A stretch of 64,000 bases of DNA from Naegleria lovaniensis (lineage: Eukaryota > Heterolobosea > Eutetramitea > Acrasida > Naegleriidae), in contig NW_025407847.1 of the NCBI RefSeq assembly GCF_003324165.1, forward strand, positions 92,219 through 156,218. The letters run 5' to 3'. The notes under the pieces are model-generated. The model saw only the letters and a program-made list of their open reading frames with translations, searched no databases and was not told the DNA's origin. A program made the translations under genes and the position numbers. This document shows, in pieces, positions 1 through 64,000 of the stretch (position 1 is its first letter; each line of letters opens with the position of its first letter).

Positions 1-72
1 CAACAAATGTGGATCACCAAGGAAGAATATGAGGATGCCGGCCCAGGTATTGTCCACAGAAAGTGCTTCTAA
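1..72 (+). CDS. Actin, 3' end only (cut by the window edge)
   Basis: The first 24 codons read in frame to a TAA at 70-72 and encode the C-terminal 23 residues of actin, ending in the conserved GIVHRKCF. Actin polymerises into filaments that drive amoeboid movement. The peptide is identical to the end of the complete actin gene at 42810-43937, and the DNA differs at one synonymous base (GGC versus GGT). The match continues 19 nt past the stop codon, so the two copies are recently duplicated or kept alike by gene conversion. The rest of the gene lies upstream of the window. Confidence 0.97.
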   Translation, partial: QQMWITKEEYEDAGPGIVHRKCF

Positions 73-356
73 ATTAACCTTGGATGCACAATTTCCAATG
101 TAATAAAAAACATAAAATCTTTGTAAAACGTAATTGTACGTTCTTCTAAGCAGATACTTTTGAATTAATGAGGAGCAAACCTTAATTCTCAATTACCAAG
201 GGCAACAAGCCGTGGCAAACGAGAGTTCTGTTAAACGCAAGTGTAACTTTTGGAAAACGTTTAGATCGCTTGTTTGCTTGCAACAACGATTTCTCTTGCC
301 AGGGTCATCAGACATCATCATCATCAAAAAAATATCAACAAAATCCACACGTCATC

Positions 357-1262
357 ATGGTACGTCTTTGATTCATTTTTCATCAAAGCTTATTCATCAA
401 CGAATCAATTAATTTTTACGATTGATATTAACAATAAACCAATATTGGTTCCACGATATTCCTTGCTTTCGGATGACTAATTTACATTGTTGATTGATTT
501 GGAATTGTTAATGATGATGAATACTTTTGATTTTATTCAACGTTGATGGCTTGGTATGATGATCAATGGTTACTACATACACAATAGAGTACCACTGCCC
601 AACCATATTACGATTGTATCCGTAAAACTCTCGAGGCTGCCTTGTGTCTTGAGAACTTCCCATCCCAAATGATCGAAAGACACAACAAACCAGAAGTTGA
701 AGTCGGGTATGTATTTGATTGTACCGTTGTTGTTTCTCACCTCACCATAATATTATATTTGCTCTCTCTTTTGATTGTTGTCTATCTTTTCACTTGAACC
801 CGAACCTACTCACATTTTCACACAATCTCATCATCACAAATCAATCATTCTATGATGTTGTCATCCTGTAACAACAGTATGAGCAAGGAGTTGTTGCTCA
901 ACCCTGTAGTTATCAGCAGAGACAAGTTTGATAAATGTATGATTGAAGGATCTATCAACTCTGTCAGAATTAGTCTTGGCTTTAAGAAGAACGACCAAGT
1001 TGAGGAAATCATCTACAAACGTTTTATGCACTTTTTGATGCAACGTGCTGAACAATTTTTGGTTTTGAGAAGAAAGCCAGTTGAAGGTTACGATATTAGT
1101 TTCCTTATTACCAACTTCCACACTGAGGACATGTTTAAGCACAAGTTGATTGATTTCGTTATTAGTTTTATGCAAGATATTAACAAGGATATCAACGATA
1201 TCAAGTTGCAATTTAATGCTCGTTCTCGTGTTGTTGCCAAGAAATACCTTGGTGCTTTTTAA
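357..1262 (+). CDS. ARPC4: Arp2/3 complex subunit 4 (p20-ARC)
   Basis: Core subunit of the Arp2/3 complex, which nucleates branched actin filaments. I assemble three exons: 357-359 (only ATG), 588-706 and 878-1262, giving 168 residues, the same as animal ARPC4. Exon 2 supplies the conserved ALCLENF and [10 protein letters not shown]; exon 3 supplies [36 protein letters not shown] and the C-terminus. Intron 1 (360-587, starting gtacgt, ending tag) directly follows the start codon; the triplet before exon 2 is an in-frame TAG, so splicing is required. Intron 2 (707-877, gtatgt...cag) is phase 2. The gene lies just downstream of an actin gene on the same strand. Identity is certain; the ATG-only exon is inferred from phase and from the human N-terminus, which also begins about 15 residues before the ALCLENF block. 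Confidence 0.95.
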
Positions 1263-1426
1263 TTTATTGTAACCATTTTGTAACATCCATTATTGTTTTG
1301 AAACTCAAAATAATACAATTATTTATTCATTAATAGAGTAGATGTTACTTGTAAAGACTTGTCAGATGATGTATTGTTCATTGGATTCAATGAAGTTAGT
1401 GTGGAAGTTTTCGTTTGACAAACTCA

Positions 1427-4400
1427 TCACACCTCTTCCAACAACACATCCTGAGCTAGGGCAATGTTAGCAGCCACCTTTGCGGCTGCTTTCTTTTTGA
1501 GAATTACAACAAGCGCTGCAGATGAAGCAACAACTCCAGCAACAATAATGACCACTCCAACAGGGACACTAATTCCAACTGCAAGTGCTATTACGTCGCT
1601 GTCCTTATTCTTTTCTTGGTGGATTGATGAAGATGATAAAGAAGGAGGTGCTGGTCGCTTCGAAAGCTCAGGTGGATGATGGTCAAGAGATGAGGTCATA
1701 ATTCTCAAAGTATTTGCCGAATGTGCAGTCTCAGATATTTGAAGAGAGCTTAACACATCTTTCAGTAACACACTTGCAGTCAAATTTCCTTCTTGTTGAA
1801 TGTTTGGTAATCGAAAATGCCAGCTCGAGTTGTGAGTGACATCTACGGCCAGCATCTTGTTAGTAACGTTGAATCTTTCACCGTCTAAATCGAACTCGAT
1901 AGAAATCTGCAGTGGTTTTTCAGTGTAGTATTTCAACAACAAGGGATGTGTAATTTCCACAACAAGTGTAACCTCTTGAGTCATGTTCATCAAAATTTCC
2001 AAATGTGAAAAAGTAATGTTCAAGTAGTATGCCTTAATATATAATAGAGAACAATCTTGGCTCATGGTATCATTTTCACATTGACACAAATCATTGGACA
2101 AACATTTTCCTGTTCCACTGCAAACCGAGGAGTTTGAAAAGTCTACTCCAAAGCATTTGAAAATGGCACAATCTTTTCCATAATATCCTTTTTCACACAG
2201 ACATTGATCCGTAGTTATACACTGACCATGACCACTACAGACCTCGCTTGAATTTGAAAATACTCCAAAACATTTGGTATCAAGGCACTCCTCTCCAAAC
2301 CATCCTTCATGGCATTGACAATGATCGAATGAAACACAAGTTCCATTCCTGTTATTGCAAACAGTTGTGTCATTGCTGGCGATTCCAAAACAAAACGTTT
2401 CTTGACAATATTCCCCAAAATAATGATCCAAGCATTGACATGTGTTGGTATGAGAGCATACACCATGTCCATTACACACAATATTCGTTTCATTGGATGG
2501 TATTCCGAAGCAATTCGTTATTTCACATTGTTGACCCATATAATTTTCCAAACACTGACATTCATCGACATTTTTGCAAAACCCATGGCCATTACAGACA
2601 GTTTGAGTTTCATTTGCAAAAATTCCATAACATGAAGGTATTTCACATTCTAGTCCTGAGTAATTTGATTCACATTGACAAGTATCCAAATCTCTACAAT
2701 GACCATGTCCCGAACAGACATGAGACGAGTCGTTTTGTGATCTTCCAAAACATTTAAACAATTCACATTGGAATCCCTCATATTGATCATAATTACCGCA
2801 TTCACACGTATTATTTCTGACACATGTTCCATGTCCTGAGCAGACCCTGTCATCCTTGGCTGAATATCCAAAACATTGAGGTATGGAGCAATCCTCTCCA
2901 GTCCAGTCTTTTTCGCACAAACATGAATGATTTGTTTGACAAATTCCATGACCGCTGCACACAAAGGAAGAATTATGTTGTGGAATGCCAAAGCATTTGG
3001 GTATCTCACAATTAGATCCAGTAAAGTCATCTTGACATTCACAAACATTATAACTCAAACATTTTCCATTGGAGGAACATACGGAGGTGTCATTACTTGC
3101 AACTCCATAACATGTCGTCACATTACAATGTGTACCATAATAATCCTGAGTGCAATTACATTGATCGACATCGACACATGTTCCGTGAGAGGAGCACATA
3201 ACCTGATGCACTTGTGTGAAATTCGAAATCATTCCAAAACAGTCCTGAAATTCACACTTCTCTCCGTAATATCCCTTTCGACAGAAACACTTGTTGTAAT
3301 CGACACATTCTCCTCGTCCTCCAGAGCACACCATGTCATTCTTGAAACTTTCAATGCCAAAACAAGAGGTGTGTTGACACATATTTCCAGTGTAATTCTT
3401 ATTACAGATACAAGTGTTGGTAAATAAACATTTGCCTCTTCCGTTGCAAACACGAGAAAGTTGATCTCCTGAAATTCCATAACATGTAGCATATTCACAT
3501 TTAGATCCACTGTATCCACTTTTGCATTGACATGTGTTGGGTGCTATACACTGTCCTCTGGAAGGGCCTCCACAAATACTGTCCTTACTATTTGGAGACA
3601 CTCCATAACATTCTGGAAAACATTCATGACTCGAGTATTCAAATCGATAACCCTTTTCACAGAATGGTGTTAATTTTCGAATTCGATTATTACCATAATC
3701 AGCAAAGAAAATGGCACCATGATTAATTCGAATCACACTTGTTGGAGAGGAAATCATGGCAGTTGTAGATAGGCCCTTCCCTACAAGAGAACTTGCAGAA
3801 TAAGGGTATTCAATTACACGCGATTCCCAACCTCCCCATAAATGCATATCTGTTTCCGCATCTCCGAAAAAACCTTCCGTTCCGTTTCCTGCTAAAAGAG
3901 ATAATGAGTTGAATCGTGTACTATATTTTCTTAACACATGATTTCATTGATCGGTAATGCTTAATTGTTGTTCATAAGGAAAATAATGGACAGAGGATGG
4001 ATAGTTCAGTCCTGCTGCTCCTGAAACGATGGTCGACATTTGGCCACTTTTAGAAACTTTTCGAATGGCATGATTATTGGTATCGACAATGAAGATATCT
4101 CCAGCAAATTCATCTTGAAAAAGACTTGAAGGAAACTGTGAAATTGATTTGGTATTAAAAACCTTCAGTAATAAATATCAATGTACATACATCAAGTTGA
4201 GCATTTTGAGCTGGTCCTCCATCGCCACTGTTTCCAGGTGAGCCAGTTCCAGCAAAAGACGAGATGTATCCATTCGTATCCACTTTTCGTATTTTATGAT
4301 TGTTTCCATCTGCAATGTATAAATTAGAATTGGAATCGACCATGACTTTGGTTGGAAAATTGAGTTGTGCATTCACAGCAAGTCCTCCATCTCCTCCTAC

Positions 4401-4996
4401 GATCAAAGTATTAAGAAACACGAGAGGGAAATTTCAGAATTATAAAACTTACCATTACCTGGTGTTCCTGTTCCTGCAACTGTGGTCATATTTCCAGAAT
4501 TTAAATGGACTCTTCTTATGCGATGACCTTCTGTCTCTGCAATCCACAAAAACTCTTCATTGGATGAAACAAAAATTCCTTGAGGAGAGTTTAAATTGGC
4601 ACTTGTGGCCAATAAATCATGACCATTAAAAGGGGATGAAAGGCCACTTCCAGCCACTGTTGTGACCACTCCGTGTTGTATCTTTAAAATTCGATGGTTT
4701 TCATTGTCTGCCACATAGATACTGCACGCTTCACATGGCCGAACAACGTCTCGGGGTTTCATATTGCACAAAAAGGAATTTAAACCTTCTCCGTTGAAAG
4801 TGGAATTTCCTGTTCCTGCGACTGTAGCAATGACATATCGAACAGGAAATGAATAGGGAGAGGATTGTGCACGAACAACATGAATAACATATTGTTGTTG
4901 ATTGAATGAAAGAATGGAGAGAATTAGGAGAAATATCGATGTATAGGATAGGCTGTCTTGCTGTCTCACATGCCAATGAGGATTTGAAGGAAACAT
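1427..4996 (-). CDS. Large NHL-repeat / tenascin-type EGF-repeat membrane protein, with an in-frame TGA
   Basis: Likely a surface adhesion or receptor-like protein; partners unknown. Exons: 4996-4453, 4396-4191 and 4135-1427 (introns of 56 and 55 nt), 1153 codons including the stop. A hydrophobic N-terminus (about residues 18-32) looks like a signal peptide or anchor. NHL beta-propeller blades follow (VAGTG...GDGG and ADxxNHxIRKV signatures). Next come 13 tandem repeats of about 40 residues, each opening C(F/Y)G, containing VCSGHGxC and having six cysteines, i.e. EGF/tenascin type, with many N-x-S/T sites. A unique domain, a hydrophobic segment (VIALAVGISVPVGVVIIVAG) and a Lys-rich cytoplasmic tail end the protein. 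An in-frame TGA at 3946-3944 interrupts a blade motif (ITDQ, stop, NHVLRK) while both flanks stay in frame. That is either a nonsense allele, a sequencing error or readthrough. Without exons 1-2 an 836-residue open frame remains. Confidence 0.85.
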
Positions 4997-5204
4997 GTTT
5001 CAACCAATTTTTATGACTCGCTGGTCAGGAAACGACCATTTCATTCTTAAAAAATCAACCAACGAATTCACCATTTGGAAATTATCTTCAAAAAAAGTGT
5101 GCAACTAAAAATGTCAATGAATGACAGTTACCTCGAAAGTAAAAAAGTCAGAGCAAGCTCTTATTAACAGATTTCTTTAAGTAAATTAATATCATCACGG
5201 CCAT

Positions 5205-8200
5205 TTATTTTTGCTTGTCTTTCTTTTCCTTCTTCAACTTTTTATCAAACAATTGTCTCGCCAACACAACATCCTGCACATCTCTCTTAATATTTCCATA
5301 GGGTGTTTGAAGAATAGCTTCATATTGTTCCTCTGTGAATGGTAATTGTTTGAGGGGAGTATTTTGAATCATGGCAAGAATTTGATCCGATGGCACTTGT
5401 AACAAATTGAAATAATCTCTAATAATTTCAAATCGACGTTCGTTCACTAAATGAAAATTCGATAATTGTTGTTGCAAACCAAAGATATTTCTCATCATCT
5501 TTTCAAGACCTAGTGTTGTGAAATTTGGAGCCTTAAATATTTCACCTCCTAACATGGTATTCGATTCTTCATCGAGTTTCATTTCATTAAATTGTGAAAT
5601 TGCAAATGGTAGACTTCCAATAAATAAATCTAGAATCATTCGCTCAATGGATTCAAAAAGATATCTTAATTTAGATTTTGGTAAATAACACGAAAGATAT
5701 CTTTCAATTCTGAATAAATCTTGATTGAATGCATTAATAAAATCTTCTGGTTCTTTTCGTTCATCTTCACAATCATACGTTCCATATTTCAAAAGATTGT
5801 CCATTAAATTACAATGAATAAAGTGATAACAATGTACACGAATATCTAATTTGAGAGCAAATAGACATTTCAAAGCAAGCTCTCGATATTCTTTTTCATA
5901 ATTTACCAAGAAGAGAGAATATTTCTTAATCTTTTCCAATGCTGATTCTTCATCTGAATCTGAATTGGCTGCCTCTGCATCAGAGCTCAAAACTCGCAAA
6001 TGGTGAGCTCGAGCTACTCTTCTAATATTAGAATCACTCACGACATGAGGCATTGGATTTAACAATGTATCGGATCTACTCTTAAAGGATGGAGAGTTAT
6101 GAGTATTGATAGAAGATCCACTTCGAGGCCTCATTATTGGAGTTGTTGCCGAAGTTGCCTTTCCACTTTGACCGTCTCCATTATTGAATTGTTGTTGTCG
6201 TTGTTGTAATTGTTGTTTGATTGCCAATTGTTCATTTTGAATCATCTCTTTTTGGTATTTTTGAAGGAGATCAGCCAGCCATTCGAGACTGTCATTGAGG
6301 TTAGCCAGTAGAATGAGTTGTGAATTATTGTCAATAAATTTTGTTTTTGGAAGTGAATGAGGATAGTTAATTTGCAACTTTTCATCAACCAAAACAAATA
6401 AGTTTTGATAGAATTTTTCTGATTGTTTGGATTCTCCTGAAGAGTTTTGTCTTCTCGAGTAGAGTTTTTTAAAGGTAGGGTCTGCTTTGAGTACTGGATA
6501 AACACTCTCATATTCTGTTGTGAGAGATTGTTGAATAAATTTGCCATTCACAACGTTATTGAACTGAACCTTGCATGCTGCCAAATAATTCTTTAACACC
6601 AAATCAATCACTTGAAACACTTCTACCTTATACATGGGCAAAGAAAGTGAGATTTTAAATAATTCTCGCAACCATGAAGACATGAACAGCACGCTATTGA
6701 GGAGAGGTCTCTTTTCGGTTTGTGATGAATATGTATAAGTGGAAGTTGTTTGATTGACTGCTTCTCGTGGCAAGAATGCTGATGTTTTGAGAAAATCTTG
6801 GCTGTTCAAAGTTTTGGATAATTTTGCTTTGTAATCTTCTTCAATGAGAGGAATAAAACTATTTCGAATGAAACTGTCCATGAAAGTTCTTAATGTGGAT
6901 TCTTCATGGGGTCCTTCTGAATTATCGGAATGTTCAATCTTGATGCAAGAGAGAATGTCGAGAACAAATCCCAATACAATTTTGTACATCCAAATAATAT
7001 TATAGGGTGAGAAAATGAAATACGAGCTCATGCTTTCACACAGAGTCTTGACTTTGGTTTCATCATTGGACTTGTCAGAGTTTGAAAAAAGTGCAAAATC
7101 CATATTTGCTGAAAATTTGAACATGATTTCACAATCAAAGTCATTCTTTTTCTTGGATTTTGATTTTAGATCTGTGTTAATCATGATCTTGTCGGTTTGT
7201 TTTTCCATTTCGCTGTTTCTAATTCCTAACAATTCCCTCAACACAGACCCAATTTCATCCTCAACCGTTTTCCAAACATGTTCCACAGAGAGTACTCTTG
7301 GAGTATCTGGTGATGACAATGTGTCAACAATTAATGATTTAAAGGTTAACAAGGCATCTTTTTTGATTCTTCCATTATTAGTATTCAGACCAAGCTGGGT
7401 CTCCATAATGTTGATCAGTACTTTCACTCTTTGTTTTTTGTTATCGTCCATTTGTTGATCAATAAAGTTATATAAAAGGTCTTCCATACATTTCTTGAGT
7501 AGTTGAGCTTGTTCTGATGTATCATTTCTGTTCTTGTACATGTAGTCATTGATGGCATCTCGAATTCGAGTGAGAACTTCTTTAGACATGACAATACTCA
7601 TTGCTCCCAATTCCTTCTCGTCACCTCCACTGTATGAAGATCCTTTTTGAGCATTCTTTTGTTCCAATATTTGAACTAGGAATTGATAATTCTTTAACAC
7701 TTTTTTCAGTTTCACAAAGAGGCCTTCCATCATTTCTGCAATTAATTTTCCTTGGAGAATGGATCTTCCTGTATTTGTTTTGTGTTGTTCTAAAGGATCC
7801 TCAAAGTTAGTACTTGTGTGTGTTCCCTGATTTTCTAAATTAGATGCTCTTTTGTTTTGAATGATTAACCACAATAAGTGACGGTCAGAGCTTTTGAGAG
7901 AATTTGAAAATTCAGAAATGTGAGCTTCAATTAAATGTCTCAAATCAAAACGAAGGCTTTGAACGAGTCTTGATTGAATTTCTGGAAGCTTATTCATAAC
8001 ATCCAATGCCTCTACTAAAAGAATCATATATTGTGAAGGATTTTGCTTTTCATAATCGATTGAAAGATTGTCCTGAAGTATTGGTGCTGTTTTTGAAGAA
8101 GGTGAGGCGGAGGATGACCCTCTACTTTCTTCCTGTGCTTCGCTTCTGAGTGCAGCAAGTCGTTTTGACGCAGTATTCAATCGAGGCCCACCAATCTTTG

Positions 8201-9318
8201 CAGAAATTGGAGATGTATCTCTTTTTAGAGAGGTTGATTCAATGTTCCAATCGTCCTCATCAATATAGTCAAGAACTCGCTGATAGGCTTGAATGTGTAG
8301 CTGTGCACGCAATTCGTCAGTGATGAGATCAGGCAATTTGTCATAATATTCAACAAATTGAGCACGAACTTCATGAAGTGCTTTGATAGATCTTAATCGC
8401 TCACTATGAGCAACTGTGGAATACGTTTTCAAAACACGAACAGCATGAAGAAAATGTTTGGTTGACACTGATTTGTTAATATCCTCTGGTGCGCTTTTAA
8501 CATTCTCGACTGCTATCAAAATGTCGAGAATCTTTAAATGTTTTGAATTATTTGGGTAATAAATTGTTAATCAATGATTGAGTTATATTGGCGCCACATT
8601 TTATCATATAATAATTAATCCATGATTGCGTTATATTCGCGACAATTCAACATTTTCACATCGGAATCGTTTTCAAAGTGCATTTCGAGTAAAAGTATTT
8701 TGAAACATGATTGTTAAAACAAAAATGCCACCAAAATAATCAACAAACCTCTTTCTGTTGTAAATAACTCGAGTACAAGGAAATTAAATCTTGAGTTCGG
8801 AGTGACAATAGCTCTTTTGCCGTTTTCACTTTGTGCATCATTTGTGCAACTTGTGTTCGTCCTCTTTCCATTAACTCCAACATGTCCGAAAAATTCCTGA
8901 TACTCTTGTTAAATCCTTTATAATTCACACAAACAATTTGTTGAACAGCATCATCCAATCGCTGCTTATTTTCTTTTAAACGTCTCAAATCTTCTTGTGC
9001 TGTTCCATTCTTGAGAGAACGAGCAATCACATCAATATAACTGAAATCCGAAACTCTATAATCAGGATCGGTTTCGTTTAAAATTTGTTCTAGTGATTCA
9101 TTGAGATCCAGTGCCGAGTAATTGCTGTATTGTTGGTACCGAAGTTGTTTTTCGGCCAAATCTTCTTCGGTAACTTCCTCATGATCTTGATTGATGTCAA
9201 ACATGAGATCTTCGTCGTAGGACATTGCAGAACGCTCGTCATCCTCCTGTTGTGGGACGTCAACAACTTCTTGCTTGTCCTTCTTCCGAAGCTTTTTGAA
9301 GATGTTGAGTTTTTTCAT
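5205..9318 (-). CDS. EXOC4: Exocyst complex component Sec8 (EXOC4)
   Basis: Subunit of the exocyst, which tethers secretory vesicles to the plasma membrane. Two exons: 9318-8749 and 8531-5205 (intron 8748-8532, 217 nt, phase 0), giving 1298 residues. The N-terminal 190 residues are basic, then acidic, then a coiled coil (ERGRTQVAQMMHKVKTAKEL). The join reads LQQKE then ILDILIAVENVKSAPEDI, then STKHFLHAVRVLK, which lines up with the Sec8 signature LLDEIENIKQVP...SKHYLSA. That alignment made me choose the acceptor at 8532 over three nearer AGs. The central region carries Ser-rich and Gln-rich low-complexity insertions typical of this genome; the C-terminal third is helical with a Lys-rich tail. 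The start ATG at 9318 follows an A-rich leader; an in-frame GTG upstream was ignored. The upstream neighbour ends only 52 bp away on the same strand. Confidence 0.85.
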
Positions 9319-9370
9319 TTTTTTGATTGCTGACGTGAAGTGCACAAGTTGAAATTTTAACTTGGGGTGA

Positions 9371-11454
9371 TTATTGTTGGGGTGGCTGATTATTGGCCAT
9401 TTGTTCTTGGATTTGTTGCATTTCCTTCATCTTTTGTTGTTGTCTTTCAGTAATCTTCTTGGCCAAGTCATCATCTTTTTTAGCCAAGTCATCATTTCCC
9501 ATTGAAATGTGCAACATCGATCTATAGTGGTAGAAGAGAGGATTGCCAGGATTCAGCTTGATAGCGATCGAGTAGTCCTTGAGAGCTGCTTCATTGTTGA
9601 GCATTTTCATGTGATAGACATGAGCCCTGTTGAAATAAGCTGCAGCAATTTCACTTCTCAATTCTTGTGTGAGTTGACTTCCTTCTCTTGGCTTTGATAA
9701 CTCTATGGCCTTTGTGAAAGTTTCAATTCCTTTTTCATTTTCGTTCATAATTACATGAATACTTCCAATGCTGCTTAATGCTTTCAATTGAGCTTGTGGA
9801 GGCAACTTAGTAGTAGCTTCTTCGAACGCTCTGTATGCCTTCTTTAACTGTGGTGCTGTCTCGAATGTTGGAACATCACTGGGAGGCTTATCCTTGAATT
9901 CAGAAACAAACGAATTCAATACCACCATACCATAATCTTGAAGTACAATTCCCAAGTAGTCATCAGAGGTTAATCGACCTCTTCTATCAAGGGCTGCCTC
10001 AAAGTCCTTGGCAGCATCATTGGGTTGACCCATGTAGTTATAAAGTAGCAAACCTCGTTGGTGGTATGCAACTGGATCACTTGAATCAATTTTGATTGAC
10101 TCATCAAAAGCCTTAACAGAATCTACTGCTTGTCCTCTATGCTTATTGAACAAACCAATAATCAGCTGCTCGGCAAACTTGTCATTTTGGCAGTCAAAGC
10201 TGAAAATGACATCTTGAAAAACTTGTACATCATTTTGATTATAAAATAAGGCTCTCTCAAGATCAATAATTGCACGATCATATTGTTTCTTTCCAAAGTA
10301 AATTCCTGATCTCTTTGTCAAAGCGTCGAATCTTGAAGGATACATGTCCAATAATGTGTTCAAATCAGATAGAGCTTTGTCATCTTCTCCTAATTTCAAA
10401 TATGAAACAGCTCTGCATAGATAGGCCTCCAAGTTTCCAGGTTCGAGCTCTAGAGCTTGATTGCAATCTATGATGGCCTGTTGAGGCTGGTCAAGGAACA
10501 ACTGTGTGGATGCACGAACACTGTTGCGTGGGAAAAAATTGAGTAAAGACATTAAAAGAGTAGAAGTTATAAAAATGTAACTTACAGATATCCAGGAGCA
10601 AATGTTGGCATCAATTCTACAACCCTATCTGCAGTCTTCAAAGCATTTTCTAGCTCACCAATTTTGTGATAACAAAGTGCCTGTCTAGCAAGAAGAATAA
10701 CCTTGAATTGTTGAGAGGAGGCTGTTTTAGAAAAAGCTTCCATCTCTGAAATTACGTTTTGTAGGAATGACTTGTATAGGTTCTGGGTTTTAACAGTTGG
10801 AAGGGCAGAAATGACAATGTCCTCAGCCAAAAGTCTAATATTTAGAGGGGCATTATTCGCAACACTGTCAATTTTGACGAAAACATACCTCAAGAAATTT
10901 GCTACTTCCTTATTTTCACTTGTTGCTGCGTCAGTCTTTCCATACTTTTCAAAAGTACCTATAATTGCGTCTCCAAATGACTTGATATCTGCTTCGTACT
11001 CTTTGACTTGATTTTGGTCTAATTCTGCAAAAATCTGAGAATTGTTAATCAAGATATTGAGAATTTCATTATACAGCGGCCTCCATTCGTCCAAAGACTT
11101 TGCCCGATAAACAAGATGAGCCTGGAAAATTAAAGTCTGTAATAACTTGTCCAATTCATTGAAACTTTGCAAAGGAAGATTTTCGGAATGGCCTTGAATA
11201 AATTGGAAAATGTGCTGGCTAAGAGATGATTCATCCAGTGGTTGTTGATGCTCGTTCGGAGTCAATCTCGCCATGTTGGTGGTGAAATACGCATGGTTGT
11301 TGTGAATTGACCCATTCATTCCGAATGAAAAAATCCTTGTTGCTTCATATTGACTTGACGAGTGCATCATCTTTGAAGCACAGGCAAACAACAACGCCTT
11401 CTTTTGAACGGAAGGGAATGCAACGTTTCTGAGAATGAAATTGCGAGCAAGCAT
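9371..11454 (-). CDS. TPR-repeat protein with a putative mitochondrial presequence
   Basis: Two exons, 11454-10586 and 10520-9371 (intron 65 nt, gtaagt...cag, phase 2), giving 672 residues. The N-terminus (MLARNFILRN...) is rich in Arg, Ser and hydrophobic residues with no early acidic residue, as expected of a matrix-targeting peptide; this is inference. The middle is helical without a recognised domain. From about residue 260 there are tetratricopeptide repeats with the canonical pattern, for example ALELEPGNLEAYLCRAVSYL, ALFYNQNDVQVF, AIELSK and AIKLNPGNPLFYHYRSML. The C-terminal tail is a Lys/Gln-rich coiled coil. TPR arrays bind partner peptides, so a scaffold or import-receptor role (Tom70-like in style) is possible, but I cannot assign a named orthologue. 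Confidence 0.8.
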
Positions 11455-11707
11455 TTTTTTGATTGAATGCCAAAGACAATGAGTGCATCATGATGGATTC
11501 ATAAAGCATCAGTTCTGATTCATACTGTTAGATCATGGCACCATTAAATGTCTGATTGCAATCACACAAAGAAGTTTTTATCTCCTGTAAAAACCAACAG
11601 CCGCCAAATTCAACCGATGAAATTCAGTTTAAAAAAAATTGAAAAGTTGATGAACATCAAGCACTGATAAAACAATTATAGTTTCGGAACGATTATAAAA
11701 CAACAAC

Positions 11708-13849
11708 ATGCTTTCACCAGGCAACAGCAACACGGATATACGTAAGTCGCCGACACTTCTCTCAGCGACTTCCAGTGCTAAATTACCGGGAGGAGGTGCA
11801 AGGGGAGCCAAGCCCGTTAGAATGGCATCCCGAATGCTAATCTCTCAAAAAACTACAACAAATTTACATAATGAGACGGCTCAATCTGTGTCATCGGATA
11901 AGGCTTCTCAAAATCAAAGCATTACAACGAGCACAATGGGAGAAGAAACAAGAAAAATTATCGACATGCTTCGCAAAGAAATTGATTCGCTCAAATATGA
12001 ATTAACAAATTCTGAAACTGAAAAAGAGACATATGTATTTCAGATTGGAGAAATCAAAAAGAAAAATAGAAGAGATTTGGAGAGGCTAGAGCAAGAACTT
12101 CAAGAAAGAAAGGAAAAGCAACTAAGTATGGAAGAAAAATTGTCACGAGTTGAACAAATAGAGGATGCAATTATTAAATTGTATCTTGAATTGAAAGATA
12201 GAAGCTACGAGGTTGTAGGAAACGCAGAAGACATTAAAGAAATCGAGATTAGAGAAAAGGAGGAGCTTAAAAAAGAGAATCCCTTGGTCATATTGGATCG
12301 ATTGAAAGCAAATCTTCGAACATTACTCGTTTTTAAAGACGACTATGAGAACGAGCTTAAAGATCAAATAAGACGCAGGAAAACTGAAGCTGAATATAAA
12401 GTGGAAGAACTAAAGATCAAAATTGAACAGCTCGTAAGTTTATTAATGACGAACTTGTTTACGCATATAATTTTCCATAAAATTACAGGAGAAAGAAAAA
12501 GAAGAATACAAACAAGCTGCAATTCAGGCCATTGAGCTCAAAGATGAAGCTGAACGAAATCAAAATGAACAATCAGAAGTCTTTTCAGAAGAAATTAATA
12601 ACATTAAGAACGAAAATGCCCTGCTTGCTAATATGATTGCAAAAAAAGAGCAAGATATCGACAAGCTACACGAAATGATCGACAGAAGAGATTCTATTCT
12701 ACGTCATAGAGAGGTGCAAATGATGAAAATAACACAGCTAGAGAGCAAAATTAAAAACGATAAAACGAAGCATCAATTCGATATCAACAGAGAGAAATCA
12801 GAAAAGTATCAAGTTTTGAAAAAGTATGAAAATGATATTAACTTTTTTCAAAAGATGGAGAATGAGAAGAAAGAAATGGAAAATGAGTTGAAAAGAATGA
12901 AAGACGAGGTGAGGTCTCTGAAAACCAACGCTAGTCGAGAAAAGGTTCAAGAATTAACAGAAATCAATCAAAAGCTACAAGAAAGGGTTAACTCGCTTTC
13001 AGAAGAGCTGAAGAAGTATCAAAGCGAATCAAGGACTTTAAAAATTCAAGTATCCAACCTAAGGAGATCCCAAGTTGAAATGAAGCAGCAATATTTGGCC
13101 ATTTTCAACGCAAATATTGAAGAAAAGAAGAAACGAAAAATTCAAGAAGAAGCAAATATGAGAGAACAAATCGAAAAGCACTTCCATGATAATGCCGAAA
13201 GAAATCCTCAATTAGCTTCATATTACAAGAAAAAACTGAAAGAAAAAGAGCGAGAAGTTGAAGAGTTGAACAAGAGGCTGAAGAGAATGATTCTCCATCA
13301 GAATAGAGAGTCACAAGCTGAAAAGAATTTCCTTCAAGAAAAAACTCAGCTTATTGGAGAGCTGACTCAATTAAGGCGTCAACTTCCAACAATAATTCCA
13401 AACGACGATCTTTCCCACCCCTCCAGCCAAGCAGCTTTGCAGCAACGAAATTTATATCTCGAAGAAAAACTTCGTGACTATGAAAATCTGCAAGTACTAT
13501 CCAAATCTCAAACGGTAAGTTGAAGTCGAAAAAACATTCAAAACCTTACACGATCAAGATTGCCTATGAGAAGCTACTTTCAAAAAACAACACCTCAATG
13601 GATGGTGATAGGTCATTTACAGAATCATCAACAACAGACCTACAAGCATCGCCCGTAAACTCATTGCTACCCACCTCAGAGTATACTTCTAACAGGCCTT
13701 TTTCAGCAACATACGGATCAAAGAAGAAAGGAGTTGCCCCATTGCCTCCCGGATCGAGACCATTGTCAGCTGGGCCTCGAAGACCAGTCAGCGCAAGAGT
13801 TGGCACGTCTAAAAAGGCTCTTAGCACGCTTGGAAATTTGATAAACTGA
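11708..13849 (+). CDS. Coiled-coil protein, unidentified
   Basis: Three exons, 11708-12433, 12489-13514 and 13559-13849, with phase 0 introns of 55 and 44 nt (both gtaagt; acceptors acag and caag), giving 680 residues. The N-terminal 70 residues are Ser/Thr/Gly-rich and probably disordered. Residues about 80-530 form near-continuous charged coiled coil (for example RRDLERLEQELQERKEKQL). The C-terminal 100 residues are Ser/Pro-rich and basic (PRPLSAG, RRPVSARVG), resembling microtubule-binding tails. Such proteins are common at basal bodies, flagella and centrosomes, but no family signature was recognised, so the role is unknown. It is divergent from the TPR gene (253 bp between starts) and convergent with the Tousled-like kinase. 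Confidence 0.85.
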
Positions 13850-14032
13850 AAAGAAAGCAGATAAAATTGAGGATGTAGAGATGCAACGCGTGAGTAGGAT
13901 GTCGAGAAGATAGATGTTATTGAGCAGCCTTAGAACAAAAAAAGCTGAACGAACAGTGCGAATGAATATAAATTTCTCACATTTAATGTAATCAAAGATT
14001 ACGCCATTTTCTTAGGAATACCACGGGCGTGG

Positions 14033-16825
14033 CTATTGGTGATAGGAAAGGAAGTTTGTGGGGGTAGTATTTGTGGGAGTGCTGCTGGAAGATTGTTCTT
14101 TGTCTTTCTTCTTGCTTTTAGAGGATGATGAACCTGTCGACGAGGATGTAGTACCTCGTAGATATGGATCATTGTAAAGAGTTTTAACGTCAGGCCGTTT
14201 TGCCATGTCATGGGTGAGACAGCGCCTTATAAAATCTTTTGCCTCTTCTGATACGCTTGGCTTGTCTGGAAAACCAACTTGTGTTGCATTGACAATGGTT
14301 CCTTCGCTAAGAATCTTCTGTTGGGATAGATTGTTACCGAAAGGTTTCGTTCCATAGAGCATCTGATAAAAGATAACTCCTGCAGACCAGACATCAACTT
14401 TGTTGGATATCTTTGGTGGTGGTCCCTCACCAGATGGATTATGAAAACATTCAGGAGGTAAGTACCAATAGGTTCCTGCACCTTGCGACGTAAGTTCTAT
14501 ACTTTCCTCATCATCCATAATTTTAGAAAGTCCAAAGTCAGTGATCTTAATGTTTCCATCTTTGTCGAATAAAATATTGGCAGGTTTTAGATCGTAGTGA
14601 ATCACTTTTTGTTTTTGCTGGCTTAGGTAATTGAGCCCACTAAATATTTGAGAAATAATGTTCTTTGCCTCTCTTTCAGGTACCCTCTGGTGCTTTTTAA
14701 TGTACAAGTCTAAATCAGCACCCTCACAATACTCCAAAACCGTCACAAAGGTATTGTTATCAAAAACAAATGTGTCATACATTTTGATCAGCTTGTCATG
14801 ATTAATACTCTGGTTGATCTGGCATTCTCGAAGTACATGTTTGATATAATTTTCTTTTCTGTGTTCCTTCCAGTTGGGATTGAGTTGGTGTATTTTACAT
14901 GCTACCACCTTGAAATCTGTTAAATCGTAGGCTTTGTAGACTTCGGAGAAACCTCCTTTACCAAGCATTTTCATCAAGAAATACTCATGATGATTACTTG
15001 GCTGAGGCTGTTGTCCATTGATTTGAGGAGTTCCTGGACCTTCAGGAGTTGTTGGAATATACTTTTGGTGTCCTATAATAGGATAATTCTTGAACATGGA
15101 CTTTTCTTGATCCCTAATTCTCTTAATCTCTCTAATCTGAATGCTCTTCTCAATAAACAGCTTTTCTTGCTCTGCTGAATTTTGAGTTTCCTCTTTCTTC
15201 AAATGATTCAGTCGAAGTTTTATGGTTTCTTCTTGTTCGTTCAAGTCATTCATTTGTTCCTCCAATCTTCTTGCAAAATCTGGATCATTGATAGAAGAAT
15301 GACTTATCTGTTCCTTTTTGAGTTGTTGCCTTTGCTTTTGGATTGTCTTCTTTTGCTTTTCAAGCTTGTCTCTTTCCATTGATATTCTATTTTCTGTTTC
15401 TTTGTACTGTTGGAATAGTGTTCCGTCTTGCCAGACTTCATAAACTTCCATTCCCTTTTGATAGGTAATGGTACCAATGGTAATAGTTTTTTCATTGACT
15501 CGCTTTTTATCCTCAATTCTTTCTCTTTCAGCCCTTTCTCTCAAAAATTGAACTGCAATCTCACGAAACCTTTTAGTTCTTTCAGCGGTTTTTATGTCAT
15601 AGTCTTGAAGTAAATTCTTCAATTGGCCAATTTCATTATCATAATTCTTAATTTTAGGTTCAATTTGCTCTATATATTTTTCCTTTTGCCTCAATTGATC
15701 CTTAAGAATTTCAATTTCATTTTGAAGTTTGGAAAAGTGTTGTTGGACAAGTTGATTAGGGTCATTTAAAGGAGGAGTGGTGTTTGAACAAGCACTAGAT
15801 ATCGAATTTGTGTTAAATAATTGAGCAAAGCTACTATTGCTGTTGCTTATGTCACCAAAAAGGCTGTTGCTGTTCTGATTGGAAGAGGTTGGAGGAATGG
15901 AAGATGATGTGGAAGGTTTTTTGGAGGCAGTGTTACCCGTCTGTAATTGTTGAAACATCTGAGGAAGAGTCTTTTGTTTTTTGGTGGAGGGTATCATTTC
16001 TGAAGGATTAAGTTCTTCACTTTCAACACTAAGGGAATGATCATGAGGTTTGGTAGAAGAATGCTGTGGTGGTTGGTTATTGTCATTTTGTGATGGTGGA
16101 GCCATGTAAACTATGGGGGAAGGTTGAGCTGAGGAAACATTGGTGGGCGTTGCAGCTACATGGGTGTTCGATTGATTGGTAGTTTGTGAAGTGATGGTTT
16201 GGTGTTGTGACGTTGGAGGTTGTTGAATTTGTGGCGTGCTTGAAGATGAACCGCTACTGTTTGCTTGTTGGGCTGTGCTAGCTTGCTCTGGTTCCTCCTT
16301 CTTCATTCTGAGATATCTACTTTTAATCTGTTCTTTTGTTCTTTCAATTCCTGCATACTTTGCAACACCATCCCAATCAATGTTATTGTCTTTCTTGTTT
16401 TTGGCAATTCCTTCCTTGATCTTTTTGTCTTCTTCGGGAGTGAATCTACGACGTTTCTTGGCAGCGTTTTTAGCACTTTGTGGTACTCCTTGAGAAAGAG
16501 AAGATGATCCAGTTCCGCTACTACTATTTGGCAAAGCACCAGATTTGTTATTGTTTCCCATGTTGAAAGAGGTGTTATTAGGAATGTTCCCCATGTTGAA
16601 AGGGTGAATATCGTTTCCTCCTCCATAACAATTGTCATCTTCCTCCAGTATTTGATCATCCTGATCTCTCATCATTGGATTATTCACAAATCTTCTTTGC
16701 ATAGGATGTTGATAGGAATCATCACTTAAACTTTCTACGTTGTCCTCCATCATCGCATGGGGTTCCGCTTCATTTGATTCACCACTTGACGCTTGTTTGT
16801 TAGAAGAATTGTCTCCACTAATCAT
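14033..16825 (-). CDS. TLK: Tousled-like kinase with an N-terminal SANT/Myb domain
   Basis: Serine/threonine kinase of the Tousled-like family, which in animals and plants phosphorylates the histone chaperone ASF1 and supports chromatin assembly. Single exon, 930 residues, stop TAG. Residues about 122-178 form a SANT/Myb-like domain (RRRFTPEEDKKIKEGI, then IDWDGVAKYAG and IKSRYLRM). Asn/Gln/Ser-rich linkers lead to long coiled coils (about 365-600) of the kind TLKs use to dimerise. The kinase domain (about 613-885) has the Gly loop LGKGGFSEVYKAYD, the catalytic loop VIHYDLKPANILF, the DFG motif KITDFGLSKI and a TYWYLPPECF segment typical of TLKs. All catalytic motifs are intact. Known TLKs, as I recall them, lack a Myb/SANT domain, so this architecture is unusual. 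Chromatin binding by the SANT domain is inference. Confidence 0.93.
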   Translation of the reverse strand: MISGDNSSNKQASSGESNEAEPHAMMEDNVESLSDDSYQHPMQRRFVNNPMMRDQDDQILEEDDNCYGGGNDIHPFNMGNIPNNTSFNMGNNNKSGALPNSSSGTGSSSLSQGVPQSAKNAAKKRRRFTPEEDKKIKEGIAKNKKDNNIDWDGVAKYAGIERTKEQIKSRYLRMKKEEPEQASTAQQANSSGSSSSTPQIQQPPTSQHQTITSQTTNQSNTHVAATPTNVSSAQPSPIVYMAPPSQNDNNQPPQHSSTKPHDHSLSVESEELNPSEMIPSTKKQKTLPQMFQQLQTGNTASKKPSTSSSIPPTSSNQNSNSLFGDISNSNSSFAQLFNTNSISSACSNTTPPLNDPNQLVQQHFSKLQNEIEILKDQLRQKEKYIEQIEPKIKNYDNEIGQLKNLLQDYDIKTAERTKRFREIAVQFLRERAERERIEDKKRVNEKTITIGTITYQKGMEVYEVWQDGTLFQQYKETENRISMERDKLEKQKKTIQKQRQQLKKEQISHSSINDPDFARRLEEQMNDLNEQEETIKLRLNHLKKEETQNSAEQEKLFIEKSIQIREIKRIRDQEKSMFKNYPIIGHQKYIPTTPEGPGTPQINGQQPQPSNHHEYFLMKMLGKGGFSEVYKAYDLTDFKVVACKIHQLNPNWKEHRKENYIKHVLRECQINQSINHDKLIKMYDTFVFDNNTFVTVLEYCEGADLDLYIKKHQRVPEREAKNIISQIFSGLNYLSQQKQKVIHYDLKPANILFDKDGNIKITDFGLSKIMDDEESIELTSQGAGTYWYLPPECFHNPSGEGPPPKISNKVDVWSAGVIFYQMLYGTKPFGNNLSQQKILSEGTIVNATQVGFPDKPSVSEEAKDFIRRCLTHDMAKRPDVKTLYNDPYLRGTTSSSTGSSSSKSKKKDKEQSSSSTPTNTTPTNFLSYHQ

Positions 16826-17605
16826 TGTGTTATTATTAGTGAATTATAAGACGAATCGAGTGTAATAGTTATAAATTACAGCTGTTGATATTTGGATACA
16901 AAACAATGCAGAAATAAAAACTAGGCAGACAAAGCAAAGTATTTAAATCGGAATACAGTGGTGATGAATAAATAATAACTCTTTTGATGATGTTCAATAT
17001 ATAAACACCACTTGATGAAAATGTTGTGTAAATGAATCAAAATTTCTCGAAGAGATTACTACAACAGAAGTTGAAGGAGTGTGCTTGTTAAATACTCTTT
17101 GTTATATAAAAATCGGAGAAGGATATGATGCAACAGCGTTGCCCTGAAAGCAAGTGAAAGAGGCTTGCTCTAACAAAAGCTGAGACGCGAAGAGGAGAAG
17201 GAAGAAATTTTTGAGTGGCGGTAAATTGGAGCGGAGGTCNNNNNNNNNNAAGAAAGTATTAATATGAATAAGGGATTGCTCTCCATTGTAATCATTGGAT
17301 GTTAATATGTGAATGGTTTTTCCTCAATTAAGATCATTGTGAAGATTGGCTTTGTTGAGTGTTTTTCAAATGTGTTGTACATGACACATTCTTCCTTGAT
17401 TGCATTGCGAAAGTGTAATTTTATTCATTCTCAAGAACCCTTGAAAGTCTACAATGTTTGGTAGTGTGAGCCATACTCTTGTATTAATACAAACCGACTT
17501 GATCTCTGATAAGGAAACTCGCTTGATTTTTGGTTAACCTTGCTTTTTCATCAAACAAGGAAATTTATCAAAAGCTATGTATTTGTTACTAGACACCCAA
17601 GTTGA
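16826..17605. other. Intergenic region with assembly gap
   Basis: This 780-base stretch separates the TLK start from the end of the RCC1 gene. It holds the upstream region of TLK and the 10-N gap. I see no open frame with family similarity and no tRNA-like structure. Confidence 0.6.
17240..17249. other. Run of 10 N (assembly gap)
   Basis: Ten undetermined bases directly after gcggaggtc. A fixed-size placeholder of this kind usually marks a scaffold join of unknown true length, so distances across it are unreliable. Confidence 0.98.
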
Positions 17606-19190
17606 TCAATAGAACCCATACGAGGAAGTGATTACAGTAATATCGCTAAGGCCAAAGTTATTGATCCTTCTTTTCATGAACATAAAATGTTTTGTAACAC
17701 TCTTGCTATATCTTAAGAAGAATGCAATGTGATAGTATCTGGCACAAGCTCCAACATACTCGTGTGACACTGATGTGTTAAAAAGGGCCTCAAAGGGCAA
17801 ATCCACTTGACAAAACTCTTCGTCTACATTCCCAATCCAGAATGTGTTATTATTACCTCTGTGTGGAAGGTAATGTTACTCAATAAGTAAAATATGAATG
17901 CCAATTTAACAACCTACCTTAAATGAATTCCTCGTTTTCCGATCATACCCAGCAACTGCTCACACATTTGAATATTGGTTGCGTCCTTGTAATTTTCTAA
18001 ATTTTTGAAAAGAGATTCCTCTAGAAATCCATATCTTGATTCTCCCAATTTTTGAATCTCTCCGTTATTAGAAATGAGTAAACAACAATCAGACCCACAG
18101 CAAGCGCTTGTCATTAATGGATGATTCAATGCTATTTGTTGAATACCATTTCTTGTGAAAGATTGGCCGAGCTGTTCTCTCGAGTTAGATCCTGAGCCGT
18201 AGACAGTTCCATCCTTAAGTACTGCAACAAAGTGAAATGCACCAGCTCTAACCTCTTGAACAGGTGATTTAAATGTGTGAAAAATATTACTTGCCACATG
18301 TCTCGAATGAACGAGGTACGAGTTGTGACTTCTATTTGCGGCATAATTGAAATCAAATTGTGTGAAATTGTTACCTTAAGGTGGAAACCACCGTACTTAC
18401 CCTCCATCTGTAACCCAATCTTGACCTGCCAACCTTAACTCGGTACCATTTGTGACAATGATTGAAAAAGAAAAACAACATGCAATGTGAGTTCTGTTTT
18501 GATGCATTCATTTTGTGGTAATAGGATTGCGTTATTTATGAGGGAAATTCCATTCGAAAAATCATGGTTTGAAAAAAGATCAAGACGAGTGAAATTCACT
18601 TACATTTTGTCGCCCTGCTTCTTTCCATAATTAATGAAATATGGTGTTGCATTGTGTTTGTGTGAGCTTGATCCATTGACATGAAATTGGCCATAATCAT
18701 TGCTACCAATTCCATAGAGGTCATCATCCCTGGTGGCCAAAATTGTGTAATATGCTCCGCTTGCGATCAATTTCACTGGTGTACCTTTGAGAGAGTTTAA
18801 ATATAAAACTTTGGCCGTCTCAAAAGTGTTCAGTGAAGAATCGGTGAATCCCAAGTGATGGCAAGGTCTGTTAATTCCCATTGAATAAAGAGAACCATCT
18901 GATAAAAGGATCATGATGAAATCGGAGCCAATCGAGACTTGATCGACATGAGAAGTCATTGCTGAAGTCAATACGTCTACATCTTCTTTGCGATAATTTA
19001 CACAATCACTCGGAATATTGATTTTTGTAAAATTGGGATACAATGAGTTAGTGTTTATCGAACATGGTGATGAAGGAGAGTAGGAAGTCAATGAAAAGCT
19101 CTCTTGTCCCGATGCTTGATTTGTGTTTTTGGGCAGTATGGAGGACTTGGTAAGATGTCTTCCTAGAATATACACGTTAGCTTCGGACAT
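17606..19190 (-). CDS. RCC1-family beta-propeller protein
   Basis: Four exons by my reading: 19190-18604, 18433-18401, 18331-17918 and 17858-17606, all joined in phase 2, giving 428 residues. RCC1 blades are visible as SDGSLYSMG, DDDLYGIGSNDYGQF, RAGAFHFVAVLKDG with TVYGSGSNSREQLGQ, and later the cysteine-containing strand ACCGSDCCLLISNNGEI. The C-terminus WIGNVDEEFCQVDLPFEAL and a final basic stretch are not RCC1 repeats. RCC1 domains act as Ran exchange factors or as general protein/lipid-binding propellers; with this divergence a specific role cannot be given. Exon 2 is only 33 nt (LAGQDWVTDGG) and its acceptor is the least certain part of the model, with several AGs nearby. The gene is divergent from RPL27A. 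Confidence 0.75.
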
Positions 19191-19508
19191 GCAGTTAGAG
19201 GTGTCGAAGGAATGTTTGCAATTGTTTTAAACTCAATAAATCAGTTGTTGAAGAAAGAAAATGAAAGACAAGCAATGAAGGTTGCCTTTTCGGGCAACTT
19301 GTTTGTAAAGCATCATGATAAGTGAGCACATTGGTGAGTACACGCATGTTAAAACACGATAGTGATTGCTCTATTCGATTGATGGACTTTGAATGTCTTG
19401 AACCAAATTTCTTTTCTTCACCACAGTGTATCTACTGTTGTAAACTTGTAAAGTTGGTTGACTAGAAAAACTAAAATTTTTGTTGAAAAAAAATACGTCA
19501 AAATCAAA
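19191..19508. other. Divergent intergenic region (RCC1 / RPL27A)
   Basis: 318 bases between two divergent starts, presumably holding both promoters. No defined promoter motif was recognised and no other gene is seen. Confidence 0.5.
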
Positions 19509-20043
19509 ATGGTTTGTATCTCTCGCTCATCTTCGCTAGTCTCATTATTGACTTCTGTTTCATCAATGAAATTCTTATTACTTTCAAATATAACAGGCCA
19601 CAACAAAGAAGAAATGCAGAAAATTGAGAGGACACGTTACTCATGGTCACGGTCGTGTTGGTAAGCACAGAAAACACCCTGGTGGTCGTGGTATGGCTGG
19701 TGGTCAACACCATCACAGAATCTGGGTTGATAGATTCCACCCTGGTTACTTTGGTAAGATTGGTATCAGAAGATTCCACATGAACAAGAATCACTTCTTG
19801 ACCACAAGTGTCAATCTCGATGAATTGTGGAAGATTGCAGGTGAACAAGTATACAACCAAGCTAAGGAAGGTAAATTCGGAACCAAGGCTGTCGTCATTG
19901 ATGCACACAAGGCTGGTTTCGACAAGGTTCTTGGAAGAGGTGATTTGCCAAAGATCCCAATCGTTGTCAGAGCAAGACTTTTCTCCAAGAGTGCCGAAGA
20001 GAAGATAAAGGCTGTTGGTGGTGTATGTGAACTCACTGCTTAA
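19509..20043 (+). CDS. RPL27A: Large-subunit ribosomal protein uL15 (RPL27A)
   Basis: Cytosolic 60S ribosomal protein. Exons 19509-19511 (only ATG) and 19597-20043, intron 85 nt (gtttgt...aacag), giving 149 residues against 148 in human. Signatures: [20 protein letters not shown], then [19 protein letters not shown], and the C-terminal [22 protein letters not shown]. The second exon is preceded in frame by TAA CAG, so it cannot be read without the intron, and no ATG in exon 2 would give the conserved N-terminus. Splicing after ATG gives [14 protein letters not shown], which fits the family. It converges with the pyrophosphatase gene, leaving only 37 bp between stops. Confidence 0.96.
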
Positions 20044-20080
20044 ATAAATTTACAAAAATAATAATTTAAATAATTTTGGT

Positions 20081-20857
20081 TTATTGAGCTTTTACATCAG
20101 AAGGCAATCTTTCCGACCAATGCTTGTGTGTTTGTTCAATGATGTGTGTGGCGTATGAACGGTCCAAAAAAGAATCCTGGAATGCAAAATGGTTTTCAGG
20201 TTTCCCATCCGTAGTTTTGTACATCCTGAACCAGTCAATAATGTCACGGAGCTTTCCCTTTGGAATGTCGTAAATGTCTTGGGAGAAATGTGAAGCCTGT
20301 TCTTCTTCTGGTGTAACAACTTTTGCTAACACTTTCCAATCCATTTCTCCTTCATCAATCATTCCTAAAATTCCAAATATTTTCACTGTATAGACCTCTC
20401 CCATTTCTAGTGCATAGTCACTCACTTCTACAATATCTATGGGGTCCCCATCACCTTTGACTGCAATTGTTGGCTGATAAATTCCGTCTTTAACACCACC
20501 GAATGGCACATGGATTATCTTGTGTGGATCTTCCCAAGTTTGAGGAAGCATTCCATAATTGAAAGGTATTCCTCCTTTGTCTACTCGGTATGTAAATTCT
20601 CTAAGTTTTCCCTTCTTTTCGTCTTGTATGATTGGGTTGTGCTCTTCTTTGGTGTTTACTTCCATCTTTTTAAGTGTTCCGAGAGGAATTTCATTCAAAT
20701 AATGATATAGATTTAACTTTTCAGAGGCTCTTAGTGGGATATTATGCCATGGAGAAATCAAACATTGTTGAGATTTATACTTAATTTTAAATCCTCTAGC
20801 TCCGAGAGTGCCTTCAATAATTTTTGTTATGCCAAGTTTGCCAAGCTGTGAAGTCAT
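20081..20857 (-). CDS. Soluble inorganic pyrophosphatase (family I)
   Basis: Hydrolyses pyrophosphate to two phosphates, pulling biosynthetic reactions forward. Single exon, 258 residues. Family I signatures: the metal-binding GDGDPIDIVEV (canonical D-x-D-P-x-D), FGILGMIDEGEMDWKVL, and the C-terminal IIDWFRMYKTTDGKPENHFA, with the W-F-x-x-Y-K and DGKPEN residues that ligate phosphate. The N-terminal 50 residues are less conserved and contain a short basic segment (KIKYKSQQCLISPWHN), similar to eukaryotic cytosolic enzymes. No clear presequence is present. The start ATG at 20857 follows an A-rich leader. Confidence 0.95.
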   Translation of the reverse strand: MTSQLGKLGITKIIEGTLGARGFKIKYKSQQCLISPWHNIPLRASEKLNLYHYLNEIPLGTLKKMEVNTKEEHNPIIQDEKKGKLREFTYRVDKGGIPFNYGMLPQTWEDPHKIIHVPFGGVKDGIYQPTIAVKGDGDPIDIVEVSDYALEMGEVYTVKIFGILGMIDEGEMDWKVLAKVVTPEEEQASHFSQDIYDIPKGKLRDIIDWFRMYKTTDGKPENHFAFQDSFLDRSYATHIIEQTHKHWSERLPSDVKAQ

Positions 20858-21032
20858 TTTTTTGATCTGAAACCATCGTCGCTGGTTTTGCCAAACAATT
20901 GGTTATGGAAGCTATTCTGGGTACACAATGCAGAGTGTTTTTATGTTTTTTGTACGCGTATTCTAAAACTTGTCACTCCTTTAAGAAACAGTATCATGCT
21001 TTATTCTATTGTATAAATACAATCAACATGTT

Positions 21033-22466
21033 TTACGCCACTCCATTATTGCCAGACCTTGCATTTTCGTATTCTATTAAAATTGATCCTGCGTTTTGTT
21101 TCAACACTTGCATGTACGAGTCATCAAGAGAAGCATGCCTCAGGAAATTTCGCATTCTAGTCTCTGATCGAAAGAATTCAGTTCCACTCTCTGTTGGATT
21201 TTGATTCCAATAAACAATGAGACTTGTTTTAACTTGAGATGTAAATTTTCTTTGTCTCTTGATCGTTGTTTCTTGCTTAATAGGAAGATTCATTAGCTGG
21301 ATAGGTTCTGAATTTGAATTCGAGTTACTTGTTGGTTTTAATTCATGTCCTGTTGTTTCTGGTTGATGACTCATAGATGGTTGTTGTGGTTGTGTTGGTG
21401 ACAAACTCTCTATTTCCGAAGGAATTAACGAGTTCGTTGAAGAAGGGTTAGGGTTCACAGGTTCTGGCTTTGGAATGGAAAATGTTGGACCTGTATTCAT
21501 TCCCTCAGTCTTTAGATTCTGCTTATTTGGTGTTTCATTAAAGAGCAATGATAAATCGGTATTGAGAAGGAAAAATCTACGAATGCAATTATTTCTTCCA
21601 CTCTCAATAATCTTGTCGAGACATCGGAGCGTATTCAAATGATAGGCAACTCGTAAGCAAGTCATGAGATCGTAATAGGCATTGGGAGGATTCATTCGAA
21701 TCTTATTAGTTGCATGTGTGGCCAAGTTTTTCAAATATTGGAAGGCTTTCACAATGGTGTTCACATCCTCGGAAATGTGCATCTTGTTGAAATGATCGAC
21801 CAAGTGTGGAATTGTAGAGAATGCTGACTCTTCAATATATTGATCAATCTCTTTCAATACGCATTGAAGGGATTGCTTTAGTTGTTGATCTCCAATGCAA
21901 GCGAGTTGGGCGAGAAGCTGCTTCAATGGCAATCGTTGTTGTGGAGCTTGCGTAGGGGTTATGGTTGTTGTTGGTAATACCACCACAGAATTGGAATGAG
22001 AAGTACTTGTCGTAGCCGCCAGTGTGGGTGCAGAGCTGGTGGAAGTGTTGAGCACTTGTTGTTGTTGTTGTTTCATCATGATGGTCTTTTGCTGGATAGC
22101 TTCGGAGATGGGTGCATTCAGAGGCCTCATCACGCTGGTATCACCCGTCCTGTTTTCTGGGTTTTTCATGGGATTGGTGTTATGATGGTTATTCAAATTG
22201 GATGTGCGTGCTCTTGAATTCTTAATGATCGGTTTTTGTGTTTTGTTCTCTTGTTTCATCACCATTTCTTGTTTAATCTTTACGCTGTTCGTTGATGCTG
22301 TGGTTGAGCGTTTGGAAAGATGTCGCTCGCGTTCAGTGCCACTTGAGACATGTCGGAGAGGTTTTTCATTGGATGATGATGACGGTATTGAAGAGGAGGA
22401 TGAAGCTTGAGCAGGCGTTCGCGAGCCAACGTTAGTAACTCGAGTGGGATTTTTGACGAGGGTCAT
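21033..22466 (-). CDS. Unknown Q/N/S-rich protein with a central helical region
   Basis: Single exon, 477 residues. Residues 1-175 are Ser/Thr/Asn/Gln-rich and basic, including a KQQQQQ run, likely disordered. Residues about 176-310 form a predicted helical domain (LKQLLAQLACIGDQQLKQSL, EESAFSTIPHLVDHF, AYYDLMTCLRVAYHLNTLR). A second low-complexity stretch follows, then a short folded C-terminus (TSLIVYWNQNPTESG, RNFLRHASLDDSYMQVL). This style is typical of nuclear or transcription-associated scaffolds, but I recognise no family and assign no function. Codon use and the absence of internal stops over 1.4 kb support that it is a gene. Confidence 0.7.
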   Translation of the reverse strand: MTLVKNPTRVTNVGSRTPAQASSSSSIPSSSSNEKPLRHVSSGTERERHLSKRSTTASTNSVKIKQEMVMKQENKTQKPIIKNSRARTSNLNNHHNTNPMKNPENRTGDTSVMRPLNAPISEAIQQKTIMMKQQQQQVLNTSTSSAPTLAATTSTSHSNSVVVLPTTTITPTQAPQQRLPLKQLLAQLACIGDQQLKQSLQCVLKEIDQYIEESAFSTIPHLVDHFNKMHISEDVNTIVKAFQYLKNLATHATNKIRMNPPNAYYDLMTCLRVAYHLNTLRCLDKIIESGRNNCIRRFFLLNTDLSLLFNETPNKQNLKTEGMNTGPTFSIPKPEPVNPNPSSTNSLIPSEIESLSPTQPQQPSMSHQPETTGHELKPTSNSNSNSEPIQLMNLPIKQETTIKRQRKFTSQVKTSLIVYWNQNPTESGTEFFRSETRMRNFLRHASLDDSYMQVLKQNAGSILIEYENARSGNNGVA

Positions 22467-22644
22467 TTGCCTCTATTATTTTTGAAGGTTTGCCAAAAAT
22501 GATGACGTTGGCAAATCTGAATTCTTGTTACTGAGCTTTTCTGGATGTTGCGAACTGGGGTCATCATATAATGAGAAGAATTAATTGTTAAAGGATGACA
22601 AAGAATTTATGATTAAGTGAAATTGAGAAATTTATTCTGGTTGC

Positions 22645-24436
22645 TTATGGTAATTGACTCTCCTTTGGTGATACCTTTTTCAACTTCTTGTAAACCTTGT
22701 AATAAATGACATTTCCAACAATGAAGCCAAGAGTCAACAAAAAGAGAGCAAAGTTGACCACACCGTAGAATAAGAATGGTCCGCTTGGTTTCCAATCATC
22801 GTAGAGAACTCCTCCAACCTTGGTGGCTAACAGAATACCTGCAGCACCAAACAAAGTGAATATACCACTCACACTTCCTCTGACTTTGTTTGGAGATTCA
22901 GCAGTTACCAATACTTGGCTGCAAACAATAACACCAATCTCACCAATACCGATCAAAGCAATTGGCAAGTACACAAATCCGCCTGTCACATCTGAGAGCA
23001 ATGATAACATTGTGTATCCAACGCCAGATATTATTGAGACTACTGCCATAGTAATTAATCTTGACATCTTTCTGATGAAAGTATCTGTGGTTTGTTCAGT
23101 GGTGTCTTGCTTCTTTCTTCTAAATCTCAAATCAGCAAAAACTCCTACAAACGGTGCAGCTACAAGGGCAAAAGTTTGACAAATACCAGAAATTGTACCT
23201 CCTCTTGCAATAGCGTCTGCCTTTGAGGAGTCATGATCATTAATCATTTGTTGGGACACCCATAATGTAATAAATGTAGTGATCAATGTTGCATCACCTC
23301 TTGCAACAAAACTGGATGCATAAGCTAAAATGAGAGATGGTCTTTTTGCAGGAGCTTTAAACAAGCCTTGAATCAAAACATCCCTAATTCTTTTTAAATA
23401 TCTAACAAATACATTATCTGATGGCTCATCAGAATCAGACTCTTCGTCTGAGCTACTCTCAATTCCGTCAATATTTTTTGTCTTTTTCTTGGCAAAATAG
23501 TTTTCACAGATAGGGAAAATCTTTCCTTTGTAAAAGATCATCAGGGCACACATTGCAACCACACAGAATAAGGACATGACAATAAATGAAATAAACCCAG
23601 CTTGGCCAGAAGGAATTGATGGGTTTGCAGATTGAATCCATTGTGGTATTTTCAAATAAACCAAAGCAGATAAAACAGCTCCTAGACCAGAACAAAGTCC
23701 AAGAAGACCAGAGGCTTTTCCTCTGTCCTTATTTTTCACGTAGTCTCCCAAAATGGCAGTAAGCATACTACTGGTACTTGCTGCACCTATGGCAAAAATT
23801 ATTCTGTATAAAATTAATTGACCTGGAGTCAAGGCAAATGTGTACAAGAAGAGGCCAAGTGCCATCAACAAAAATCCAACCATGTACACAAATTTTCTTC
23901 CTTTCAAAAGGTCTGTCAGAATTCCCCAAAACATTCCAAAAACAATGATGCAAATTTCATTGTAGAAAGAAAGATCGCCTGTTCGTACAGAGAAAATGAT
24001 GAGTGCTCATCATCGTTCACAATAACTGGTACATACCTGCTAATTTGCCCTGATCTTGCCTTCTTACGTGGCCTCTTAAATAAGCCTCAAAGACGTAACT
24101 TGCCATTGCATTTATGAAAACGAAAATACCAATGAGGACAATGGTTAAAGCGTAGTAGCATGTTATGTTCACCCAAGTGACGCCTTTTTTGAGCTCAATA
24201 ATGCCCAAATACCTGTCTGTTCTAATAAAGCCACATAAAACCTTTGGACCTTTCTTGGCAGAGGCCATGTTCGAATCTGATGATGAATTCTTTGACTCTG
24301 TTGATACAGTATTTGGTTCCTTGATATCATTGCTTGCGTGGTTGATTGCTTCCTGCGTCTGAGAAGAGGGTTTGAATTCCTGTTGTTGATACGCAAATTC
24401 GGATGAAGAATTTTCAAGACGTTCTTGAGACTCCAT
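22645..24436 (-). CDS. Major facilitator superfamily transporter
   Basis: Two exons, 24436-24037 and 23978-22645 (intron 58 nt, gtatgt...acag, phase 1), giving 577 residues. After an 80-residue Ser/Asn/Gln-rich cytosolic N-terminus there are about 12 hydrophobic segments, beginning VNITCYYALTIVLIGIFVFI. The MFS loop 2-3 signature appears as FWGILTDLLKGRKFVYMVGF (G-x-L-x-D-x-x-K-G-R-K). A central acidic loop (SSSDEESDSDEPSDN) separates the two six-helix halves. Substrate cannot be predicted. The start MESQERLEN was chosen because the upstream in-frame codons have no ATG. Confidence 0.9.
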
Positions 24437-24883
24437 TGTGAGTGATGAATTATTAATTTTATGGTTTTTTGGTGTAGTAACGGAGCAAAATTGGAAGGAA
24501 TGTGGAGTGAGCACTGGATGATTATTAGCTCGCAAGGATTTTCAAGTGTTGGTATGATCGTAAAGCAACAAGCCTATTCAAGAGAACTGTTGCGTGTCCG
24601 AGCGAGAGAGACTTGTCGAATGATTTTTTGATGTGGTTGTGGGATTCGACCAAAAAAGCCAAAAATGCGAGTGCTCTGGGTCTTCAGTCAATTTCAAGCG
24701 CTGTTTCGTCGAGTAACGAGTCCGAGAAGTAACGAGGTAAAAAAAGGTGAATAGGATAAATTCATGGGAAGTAATGGGTGAATGTTCAAGAATGGATAAT
24801 TTCAAGAAATGAATCCTTGATGATTGTATTCCATTTCAAGAAAGCAATAACAGGATTGTAGACTGCTCTATGTAAGCAAAGGT
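24437..24883. other. Intergenic region between MFS and DNAL1 genes
   Basis: 447 bases on which nothing is supported beyond the upstream region of the MFS gene and the 3' region of DNAL1. Open frames here are short and unlike known proteins. Confidence 0.5.
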
Positions 24884-25578
24884 TTATTCACCCATGTCCT
24901 TACGAGCTCCTTCAGCCTGTTCTCGCTCTGCCAAATCAAAGGACCTTCCGTCAAGTTTTTTGAGTGTTGGTAATCTCCTCAACACCTCAATTCTCCAGTT
25001 TTCTCCGTTATCTTTTGAATTCTTTTCTAAAGGGTTTCCTTGAAGCAACAAATCTTCAAGCTCTGGAAGCTCCTTAAGTCGGTCCACCTCCGACCATGAG
25101 CTAATTTTGTTATTTCCACAATATAATACTTTTAGTTTCTTCAATTTCTCAATCCCTGCCAAAGACGTCAAATTGTTGTATGAGAGCCATAATTGTTCCA
25201 GCGTTGGGGCCACAGCCTCCAAGTTTTCTAATCTCTTGATTTGATTTCTTGAAAGTGACAGTATTTCTAAGGAAACTAGTCCTTGCAGACCTCCTATTCT
25301 GTCTATACAATTTGTTGACAGTGCAAGTCTTTTACAATTTTTCATTTGGGCCACAGTTGTGTCCATCTTTTCAATCGGAGGCACCCACCCATATAACATT
25401 ATTTGTTCAGCCTCTCCCACTTTTTGCCCGGTCTTTTCCTCCCACGCTTTTACTGCATCTCTCAAGAAGAACACCTATTTTCGGTGGAGAGTTATTAACA
25501 ACGATAAATATTAAACATTCCGATCCACAATATAAATTCCGATCAATTTCCAATATGTCTTTACTCATCACATACCAT
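24884..25578 (-). CDS. DNAL1: Axonemal dynein light chain 1 (LC1)
   Basis: Leucine-rich-repeat light chain that binds the motor domain of the outer-arm dynein heavy chain in cilia. Exons 25578-25576 (only ATG) and 25474-24884, intron 101 nt (gtatgt...aaatag), giving 197 residues against 190 in human. The spliced N-terminus MVFFLRDAVKAWEEKTGQ matches the family (IKEALARWEEKTGQ). Further signatures: PPIEKMDTTVAQMKNCKRLA, LSTNCIDRIGGLQGL, LEQLWLSYNNL, LKVLYCGNNKISSWSEV and NPLEKNSKDN. The intron's final TAG sits directly before exon 2 in frame, so translation requires splicing. The gene confirms that the organism builds motile flagella. Confidence 0.94.
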
Positions 25579-25975
25579 CTTTTATATACAAAATTAAACG
25601 ACAATCCTCAGTTTTGTTGATAATTACGGAATGACACTCCAAAGTTCAATTTACGAAATGTTTCCAATTTTTTTAAATTTTTTTCGATAATACAACCCGC
25701 CTGTAAACGTAAAGGGCGCCAAAAGCTTGTGACATGCTGGTTGTGGAGTTCTTAGTCCACCAGATCCCTGTTACTCCAAAACAATACATATTTTTTGAGG
25801 TGACATTATGGCAATGCATCTTTCGAGTTAAATTGTCGCATTAATAAATGTTCCTCAAAAGGTATGAATGATGAGAAGATATGAGGTGTTAGCGTTATCT
25901 GAGACTCAACGGTACAACACTTGAAGAAAATACCTCGACAGATCCTCAATTTTTAAAACACATTCCCCTTTCACC
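25579..25975. other. Divergent intergenic region (DNAL1 / secreted protein)
   Basis: 397 bases between divergent starts. It contains an A/T-rich core and a short G/C-richer patch (around 25690-25780). No gene or recognised regulatory motif was found. Confidence 0.5.
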
Positions 25976-26560
25976 ATGACAAAGCTTTTGAAATCCGCTT
26001 TTGTTTTTGTTGTGACAGTGTATGCCTTCTCAGTATTCACAAACGCAGAACTTTATTCAGGTGATAAGAAGGATGCATTAGACACAAAAGATACCAGCAC
26101 AGCTCCAATTGTAAACACATGGTGGGCAAATCCAAATGCATTCTTTGTGAATCAATTTCCGTTTGGAACGAACATACCAGCCAGTTTTTGGAAGACGAAC
26201 ATTTGGAATGGCAATAATGGTGTGTTTTGGAACGCACAACTCAACCCTTTCAACAATGCCTTGTTCTTTCAAAACGGCCTCAATCAAGCCATGATGTTTC
26301 CTGGTCTGCAAAATGGCAACTTGTTATTTGGAGCTTTTGGAAACAACGGCTTTGCATTCCCTGCTTGGAATGGTGCCATCTTGGGTGTCAATAACGCCTT
26401 TCCAGGTGTAGTGCCACCATTTGGTGCTGTACCAGCGATTCAAGCCAAGAATGCAGTTCACTTCCCAGTCACTGAAGGATATGATATTGAGTACAACTTC
26501 CCTGGTGGAAAGGCCAAACAATTCTTTGCCCAATCCAAGATTGAAAGCAAAGTGTTTTGA
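25976..26560 (+). CDS. Small secreted protein rich in Asn, Phe, Gly and Trp; unknown
   Basis: Single exon, 194 residues. A classical signal peptide (MTKLLKSAFVFVVTVYAFSV, probable cleavage after FTNA at residue 24) leads to a mature protein with no cysteine. After a short charged segment (DKKDALDTKD) the chain is built from degenerate short units combining Asn, Phe, Gly, Ala and Trp, for example WNGNNGVFWNAQLNPFNNAL, FGAFGNNGFAFPAWNGAI and GVNNAFPGVVPPFGAV, with six Trp. The C-terminal 40 residues are less repetitive and end in a basic stretch. The composition recalls structural extracellular-matrix or wall proteins; that is inference. I recognise no family. It converges with the RPS29 gene 66 bp downstream. 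Confidence 0.85.
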   Translation: MTKLLKSAFVFVVTVYAFSVFTNAELYSGDKKDALDTKDTSTAPIVNTWWANPNAFFVNQFPFGTNIPASFWKTNIWNGNNGVFWNAQLNPFNNALFFQNGLNQAMMFPGLQNGNLLFGAFGNNGFAFPAWNGAILGVNNAFPGVVPPFGAVPAIQAKNAVHFPVTEGYDIEYNFPGGKAKQFFAQSKIESKVF

Positions 26561-26626
26561 GACCATGACTCACAATAAACAAACGACAATAATAATTTGT
26601 TAATTTTATTGTTGTGAATGATGGGT

Positions 26627-26797
26627 TTACTTGGTCTTTGTGAAACCGATGAGAGAAGCATTTTCTCTGAAGCATTGTCTGCAGAGTCCGAGACCATACT
26701 TGCGGATCAAACCCTTTCTGTTACCGCAAACCTTGCATCTTCTAGCACCCTTTGCGTTGTTCTTTGGGTGAGAGAACCAGATATTTTCGTAGCCCAT
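26627..26797 (-). CDS. RPS29: Small-subunit ribosomal protein uS14 (RPS29)
   Basis: A 56-residue open frame, exactly the length of human RPS29. It begins [20 protein letters not shown] and contains [20 protein letters not shown] followed by QC, ending FTKTK. The four cysteines (21, 24, 39, 42; two C-x2-C pairs) bind zinc in this family, and the GLIRKYGL core is hallmark uS14. Part of the 40S head near the decoding region. No intron is needed. Because the reading frame is under 60 codons it is easily missed by length cut-offs. Confidence 0.97.
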
Positions 26798-26956
26798 GTT
26801 GTCTTTGTTTCACTGATGAGGTACTTGTTCAAGCCATCAAAAATCAAACAAAAAATGACACTAACCTTGGTGTGATTGTGGCGTATTTTTTTCAAACGAA
26901 AATTTTAATCAATGCTGGTCAACTAAAGATAAAAGTTTACAATGCAAGGGACTTGC

Positions 26957-29917
26957 TCACAGAGCACACTTGGTCTGTCTCAACTCTTTCAAAGTCTCAA
27001 CTATTTTCTTATCCAGACTGTTCGATTGATGGATAAGGGGCAACAATGAAACATTTGATGAGTTCATTGCACTTTCCGAGTGGTTATTGACAAGGATGTT
27101 GTGCCAAGATTTTTCGAGTTGCTCGAATTCTGCAAGCAATCGAGAAGCTGATGTTTGAATGTTTTGCATGGCTTTGATTGTTTCAATAATTTCCTCTTTT
27201 GGAGTAACTCTTGGATATGAAGCAAGAGTAAAGTCAATTTTTTGCCGTACCAATAGATAGTGCTTTAGCTTTTCCAAAAAGGATGTTCTGGAAGCAAGAA
27301 GGCTTCCAAATTGATTGCTCTGGAGAATCACTTCAAACCCTTGCCCTCCAAGACAAGTTGAAATCTTGAGCTTTACATCCTCTCCATTTGGAGTTCTTAA
27401 TAATGATGGCGTCGAAAAGTTGTTGGAGGACAGTTTGGCATCTCTACGATCAACAAGTGATACCCAATCATCTTGGCTCAGGCTAGATATTTCTTCAAGA
27501 GGTATTCTCAACATATTTTCCCAGTTCATTGTATATCTTTCCTCAAGGGGATTCACCTTCAGCTTGAAAGTGTGCGAAATTGTACTTGTCAGCAGTGGAT
27601 TTAAGTGGTCCAAATAAGGAATGCTTTTGTAATGTTTTCGAAATAGATGACGGATACGCTTTGAAGGGTTCATTGTGTTGGATAATGGAGCAGAAATAAA
27701 TCTCAGAGAGTTCGAGTGTTCTAAATGAATATCAAGTAAATCCATCATATTAAATTTTTGGTCTTTAAGAACTAGTGAAAAATGGCCTTCTGTTTGATTG
27801 AACGAGAGTATAACGCTGATGTTAAATGACGAATAGCCGCTTTGAGGCGAGAGTAGAATAGTTCTCGTCCATGTGCTCCGACTTTCTAAATGATTGATAG
27901 GAAAAGAGTAACACTCTAACTTGTGGTTGCTCCATTCGACCATTACAATAACTACAAGTTGAGAAATTGAGATCATTGAAAACTACTTACTTGTCCACTG
28001 ATTGGTCAATACGAAATCTGTTCCATTATTCACAGTACATTCCATTACAGTTTGCATGTCTTCTTTCCGTGTAAAGCATTTGATGTTGCTTGCAAGTTTC
28101 TTTCCTTGTTCCTTCCATTCATGGAGAAGATGCATAGCAGTATTAAGTGTGTAAATTTCTCTGTTTAAGTGGTCTTGTTCTCTTTTGGCTCCATCTAATT
28201 TACTAAAACTCTCGTCCACTTGTTGTATCATTTCCCGAACTCCATTTTGTAATCGATTCGAAGCAACAGAGTGACACAACCAATCGTCTATAGCAGTATG
28301 TGATGGTATTATGATATGATCCACATTTCCAGATTTTGTAAATATAGTACATGCGCCTTTAGCTCTCATGTTCCTTTTCTTTTCGTCAAGAGAAGTGAGC
28401 TTTAGTTGTGAAAAAGATAATTCCGTGTTAGGGAATGAAAGAACGTTGAAAGGTTGATACTTCCTAGCTTTGAGCTCATGTAAAATTGCAATATTTGATT
28501 CTGATGGTATTTCTCTAACTTCCACAGAATCAAATAATTTAATGGTTGTAGACGTCTTTGTCAATGCATCATTCGATGGTATCTTATTGTAAATTGTGAA
28601 TGAAAATAGAGAGCCGATGTCATTGGAAACAATCAATTGGTTTTTGACTACAATTGAAGAAGCTATTTTGAGGTTAATAAAACAGGACCGTTTGATAATT
28701 TGTTCTCCGTCATGGTATAACAATACTATGTGTCCCTCATGGCTATTTTGAAGGTTAGAATAGTCAATGGCGTTACGGTCTACATACCTAACACAAATAA
28801 TTGAGTTGCACTTTTCATTGCTAGTGTTAGTGCCAGATATTGATAGTGGTATTATATTTTGTACAGAATTTCTTACAGTTAAAATTGTTCTATAACAGCT
28901 CATTTCTGAAAATCTCTCAATAATATTCTTATTTGAAGGAAAGCAAAAAACTCTTCCATTTTCACAACCAACCAAACAAATACAGGATGTCATTAAAATA
29001 AATTCGCTTCCAAAGAGTGCTTGAAAAAACTCTTCAGTAAGAATGTAACTATTTTGGTCCGAGAGTTGAGATATTTTGCTGGTGTTGGATGAGTAATAAA
29101 GACAATTCACTCTTGAATGAAATGTTGAGGGCGCTTTACAAAGAGGGGCAAGTACTAACTCATCTGTTTCCTCGTCTTGAAACAATTTGTAAATCTGCAT
29201 TTTGGATAGCAATAAAATGTGTTTGCCTCCTCTCTTTGCATCTTCACTAAAAAGATTTTGTATTGCTTCTGGCTCAATAGATTGAATTTGATAAATAGAC
29301 TCTGGAAGCTGTTGCAACACGTCAGTGTCAGATATGTCCTTAATAATAATTCCTTCACTGGATATAAAGTAATCTCTCCATTCAGATTGAAAGTTTTTTG
29401 CATCACTCGAATCTACTCTTGAGAAAATGGAAGAGGTTTGTTTCGGTGTAGATTGAGTGGATTTTCTTTGAGCGTTTTTTCTCTTTTTCTCTTTCTTTAA
29501 AATTTCAAATAAATAGATATTATCATCGGAACAACTTAATATAATTGATATCTTGTTCTTCTTTCTTTGATACATATGGTAACATAGGATTTTCACATCG
29601 TTTGAAGAAAATCTTATTATTTGTTTTAATTCGTAATTCACAAGAATATGTATCAGCTTGTCTGATAGATGTAAAGCTGTAATAATTTTTTCTGAATTTA
29701 GATCATCTTCATTGATGATGACGATTGATTGCATCCGATTGGTATTGCTCCCAAAACTGAATTTTTGATCCTCTAAATTCGTCGCTGTGCCGTTCCATAA
29801 CATCAACTCTCGCTTCACCCTTCTTTCCGTAAGACATTTTGATTTTGAATCATATTTGTTTTGCCTGTGTGATGACGGAAGTGAGGTAGACAACGAGGAT
29901 GTCAAATCTAGGCTCAT
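26957..29917 (-). CDS. Large protein, candidate FAAP100-like Fanconi core subunit
   Basis: Two exons, 29917-27991 and 27951-26957 (intron 39 nt, gtaagt...gtag, phase 1), giving 973 residues. The N-terminal two-thirds looks like a beta-propeller: alternating short strands such as KISIILSCSDDNIYLFEIL and a segment around ALFGSEFILMTSCICLVGCE followed by NGRVFCF. That segment resembles the LFG...SPVVLCGLPDGQLCCV region I recall from FAAP100/FANCB proteins. A coiled coil follows (about 560-620, EMIQQVDESFSKLDGAKREQ), then a mixed C-terminal domain. FAAP100 is a scaffold of the Fanconi anaemia ubiquitin ligase in DNA crosslink repair. The assignment rests on one motif plus architecture and length, so treat it as tentative. 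Existence of the gene is well supported. Confidence 0.75.
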
Positions 29918-30067
29918 TTTTTTCTGTGCGAAAGAAAAGTCTTCTTGTGTTTATTGGAAGGACTCTTTCATGTATTAATGATGGTAATTGGGGTATGTTA
30001 CTTTTGGTCTCGCAAGAGCAAACAAGTCGGAGTCCATTCGCAGTGGATTTTCAACAAACAAAAAAAA

Positions 30068-30994
30068 ATGAAAAAACTGCTCTGTTCCTCTCGGTCTATT
30101 GCAACAAACAGCTTCGGAAATATTTGTGCAAAAAAAAGTTTCTTGGCATTGATCACAGCAAATTCCCATACATTACACAACAATGATCATCAAAATATAA
30201 GAAGCTTTTCATGTTGCATAATTCCAATGAAAAAAAAAAGTAATAGCGGAGCAATAGTTAAATCAAAGAAAAAGAGGATAGGACAAAGCTTTTTTGTGGA
30301 TGGAGATGATGACTTTGTCATGTTTGAAGCTTCATCACATTACGACGGAGATATTGGAGATGAAAGTGCATTCTTTCATCCCATGATGGGAATGGCTCCA
30401 GATTTATTTGACCAAGCATTCCAATACGATAAAGAGCACCAAAATCATGATAGCGTTGCGATCAATTGGCATGAGGAAAAGGATCATCATGAATTGGTTA
30501 TTACATGTCCTGGGCTTACGAAAAAGAGTGCAAAGGCAACATTTGACAAATCTGATAACAGTATTGTGATAAAAGGAAAGCTAAAGCCTATTGCAAGCCA
30601 CATTGAAAGCATAACTTTTCATAGAAGAGTTTCACTACCAGATAATGTTAACTTTAACGAAAAACCATATATTACTGACATTAATGTTGAAAGGTCGGAA
30701 TACTGCGATCATGAAGGAATTTGTGTAATTATTGCAAAAACTGGATGTGAGCCAGCTCGTTCTCACTCGAATACTCCTGAGAATACGAATTCTGTGGACG
30801 CTTCTGAAGTAGATGACGAAACAAATGACATGTTTGAAAGCTCACAACACTTCTCTGACGAATCTGAAGAAATGCCACAATCTCATGCCAAGCCAAAACC
30901 AAAGAAAAAGCCTAAAAAGTCATCCAAACCATCGAAAAATACGTTTGATGAAGATTTTATTATTGACGCCCAATTTATTGAGAAATGTGCATAA
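30068..30994 (+). CDS. HSP20/alpha-crystallin-domain protein, probably organellar
   Basis: 308 residues from the ATG at 30068, which sits after eight adenines; 41 in-frame upstream codons were excluded. The N-terminus MKKLLCSSRSIATNSF is basic and hydroxylated, as in mitochondrial presequences. The alpha-crystallin domain spans about residues 122-235: DSVAINWHEEKDHHELVITC, then PGLTKKSAKATF, SIVIKGKL and FHRRVSLPDNVNF, the usual strand pattern with R and LP-x-x-V. Small heat-shock proteins hold unfolded proteins in a refoldable state. The C-terminal 70 residues are acidic then Lys/Pro-rich and lack an obvious I-x-I motif, which is unusual for a classical sHSP. It shares a 150-bp divergent promoter region with the FAAP100-like gene. 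Confidence 0.8.
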   Translation: MKKLLCSSRSIATNSFGNICAKKSFLALITANSHTLHNNDHQNIRSFSCCIIPMKKKSNSGAIVKSKKKRIGQSFFVDGDDDFVMFEASSHYDGDIGDESAFFHPMMGMAPDLFDQAFQYDKEHQNHDSVAINWHEEKDHHELVITCPGLTKKSAKATFDKSDNSIVIKGKLKPIASHIESITFHRRVSLPDNVNFNEKPYITDINVERSEYCDHEGICVIIAKTGCEPARSHSNTPENTNSVDASEVDDETNDMFESSQHFSDESEEMPQSHAKPKPKKKPKKSSKPSKNTFDEDFIIDAQFIEKCA

Positions 30995-31037
30995 TTTACA
31001 TGAGCATCATTAAATTGGGTTCATGCATGACCATATG

Positions 31038-31910
31038 TTAATTATTCTTTTTTCGCATCAAAGAATACACAATGACCAGAACGCACTTGGCAAGTCCAAT
31101 TAGCATAAAGCCGTGTGAAAAACCAAAATAGATCATTCTCAACATTTTTGCTCCCATGGATCCAGAGCCATCGTTTTTTCCTCCAAAGGAACTGGTTGAA
31201 CCCCATGTTCTTAATTCTAATTCATGAATGTTGATATTAGGTGATTCTTTCACCAGCGACAGGAATGAAAGAGCTTTATAACAGAAGGCCAAAAGGGCCA
31301 GGATAGCTCCAATTTCAAAAATGATAAATCCACCATGAAAAATTCCTTTGCTCACGCCTCTTCCTGAAATCATGAAGGAAATGAAGAGCATGACCAATAA
31401 GGTAAGAGGAATGAACACTCCAATGGAAAAGAAGTGGCCATGAATGAGCGTTCCTTGTTGATAGGCATACTCTCCCACTCGGAAATACGGTACACTTAAC
31501 TTGGTACTCTCTCGGAACACAAAACCTGAGCACATGGCACAAATGATCATCACAGACATGAAGATCAAGATATGTTTGGCAATACTAAAGTAATATTTAG
31601 GGAACATGATGTTGAGAGAAATAAGCTCCTTTTGGGAAGAGTTTTTTGGTTGATTTTGTGGTGGGGAAGTATGTATAAAGGCTTTATCTTCTTTCATATC
31701 AATTTCTTCCTCATCATCACTATTTCCGTTGAGAAGCACCTCAGAATGATGATTCACTTGATTCCGAGAAAGTGGATGGCTAGTAGGCAGTTCGTATGAG
31801 CCTGTCGAGGGTACAGAATTGTTGTGGAGGTCCTCCAACTCGGTAATGGGTGGCGTTGTCTCCGTTGAAAAGAGGACTCTGGAAGAGGGTGGTGCAGTCA
31901 TTTCATTCAT
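31038..31910 (-). CDS. Four-helix membrane protein, unknown
   Basis: Single exon, 290 residues. The first 100 residues are polar with an acidic patch (NSDDEEEIDMKEDK). Four hydrophobic segments follow: HILIFMSVMIICAMCSGFVF, FSIGVFIPLTLLVMLFISFM, FIIFEIGAILALLAFCY and the terminal FGFSHGFMLIGLAKCVLVIV. Two segments carry conserved-looking histidines at the membrane edge (TLIHGHFF and FGFSHGF), which could bind a metal or haem, but this is speculation. No family recognised. Confidence 0.75.
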   Translation of the reverse strand: MNEMTAPPSSRVLFSTETTPPITELEDLHNNSVPSTGSYELPTSHPLSRNQVNHHSEVLLNGNSDDEEEIDMKEDKAFIHTSPPQNQPKNSSQKELISLNIMFPKYYFSIAKHILIFMSVMIICAMCSGFVFRESTKLSVPYFRVGEYAYQQGTLIHGHFFSIGVFIPLTLLVMLFISFMISGRGVSKGIFHGGFIIFEIGAILALLAFCYKALSFLSLVKESPNINIHELELRTWGSTSSFGGKNDGSGSMGAKMLRMIYFGFSHGFMLIGLAKCVLVIVYSLMRKKNN

Positions 31911-32377
31911 TTGTTTTTAATTGATTTCGCCGAGATGTTGGCATGTCAACCCATATAAGGACATATTTTGGTGCAACAGTGCGTTATCGATCTTCTTCGT
32001 AGAAAGGGTTCTTGTGCAGAGACGACGTTTGGTTTTCTGATGGTGTTGTTCTTAAAGAAGCCGATCTTGTACAAAACCACAACTTGAGCCGGTTGTGGAG
32101 AGTTTATTATGGAATATGCCTTGTAACCCTTATTATTGCTTCAGAGTCAGCATTATGATGACGACTGTTTGATTGGTTGAGTTTTCAAGGTTTGTTGAAC
32201 CCTTAATATTTCATAAAGTCATACTGTCTATTTGTCAATTGACAGTTGATGAAACAAGTTGTTCGTCAGTTCGATCGCAGTGAACTCTTTCTTCTGACTC
32301 AACCCAAGTTCGAAATAAAACACCGCAAAGTCATTTACCACATCAAAAAATTGCAATTATAATTGACAACAACAGTC
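31911..32377. other. Divergent intergenic region between two membrane-protein genes
   Basis: 467 bases between divergent starts; nothing else supported. Confidence 0.5.
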
Positions 32378-33553
32378 ATGCTTGACCGTTCAACAGCTAA
32401 CCAACAACCATCATCAACTCTGGGAGGTTCAATGGAAACCAAAAGATCTCTGACACGAGAACAATCCATCGAGTTCAACGGCATTGATATTCTACGAATA
32501 CCTCTCTGCTCGATAAAAACATTCTATCATGACCCTACGAGTAGTAGCATCACAACCCAACAACACTATTCATCGAAGAATACATGCAATAACACAACTA
32601 CGACGAATACCACTGAAGAAACGAATGAACGAACACAACAACAACCACACGAACCATACAAACAACAAGAACAACAACAACCATTCGCACCAAGGATGAC
32701 AGAAACAACAACAACACCTACGTTGGAGATCCCTCGAACTTGTCCAACGACGGTTATGGACCCAGCTCAAGCGAACCGTTGTTTCAACCAAATACAAAAT
32801 TTTTCATTCTCCATGCAACCACAACTTTACTCTGTGAATACACCCGTTGCAACCGATGAGGAACAATGCTTGGATCACCAACCCATTCTCCACTCCAATG
32901 CATCCGTTTCTACAACAACAACAACCACTTTTTCAATTCCTTCTCTCTTTCGATCACAAATTTTCGCATCCAATCAATGCAGACGAGTGGCAACCGTAGG
33001 TCTCTTTCTCTTTCACATCCTTCTGCAGATGGTATTGAATTTGCTGTGTGCAGGACAAGCCTTTTTATTTGAGAATTTTTCACTCGTGGCTGTGCTTGTC
33101 TATGTACCAAAGATTGTTATTGGAACCATGATTGTGATTGCCATCCAGAGAAAGCAAGTAAGATTACTCCACTTCTTGTTGGGTGCCTTGCTGTTGGATT
33201 TGATTTATGTTTCCATGTTTTTGGTGATTGTCTACTCGGGGACTTTGCAATTGGGAGGACAAGGAAAGAGATTTTCAGAAACTTTTGAAATGCAAGATCA
33301 TTATGAGCCTCGTCATTTACAAGCTGCACCATTCTCGCTTATTGCACCTCTCAATTTATTCCATGAAAGGACGGGAGTGTTTTTGGAAGAGGTGAAACCA
33401 AAGCCACCTCCTCAAAACAATAACCCTCCCAAGAAACAACAATCTGAAACGAAAAGCTTTAGAATGGAATATTGTATTTCCATTCAATTTGTAGAGCTTG
33501 CAGTTATATTCTTGACATTGTTTTGGACCTACAGTCTGGGCTCATCTTCGTAG
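32378..33553 (+). CDS. Membrane protein with a long Thr/Gln/Asn-rich N-terminus, unknown
   Basis: 391 residues from the ATG at 32378. Residues 1-200 are low complexity (NTTTTNTTEETNERTQQQPH and similar), probably cytosolic and disordered. Hydrophobic segments follow: TVGLFLFHILLQMVLNLLCA, LVAVLVYVPKIVIGTMIVIA, LLGALLLDLIYVSMFLVIVY and the C-terminal FVELAVIFLTLFWTYSL. Between helices 3 and 4 lies a polar, Pro/Lys-rich loop. This four-helix plan resembles other unknown tetraspan proteins of the window but without clear sequence identity. Function unknown. Confidence 0.7.
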   Translation: MLDRSTANQQPSSTLGGSMETKRSLTREQSIEFNGIDILRIPLCSIKTFYHDPTSSSITTQQHYSSKNTCNNTTTTNTTEETNERTQQQPHEPYKQQEQQQPFAPRMTETTTTPTLEIPRTCPTTVMDPAQANRCFNQIQNFSFSMQPQLYSVNTPVATDEEQCLDHQPILHSNASVSTTTTTTFSIPSLFRSQIFASNQCRRVATVGLFLFHILLQMVLNLLCAGQAFLFENFSLVAVLVYVPKIVIGTMIVIAIQRKQVRLLHFLLGALLLDLIYVSMFLVIVYSGTLQLGGQGKRFSETFEMQDHYEPRHLQAAPFSLIAPLNLFHERTGVFLEEVKPKPPPQNNNPPKKQQSETKSFRMEYCISIQFVELAVIFLTLFWTYSLGSSS

Positions 33554-33663
33554 CACGTCATGGTCAATAAACTAAGCAACAGTTTCTAAGCAAGTAACAT
33601 GTTTCAGTTAAAACATTACGAGGAAAACAATTTGTTACATAATATAAATGCACGATCACATTT

Positions 33664-35661
33664 TTAATTCTTCAATAATGCTTTCACCACAGATTCCACT
33701 TTAAGAGTTCTCAAATCTGTATACGTTTGGCCTACACCCACAAAAACAATTGGATGACCTGTCTTGTGAACCATGGATACAGCTGCACCAACTTTTTCAT
33801 CAATGGTATCAAATTTCGTGAGTACAATACCATCAATCAAGTCCTTTGTTTGTTTGGTTGAAGTTTCATTTTGAGCCAAAATCTTGAGCGAAGAGTTGAA
33901 TTTTTGTAATTGATCAATACCGTCATTACCAACTAGAGCTTCACCAACAAAGAGAACTAGATCTGGTTGATTGACTTGAATGAGCTCAATCAAAGATTTC
34001 ATCAAAGGTTCATTATCTTGCATTCTTCCAGCAGTATCTACCAAAACAATATCATACTTGTTCTTCTTTGCATGAGCAATAGCTTCTTTAGCGAGACTGG
34101 CTGCATTCTTTCCATAACCCTTTTGGAACACAGGTACACCCAAACAACGAGCGTGAACTTGCAATTGCTCTACAGCCCCAGATCTAAATGTGTCGCACGC
34201 AGCGATCAAGCAAGAAAATTCTTTTTGTAAAAGCCAGTAGCAAATCTTTGACAAAGTTGTGCTCTTACCAACTCCGTTCACTCCACAAAATACAATGACA
34301 TAGGGTCTTCCTTGTTCTCTGGCTGTTGATGCTTCCTTGAGAATGTTAATTGTTCTGGTTGGTGTAAGGATTCTAGTAAGGGTTTCTGCTAACACCTTTG
34401 TGACTTCTGATTTTACAGAAGAAAATGTTCCCAATTTTTTACCTACTAAACCTTCCAATACTGAGTCACAAATACTGACAGCAATTTCTTGAGCAACATT
34501 TTTCTTCATCAATGATTGTTTAAATTCTTCCATTACCGGATCAAGATCCTCTTTTGTGAGAGTTCTACCGTTTGTCAAGGTGGAGAAGAATGATGTGAAA
34601 ATATTTCCTTTCTTTGGTGCTGTTTCTTCTTCTTCTTCTTCCTCAGAACTCTCTGATTCCAAACCTGCATCGATATCTGTTTGTTGATTTGGATTTGGTA
34701 AATATTTGTCTTTGTGTCGTTGAAGCTCATCATCTTCATTTTCAGCTTTTCTTGAAAAGTCAATTTTTCCTTCCTTCTTCTTGTTGTAAGTTGTGTCAAA
34801 TGTATCCCATGTGGTTGCTTCCTTCTTGGTTTTTGTTTTTGTGACTACTGGAGTGGTATCTTCTGGAGAATCTGTTTTCTTTGAAGACTTTTTTGGTCCG
34901 TTCTTTACCTTACTTAATCGCTTCTTCATTTTCTCAATATTAGCTAACACAGTCTCATTCATGCCACCGTTGGATGTCCTTTGACTCGAGCCAGACTTGA
35001 TCTCTTCTTCCTCGTCGCTTTCATCAGATTCCGAAGCTGGAGTGACGGGTTTAGCAGATGATTTATCTTTCTTCTTCTTTTCGTATTTGTTTGTTGGTGT
35101 TTTTGGTGAATTGGAAGCATTTTGTAACAATTCTTCTCCCTGTTTGATTTGTTTTTCAATAAATGTTGTCTTTTTGTCAGATTCGTCGTCATCCTCTTTC
35201 TTTTCCTTCTTTTTATATTGCTTAATGAGAAGTCCTTCTTTTTGTAATTGTTTTTCTTCTCTTGATCGCTCTTCAAGAGTATCAACAATCTTGGTATATT
35301 CTTTATCAAAATTAAATTCGACATTACTCAGTGATGGCATTCCTTTTCCGATTCCTTTAGCGTCTTGCAAAGTCTTTTTGAACGTGGAAACAAACTTTTG
35401 TTTCACTGTTTCTAAAAGAGTGTCGATAAAAGTAACTTGAATAGAAATTGAATGAATGGCAACAAAGATTAGTTCAAATTCATTTTCTTGAACCCAAGTC
35501 AACAAGTATTCGTTGTGATACGTGAATTTCTTTTCTGAAAGACGATCTTCCAACAAAATGGAACGAATCAACTCGTTGATCGGATTTCCACTCAACTGAA
35601 ATCCAGTATGGCTCCACAGAACCAGCCCTCCTTTCGTAAGAACTGTAAAATTATCAATCAT
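33664..35661 (-). CDS. SRPRA: Signal recognition particle receptor alpha subunit
   Basis: GTPase on the ER membrane that docks the SRP-ribosome complex for co-translational secretion. 665 residues from the ATG at 35661; the start MIDNFTVLTKGGLVLW matches the SRX domain of animal SRPRA (FTIFSKGGLVLW), which binds the beta subunit. A long Lys/Asp/Glu-rich linker covers about residues 130-360. The NG domain follows: P-loop CGVNGVGKSTTLSK, I-box region ACDTFRSGAVEQL, G3 VLVDTAGRMQDNEPL, G4 TKFD and the closing GVGQTYTDL. All GTPase motifs are intact. It is divergent from eIF3i. Confidence 0.96.
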   Translation of the reverse strand: MIDNFTVLTKGGLVLWSHTGFQLSGNPINELIRSILLEDRLSEKKFTYHNEYLLTWVQENEFELIFVAIHSISIQVTFIDTLLETVKQKFVSTFKKTLQDAKGIGKGMPSLSNVEFNFDKEYTKIVDTLEERSREEKQLQKEGLLIKQYKKKEKKEDDDESDKKTTFIEKQIKQGEELLQNASNSPKTPTNKYEKKKKDKSSAKPVTPASESDESDEEEEIKSGSSQRTSNGGMNETVLANIEKMKKRLSKVKNGPKKSSKKTDSPEDTTPVVTKTKTKKEATTWDTFDTTYNKKKEGKIDFSRKAENEDDELQRHKDKYLPNPNQQTDIDAGLESESSEEEEEEETAPKKGNIFTSFFSTLTNGRTLTKEDLDPVMEEFKQSLMKKNVAQEIAVSICDSVLEGLVGKKLGTFSSVKSEVTKVLAETLTRILTPTRTINILKEASTAREQGRPYVIVFCGVNGVGKSTTLSKICYWLLQKEFSCLIAACDTFRSGAVEQLQVHARCLGVPVFQKGYGKNAASLAKEAIAHAKKNKYDIVLVDTAGRMQDNEPLMKSLIELIQVNQPDLVLFVGEALVGNDGIDQLQKFNSSLKILAQNETSTKQTKDLIDGIVLTKFDTIDEKVGAAVSMVHKTGHPIVFVGVGQTYTDLRTLKVESVVKALLKN

Positions 35662-36088
35662 GATGTTATTCAAAACCTAAATAAATTGCTCGGATAATAA
35701 CGGTGTTGAAATGATGAGGAATGAGTGATTGAGAAATCAAAATACTCTATTAAAGTAATGCGTTTTTTTTTTGATAAAGAATTTGGATCCAAACAATGGA
35801 TGTTAAGAAGCGAACGTGGCAAGAGAAGGTTGAAGTGATGTCATCACGCATGAACGATTATTTAATTTTTGAGATAATGGGGAATTTCCGAAGGATCCGA
35901 GTGGAGCTGAAAACGTCTTCATCTTTGCAACGACTCTCGACTTGGTAACTTTTGTACAGCATCAACATCTTCTCTCGAAACACTCAAGCTTGAAATGCGT
36001 CTTCACTCCATTGCCTTCGAACAACTCGTTCATCAACACTCGATAAATAATTTCGTTCAATATTAATATTTATTCTTGATGATAAAAA
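35662..36088. other. Divergent intergenic region (SRPRA / eIF3i)
   Basis: 427 bases between the two starts, with a run of nine T near 35764. No further gene seen. Confidence 0.5.
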
Positions 36089-37096
36089 ATGACCATCAAA
36101 CCTTTGAATCTTCACGCACACTTGAAGCCAGTCTCTTGGCTCAAATTCAGCAGAGAAGGAGACTTGTTATTTGTTTCCTCGAAAGACCAATCAGTCTCCG
36201 TGTGGTATACAAGCAATGGACAATTACTTGGTACTTTTAAAATTAGCGGTGCCGTGAATTGTATTGATGTAAATGCTTCAACAACAAGATTGTTGTGTGC
36301 TTCGGCCGATATGAAAGTTACATTGTGGGACATTCAGACTGGAACCATGTTATTGTCTGTGGAATTCCAAACTCCTGTAAGAGTTGTTCAATTCAGTGAT
36401 GGTGATAAACAATTCTTGTGTGTTACCGATGCTTCATTCAAACAAACACCATCTGTTCAAATCTTTAGATTACCAGAAGAAGGTACCGAATCAAAGGCTG
36501 GAAAATTAATTCCATCAGCCAAGATTGAACAAAAGGAGAAAATTACATCAGCAGCATGGGGTCCTTTAAATAAGACTATTATTTGTGGATTTGAGGATGG
36601 AACAATTAGAATGTTTGATGCAACAAACGGTAAACTGATCGGACAAACAAAGGAGCACACCGGTCCTGTAGTAAGATTGGCGTTTTCAAAGGATAAAATG
36701 TTGTTCATATCTGCCTCTCAAGATAAGACTGCAAAACTTTTTGAAACTCAAACTCTTGAACTTTTAAAGGTTTACAAACATACAGATCCTGTCAATACTG
36801 CTGCTATTTCTCCAATCAAACGCCATGTCATTTTGGGAGGTGGTACTGCAGCTCAAGATGTCACAACCACTGCAAAGAAACAAACATACTTTGACACTCA
36901 CTTTTTCCATATGGTGTTCGAAGAAGAATTAGGTACAGTAAGAGGCCATTTCGGTCCAATTCACTTTTTGGCCTTTTCACCTGATGGCAAAACCTTTGCA
37001 TCTGGAGGAGAGGACGGTTTTGTGAGGTTATATAACTTGGACAGACAATATTTGACCATGGATGACTCTCCAGAGGCCAACTTGGATGAAGAGTAA
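36089..37096 (+). CDS. EIF3I: Translation initiation factor eIF3 subunit I
   Basis: WD40 propeller subunit of eIF3, which recruits mRNA to the 40S ribosome. Single exon, 335 residues, close to the 325 of human eIF3i. Matches across the length: WLKFSREGDLLFVSSKDQSV, VWYTSNGQLLGTF, ITSAAWGPLNKTIICGFEDG, ASQDKTAKLFETQTLE, AAISPIKRHVILGGGTAAQD followed by VTTTAKK, FEEELGTVRGHFGPI and SPDGKTFASGGEDGFVRLY. Its start ATG follows six adenines. Nothing is missing. Confidence 0.97.
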   Translation: MTIKPLNLHAHLKPVSWLKFSREGDLLFVSSKDQSVSVWYTSNGQLLGTFKISGAVNCIDVNASTTRLLCASADMKVTLWDIQTGTMLLSVEFQTPVRVVQFSDGDKQFLCVTDASFKQTPSVQIFRLPEEGTESKAGKLIPSAKIEQKEKITSAAWGPLNKTIICGFEDGTIRMFDATNGKLIGQTKEHTGPVVRLAFSKDKMLFISASQDKTAKLFETQTLELLKVYKHTDPVNTAAISPIKRHVILGGGTAAQDVTTTAKKQTYFDTHFFHMVFEEELGTVRGHFGPIHFLAFSPDGKTFASGGEDGFVRLYNLDRQYLTMDDSPEANLDEE

Positions 37097-37218
37097 GATT
37101 GATGTGAAAATCTCCACTTAATTTTTCAAAATAAATTAATTTTATGCAACCTTATTTCAAACATTATTGCTTGTTCCATAAGTGATTCAAATCTTTCCAC
37201 TCATCGATCACTCGACCT

Positions 37219-38304
37219 CTACACCCTTCGAAGAGCATCCTTAAGATTTGGATCGCTCTCAACTAGACGTTTGAATCTTCTGGCCATGTTAGAGATTTCT
37301 TCAACCGTAAAATCTTGCGAGCGTTTAGAGAGAGCTGCTTGCACAGCTTCCATGTTTTTAGATCCACCCTCAACGGCACCAGCAGCAATATAAGCAGATT
37401 GTTTGGGTGTGAAATGCATTCCCAGATTTGTGGAAAGTTGTTTTCTCTTGCTACTGAAAATAATCCTACAAAATTGTTCTAGGTCTTCGAATTGTACAAG
37501 TGAAGTGTCAATGAGAGGTGTTGTTCTTGGAATTAAACGCATGACGCTTGCATCGACATCTGGAGCAGGTACGAAACTCTTTGCTTTCACAACGAACATG
37601 TGTTCAACATCACACACACTCTGTGAAGAGACGCTGATGCGACCAAATTCCTTTGTGGAAGGTTTAGCACCCATTCTCATTCCTACTTCCTTCTGAAACA
37701 TTAAAATCATTGGTATTCTCCTTCCGAAAGCAAACGCTCCTGTACAATTTGCACAATCTCTTAACCAGTTAATTAATAAAGGTGTAGCAATTCCGAAAGG
37801 TAAATTTCCGATAAATACAGTATTTGCAATTTCTTCATGATTTACACTCTTTTCTTCAGGTTCTAAAAAGTGATCCATTAATTTGTATTGGTCTACTTTT
37901 AATATATCTCCTTGTACAATATGCATTTTGTTATCCTCTACTGATTGTTGAAGATTTTGTAAAGCAGGCATAAATCGATCATCTTTTTCCACCACAATTA
38001 ATCGTTTCGGATTTGCTTGTAAAATGGATCGGGTTAAACTTCCAGGACCAGGTCCAATTTCCACAACGGTTTTTTTTGAAATATCACCACACGCTTTTAC
38101 TATTTTATCTGTAACATGCAAATTGAGAAGAAAATTTTGGGAGAGTTGTTTGCTGGCTTGGAGGCCGTAGAGTTTTAAAATTTCTCGGAGTGAAGGAAGT
38201 GGAGGAAGGTGAGAAACTAGCTGTTTCGACGTCATTTTTTTTATTGAGGAAAATTCGTATGTGGATCTCACCATTCCAACCTTTTCTCCTTTTCCTGTTA
38301 CCAT
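37219..38304 (-). CDS. TFB1M: rRNA adenine dimethylase, mitochondrial TFB1M type (KsgA/Dim1 family)
   Basis: Methylates two adjacent adenines near the 3' end of small-subunit rRNA using S-adenosylmethionine. Up to 361 residues. The stretch LPPLPSLREILKLYGLQASK followed by QLSQNFLLNLHVTDKI is diagnostic for TFB1M rather than nuclear DIM1. The SAM-binding motif I is VEIGPGPGSLTRSIL, with VVEKDDRF (motif II), VQGDILKVD, and the catalytic IV motif FIGNLPFGIATPLL (N-L-P-F). C-terminal FVPAPDVDASVMRL is also family-typical. The upstream ATG (38304) adds a basic 23-residue leader that could be a presequence; the ATG at 38235 has the stronger A-rich context and is the alternative start. Confidence 0.93.
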   Translation of the reverse strand: MVTGKGEKVGMVRSTYEFSSIKKMTSKQLVSHLPPLPSLREILKLYGLQASKQLSQNFLLNLHVTDKIVKACGDISKKTVVEIGPGPGSLTRSILQANPKRLIVVEKDDRFMPALQNLQQSVEDNKMHIVQGDILKVDQYKLMDHFLEPEEKSVNHEEIANTVFIGNLPFGIATPLLINWLRDCANCTGAFAFGRRIPMILMFQKEVGMRMGAKPSTKEFGRISVSSQSVCDVEHMFVVKAKSFVPAPDVDASVMRLIPRTTPLIDTSLVQFEDLEQFCRIIFSSKRKQLSTNLGMHFTPKQSAYIAAGAVEGGSKNMEAVQAALSKRSQDFTVEEISNMARRFKRLVESDPNLKDALRRV

Positions 38305-38379
38305 CCGACCATGACAACTACTATTCGCCTTCTTTCACTCTCTCCTTTTCTTTTTGGTCAGCAAAATGTTACACGTTCT

Positions 38380-38384
38380 AAAAA
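38380..38384 (-). terminator. Pol III T-run downstream of tRNA-Arg
   Basis: TTTTT on the minus strand two bases past the discriminator base, the usual RNA polymerase III stop signal. Confidence 0.75.
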
Positions 38385-38386
38385 TT

Positions 38387-38460
38387 TACTCGAGACGGGA
38401 CTCGAACCCACGACCCCAGGATTAGAAGTCCTGTGCTCTATCCAACTGAGCTACACGAGC
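38387..38460 (-). tRNA. tRNA-Arg (anticodon TCT)
   Basis: A 74-nt cloverleaf on the minus strand. D arm GCTC AGTTGGATA GAGC, anticodon stem CAGGA/TCCTG with loop CTTCTAA (anticodon TCT, reads AGA), T arm GTGGG TTCGAGT CCCGT. Both Pol III internal boxes are recognisable. The acceptor stem GCTCGTG pairs with CTCGAGT at five of seven positions plus a terminal G-T; one pair is T-T. No intron. Five T's follow at 38384-38380. Confidence 0.9.
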
Positions 38461-38639
38461 TTACAATAACTTAAAACACTTTGGATTATTATTCGTTTGT
38501 GTCGAGTTAGCGTCCTGCATTAATAGGTTTCAATCAAATACAACCAAAACACAAGGTGAAATGGTAGAACAAATCCCAAAGTGATCAACATCTCTGGATG
38601 AGATGAGTCACTTAAGACTGTTATAATTAATTAAAAAAA

Positions 38640-39677
38640 ATGCTGTCGAGACCTTTCCCTGCTCTTGCCCACACCATCCCACTTCTGAAGCAAACACAAA
38701 CATTTAAATCAAGCATTCATCATGGCTTATTGTCCATCATTGCACCACCTTCATCGGCTATTTACAGAACCATTCATCGGCACATAAATCCTGCCATCAT
38801 TATGATCGAGCTTTCAAATAATAATTTATTTTCATCCTCATCGGATTCCAATCACTCATTCAAAAGTTATCATTCATCCCTTCACATGAGATCAACACAA
38901 CAAGAGGAAAATGAGGATGAGGATGTATATCTTGATCGTGTTGCTGCTGAACTTGATATTCAATGGACTTCTTATTTCAAAGCTAGATCTCTAACTAGAA
39001 AACCTGGTGATAGGCTCCGAAGAGGTAAACAGCTACTTACTGCAGCTCCTGAAGATCTCGGAATTGAAAAAATGGTAACACCAATTAATTATGAAATTCC
39101 TGATCATTTTACTCATTATCGATTGATTCGTATTTCGGATGGTTCCATGGTTGGTGAAAAAGTACCAAGAGCCGAAGCCGAAGCAATTGCTTCAAATGAG
39201 TCGTTGGATTTAATTCTCGTAGTAGACACTGTGGATCCTCCTATTGTAAAATTGGGCGATTATGTTGTCTATTTAAAGCGTGGCATCATCAAAGATAAAC
39301 TCGGTGAGTTAAAAGAATTAGAAAAACAATTGGAAGAAAAGAAAGTTAAGGAAATTAGATTTTCAGGAGCTATTGAGGAGCATGATTTGGACGTCAAGAT
39401 GAAGAAGACTGTCAAATTTTTGCTTTCAGGAAAGAAAGTCAGAATTCTTTGCTTCCGTGTTGAAAAAGAAGAAGAAGCTTTCCAATTATTGAAAGATTTC
39501 ATGAGCAAAGTTCGGTCAAAACTTGCTGATGAACTACCTGGCATGGATGTGAAAAAGATTCTCGAAGAGGAAAAACCATTTAAACAGAAAAACGAATTTT
39601 TATTCAATGTCAAGATTAAGGACGATGCTTTTGCAAAAATTAAGAAGTTGGTTGCTTCAACCAAGAAGGAAGAGTAA
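38640..39677 (+). CDS. MTIF3: Translation initiation factor IF-3, mitochondrial
   Basis: Bacterial-type IF-3, expected to act on the mitochondrial small ribosomal subunit. 345 residues. The N-terminal 100 residues are Ser/His/Asn-rich with scattered Arg/Lys and few early acidic residues (MLSRPFPALAHTIPLLKQTQ), consistent with an import presequence. The IF-3 N-domain follows: YRLIRISDGSMVGEKVPRAE, SLDLILVVDTVDPPIVKLGD. A Lys/Glu linker helix (KELEKQLEEKKVKE) leads to the C-domain IRFSGAIEEHDLDVKMKKTV, KFLLSGKKVRILC. Weakly conserved after residue 270, with a Lys-rich tail. Naegleria mitochondria keep a large translated genome, so such a factor is expected. Confidence 0.9.
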   Translation: MLSRPFPALAHTIPLLKQTQTFKSSIHHGLLSIIAPPSSAIYRTIHRHINPAIIMIELSNNNLFSSSSDSNHSFKSYHSSLHMRSTQQEENEDEDVYLDRVAAELDIQWTSYFKARSLTRKPGDRLRRGKQLLTAAPEDLGIEKMVTPINYEIPDHFTHYRLIRISDGSMVGEKVPRAEAEAIASNESLDLILVVDTVDPPIVKLGDYVVYLKRGIIKDKLGELKELEKQLEEKKVKEIRFSGAIEEHDLDVKMKKTVKFLLSGKKVRILCFRVEKEEEAFQLLKDFMSKVRSKLADELPGMDVKKILEEEKPFKQKNEFLFNVKIKDDAFAKIKKLVASTKKEE

Positions 39678-39787
39678 TTATGTAACAGCTTGTAAAAAAC
39701 CTTTGTACAATTTAAATGTAGATAGGAAAGATTGAGGGTTTGTTGTCAATAAAAATTAACACAACTGATCATTTGGGCAAGCAATTT

Positions 39788-41224
39788 CTACTTTAATTGA
39801 TAAGAAATGACATACTCTGGATAAACAACATCCTTGTCATAGAAAATATATTCTCTATATTCTACTGCACTGTCTGGAACATCTTTTCTCGAAAGAGCAA
39901 TGACAGAATCCTTATTTATAGGAGGCTCCTTTGCATATCTCATAGCGACCTTTGTAAAATAAGGATCACCTATCAATGCCCGACATAAAAATAATTTCTT
40001 TTCACACACCTTACATGAGGTACTTTCGTGTTGTTGACATTTCGAGTACTGATTCGATTTTGAGCTCAAGTCGGCCAAATAAATACCCAATCCAAACATG
40101 CCATCAAATTTTGATTTTCTGGGATCAAAACCCTACTCAACAATGGTGTCCACTACAGCCTCAGGACAGCCATGAAATAAATACAATTCTAATTGCTTCT
40201 TCTCATGTGCATATTCTTGAGATTTCAAAAAATATTTCACATAGAGCTTGGCATTTTGAATTCTTGTAATGGAACGAATGAGATATTGTGAAAACTCTCC
40301 TCCAACATTTCCTTTGTGTTTTTGAATCGTAGTATCCATCAAAGATTTCACAAACTTGTATTCATTACTAGTTGGTTTTAACTTCACAAGTGTTGTAGAC
40401 AAGTCATTCATCGATTCCCAATTTTGTGGAATTGGAATATGTAAATGCAACACGGATTCTGTATGAAAGTCGTTATACGGAGTGGGTGTTGAAAAAAGTA
40501 CATTCTTTGTAAAATCATTCGTATTCAATTCCTTATTCAATTTCGTAATTTCATCATGATCCATCTCCACTGGTATGTGATTACTTCCTTTAAAAGTGAG
40601 CAAAGACTTTGAAATGGCTTTACTTTCACGAGTGGCCAATTTAAGAAGAGCCTTTTCCAGTCGATCAGAGAGCAGTTCATGAATTTGAGTCGCCATCACT
40701 TCAAAATCATAGGAAGAATTCTGCTCTGAAAAGAATTCCTGTTCCTGTTCACAAAATACTTGACGAACAGTTTTAAAATATAAATCCAAATGTGAGTTAA
40801 GAGACCACTCCGTATTGATGGCCAGTACATATAATGGCAAATGAGAGGTTATTTCGGGAGTGGCAATAAAAAGTTCAGGAGCTGCTTCAACACTCATGGT
40901 GTAATTAGAGTTCAATAATTTCGTGTTTGTGTCATTTGGGGTGGCCAACGCTTTTTGAAGTTGAAACAACACACAAAGTGGATGACATTCTTGAGAGTTA
41001 TTGGTTGGAAGAGTTGAAATGACCGCTTGATCTGCTTTGGCTTGTACTCGAATTTCGAAAAGTAAAAATTTAAAGTTGATTTTTGACAGGTCTGTGGATT
41101 CTCTCAGTTTTTCAGAAAGAGATCGAGGAGAGAGGTTGCTGAGAGGGACGGGATCACGTAATGCATGGAAATCAATCAAGGTGTTGGTGGTAGGCTTTGA
41201 TGATGAGCGAGGCCGTTGTATCAT
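39788..41224 (-). CDS. Tankyrase-type poly(ADP-ribose) polymerase, interrupted by an in-frame TAG
   Basis: The frame from the ATG at 41224 to the TAA at 39788 is 479 codons with one internal TAG at 40135-40133. Upstream of it: about 250 residues without a known domain, then the PARP catalytic start (NEYKFVKSLMDTTIQKHKGN, LYLFHGCPEAVVDTIVE). Downstream in the same frame: GFDPRKSKFDGMFGLGIYLA, SSKSNQYSKCQQHESTSC and KVCEKKLFLCRALIGD, then YPEYVISYQLK. The H-Y-E triad (His of FHG, Tyr of GIY, Glu of PEY) is intact. The C-x2-H-x4-C-x2-C spacing matches the zinc site of tankyrases, but there are no ankyrin or SAM domains. Truncation at the stop would remove two of the three triad residues. Recent nonsense mutation, assembly error or readthrough are all possible. 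Confidence 0.8.
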
Positions 41225-41409
41225 TTTTTTTGAGAATTCTATTTTCAAACTTGAGAAGTGTCATGGTGATAAGTGAAGAAATGACACCTAAACTCAGTTT
41301 CAATGTTTGTTTCTTGAAAATGTTCTTCTCTTTAACTCACAATAAATAGAAGAACCACTTGTCACAAAGTACTTGATTCCAACAATAAAAATATTTCCAC
41401 ACAACTTTC

Positions 41410-42018
41410 ATGGCCGTCGCGATCACCAACAAACATTTTTCCATTCTCTACCAATTGTTCACATTCATTCAACTTGTACTCTCTCTCACCTGTAACACCC
41501 TCACCATCCAGTATTTAGCCACACTCATCAAAAGTTCCAACTCAACTTCGGAACAACACATTTGGGCCATTCTCTTCATGAATCTTCTCGTCATGCTAGA
41601 GATGATTCTTGTGGCATGTTGGGGTCTTTCTCTATGGCGTGGAACCATTTCCTTCCATTCAAATTTCAGTTCCCATTCCGAGAAGAAATTAAAAACTTGT
41701 TCCATACTGGGTCTTGTTGCTCATTCCTTGCAAACACTTTTCGGAATTATAATATCGTATATTGCAAGTTGCAGTTTATTGTATGGAAATTTATGGCAAC
41801 AAGGATCCGAGTGGTATTCCAAGATGCAAGCACTTCCACTCGTTGTGGCACTTGGTCATGAAGCATTTTCTGTGATGTGTTGGGGTGTATCGATTTGGAA
41901 TGTAATATTTGTCTGGAGAGAGTGCAAACGAAATGAACATGTGACCACAATGACGATTGGTGATGAGGAGATGAGTCCACCACATGTTCGATTGGAAGAG
42001 GAGGAGGAAGAACATTGA
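41410..42018 (+). CDS. Small four-helix membrane protein, unknown
   Basis: 202 residues, single exon. Four hydrophobic stretches: LYQLFTFIQLVLSLTCNTLT, AILFMNLLVMLEMILVACWG, CSILGLVAHSLQTLFGIIIS and AFSVMCWGVSIWNVIFVW. A short acidic C-terminal tail (RLEEEEEEH) is cytosolic if the N-terminus is cytosolic. An N-x-S/T site lies in the first loop. No family recognised. Divergent from the PARP gene with 185 bp between starts. Confidence 0.7.
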   Translation: MAVAITNKHFSILYQLFTFIQLVLSLTCNTLTIQYLATLIKSSNSTSEQHIWAILFMNLLVMLEMILVACWGLSLWRGTISFHSNFSSHSEKKLKTCSILGLVAHSLQTLFGIIISYIASCSLLYGNLWQQGSEWYSKMQALPLVVALGHEAFSVMCWGVSIWNVIFVWRECKRNEHVTTMTIGDEEMSPPHVRLEEEEEEH

Positions 42019-42166
42019 TAGCATTGCTTGGAATGATTTTAGATGATTTTGTGACATGATGCATCATTCATAATGAACTCCTTTTATCATGAACTTGAAA
42101 ATCATCAGCACGTTCTTACAATGTATTTCTCATGCAATAGAAGACCACAAAGTTCAGAAATAAAAA

Positions 42167-42532
42167 ATGCTTAAACCAACAACCGACAACAGGCTTAATG
42201 TCATACTGGACCGATTTCTTCTTGGAACATCAGTGATAGTCATGGGAGGATTTGTGTGCCTACTTGTCGCACTAATTTCATCATCGGAACCTGTTCTTTC
42301 AATATTTATTCGATCCCTGATGTCCAGTTTGCTGGCGCATATTAAATATTATGTGGCAATTAATATTCCGTATTTAATTTTTGAAATTTTGAGTAATTTA
42401 TTTATTTCAGGATGGTTTAAAAAGACTGAAAAGTTTTTCTTGCATTTGAATCCATTGATTTTATATTCATTTGTTATTTCTTTCATTTGCTCGATCGGAA
42501 TTATTCCTATTAGATTGTTGATTAAAATTTAA
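42167..42532 (+). CDS. Small hydrophobic protein, hypothetical
   Basis: 121 residues with three to four hydrophobic segments (FLLGTSVIVMGGFVCLLVAL, INIPYLIFEILSNLFIS, LNPLILYSFVISFICSIGII). The start ATG lies after six adenines, the genome's preferred context, 149 bp past the end of the previous same-strand gene. No known relative recognised; gene status is moderately supported. Confidence 0.5.
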   Translation: MLKPTTDNRLNVILDRFLLGTSVIVMGGFVCLLVALISSSEPVLSIFIRSLMSSLLAHIKYYVAINIPYLIFEILSNLFISGWFKKTEKFFLHLNPLILYSFVISFICSIGIIPIRLLIKI

Positions 42533-42809
42533 ATTGTATTTTTACACGAAACGAACATGAATTCCATCATGTTTTACACCCTTATTGTTCTGAATAAATT
42601 CTCTCTTCCTTAACGCAGGCTTCTAAAATTGATCACAAAGAACAAGCATAGTTCTCAAAGAATGCACATTCCTGAGCAAGCAACACCGAATTGTCTCTCC
42701 GTCTGTCCCGTTGAATCAAGTGTGCATGGTAAGCAAGTCGACAATTAAGGCAATAGAGTTGATTTGAAGTTTTACAATTTATTAACTTTGTTGTGCATCC
42801 AAGGTTAAT

Positions 42810-43937
42810 TTAGAAGCACTTTCTGTGGACAATACCTGGACCGGCATCCTCATATTCTTCCTTGGTGATCCACATTTGTTGGAAGGTGGACAATGAAGCC
42901 AAGATGGAACCACCAATCCAGACAGAGTATTTTCTTTCTGGTGGAGCAACAACCTTAATCTTCATGGAAGCAGGAGCCATGTTGGTCAACTCCTTGGTCA
43001 TTCTCTCAGCAATACCTTCGAACATGGTAGTACCACCAGACAAGACAACGTTTCCGTACAAGTCCTTTCTGATATCAATATCACACTTTCCGATTGAGTT
43101 GAATGTAGTTTCATGAACACCAGCAGCTTCCATACCAATGAAGTTTGGTTGGAACAACACTTCTGGACATCTGAATCGTTCGTTACCAACAGTAATCACG
43201 TTACCATCTGGCAATTCATAGGACTTTTCAACTGAGGAGGATTCAGCAGCAACCTTCATTTCTTGTTCAAAGTCCAAAGCAATGTAACAGAGCTTTTCCT
43301 TGATATCTCTGACAATTTCTCTCTCAGCAGTGGTGTTGAATGAGTAACCACGTTCCATGAGAATCTTCATCAAGTAATCAGTCAAATCTCTACCAGCCAA
43401 ATCCAATCTCAAAATAGCGTGTGGCAAAGCATAACCTTCATAAATTGGAACAGTGTGTGAGACACCATCACCAGAGTCCAAGACAATACCAGTAGTACGA
43501 CCAGAAGCATACAAGGACAAGACAGCTTGAATAGCAACATACATGGCTGGGACGGAGAAGGTCTCGAACATGATTTGAGTCATCTTCTCTCTGTTTGCCT
43601 TTGGATTCAATGGAGCTTCAGTCAACAAGACTGGATGTTCCTCTGGAGCAACTCTCAATTCATTGTAGAAGGTGTGATGCCAGATCTTTTCCATATCGTC
43701 CCAGTTAGTGACAATACCGTGTTCAATTGGATACTTCAAAGTCAAAATACCTCTCTTGGATTGAGCTTCATCACCAACGTAGGCATCCTTGTTACCCATA
43801 CCAACCATGATGGACTTTTGCTTTGGTCTACCAATAATAGATGGGAAAACAGCTCTTGGTGCATCATCACCAGCGAAACCGGCCTTACACATACCAGATC
43901 CGTTATCGACAACGAGTGCTTGAACGTCTTCAGACAT
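42810..43937 (-). CDS. Actin, complete copy
   Basis: 375 residues, the canonical actin length, single exon. Starts [20 protein letters not shown]; contains the nucleotide-binding [38 protein letters not shown], the phosphate loop [20 protein letters not shown], and ends GIVHRKCF. The start at 43937 was chosen over 22 in-frame upstream codons lacking homology. Its last 23 codons and the first 19 nt of 3' UTR match the actin fragment at 1-91. Codon use is more biased than in neighbours, as expected of a highly expressed gene. Actins form a multigene family in Naegleria. Confidence 0.99.
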
Positions 43938-44421
43938 TTTGTGTTTGTTGTGTTGGGAATAGAAGTTGAGGTTTTTTTGTTTATGTGAAAAATTTGATGG
44001 CAATCAAGAGACTTAAAAAAATTTATGTCCTTGTTGCTCTGACGTGTTGTTGGATCTTCAACAAACCAATGATTTTTTTGACAGATTGTAAACTTGACAA
44101 TGATTGATGATGTCCAAACCATAAATGAAAGTTGCTTTCCCAAACACATTTTTCACTTGATGAAAGGTGTGGTTAATGGATGAATGATGCCATCCTTCAA
44201 ATTTTCATGAATTATTTACTGTAGATATGACTTGAGAGACATGATCAACTAAGGTGGATGATTACTTGTCTTTTCACATCATCAAGAAAACGACAGAAGG
44301 GCAAATCACTCATAAATTTTTAAAATTAATGATGTTTTAATGAAAATCATATTTGCAGCCTAGAGAAGTGAATCAATATTTACAAGGGTCAAAATTAGGA
44401 ATTGGTTGGAATGAACAATCT
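43938..44421. other. Upstream region of actin
   Basis: 484 bases holding the actin 5' region. Open frames here run antisense to or out of the actin leader and have no protein support. Confidence 0.5.
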
Positions 44422-44583
44422 TTACTTTCGGAAAGTCTTATTTCTCATTTCCAAAGTATTGTGAGAAGGTCGTGAAGAGAAATAATTAATCACTTCTGAT
44501 TTATCATGATCATCTCCATATTGATTCATGACTTTATAATTGAATTGTTTTCGTTGTCTTGTTCCTCCGATGATATTATCCAT
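44422..44583 (-). CDS. Possible short basic protein with a GTRxR motif
   Basis: A 53-residue reading frame from ATG at 44583 (or from ATGs about 65 bases upstream, same frame). It contains DNIIGGTRQRKQFNYKVMN, closely resembling RNVVSGTRRRNNVDYHVSN in the opposite-strand frame just upstream. That shared motif is the main reason to believe either is coding. The rest is polar and basic. Function unknown; an upstream exon may be missing. Confidence 0.35.
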   Translation of the reverse strand: MDNIIGGTRQRKQFNYKVMNQYGDDHDKSEVINYFSSRPSHNTLEMRNKTFRK

Positions 44584-44632
44584 TGAAATTTCGGAAGAGT
44601 AATTGGAATATCCCTTATTGCTTCTTGTGCAG

Positions 44633-44909
44633 ACCAAACGATTCCTCATCATCCACTGATAAAATTCCAACAAAAACTGAATGGGTCCGATCCAAACCCA
44701 TTGATATTACTAAACGATTGCCTAATTTTGATATTGATCCACGCAATGTTGTGAGTGGAACCCGAAGAAGAAATAATGTGGATTATCATGTCTCTAATTT
44801 AACTGGAATGCAAGTCTCAGTGAAACGATCATCGAAAAATACTTTGGAAAAGAGAGCTAATTCATCGTCACCCTCGAAAATTACAAAATCAAGAAAGATG
44901 AAAAAGTGA
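44633..44909 (+). CDS. Possible short basic protein with a GTRxR motif, 5' end unresolved
   Basis: Open frame ending in TGA at 44909, with TEWVRSKPIDITKRLPNFDI, RNVVSGTRRRNNVDYHVSN and a Ser/Lys-rich basic tail (SSPSKITKSRKMKK). A splice acceptor-like tgtgcag ends at 44632 and keeps this frame open, but no first exon was found. The basic tail and GTRRR motif suggest a nuclear protein; that is only inference. See the opposite-strand partner at 44422-44583. Confidence 0.35.
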
Positions 44910-45527
44910 ATAAATAAATAATAATAATCTAGAAAATACATGTGACCATTCAAAGGTATTCTTCTCAAAGGATGTGGTGCCTTCAATATGTATCAACTTT
45001 TATGATACGAGTTAGGCAAAAGAAAAAAACAAAATGAATGACATGAAACAAGCATGGTGTGGAAGTTTGGAGATGGCAAAGTTCGCAATCTAATGACTCC
45101 TCATGTTCCAAAACATAGCTGACTTCTTCTTCTCACAATTTTAAAGGAGGAAGTTTCGGAAAGAAACAGCTTGCATGAATCGAGGCTATTATTCTCGAAT
45201 ATTATCCAAATATTCCATTCTTTCAACACCCTTCTCTGTGTTAAATTTATGAAAATAATTTGAGAGAATTTGTGATGCAAATTGCTTTTCATTCATTCTC
45301 TGTTCCAATCGTTGAGAAATGCTTTCGCTTCCGAAGCTTGCGAGCTTGAAGGGAAATTAACCTTGAGTTTGGAGCTGTGAAACATGTTGTGCAAGAAATG
45401 TGTTTTGAAACTCGCATAAAACTTTCTCAAATTGCCAAACGAGATGCCATTTACAACCAGGTATTACCACCCCCAAAAATAGAAAAACCAGTGAAGTTAA
45501 ATTTCAAGATACATAAACAGAATATAA
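44910..45527. other. Intergenic region before the Pol III genes
   Basis: 618 bases with no supported coding frame. One frame from 45377 runs straight through the tRNA gene and is rejected. Confidence 0.5.
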
Positions 45528-45599
45528 AGCAAAGTGGCGCAGGGGGAGCGCGGTGGGCTCATAACCCACAGGTCCTAGGATCGAAACCTAGCTTTGCTA
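45528..45599 (+). tRNA. Initiator tRNA-Met (anticodon CAT)
   Basis: A 72-nt cloverleaf with every stem paired: acceptor AGCAAAG/CTTTGCT, D stem GCGC/GCGC, anticodon stem GTGGG/CCCAC with loop CTCATAA, T stem CTAGG/CCTAG. Initiator hallmarks are present: A1-T72 pair, three consecutive G-C pairs at the base of the anticodon stem, and ATCGAAA in the T loop in place of TTC. No intron. TTTT follows at 45605. Confidence 0.96.
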
Positions 45600-45604
45600 T
45601 CTTC

Positions 45605-45608
45605 TTTT
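45605..45608 (+). terminator. Pol III T-run after initiator tRNA
   Basis: TTTT six bases after the discriminator base, a minimal RNA polymerase III stop. Confidence 0.55.
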
Positions 45609-45832
45609 GCTTTTCCACTGTTTTAGGTCGGACAACTTGGAATAGGCTGTTTTTATCAAGCAAGGTTTTTTTTACAGTTACACAACAAGAAATGGTGGCA
45701 GGATTAGATGTCATTTTTAGCAAACACCTCAACACATGTTTCTAAAGATCAAAAACCACTTGCTTATTCTCAACAACCTTGGCAATATCTCGAAGGATTA
45801 ACACTGTTATTTTGTATTCAAGATAAATGAAT

Positions 45833-45951
45833 GGCTACGGCCATATCACGATGAATGCACCTCATCCCGTCCGATTTGAGAAGTTAAGCATCGTCGAGCT
45901 GCATCAGTACTGAGGTTGGAGACAACTTGGGAACCTGCAGTGCTGTAGCCT
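45833..45951 (+). rRNA. 5S ribosomal RNA
   Basis: About 119 nt. It begins GGCTACGGCCATATCACGAT and closes with GTAGCC, which pairs with the 5' GGCTAC (helix I). The internal control region GAAGTTAAGCATCGTCG matches the TFIIIA/TFIIIC box A of eukaryotic 5S, and CAGTACTGAGGTTGGAGACA matches the loop E/helix IV side. It lies 233 bp downstream of the initiator tRNA on the same strand, a dispersed 5S copy apart from any other rRNA gene. Confidence 0.96.
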
Positions 45952-45955
45952 TTTT
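45951..45955 (+). terminator. Pol III T-run ending 5S rRNA
   Basis: TTTTT directly at the 3' end of the 5S gene. Confidence 0.85.
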
Positions 45956-46148
45956 GGTCTTAACGCGTTGGTGCAAATTTTCCTGGCGGCGGATAAAATA
46001 GTTTTTAATTTTGCAGAGAGTACTCTCCCAATTCTCCTCTTCAATTATTGTACGATTGTGATCCAGTTTGTTGAAAACATCGGCTTTGAAACGTGTAATC
46101 AATGTGAGTAGTGTGATTGTTATGAACGTAGTAACCTTGATCAAAAAA

Positions 46149-47351
46149 ATGTCTCTTTGTGGTCTTGTCACTCGGACGCTAATTTCTATTGTGGCAGTAG
46201 TCGTTCTCTATTATCAATTGAATTCAATGAGAAATGTTGTTCATGTGAACGATGTCTTTAAAAATCCAACTTCGGAAAATACACACAATTATCAAATATT
46301 TCCAAGAAAATTAATTAAAAGTAATGACATTATGATGGATGTGGTTGTGTTGGAAAAGTCAACAACAACAACACGTGCAAATACTTCAGACAGCAACACT
46401 AAAAATCCACTCGTTCTGTTCTTACATGGATTTCCACAAACAGCTACAACCTCCTGGTACTTCCAACTCTTATATTTCATGAACAATGATTATAAATTTG
46501 GAGGTCAATCCTATACAGTCATGGCTCCTGATCTTCGTGGATATAATGGTACAGAGAAACCAGATGTCAATAATTTGGCAAATTACGATATTGGTGAATT
46601 TGTTCATGATGTCAAAGGTCTCATTGATGGTTATTATGGAAACAATGAAGCTCACAATAGAAAAGCTGTCGTCGTAGCTCATGATTGGGGTGCAGTAATT
46701 GCTTGGGCACTTGCTTCTACGTATCCACAAGTGGTTGAAAAGTTAATTATTCTCAATGTACCTCATCCTAGTACTCTCACAAAAACGATAACCACATTGC
46801 CTGTGAATAGAATTTTTGCACAATTGAGAAAGAGTTGGTACATCTTCTTTATGCAATTAGGATTCTCCATTCCAGAAGAGTATTTTTCAAGAGAAGGATT
46901 TAAGAAATTGTCATTTGCTTTTGCTTCTCTGGCAAAACAAAATATTCTCTCGATTGAGGATTATCATTACATTGTCAGTGCTTGGTCCCAACCAAACTGT
47001 TTACAAGGAATGATTGCATATTATAGAGGTTTTCTTACAGGAAAGGTTTCAAATTATTTGAAAATGAAATTGTTTGGAATGAAAGATCAAAGAAGATATC
47101 CAATGGTAGGCAATACTATGGATGGTCCTCTCGAAAATCAAACTGTGAAAGTACCAACATTGATCTTGTGGGGAAAGGATGATATTGCACTTATTGAAGA
47201 AACTGCTGATTTATCATTCAAGTACTTTGTAGACGAGAGTGTCAAGTCCAAATCAAAATTACAAAAATTCGATGCAGGTCACTTTGTCATGTTGGAGATT
47301 CCAAACAAAATTAATGAGGAAATTGAGAAATTTATTAGTAACCGTGATTAA
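46149..47351 (+). CDS. Membrane-anchored alpha/beta hydrolase, epoxide-hydrolase-like
   Basis: 400 residues from the ATG at 46149, which has seven adenines before it; 46122 is an alternative start. A single N-terminal hydrophobic segment (TLISIVAVVVLYYQL) suggests a type II anchor, as in animal EPHX3/EPHX4. The fold is canonical: oxyanion motif LFLHGFPQ, DLRGYNGTEKPDV, nucleophile elbow VVAHDWGAVIAWALA with Asp as nucleophile (as in epoxide hydrolases, not Ser), the acid-side strand PTLILWGKDDIALIEE and the catalytic His in DAGHFVMLEIP. The D-D/E-H triad therefore looks complete. Likely substrate: epoxides or a related hydrophobic ester; unknown. Confidence 0.88.
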   Translation: MSLCGLVTRTLISIVAVVVLYYQLNSMRNVVHVNDVFKNPTSENTHNYQIFPRKLIKSNDIMMDVVVLEKSTTTTRANTSDSNTKNPLVLFLHGFPQTATTSWYFQLLYFMNNDYKFGGQSYTVMAPDLRGYNGTEKPDVNNLANYDIGEFVHDVKGLIDGYYGNNEAHNRKAVVVAHDWGAVIAWALASTYPQVVEKLIILNVPHPSTLTKTITTLPVNRIFAQLRKSWYIFFMQLGFSIPEEYFSREGFKKLSFAFASLAKQNILSIEDYHYIVSAWSQPNCLQGMIAYYRGFLTGKVSNYLKMKLFGMKDQRRYPMVGNTMDGPLENQTVKVPTLILWGKDDIALIEETADLSFKYFVDESVKSKSKLQKFDAGHFVMLEIPNKINEEIEKFISNRD

Positions 47352-47616
47352 TGAATTTTCAAATTTTAATGATTAATTACATGTTGACATCAACACCTAT
47401 CCTCTTCTTTTTCGACAACAACATGTAATTGCCAATTACTTTAATGCAAGCTGGACATTCACTCTTGCTTGCACAACACTATAACTGACACAACATTCAT
47501 TATTTCATCAGTCCGAAAATGAAAAAAGCAAGTGACTGGACCCTCAACTGTCATTATTCGTGCATGATAGAATGCGCGAACTTGCGTGATAGGCAAGGTC
47601 ACCATAAAAAATTGAA

Positions 47617-50600
47617 ATGATTATTCCACGTTGGAAGTTACCAAAGGTTGCTGGCTCCACATGCAAACAGACCCGTTCATCTTCCACATCATCCTCATCA
47701 CACAGATACGTATGGACACATTCTTCAATCATATCTTTCCTTGCTGTGGTCATCATGTTTAGTCTTTTGTGTGTCCAACAAGTCGATAACACCTCCTCTT
47801 CATCTTCCTCTTGTACAATATTCTCAGCAGTACATGCTTCAACCATTAAATCTTTCCAACCTCCGCAATATACAGTGTCCACAGTTATTAGAGGACACGG
47901 AATGGATGGTTACAATGCTTTGACAGCTGGTGTCGGTTTAGTGAGCTCTGTGCTCACACTCAATTATCAAGGCAATTATCATGCGGTATTCACAGACAGC
48001 ACCACAGGTCGAGTTCGAAGACTTAATCTTGGACTCGCAACTCCTCAGATCTCAACCGTAGCAGGAACAGGTTTAGGTGTTTTGAAAGGCGAACTTGCTC
48101 CACTTGTATCTCCACGGCCTGGATACAGATCTAACGACACATGGTTGCAATCACCAAAAGGAGCATCTTATGACTCGAAAACTGATGTAATGGTTGTGGT
48201 TGATTCATCTCTTCATAAAGTCTTTCAGGTGAATATCACGACAGGTGTCTTGACGACTTTGGTAGGAACTGGTAATACAACTTTTAATGATAACAATTTT
48301 ATTGGAAATGAAGTGAATCTCAATGCTCCACTCTCAGTAGCACTTTCAAAAACAAGAAATGAAATGTTCATTGCAGGTAAGTTTCATTTCAACCTCACTT
48401 TCAAGAGCATGATGCATTTGTTGACCAAATGAATATGGATACAGATACTGGAAATCACAGAATATTGAAATACATGTTCAGTACTGGAGAAACCACAACT
48501 GTGGGTGGAAATGGTACTGCAGGTTTCGCAGGAGATGGCAACAATATGGTGTTTGCTCTTTTCAATTCTCCATCATTCATATTACCAACCTCATCAGGTG
48601 TTACGTTCGTCTCAGACACGAAGAATCATCGAGTGAGAAGAATTACTGCCAGTGGAACCATTACAACCATTGCAGGAAGTGCTCAACGTGGCTATTGTAA
48701 GTATTCATACTGATTATTGTTGTTTTCATAGTTCTGGATAATATTCTTCTTGTAACATTCCATGTGAAGGTGGTGATGGAGGATTGGCAACATTCGCTTG
48801 CTTGAACACCCCTCTTGGACTTGGTCTCTCCCCTGATGGATCTGCTTTAATGATCGCTGACTCGTTGAATCATGTCATTCGACAAGTGAATCTGACCTCT
48901 GGAGTGATTACAACTGTGGCTGGAAATTCCACTCAAGGATTTTGTGGTGACGAAGGAAATGCCTTAAAAGCCTGTTTCAACACACCCTCAGGAGTGGATT
49001 ATGCAGGAAACGACCTGATCATTGCCGATCAAAACAACAAACGTCTTCGTAAAGTCTCCTACATGACTGGACAGCCAATCCTTTCCACTGTTGCAGGTTG
49101 GGGAAGTGAAATTCCTTCTGCACAAGTCGAAACTCCAAGTTGGTCCTCAAATTTGTTATATCCTGTGAGTGTGAGTGCAAGCAATGATGCGCTCGTGGTT
49201 GCAGAATATTATGCGAATCGTATTCGAAAAGTTTCAAAATCCAATGGAATGGTCTCTTCGATTGCAGGTACGCTCGGCGAAGCTGGTTTCAGTGGTGAGG
49301 ATAGTGATGCTAAACTTGCTTTACTCAATCATCCTTCGAGTGTAGCCGTAACCATGGATGGATCTGTACTGGTGGCAGATACCAACAACACTCGTGTGAG
49401 AATGATTGATTCTAATGGAATGATCAAAACTGTGGTTGGAAATGTGACTTCTGACGGAGATGGTGCTTCTGCCATTCGTGCCTATTTATCCCTTCCCTTA
49501 AAAGTGGTTTACCATGCCGCAACTGATGAACTGTATCTGACAGATTCCATGCATCATCGAATTCGAAAAATCGATTCCACTGGCATGATTCAAACAGTAG
49601 CTGGAACTGGTGTTCAGGGATATAATGGAGACCAACTCAATGCAACATCGACACAACTCGTTGTTCCATTTTCGATAGCTTTAACTCCTGAACGAGAAAT
49701 ATACATTGCTGATACAGGAAATTTTCGAATTCGAAAAGTATTTTTGAATGGAACTACAAGCATCATTGCAGGAGGAGGAGTCAGCACCTCTGAAGGTGCT
49801 AAAGCAACTTCAACCTTTATTTCAGTAGTGTATGACATTGCATATGACAGCAAGACTCAAACTTTGTATTATACGGATGGCAATAAGCATGGTGTCAGAA
49901 AGATTGATCAAAATGGACTTGTATGGACAGTAGCTGGTAAGTGTTAAATGGTCTATTGTCATGTTGACAAATAACATGAATGACGAATCATTTGTGAAAT
50001 ATACAGGAAACGGTCAAATTGGAAATTCTGGTGATGGAGGAAGTGCCTTATTGGCTTCTTTCAATAACCCACTTTCTATTGCATTGTCCAATTCTGGTGA
50101 GTTGTATATCGTAGGTATGTACATGTTATTTTCATGCATCCTGACACTTTTCTAGACGGAGGTGCACGAGTCGTGCGAAAAGTTCTCACCAACGGCACTG
50201 TTGTAAGAGTGGCTGGCGGTGGCTCTCAAGCGGTTGGTCGTAATCCAGTCCTTGCCCTTAATGCCTCTCTTGACAACCCTACCCGCATCCTTCTCGCATC
50301 GAACGGTGAATTTTACATTGGCGATCAATGCAATGTCAAGAAAGTGGATACCAATGGATACATTTCCATCGTGGTAGGTACCTCTTCAGACTGTGTGTAC
50401 AATGGAGATGGACCAGTATCGGAAAGAACTCTTTCGAGTGTGAATGGACTTTCCTTTTCTCGGTCTGAGGATGAACTCTTTCTTTCGGATGGAGCTGATG
50501 GCCGTATTCGAAAAATTTCAAATGGATCGATGAGTACAGTGGCTGGAGGAATTGGAGATACAGGTCTCGCTGTGAATGCCAAGACTTCTCCGTTGCATGT

Positions 50601-52032
50601 GTTTGCTTCATCGAAGGATCGTTCGTTTTATATTACAGATGTATTGGAATCATCAGTTCGAAAAGTTTCCGTGGATGGCACGATTGTAACCGTTCCTGGA
50701 ACCAGTCAAGTCTTTCTACTTCCCAATGCTTCAACCAAAGGAGAATCTCGTTTGTATCCTACTCAGACATTTGTGAATGAGGTCACTGGAGATTTGTACA
50801 TGACCTTTAAATATCGACATGTCATTAAGAAAGTGACACGTTCTGGAGTGTCCTCGATTATTGCTGGACAGTTGGACACTCCTGGATCGGAAGGTGATGG
50901 ATCTCTAGCCATTCGTGCGCTCCTTAATCAACCCACTGCGATCATTGTCTCTCCAAAGGGAAATATCTATTTTTCAGATGCTGCAAATCATCGAGTAAGA
51001 AAAATTGACACGAATGGAATCATTACTACCGTTGCAGGTGTATCCATGAGTGGAGGATTCAACGGTGATGGGTTACTGGGATTGCAATCTCTCTTGGACA
51101 CCCCGAATGGTCTCTTTTTATCTCAAGAGAGTGGTGAATTATTAGTATGTGACTCCAACAATCATCGTGTTCGTAAATTGAGTCCTTTCTGTTCATCGCC
51201 ATACACGTGGAGCCCATCTTTTGAGAGTTGTCTACAATGTCAAGATGGATGGATTGGTATCGATTGTAACATTCCTTTTTGTCCTACCTCTGTTCAACAA
51301 TCCAATACAACTAATTCACCATTAGGATGTACCAATGATTACCAAGTCATTTCAGAAGTCAAGACAGAAGTGGTCCAAAATTTAACCTTAATTAATTCCA
51401 AGAATGTGACTTTTACCAATTTCACCTCTGTGAAAGTTTCCTTACCTCCAACCATGTTGAAAGAATTAGTGTCGTTAGGTCTTAATGAAACTTCCCAAGT
51501 GACCTTATTGACCTCTCTCTATGAACCATCCAAGAATGAGAGTACCAAAAACAGTAATTCTGTGGAAGCACCAGTCGTGAGTGCAGTTCTTACTGTGTCC
51601 TTGTATGACTCTCGTGGACAAACCATTCCTATTCGAAATTTGGAAAATCCCATCTTGTTGCATTTTGAAGATATTCGTTTCATACTTCAAGAAAGGAATT
51701 CACTCAATGTGAGTTGTGTGTATTTTGATGATTCATCAAATTCTTGGAAAAACGATGGAGTGGAATCTGTACTGAATTCAGTGGTGCAACAAGAAAACAA
51801 TGTCACTCTCTCCATAACTTGTAAAACCTATCACCTGACTTCTTTTGCAGTCATTGATAAGAACTTTAAGAAGGCAACCACTCAGACCGAGGAACCCAAG
51901 TTTAGTCTCTCCCAAGAAGCATTGATTGGAATTATTGTGGGATCCGTTGGAGGATGTTTGGTACTGTCAGCAGTTTGTTTAATTGTCGTCGTGGTGATTG
52001 CTCTGTACATGCGTACTCGAAATCGAAAATAG
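47617..52032 (+). CDS. Giant NHL-propeller type I membrane protein with a GPS-like motif
   Basis: Five exons: 47617-48376, 48445-48696, 48770-49936, 50007-50114, 50156-52032 (all introns phase 1, 41-73 nt), giving 1387 residues. A hydrophobic stretch at residues 35-52 (SSIISFLAVVIMFSLLCV) acts as signal peptide or anchor. About 17 NHL-type blades follow, each with a TVAGTG-like turn, a GDGG/GFxGD turn and an IADxxNHRIRKV-like strand. One EGF-like segment (CLQCQDGWIGIDCNIPFC) leads to an N-glycosylation-rich domain. That domain ends in SCVYFDDSSNSWKNDGV ... SITCKTYHLTSFAVID, which matches the GPS box of GAIN domains, with the HL-T cleavage point at about 1323/1324. One transmembrane helix (GGCLVLSAVCLIVVVVIALY) and a five-residue basic tail close it. 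Likely a surface receptor or adhesin. Confidence 0.9.
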
Positions 52033-52101
52033 AAACGTGATCTGCTCAAGAGGTTAAATTTTAAATATTCGAAAAAGAAATTATTTTCATTAACATTAAA
52101 A

Positions 52102-53229
52102 ATGAAATTACTCACTTTGAACATGTGGCTCATCAATTCACTCTCCTTCAAAAAATCTCCTCCACCATTTAAGAAGGAACGAACGGAAGGATTTCTAAAA
52201 CATTTAGCGAATGGTTTTGATGAATTTGAAAATTGTATTTCAGAAGAGGAAATCTTGATCCAATCTTCAAATGATTCCGAGAGTTGTGATGATCATGCCA
52301 TTTCAACAGACATAGAATCATCGTTTGTACTTGTTGAACGGAAAATTCCGAAAGAAAAGCAACAAAAATCAGACAAGACAAAGGCTCACAAAATGTTTGA
52401 TGTGGTTGTCTTGCAAGAGGTTTTTAGATATGGAAATACTTTTTTTGAGTTGTTTGAAAATACATTTCATGAAATGATTGTAAAGAAGGGAACCAATGAA
52501 TTGAATTATCATGTCGCTTTGTCAGATCCTCCATATCCTTTATGTCAAGACTCTGGACTGCTAATTTTGAGCAAATATCCCATCGTATGTTCCAAAAATT
52601 ACGTTTTTCAAAACACCAGTTGGAACGATTATGTGACAGGTAAAGGAGTTCTGTATGCCAAAATCCACAGTCCACACGAGGGTGTTATTCATCTTTTTAC
52701 GCTTCATATGGATGCTCATGACGAAAATATTCGACGAAGCCAAGTGGATGAATTGATAGCATTTATTAGAGATTGCACATATATTTCATACGCAAAAAGA
52801 AAGCATACCAGTTCACATCAACAGAATTTGACAAAACACAATATAGTATTAGCTGGAGATTTTAATATTGACAGTTTAGTGGATTTAGAAATTTATGAAT
52901 ATTTGATGAACGAGCTCAATTCAAAAATTTGTAAAAACTACATTCAAGATTGTGAATTCAAAGATATTTTCGGGAGTGATCTTACAAAGCATCCAAAAAC
53001 TCACAGGAATATGTGTTTGGATCACATCATTTACACTGTGCCCACTAGTTCCAATGATTTGATTTTCAATCCATTTGCTTCTCGAGGGCGCAAAAAGTCT
53101 TCAAGAGAGCCAAACACAGTGGAATCAACACAAACTTATCATATTGTAGATTGGAATTGCGATATTGGGAATGATGAAAAGTATCCCATATCTGACCACT
53201 TTGGAATTGCTACTGACCTCAAATTGTGA
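52102..53229 (+). CDS. Endonuclease/exonuclease/phosphatase-fold enzyme, neutral sphingomyelinase-like
   Basis: 375 residues, single exon. DNase I-fold catalytic motifs in order: LTLNMW at the N-terminus, VVLQEVF (metal-binding Glu), DSGLLILSKYPI, GKGVLYAKIH with LFTLHMDA, LAGDFNID (D-x-N), CLDHIIY and the terminal SDHFGIATDL (catalytic Asp-His). The GKGVL...LHMDA pattern is typical of neutral sphingomyelinases rather than AP endonucleases. A 75-residue acidic/Ser-rich insertion separates the first two motifs. No signal peptide or membrane segment is visible. Substrate is inferred: sphingomyelin or an inositol/other phosphodiester. It follows the NHL protein by 69 bp on the same strand. Confidence 0.85.
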   Translation: MKLLTLNMWLINSLSFKKSPPPFKKERTEGFLKHLANGFDEFENCISEEEILIQSSNDSESCDDHAISTDIESSFVLVERKIPKEKQQKSDKTKAHKMFDVVVLQEVFRYGNTFFELFENTFHEMIVKKGTNELNYHVALSDPPYPLCQDSGLLILSKYPIVCSKNYVFQNTSWNDYVTGKGVLYAKIHSPHEGVIHLFTLHMDAHDENIRRSQVDELIAFIRDCTYISYAKRKHTSSHQQNLTKHNIVLAGDFNIDSLVDLEIYEYLMNELNSKICKNYIQDCEFKDIFGSDLTKHPKTHRNMCLDHIIYTVPTSSNDLIFNPFASRGRKKSSREPNTVESTQTYHIVDWNCDIGNDEKYPISDHFGIATDLKL

Positions 53230-53429
53230 ATTTTAACAGATCATCCATGATAGGGTCGGTTGACGAACATGAATACATTGTGCCACTGTTGAATTCAATA
53301 CATTGCGGAGAATGTACCACTCTCCTCATCACGCTATTTTCAATTAATTAATTTATTGTTCATACATGAATCCAATGTAATACGTGGTGTGTATACATGT
53401 GATGCGTCCATCATCATCACTTGCTATAT

Positions 53430-53789
53430 TTAAAGAACTCCCTTGTACTTCATATCAGATCCCTTAATATGGCTTACCAACCATTGCTTGATGAATTGAA
53501 TTTCACCATCTCCAACACTCTTCAAACCCAAAGCATCTTGAACAAACTTATCATGAGTCTCCTTGTGAGAAGCAGAATCAGAGAAATTCACCTTGGCAAA
53601 CAAGTCCTCCTCTGCCTTGAAATGAACAACAACATAATCCAACAATTCCTTCAATGCAGAAGCACTGGATCGATTGGCATCCAAAGCATTGATGAGAGCA
53701 AAGAGCTTCTTGTGTTGGTCATTCAATTCATTGTTACCCACGCAGAAAGTAGAGTCCCATTGGAATGGTGATGGAATAGTAGTGGCCAT
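53430..53789 (-). CDS. Hemerythrin
   Basis: Non-haem di-iron oxygen-binding protein. 119 residues, single exon. All seven iron ligands expected from the family are present: His26 (NDQHKKLF), His56 and Glu60 (VVVHFKAEEDLF), His75 and His79 (SHKETHDKF), His107 and Asp112 (VSHIKGSDMKY). Trp11 in FQWDSTFCVGN is also typical. Length matches annelid/sipunculid and bacterial single-domain hemerythrins. No targeting peptide, so probably cytosolic; oxygen or iron storage and sensing are the usual proposals. Confidence 0.97.
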   Translation of the reverse strand: MATTIPSPFQWDSTFCVGNNELNDQHKKLFALINALDANRSSASALKELLDYVVVHFKAEEDLFAKVNFSDSASHKETHDKFVQDALGLKSVGDGEIQFIKQWLVSHIKGSDMKYKGVL

Positions 53790-54291
53790 TGTTATTGTTG
53801 TGAAGTGTTATTGCTGTGGATGTCGTCACAGAAGTGTTTTAGTTTTTTGTTGTGTGTGTTTCACATGGCAGTGACAATTGGCGTATTTGAAGGTATTCAG
53901 AACGGGGTGGGACTACTTTTTCGGCAAAGTTTTAAAAATCTCCTTTTTTGATGAAATATTGGACGCATAGGCAAATCAAACGACTTGTTGTAATAAATCC
54001 AGTTGACTGCCGTCCACGTTTACAATTCGGAGTTTTTCTATCGAGTCGTGTTCAGGTGTGTGGCGTGACTGTAAACAAGTTCGGATCACGACAATGTGTT
54101 TATGGCGAATTGTACATTGGCGTTTTTGTAAGCCTCAATCCAAGACATCTGTTAGTATTAGTAGTACAGGGTTGTTAAATAATTTATTGATTTGTAAGAA
54201 AAAAAGATAAAAGATTGGCAAATGGATCAACTTAATTTTGTTCAAAACTAGATAAACTAATCATTAGAGGGAATAACAAGCGTCAGTTCTC
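53790..54291. other. Intergenic region upstream of hemerythrin
   Basis: 502 bases containing the hemerythrin 5' region. Open frames here show no family similarity. Confidence 0.5.
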
Positions 54292-55125
54292 TTAATGTCT
54301 AGAGGAGGAAGTAGAGGAACAGGATACATGGAATGTCCACAATGGGAATGTAAATTGCATGGACTGTTGTTTGAGTTTGGAAGCAGACAATGATGAAGAT
54401 GATCTTGATCTTTTACAAATTCCTTTTCCCTTACTTGAAGCAGCAACAGTGGAAGCATCTTTCCGCTGGATAGCTTTTTTTGTAGTAGTTGGCGATGAAA
54501 TAAAGGTTGAGCTTGGAATTGGACTGATCTCTGCGAATTGAGAAGGGTGGCTTGTTTCACTTGGATTAGGGGCTTCAGGATGTGATACAACATGAACACC
54601 ACAATAAGAAGACTTTGAACCACACAGCCCTTCATTGAGGGCTGATGAATGATCAAAACAGGAATCCATTAGCGATGGTTGATGTATTGTCAAGTCATGA
54701 TTCCTTGTTGGTACAAACGAACCATGTTGGACTTGAAAATCTACTTTGAGTTCTGGATCCATATTTCTGAAACACTTGTCGTTGTTGGGTTCGATGTCAT
54801 GGCTACTATTGCCCCAAGTTGGTAATGGTAGATTAGTTTTTGGTTGGGGAGTGCATTGATGCGCATCCGTTATGAGACAATGATCGCCGTCTTCATAGAT
54901 CACGTTGTTGAGATTGAACATTGTACAGAGAGAGGAGGCATTCGAGGTGGTTGGAGAGTATGGTTGTGTGGAGGTTGTTGTTGTGAACCGTTGATTGAAC
55001 AAGCCATGGCGGAATGATCCTGAATTCATGATCATGGCGTTTTCAACAAGTAACTTTTCGTAGGACATACAAAAATCTTCATGATCAAGTTTGAGCATGA
55101 GCGTGCCTGATGTAGTTGTTGTCAT
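54292..55125 (-). CDS. Ser/Thr-rich protein, hypothetical
   Basis: 277 residues from the ATG at 55125. Composition is Ser/Thr/Asn/His-rich throughout, with a basic Ser-rich patch near the C-terminus (GKGICKRSRSSSSLSASKLK) that could be a nuclear localisation signal. No domain, membrane segment or signal peptide is seen. The absence of stops over 830 bp supports coding, but the neighbouring frame is also partly open; the 3' end (FPLWTFHVSCSSTSSSRH) may be read-through of an intron. Confidence 0.4.
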   Translation of the reverse strand: MTTTTSGTLMLKLDHEDFCMSYEKLLVENAMIMNSGSFRHGLFNQRFTTTTSTQPYSPTTSNASSLCTMFNLNNVIYEDGDHCLITDAHQCTPQPKTNLPLPTWGNSSHDIEPNNDKCFRNMDPELKVDFQVQHGSFVPTRNHDLTIHQPSLMDSCFDHSSALNEGLCGSKSSYCGVHVVSHPEAPNPSETSHPSQFAEISPIPSSTFISSPTTTKKAIQRKDASTVAASSKGKGICKRSRSSSSLSASKLKQQSMQFTFPLWTFHVSCSSTSSSRH

Positions 55126-55854
55126 CTTTGTGGTCTTCCCCAATGTTTTGAAATTGCAATTGAATCAAGTAGAGTAGCAGAATAGTATGGAGCGATGAAG
55201 GTATGTGTCGTTGTTGATGCTGCTCTCGAATCAAGTTGATGAAGCTATTTGTCGTTATTGGTTTTTTATTTGAGATTTTAATGATTTCCATGAACCTCGG
55301 TTGATGGATGCTGGTCCTGCTGCCATTTTCCTCCTTCACACAAATTCAGGCAAATCCATTCGAAAATGGTATTCTTGCTCGAAAGTAGTATTTTATTTTG
55401 CAATTTAAAGCATCATGAAAGAGAGTCGGAGAGGCTAGAAAGGATAAAAGATACAAGGTTGGATGATTGTGATGTGCAGTCAAAAACCCGAACACTAAAA
55501 GGAAAACTGTGTGTTGTATGCGCTGGATCCTTGATATCTGTCATGCAAAATCTATTTGGAAAGTTCGCAAGTGTGGACGCAAATTGAGACATTGAAGAGT
55601 AGATCTTGAATTTGGTAAAATGTTATTTGTTTAGAATTAATATTGAATGAACATGGCAACCTATTGGCAGATTTATAGTGTTGAGCGAAGTATTTGCTGT
55701 GTTTCAATGTGTTGACAATGGATTCCATTGTGGCACACCTTCCAAATATTGAACATTTAATATTGCATTTTCAATTCCATGAAGATCTTGTTTCCATTGC
55801 TCTGGTTCATTCCTTGCTGAGGTTATTGCAAAATGAACAATATTGGCAATATTA
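55126..55854. other. Intergenic region
   Basis: 729 bases between the Ser/Thr-rich gene and the 3' end of the TMEM17/216 gene. One open frame at 55366-55587 has no recognisable protein features. Nothing else supported. Confidence 0.45.
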
Positions 55855-56361
55855 TTACACTGCAAATCTAACAAATGTCAATCCAACAACAATGGATGCA
55901 ATAACGTTTGCAGCAATCAATAACAGTGACACACTATTGATAATGACCTCAAACATTAAACTTAACATTTTCATTGAATCAATCCTCATGGTTCCCAAAA
56001 TTATGTTCACTTACACATAAACCTGAAGAAATAAGTAGTAGATCGTTCCTCCCAACATCAAAGTAAGGAAAGGCAAACTCAAAAATATAGGAGTATAGTT
56101 TTCGGTAAAATTGCCCAATGAATCTTCCATGAAAATAAATCGGGACCAATGTCCGTGTATGCAACACTTACTCAATCGGAGGTTGGCGAATGTGATAATG
56201 GAATAACAAATCCATCCAATAAATTCCAAAGCTAAAGCGTATGAAGGGTACAACAACATCGACCCTTTCGCGATCAGAGTTATGAACGACACAATCACTA
56301 CAAAATAAGACCACACCGTGTTCGTCAATACAACAAGTTGAAAGGGCAAAGAGGTTAACAT
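55855..56361 (-). CDS. TMEM17/TMEM216-family ciliary transition-zone membrane protein
   Basis: Four-helix protein of the ciliary gate. Three exons by my splicing: 56361-56172, 56123-56015 and 55960-55855 (introns 49 and 54 nt, both gtaagt with acceptor aag), giving 134 residues against 145 in human TMEM216. The start MLTSLPFQLVVLTN matches the family opening TSLPLQ. Then come IAKGSMLLYPSYALALEFIG (family: YKG-LLPYP-NLVLE), the short NSLGNFTEN loop (family KGNL-E), LMLGGTIYYLFLQVYVLMFE (family YYLLLQTYVLRLE) and a last helix NSVSLLLIAANVIASIVVG. Reading through intron 1 keeps the frame open, so a naive model would be wrong here. TMEM17 versus TMEM216 cannot be separated by eye. Confidence 0.82.
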
Positions 56362-56509
56362 TTTTTTGTTGGTTTCGACGCCATGGCGCCAATTGTTTAC
56401 TACAAAATTTTGTTTGGATAACCAACCGAGAATGGTCAAAGAAGGACGAACAAAATTCACATTTGAGAAGTTTTAAAATTTTTATAAATTAACTGTGGAT
56501 AGTAGTACT

Positions 56510-59500
56510 TTAGAGAAGCTTTCGAAGCTTTTCTTTCAAAGATTCATCCACAGAATTATGTTCCAAATAAGAAAGCAATCCTTCAAGAACGGCATCAGCA
56601 TTTCCAGAGCACAAAGTAGCAACATCTTGCTTGACCTTTTCACGTCTGATTTTAGCAATGCATTGCTGAACAGTGTGGCTGTTAGTTTCAACCCAAGAAA
56701 GGAAATCCTTGTCATTATTCCACAATTGTTCATTGTTGATGACTTGTTCTCTCAAGATTTGTCTCTTGACACTGATCTTGTTTTCAGTGACACAATCGCT
56801 CAATTGGTTCAACAATGAGAATTCAAGAAGCTTTCTTCTTAATCTCCAATAAAAGTAGGATCTAGAGTTCTTCCATGATACAACTTCGGTGATAACACCC
56901 TTAGCCTTCATTCTTCCTGGAGTGTCATGTAGATCAGCAAAGCATTCAGCAACTTGAGTATAGATTGGAAGTAATCGTTCAACTCTCTTTTCCATCTTCA
57001 ATTTAATTTGGTCTTTTTCTTGAAGAGAAATTTCAGAGCTACCCAACTCTCTGCTGAGTCTAATGTATTCTTCATCCAAACGTTGAATAGTAGCAACAAT
57101 TTCTTGTTTTCTGTACTTGATTTCCACAATACCTGATGCTTCCAAAATACCACCCTTTGACTTTTCATCAGCAAACATTTCCATAACTTCATTGTTGATC
57201 ATTGGATCTACTACGACCCATGCACCTCCTCTCAATTCTCCGTGTGGAGGAATATAAACAAACACTGGTTGTTTGTATTGAGTTAAAGCATCGACAATGT
57301 AGGAACCAAACTTGAGAATTTCATCAAACATGTCTCTTTGCCCTCCAGAAAAACCTCTCCAGTTGGCAAATATCATGAGTGGCAATTGTTCTCCCTTATT
57401 GAAGTCATTGATGGCTTGAGCAGTCTTGAATGCAGAGTCTGGATACCAAACTTGTCCAGATTTTTGAACCACACGTTCTCGTGAGTTACTGTCGGCTGGA
57501 TCTGCTGGAATCACTTGTTCGTAAGTCTTTGTATCAACAGCAATAACACCCATAGGAATACCTCCAAGTCTGGCACGAGCAACGATGATATTCTTAGCCC
57601 ATCCTCCGAGGGTTTCAAAGAACGAGTCCTTGTCAAAGAATCCACTCAAATATGATTTTTCATCATTATTTTCTAGATATTTACCAACCAACATTTCTCT
57701 AAAGTCATAGTGAGATCCTTCAAGTGGAACAAAGCCAATTTCACGTTCTGGATCATCTAAATTCTTCAACACTGGGAGAGGAGATCCAATGGTTTTAGGT
57801 ACATATTGCAACCATTTCATAGCTTGTTGAATGGCACGATAGTCATCCGCTGCAACCAAGTGAGATACACCGTTTGGATACATGATTTGAATACCTCCCA
57901 ATTGCAAGTTGCTTGTGTAAACTTCTCTAGATAAAACTTTGTTCAAGGCACCAGCACCAGTAAGCAAGATTGGAGCTCTTCTGTTCTGAATGATTCTTTG
58001 ACCGAGTCTGTTCACATAGGCACCAATACCAACACTTCTTGCAGCAATATAGTTCATTGTGAAAATTTCTTCGTAGGCACGAGAGGTTTCACCAGCAATC
58101 ATACCTGATCCTCTCAAGTTTTCAACACCAATACCATTTTCTTTTCCAATAATGTCAATAATCTTCCATCTCTTTTCATCGTTAACTTCAATCAATGTTG
58201 CGTTCACAGAGTGAGTTTTTTGAAGCTTCTCATAATCAAATTCGGTGAGGTAAAGATATTTGAACCCCTTAGTGCAGTCATTTGGATCAGTCCATTCAAC
58301 TTTGAAGAGTTCTCTGACCTCATCCGCCAAACCAATTCTAGCACCAGAGTTGGCAGCAATATAGAATCTTGGGATCCTCAAGTTTCTTGCCATCTCGCTT
58401 GCCAATTGGAATACTTCATCTTCAATGACACCGAATGATCCCGATTGGAACGTAATATCGTTTGCAATGAGGATCATATCTCTGCCATCTCTGCATTCTG
58501 GTGTGTACATGGTAAGTTTCCAAACAACCATACCACAAGTGTTTTTACCAATAGCATCCTTGTTTGGATTTTCCACAAGCTTACGAGTCTCATTGTTCAA
58601 GATATACTCAACCTTTTGTAAGAGTACAGAGGGAATTGGCTCTTGCGTTAACTCATTGTATTCCTTCCACATGCCATGAATTGCTCTCTCGAACAAGTAT
58701 GGGAAGTCATAAACATATGATGTTTCATTGTTGTGAGCAATAACTCTCTTTTGGTCCACTGTTTGAAGAATTGGATGTGGAATATTTACATCAAGTCCTT
58801 CTAATGGCTTCTTTTCTCCTACAACAGTCTTATAAACAGTTCTACCTGTATTTTGATCCTTCTCTTCACGATAAATATCTAGTGTGAGATTATAAGCTGT
58901 ATCGTCACGAGCAATAAATCTGAATGTTTGAGGTTGAGATGTCTTTGAGAATTTAGCAGTAAATCGTACTTCCACTTCACTAACTCTCAATTTCCACAAT
59001 CTCTTACCATAAACCTTTTGGAATCTTTCAATAATTTCACCGACCATGTCAGCTTTAACAACAACTTCTGGTAAAAAGTTGACGAAAATATGATTTGCAT
59101 AGCTGGCAGCATAGTTCTTATCAGCCATTGCAATTTCCAATGCATTGATTGATGCAACAACATATCTTTCAAGTTCTGAAATTTGTAATTCTTCAGGATT
59201 CTCCTCAGTGAAAATATCACCTTGTAAAACAAGAGTACGAACAAAGAATCTCTTGTTCAAATAATCATATCTATTCAAACCAAGTTCCTTCTTCTTTTGA
59301 CCATAGAAAACGTGCACAGATGGGTCTCTACAAGGATAAGGGTTGACGTCATAGTTTGAAAGTTTCTTGAGGAAAAGTTGGAACGCAAGAGTTGGCTCAA
59401 TGTGTCTGTACATTGGATCTTCGTTGTAGTTAATTCTTTGCCTGAATGTAAAATAGAATGGTAATCTTCCTTGAATTTCTACAACCACTGTTACTCTCTT

Positions 59501-62500
59501 GATTTCATTATATTCAAGTTGCTTGCTATGTTTCTTCATGATAGTTGTAAGAGCTGAAACGAGTTCTGTATCATTTGGAGTAATTGTTTGATTCCACTTT
59601 AGCAACACTTTCAAAACGTTGGTATGGTCTGCATCATCATTATTCTCGAAAATCTTCAACACTTCAGGAAGATAATTATCGACATCATGGAGGGAGTCGA
59701 AAATGCTCATAACTCCAAAGCCAAGGTTATCTTCAGTTTCAGAAAGTGTGTTCAAGGAATCCATAGAAATGGATCCAACAATACCATCAGACTTTAAGGA
59801 TCCAGAGTTAGTTGATTTCTCAGTATTCATAAAGTTGAATTCTACAGTCTTGTATTTTCCGTGGGATGCAGACTTCACGATATTGATATCAAACGTACAG
59901 TATGCTTTTCTAATGTAAACTTCTGCAGCCAAATCAGCAATTTTTTCATTTGGATCAGAGAAGAACTCGAGAAGGATATCAAAGCTGTAGTTAGACTTAA
60001 CAATCAACTCTTTCAAGCAAGCTAACTTTTGTTGTTGGTCAGTTGCTTCAAGGCCATCTTTAAGGTATCCTTCCATTTCATCCTTCATTCTCTTCTTAGA
60101 AGGCAATCTGCTTGTTGTTAAGATGTGCTTAGCTGCAACTGCAACATCGCTGTATTCAGGAGCAACAAATGCTGCAAGTTCATCGAGAGTTGGAGTAAAC
60201 TCTTTAACCATGTCGAGATCTTCAATAACTTCCAAAAGAGAACGAATGACTTTGTTCTTACTTCTAAGTCTGCAGTGTGAAAGTCCAATTTGATATGTCT
60301 TGGTGAGATTGTCGCTGTGCTTTTCTCTTAAATCGAACCATACAGCTTCCTTTCTCTTTCCTCCTTTAGTATCAAAACCTTTTTCAGTTTCCAAATAAGT
60401 TTCCAAAAGCTTTGAAAGAACGTTATAAGCATGTTGTTTGTATCCAGAGTTGAAAAGGTCAAAAATTTCATAAACTGGTTTGGCAGCCTGCAAAAATTCG
60501 TCCTTCTTTCCTCCTTCAAGTCCATTCTCAAAATTCTTGAAGAGAGTAACCAGTTCCTTGATTAAATCTTCGTTGTAGACATCATGTGTGTGATCATCGT
60601 TGTCTTGACAACAATATTCATCATATTGCTCCTTTCTCTTGAGCAAGACGTTGTTAACATCCTTAATCAAGGAAATTGGCAAAAATTTTCTTAAAACTGA
60701 AATCTTCTCAATCAGTACGTGAATGAGAACATTTCTATCTCCAAGTTTTTTCAAAGAAGTAACAGCCTGACTCAACTTGTCATTGAAAATAAATGATGGA
60801 TAATCGTAACCTGCTAACAGATTCTCAATTACTTCCAATGCAGAAGTTACAACTCTATTTGGTGGTACTCTAGCAGTGGTACTAGAAGAGCTAGATGGTG
60901 GGAATTGTCCTTCAAATGGAAGTGATCGCTTAACTTGGGACTTGTCATCGAGGTCAATCATGGCAATGATGTCTCCTTGATTTACTCCTGTACCATCTAC
61001 CAAGCAGTGATTGACTTTACCAGGCAATGGAGCATACACAGTAACAATCATTTTCATAACTTCCAATTCTGCGACTGGTGTATTTGGCTTGACATGAGCA
61101 CCATTTTCAACAAGATATCTTATAAATTTACCACTCAATGTTGATCTTAATTGAGAAGGATCAAATTCCTTGGTGAACATGCAAACCTTTCCGTCAACCA
61201 AAACTCTGAGGCCAGATGGCTCCTCAGTTGCATAAGAAACATGGCTTTCGTTGTCAATGATAATTAACAAACCACTGTCTCTTAATTCTGAAAATTCTGC
61301 TTCTCTGGTTGAGCCATTCAAAGCCAAAGTGTACTTATTAGGACCGCTCCTAACTCCATCAACTTGATATTTAACGTTTTCATAAATCAGCTCAATAGAA
61401 TAATGAACATCTACACAATCAAATGATGGAACTTGGCCTCTCTCTACTGCCAAAATCCAATTCTTTGCTCTTTCAGATACCATTCTGTGAAGTGTGTGCA
61501 AAGCGCCACAAGTGACAACCAAAAACGTATCTGGTTTTTCCAGTTTAATTTTACGTGCAATAAGTCCATCAAGCCAAGCTGTAGTGTATCTATTGTCAAT
61601 GTAATCATCAAATTTTAGGAGTGATTGTAAATATTCGGCAGTGGTTCTAATCTCTCCTCTAATAGCAAGTTCAGAGAGTGCCAACAACATAGATTTTCTT
61701 GCCTCTTCTCTAGTGGATCCATGAGTGAAAATATGACCAAACTGGGAATCGGAAAATGCATGAACAGCGCCTTGAGAACGAATTGAAAAATATCCCCATA
61801 CATTAGGTGCTGTTCTAAAGTTTAATTCAACCACGCCACCACAAGTTGGTTGGAATCCGCTTTCTGGATTTTCAGCAGTAATACGACAAGCAATAGTGTG
61901 TCCGACTGGTGGTCGTCTCTTACTGGCGTCATTCACATCAATGTTAACGGATGGAGAATATAATTCCTCCAATTGAACTCCAAAGAATCTTCTGATGTCT
62001 GCCATGTTGTATAAAGGAATACCCATAGCAATTTGAAGCTGAATTGAAGGAATATTTGTGAGAGTAATCCATTCAGTGACTGGATGCTCAACTTGCAATC
62101 TAGGATTCAACTCTAAAAAGTAGACTTGTTGAGTAGTTGGCTCATACAAGTATTCCACTGTACCAGCGCCGCTATAGTTTACACTTTTTGCAAGTGTGAC
62201 AGCAGCAGCCTCCATAGTATCAACAACGTGTTTTGGAGCAATTGTTACTGGACCTTCTTCGATAATCTTTTGATGTCTTCTTTGGACAGAACAATCTCTC
62301 GAGTAGAGGGCAATTGCATTTCCGTGTTTGTCTGCTACTACTTGAACTTCCAAGTGTCGAGATTCACTCGAAAGTTTCATGAGGAAAATAGGAGAACCTG
62401 GAACCTCAATTTTGACTTGTTGAAATCCTAACTTCAATTCGGTATCATTAGTAACTTTTCTAATACCTTTACCACCACCTCCTTCCGATGCTTTAATCAT

Positions 62501-63160
62501 GATTGGATAACCAATCTTATGAGCACATTCGAGTGCTTCGTTCTCTGAAGTGATGCAACACTCCAAATAGATATCTTCAGGAATTGGCAAACCATCTTTA
62601 GCGATGTCATAGGAAACATGACTTCCAGACCAAGGAATGCAAGGAACTCCAGCAGCTTGAGCCAAAATTGTGGAAGAAATCTTGTCTCCGAGAGCTTCCA
62701 TTGGCAATGCGTCAGGACCAATGAAAGAGATTTTTCGTTTAGTTTGAGAAAGAGAGAAAGGTAATTCTGGATTTTCACTCGCGTGACCCCAGCCAGGCCA
62801 AACAGCATCACACATGTATTGTTCGGCAATGTCTACAATTAATTTGACATTGCTGTAATTGTTGAAATTGGATTCACCAGGAACTTTCACCAACTCGTCA
62901 GCTAATCTGACATACTCTGCATTGGCCTGAATGTCTTCAGGAGTTGCCATTACTACAAATTTAATGTCATCGGCTCTGCCAAAAACTTCGTTGCACCACT
63001 TTCTCATTGAACGAATTCCTTTAACAGCTGCAATACCGTTGTTGGCTATCAGGATCTTCTTAATTGGTTTATTTCCTCCCATCACCCGAACGTATTCTTC
63101 AATGTTGGCAAAGAATCCACGATTGGACTGTGTATCCACAACTGGACTTTGAGCAGACAT
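56510..63160 (-). CDS. ACC: Acetyl-CoA carboxylase, multidomain eukaryotic type
   Basis: Carboxylates acetyl-CoA to malonyl-CoA, the committed step of fatty acid synthesis. A single 6.65-kb exon, 2216 residues, typical of cytosolic homomeric ACC (about 2230-2350). Order: biotin carboxylase (about 20-540) with KKILIANNGIAAVKGIRSMR, ATP-grasp loop KASEGGGGKGIRKV, YSRDCSVQRRHQKIIEEGP and EVQVVADKHGN; biotin carrier with AELEVMKMIVTVYAP (biotinyl Lys near residue 702); a long central region; then the carboxyltransferase (about 1480-2080) with YNELTQEPIPSVL, YIAANSGARIGLADEVREL, PLEGSHYDFREM and FANWRGFSGGQRDMFDEIL. All motifs are intact. No chloroplast or mitochondrial presequence is evident. Confidence 0.98.
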   Translation of the reverse strand: MSAQSPVVDTQSNRGFFANIEEYVRVMGGNKPIKKILIANNGIAAVKGIRSMRKWCNEVFGRADDIKFVVMATPEDIQANAEYVRLADELVKVPGESNFNNYSNVKLIVDIAEQYMCDAVWPGWGHASENPELPFSLSQTKRKISFIGPDALPMEALGDKISSTILAQAAGVPCIPWSGSHVSYDIAKDGLPIPEDIYLECCITSENEALECAHKIGYPIMIKASEGGGGKGIRKVTNDTELKLGFQQVKIEVPGSPIFLMKLSSESRHLEVQVVADKHGNAIALYSRDCSVQRRHQKIIEEGPVTIAPKHVVDTMEAAAVTLAKSVNYSGAGTVEYLYEPTTQQVYFLELNPRLQVEHPVTEWITLTNIPSIQLQIAMGIPLYNMADIRRFFGVQLEELYSPSVNIDVNDASKRRPPVGHTIACRITAENPESGFQPTCGGVVELNFRTAPNVWGYFSIRSQGAVHAFSDSQFGHIFTHGSTREEARKSMLLALSELAIRGEIRTTAEYLQSLLKFDDYIDNRYTTAWLDGLIARKIKLEKPDTFLVVTCGALHTLHRMVSERAKNWILAVERGQVPSFDCVDVHYSIELIYENVKYQVDGVRSGPNKYTLALNGSTREAEFSELRDSGLLIIIDNESHVSYATEEPSGLRVLVDGKVCMFTKEFDPSQLRSTLSGKFIRYLVENGAHVKPNTPVAELEVMKMIVTVYAPLPGKVNHCLVDGTGVNQGDIIAMIDLDDKSQVKRSLPFEGQFPPSSSSSTTARVPPNRVVTSALEVIENLLAGYDYPSFIFNDKLSQAVTSLKKLGDRNVLIHVLIEKISVLRKFLPISLIKDVNNVLLKRKEQYDEYCCQDNDDHTHDVYNEDLIKELVTLFKNFENGLEGGKKDEFLQAAKPVYEIFDLFNSGYKQHAYNVLSKLLETYLETEKGFDTKGGKRKEAVWFDLREKHSDNLTKTYQIGLSHCRLRSKNKVIRSLLEVIEDLDMVKEFTPTLDELAAFVAPEYSDVAVAAKHILTTSRLPSKKRMKDEMEGYLKDGLEATDQQQKLACLKELIVKSNYSFDILLEFFSDPNEKIADLAAEVYIRKAYCTFDINIVKSASHGKYKTVEFNFMNTEKSTNSGSLKSDGIVGSISMDSLNTLSETEDNLGFGVMSIFDSLHDVDNYLPEVLKIFENNDDADHTNVLKVLLKWNQTITPNDTELVSALTTIMKKHSKQLEYNEIKRVTVVVEIQGRLPFYFTFRQRINYNEDPMYRHIEPTLAFQLFLKKLSNYDVNPYPCRDPSVHVFYGQKKKELGLNRYDYLNKRFFVRTLVLQGDIFTEENPEELQISELERYVVASINALEIAMADKNYAASYANHIFVNFLPEVVVKADMVGEIIERFQKVYGKRLWKLRVSEVEVRFTAKFSKTSQPQTFRFIARDDTAYNLTLDIYREEKDQNTGRTVYKTVVGEKKPLEGLDVNIPHPILQTVDQKRVIAHNNETSYVYDFPYLFERAIHGMWKEYNELTQEPIPSVLLQKVEYILNNETRKLVENPNKDAIGKNTCGMVVWKLTMYTPECRDGRDMILIANDITFQSGSFGVIEDEVFQLASEMARNLRIPRFYIAANSGARIGLADEVRELFKVEWTDPNDCTKGFKYLYLTEFDYEKLQKTHSVNATLIEVNDEKRWKIIDIIGKENGIGVENLRGSGMIAGETSRAYEEIFTMNYIAARSVGIGAYVNRLGQRIIQNRRAPILLTGAGALNKVLSREVYTSNLQLGGIQIMYPNGVSHLVAADDYRAIQQAMKWLQYVPKTIGSPLPVLKNLDDPEREIGFVPLEGSHYDFREMLVGKYLENNDEKSYLSGFFDKDSFFETLGGWAKNIIVARARLGGIPMGVIAVDTKTYEQVIPADPADSNSRERVVQKSGQVWYPDSAFKTAQAINDFNKGEQLPLMIFANWRGFSGGQRDMFDEILKFGSYIVDALTQYKQPVFVYIPPHGELRGGAWVVVDPMINNEVMEMFADEKSKGGILEASGIVEIKYRKQEIVATIQRLDEEYIRLSRELGSSEISLQEKDQIKLKMEKRVERLLPIYTQVAECFADLHDTPGRMKAKGVITEVVSWKNSRSYFYWRLRRKLLEFSLLNQLSDCVTENKISVKRQILREQVINNEQLWNNDKDFLSWVETNSHTVQQCIAKIRREKVKQDVATLCSGNADAVLEGLLSYLEHNSVDESLKEKLRKLL

Positions 63161-63944
63161 GATGATGAAAAAGTGTTGTTATTGCTGATTGATGATATCG
63201 GGTATTGATAATTGATGAAATAATAAGAGCCAATGAATGATTCCGCTACGTTGTTGTTCAAAATTGTTCTCTAAAGCAAGGATGATGATGCCGTACAGGA
63301 CGAATAGCCAAATCACCAAAGGAGAAATGATTTGTTCGGGATGAGAGCCTGTGAGGTTAAATTTTTTTGAGTAAAAGTTTTTATGAAAATCGCTGTTGGA
63401 AGCTTCTGTGAAAACGGGACCAATGAAGATGAACGTTGAAAAATGTCCATTTGTTAAACATCGGACAAGAATGTAGATCGTGGGCAGAGGAGAGAAATGA
63501 GAGAAGATGTGAAGGGAGTTTCCAGTTACTCTTCATCAGTGATAGACTTGGTGTTAGATGATCATAACACAGTGCAGTTCAATGATGATATGATCGGCCC
63601 CTTTCGAAGTGAAATTTCAAAGTAGCGTCCTCAGACACCACCACACAAATTATAGACAAATATCTAGTTTGAACCGAAGAGTCCTTTTAGGTGGATGGCA
63701 TAATAGAAGGTCAAAGAGAAATTCCCAGCTTTTCGAACATTTAAATTGGTGACAGCTTGAAGATTCAAAGGCAAAGAATGATCACAGACGAGGCCTCAAT
63801 TTGATGATATTGGCATTATCCAATAATGTGATCTCATATTTTTGTTAATTATTCCGAATTTGTTTGTGGTGAATACACTCCATCCTTAACAAAAGTATAA
63901 GATGCCTCTATCATCAGGATTGGTTTTTGCAACTCCAAAACAAT
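63161..63944. other. Upstream region of acetyl-CoA carboxylase
   Basis: 784 bases with the ACC 5' region. No open frame with support; no RNA gene recognised. Confidence 0.5.
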
Positions 63945-64000
63945 ATGATTGCTCAAACGACTCCAAGCAGAAATATAAATATTGAAGGAGAACGAGCCAT
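63945..64000 (+). CDS. Possible start of a gene running off the window
   Basis: An ATG at 63945 opens a frame that stays open to the window end (begins MIAQTTPSRNINIEGERA). Only 18 codons are visible, so this is weak; an upstream ATG at 63902 in another frame stops before the end. Confidence 0.25.
   Translation, partial: MIAQTTPSRNINIEGERA

Follow-up and report, generated by a model that had tools for sequence, protein, structure and literature searches.

The window (the whole stretch of Naegleria lovaniensis DNA that was analysed, 64,000 nucleotides with a GC content of 37.7%) corresponds to C26:92219-156218 of an assembly that totals 30.69 Mb and comprises 97 contigs. The gene described here has five exons (47617-48376, 48445-48696, 48770-49936, 50007-50114 and 50156-52032) separated by GT-AG introns of 68, 73, 70 and 41 bases, and its spliced translation is a reading frame of 1387 residues free of internal stops. 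On the same strand it is flanked by genes for an alpha/beta hydrolase (46068-47348) and for a protein of the endonuclease/exonuclease/phosphatase family (52102-53226); a hemerythrin-domain protein is encoded further along on the opposite strand (53433-53789). The features of the gene are listed in Table 1.

Table 1. Positions in the window of the features of the gene and its product.
Feature	Position	Strand	Basis
Whole gene, NHL single-pass protein with GPS box, 1387 residues	47617..52032	+	spliced translation
N-terminal hydrophobic segment, residues 38-56	47728..47784	+	hydropathy
NHL-repeat ectodomain (spliced, approximate bounds)	47884..51198	+	Pfam NHL, TEN_NHL
Cys-rich EGF-like segment linking NHL part and stalk	51148..51282	+	EGF_TEN match under cut-off
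Candidate upstream strands of GAIN subdomain B	51400..51714	+	family profile aligns with ADGRG6
GPS box	51712..51855	+	PF01825 over cut-off
Gly1297 kept, Val1298 at Cys2 position	51757..51762	+	family alignment
Cys1318 (Cys3) kept, Thr1320 at Cys4 position	51820..51828	+	family alignment
H-L-T triad	51832..51840	+	H-L-[T/S] in 13 of 13 family rows
TSFAVIDKNFK, putative strand at Stachel position	51838..51870	+	kept in most family members
Single transmembrane helix (approximate bounds)	51919..52011	+	hydropathy peak at residues 1363-1381
Basic cytoplasmic tail of six residues, and stop	52012..52032	+	translation, hydropathy

Two hydrophobic segments were found in the protein at the threshold used, at residues 38-56 and 1363-1381. 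The first is probably a signal sequence behind a long n-region. The second is the only one after the GPS box and is followed by just six residues, in agreement with the original prediction, made from the DNA letters alone, of a single transmembrane helix behind the motif. NHL and TEN_NHL both exceeded their Pfam cut-offs in exons 3 and 5; matches under the cut-off were seen for NHL in exon 2 and for TEN_NHL in exon 1. The Cys-rich segment is of a type that matches EGF-like families over cut-off in several paralogues. About 130 residues of stalk lie ahead of the box, and the distance from the triad to the helix is ~26-40 residues, depending on where the helix is taken to start. Eight N-glycosylation sequons are present from residue 1146 onward. 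TEN_NHL is shared with the teneurins, and membership of that family was rejected, as Pfam listed none of the later teneurin domains for the exons of the window. The genome is rich in NHL-repeat proteins, with 140 TEN_NHL (PF25021) matches, many of them several per gene.

The original prediction had placed a GPS-like motif next to the membrane and proposed a search with the PF01825 profile, whose curated cut-off is 22.5 bits. The motif proved to be a true GPS box by that profile: it exceeded the cut-off in the genome-wide Pfam search (28.6 bits, E 7.3e-5 at 51712-51855), in the 624-residue exon frame (24.5 bits) and as an isolated box of 52 residues (29.6 bits, E 1e-6). Its residues are C1283, Y1285, W1293, G1297, V1298, C1318, T1320, H1322-L1323-T1324 and F1326, which bears out the statement that the HLTSFAV core is kept together with the first Cys, the Trp and the Gly.

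The genome-wide search yielded 20 GPS matches, each above the Pfam cut-off; the 14 control genomes gave no match. When the window stalk was used as the query, 23 matches were obtained in the genome and eight further GPS proteins were taken from them; a match restricted to the helix (C54:120808) was left out. Beyond what had been predicted, the window protein belongs to a group of 14 or more single-pass paralogues, of which three have a kinase domain. These exist beside 14 multi-pass GPS proteins, and the two groups together make up a set of at least 28. H-X-T or H-X-S is present in all 28 loci; the pattern used required H[LT][ST] and matched every locus given, none being dropped, and triad-less proteins outside this set could not appear in the count. 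Six of the 14 single-pass loci had been recovered by the genome-wide Pfam search and eight had been missed.

In the multi-pass set (L009-L016, L019-L021, L024, L025 and L027) five to eight hydrophobic segments follow the GPS in 13 of 14 proteins, the frame of L019 ending before them, and the boxes contain four Cys and H-T-T. Five of these proteins were scanned for an RGS domain, which was over cut-off in L010, L021 and L024, under cut-off in L009 and unlisted in L016. A REJ match over cut-off was also seen in L021. The single-pass set consists of the window protein, L017, L018, L022, L023, L026 and L028-L035. A helix was seen in 13 of these 14 loci; the frame of L034 ends just past the box. 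That frame (C15:714200-715300) reads HLTSFGVVDINGFG and meets a stop soon after the box, owing either to an intron or to a defective copy. L030, almost the same as L029, was excluded from alignments, leaving 13 single-pass rows.

A profile built from the 14 multi-pass boxes scored 27.9 bits against the window box, the best of 1300 shuffles reaching 11.8 bits, and it scored 17.3 to 36.2 bits against the 13 single-pass boxes, all above the best of the 1300 shuffles. Bare single-pass boxes matched GPS in Pfam at E up to 0.1 in 13 of 13 cases. With longer frames GPS was listed (E up to 0.01) in only two of eight box-holding single-pass frames, L026 (21.7 bits) and L030 (18.6 bits), both under cut-off; the longer frame of L035 gave 13.1 bits (E 0.15). 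Since L010, L021 and L022 were over cut-off in the genome search and yet unlisted in their longer frames, this is due in part to filters for long Cys-rich frames. The matches of all 13 boxes to Pfam, together with the scores of the multi-pass profile against 1300 shuffles, rule out a chance motif as the source of the box, and the homology of the window box to GPS, judged from sequence, is regarded as firm.

A tree of the GPS proteins placed the single-pass and multi-pass sets on opposite sides of one branch (support 98/96 with all columns). Without four of the trait columns the support for this branch was 76/88 and it was present in 78% of 200 bootstrap trees; many of the end branches are long. 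Because the split is weaker without these columns, this tree makes it likely, though short of settled, that the single-pass class arose once.

Of the 14 single-pass loci, 11 could be assigned NHL repeats, either within the same frame or in one next to it. They were listed by Pfam for the window protein, L018, L023, L028 and L030. Near L031-L034 there are TEN_NHL matches in the same orientation, NHL being unlisted in the Pfam scan of the short frames of L032-L034 themselves. L029 was assigned NHL by its near identity to L030, and L035 has NHL and EGF repeats in an upstream frame (L037), presumably joined by splicing. EGF repeats without a listed NHL match characterize L017 and L022, and neither was listed by Pfam for L026. 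Protein kinase domains follow the helix in three single-pass proteins: in L035 (with L037 and L038, C7:238500-246000) at 153.8 bits in the same frame, in L022 (C2:994k) at 145.5 bits in the next frame, with a presumed splice, and in L026 (C16:529k) at 105.7 bits. In the non-kinase members with a visible helix the tails are ~6-19 residues long. The helix and a juxtamembrane stretch of the DxNFKKA type are kept in most of the single-pass members.

The four GPS cysteines (Cys1 to Cys4) are highly conserved in animals. In our alignment all 27 rows (13 single-pass and 14 multi-pass) retain Cys1 and Cys3, and Cys2 and Cys4 are both Cys in every multi-pass row. The single-pass rows have V, L, I or M in the Cys2 column and T throughout the Cys4 column, so that the replacement of Cys2 and Cys4 by Val and Thr, already pointed out for the window protein (V1298, T1320), is a paired loss found in all 13 distinct members. 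We presume the disulfides to be Cys1-Cys3 and Cys2-Cys4, a pairing with which the loss of Cys2 together with Cys4 agrees. Both GAIN-B disulfides are described as having one end at C-x-C (PMC13197933). The four cysteines and two disulfides that serve as a criterion for GAIN/GPS are thus incomplete in the single-pass rows; they are not a condition of the PF01825 family.

Although identity to the window protein is no more than 24-42% in the single-pass rows, 13 of the 246 columns with at least seven residues are unchanged, and these include the His, the Leu, the Tyr at Cys1+2, the Trp, the Gly, Cys1, Cys3 and the Thr at Cys4. At the nucleophile position 12 rows have Thr and one has Ser. The published cleavage set comprises a His base and a Ser/Thr nucleophile in H-X-S/T, an aromatic residue (F803) that sets the orientation of the His, and a bond with the backbone at Gly-Cys (PMC13062082). 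F803 was equated in this analysis with the Cys1+2 position, and the corresponding Y1285 of the window protein is invariant in the 13 rows, as is G1297, the Gly before Cys2. According to the same source, full-length L1 with F803Y or F803W still cleaves, and the purified ectodomain is then slow (PMC13062082). All the determinants named in that source are therefore present in the window protein except the Cys side chain. The bond predicted to be cut, Leu1323-Thr1324, falls between bases 51837 and 51838; single-pass proteins have Leu on its N-terminal side, and multi-pass proteins have Thr there.

To assess the fold around the box, a profile of 13 family stalks was used, and it matched the GAIN domains of ADGRG6 (E 3.7e-5 and 6e-5), ADGRG3 (6.9e-5) and ADGRG1 (4.1e-4). 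The best alignment, that with ADGRG6, spans profile positions 48-218 and begins well upstream of the box. The parts taken separately gave less: against the PDB the best E of the box profile was 0.069, GAIN was not found by the pre-GPS profile at E up to 10, and it was not found there by single-sequence phmmer. With a multi-pass pre-GPS profile the pre-GPS region of the window protein scored 26.8 bits, the best of 1300 shuffles reaching 17.0 bits, a value that four of the 13 single-pass members exceeded and nine did not. The single-pass pre-GPS profile ranked three of five animal GAIN segments above all of 2000 shuffles, 8 and 245 shuffles (the latter for ADGRL3) scoring as high as the remaining two, and the multi-pass profile ranked none of the five above all 2000; this test is biased because the segments were picked as already aligned. 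Overall, the stalk as a whole is likely to be homologous to GAIN-B, on the strength of the joint alignment of stalk and box.

A single-sequence AlphaFold prediction of the stalk alone (window 51340-51879) had a mean pLDDT of 35.4 and is unusable as a model. This, and the finding that the pre-GPS region alone has no relevant match in the PDB, would be expected if the box were a chance motif or belonged to some other fold with a GPS look-alike. We consider such an explanation very improbable in view of the Pfam cut-off passed by the window box, the GPS matches of all 13 boxes and their rank above each of 1300 shuffles. The helical subdomain A is not evident in the sequence of the window protein: only 33 residues separate VKVSLPP at 1188, where the ADGRG6 alignment starts, from the nearest Cys upstream of the box region (C1154), which would leave no room for a full helical bundle.

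Taken together, the sequence features make it reasonably probable that the window protein is a two-chain single-pass receptor of the adhesion type, self-cleaved in the ER, with its NHL ectodomain retained non-covalently on a one-helix stub. In the mechanism that we infer, a compact GAIN-B domain with two cysteines would carry the NHL-repeat ectodomain. Once the protein has entered the ER, Tyr1285 and the backbone following Gly1297 would orient His1322 so that it deprotonates Thr1324. The latter would then attack the peptide bond Leu1323-Thr1324, and the reaction would proceed by an N-O acyl shift and hydrolysis. The ectodomain would remain held through the last beta-strand on a stub of 64 residues comprising this strand, a linker, the helix and the short basic tail, and could be detached when pulled or when a ligand binds. 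Because the tail has six residues, any output would have to come from a partner (perhaps a multi-pass GPS protein), from shedding or from adhesive release. The kinase-bearing paralogues would signal directly.

Three points count against cleavage: the absence of Cys2 and Cys4, the fact that no subdomain A is apparent, and the precedent of ADGRB2, which has H-L-S and hardly cleaves, with a half-life of about 100 days (PMC13062082). The same points would suit a cleavage-dead GAIN-B domain acting as a rigid juxtamembrane stalk, in which the box is kept for folding and not for catalysis. However, such a stalk would not obviously need an invariant His, Leu and aromatic residue, nor a nucleophile that is always Thr or Ser, and we regard it as unlikely, though it is to be taken seriously. 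The H-X-S/T triad itself is absent from ten of 32 human aGPCRs (PMC13062082), in contrast to the 28 loci of this genome, which all have it, as matched with the pattern that required it.

Attachment to one helix is compatible with cleavage in a known case. According to PMC12488864, E2-1TM gave NTF, to an unquantified extent, as did the E2 ectodomain carried by the calnexin helix. The latter construct needed N-glycosylation, for which sequons are also present in the window protein. One helix therefore suffices in this case, although the full 7TM raises cleavage. The same source reports that tethering to the ER membrane promotes GAIN cleavage. On this basis the helix might serve only to bring the domain near the ER membrane for cutting, the NHL ectodomain then leaving the cell as a shed decoy or matrix protein, and the short tails of the non-kinase members would agree with this. 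We judge it a distinctly improbable reading, because the helix and the DxNFKKA-type stretch are kept in most members and the kinase domains of three paralogues argue for a held receptor.

The proposed two-chain receptor has counterparts among proteins of known architecture. SEA-domain receptors (MUC1, dystroglycan) have a self-cleaved juxtamembrane domain and an ectodomain non-covalently attached to one helix; they work like the mechanism proposed here, with a different fold and motif. PKD1-like and sea urchin REJ proteins are multi-pass. They are non-GPCR proteins with a self-cleaving GAIN domain (PMC13197933) and share with the window protein, in which cleavage is predicted, the presence of a GPS/GAIN-type motif outside the GPCRs. 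GAIN autoproteolysis is described for adhesion GPCRs, PKD1-like and REJ proteins (PMC11697300, PMC13197933), and PMC11697300 names PKD1-like proteins as the only GAIN family known besides adhesion GPCRs, which is in keeping with the earlier view that the receptor design at this locus is unusual. The window protein was not assigned to the PKD1-like family, as REJ was unlisted in it at E up to 1 and one hydrophobic segment follows the GPS.

With the adhesion GPCRs (ADGRG6, ADGRG3, ADGRG1 and ADGRL1) the window protein shares the juxtamembrane GPS box, H-L-S/T, the Cys1+2 aromatic residue, the Trp, the Gly, Cys1 and Cys3, and with ADGRG6 a profile match over much of subdomain B. It differs in having one helix instead of seven, an NHL ectodomain, no Cys2 or Cys4 and no evident subdomain A. 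Membership of the adhesion GPCRs was rejected, since the GPS is followed by one hydrophobic segment and a six-residue tail and not by seven helices. In Drosophila, 1TM isoforms of Cirl (Bormann 2025) arise by intron retention from the 7TM gene and pair with 7TM Cirl, as described in PMC13197933; the single-pass proteins reported here form a separate gene family. By analogy with this pairing, and as 14 loci of each class coexist in the genome, the one-helix protein could be a subunit of a seven-pass receptor, paired with a 7TM-RGS GPS protein. We think this improbable; it would be compatible with the two-chain receptor.

Publications describe 7TM-RGS proteins with GPS motifs in N. fowleri (PMC9283941). 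These resemble the multi-pass GPS proteins, some with RGS, that are also present in this genome, and being seven-pass they are unlike the single-pass set; the terms NHL and single transmembrane are absent from the text of PMC9283941. Together with our 14 multi-pass GPS proteins they put in question the statement in PMC12716839 that the GAIN-7TM linkage is restricted to holozoans. No publication on a single-pass GPS/NHL family of Naegleria was found in the literature searched, in which few subscription journals were covered, and NHL is absent from the text of the Naegleria pangenome paper (PMC9928731). A search of GTDB genome contigs with one peptide pattern gave 8 pattern matches and one of viral contigs gave 7, with no relative confirmed among either.

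We tentatively propose, at slightly less than an even chance, a third class of GAIN receptors beside adhesion GPCRs and polycystins. Its members would be single-pass NHL/EGF receptors of a discoban amoeba, some with a cytoplasmic kinase, and would bear a self-cleaving two-cysteine GAIN-B domain. If this is true, the tethered strand controls a helix or a kinase and not a seven-helix core, and cleavage chemistry is separable from GPCR activation. A motif on one helix, sometimes before a kinase, would likewise set cleavage apart from the tethered agonism that acts on a seven-helix domain. The single-pass family would offer a natural two-cysteine GAIN with which to ask which disulfide cleavage needs.

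The near-identical loci L029 (C54:164987-165793) and L030 (C54:44080-44886) lie about 120 kb apart on opposite strands, one of them near the contig end, and the pair represents either a recent duplication or an assembly effect. At another locus (L036 with L040, C46:214400-217200) NHL, an EGF-like part and a helix are followed in the same frame by a stretch that was read by eye as kinase-like; the helix region matches the single-pass family, and no GPS box is present. This GPS-less version suggests that the GAIN-like stalk is a module which these receptors have or lack.
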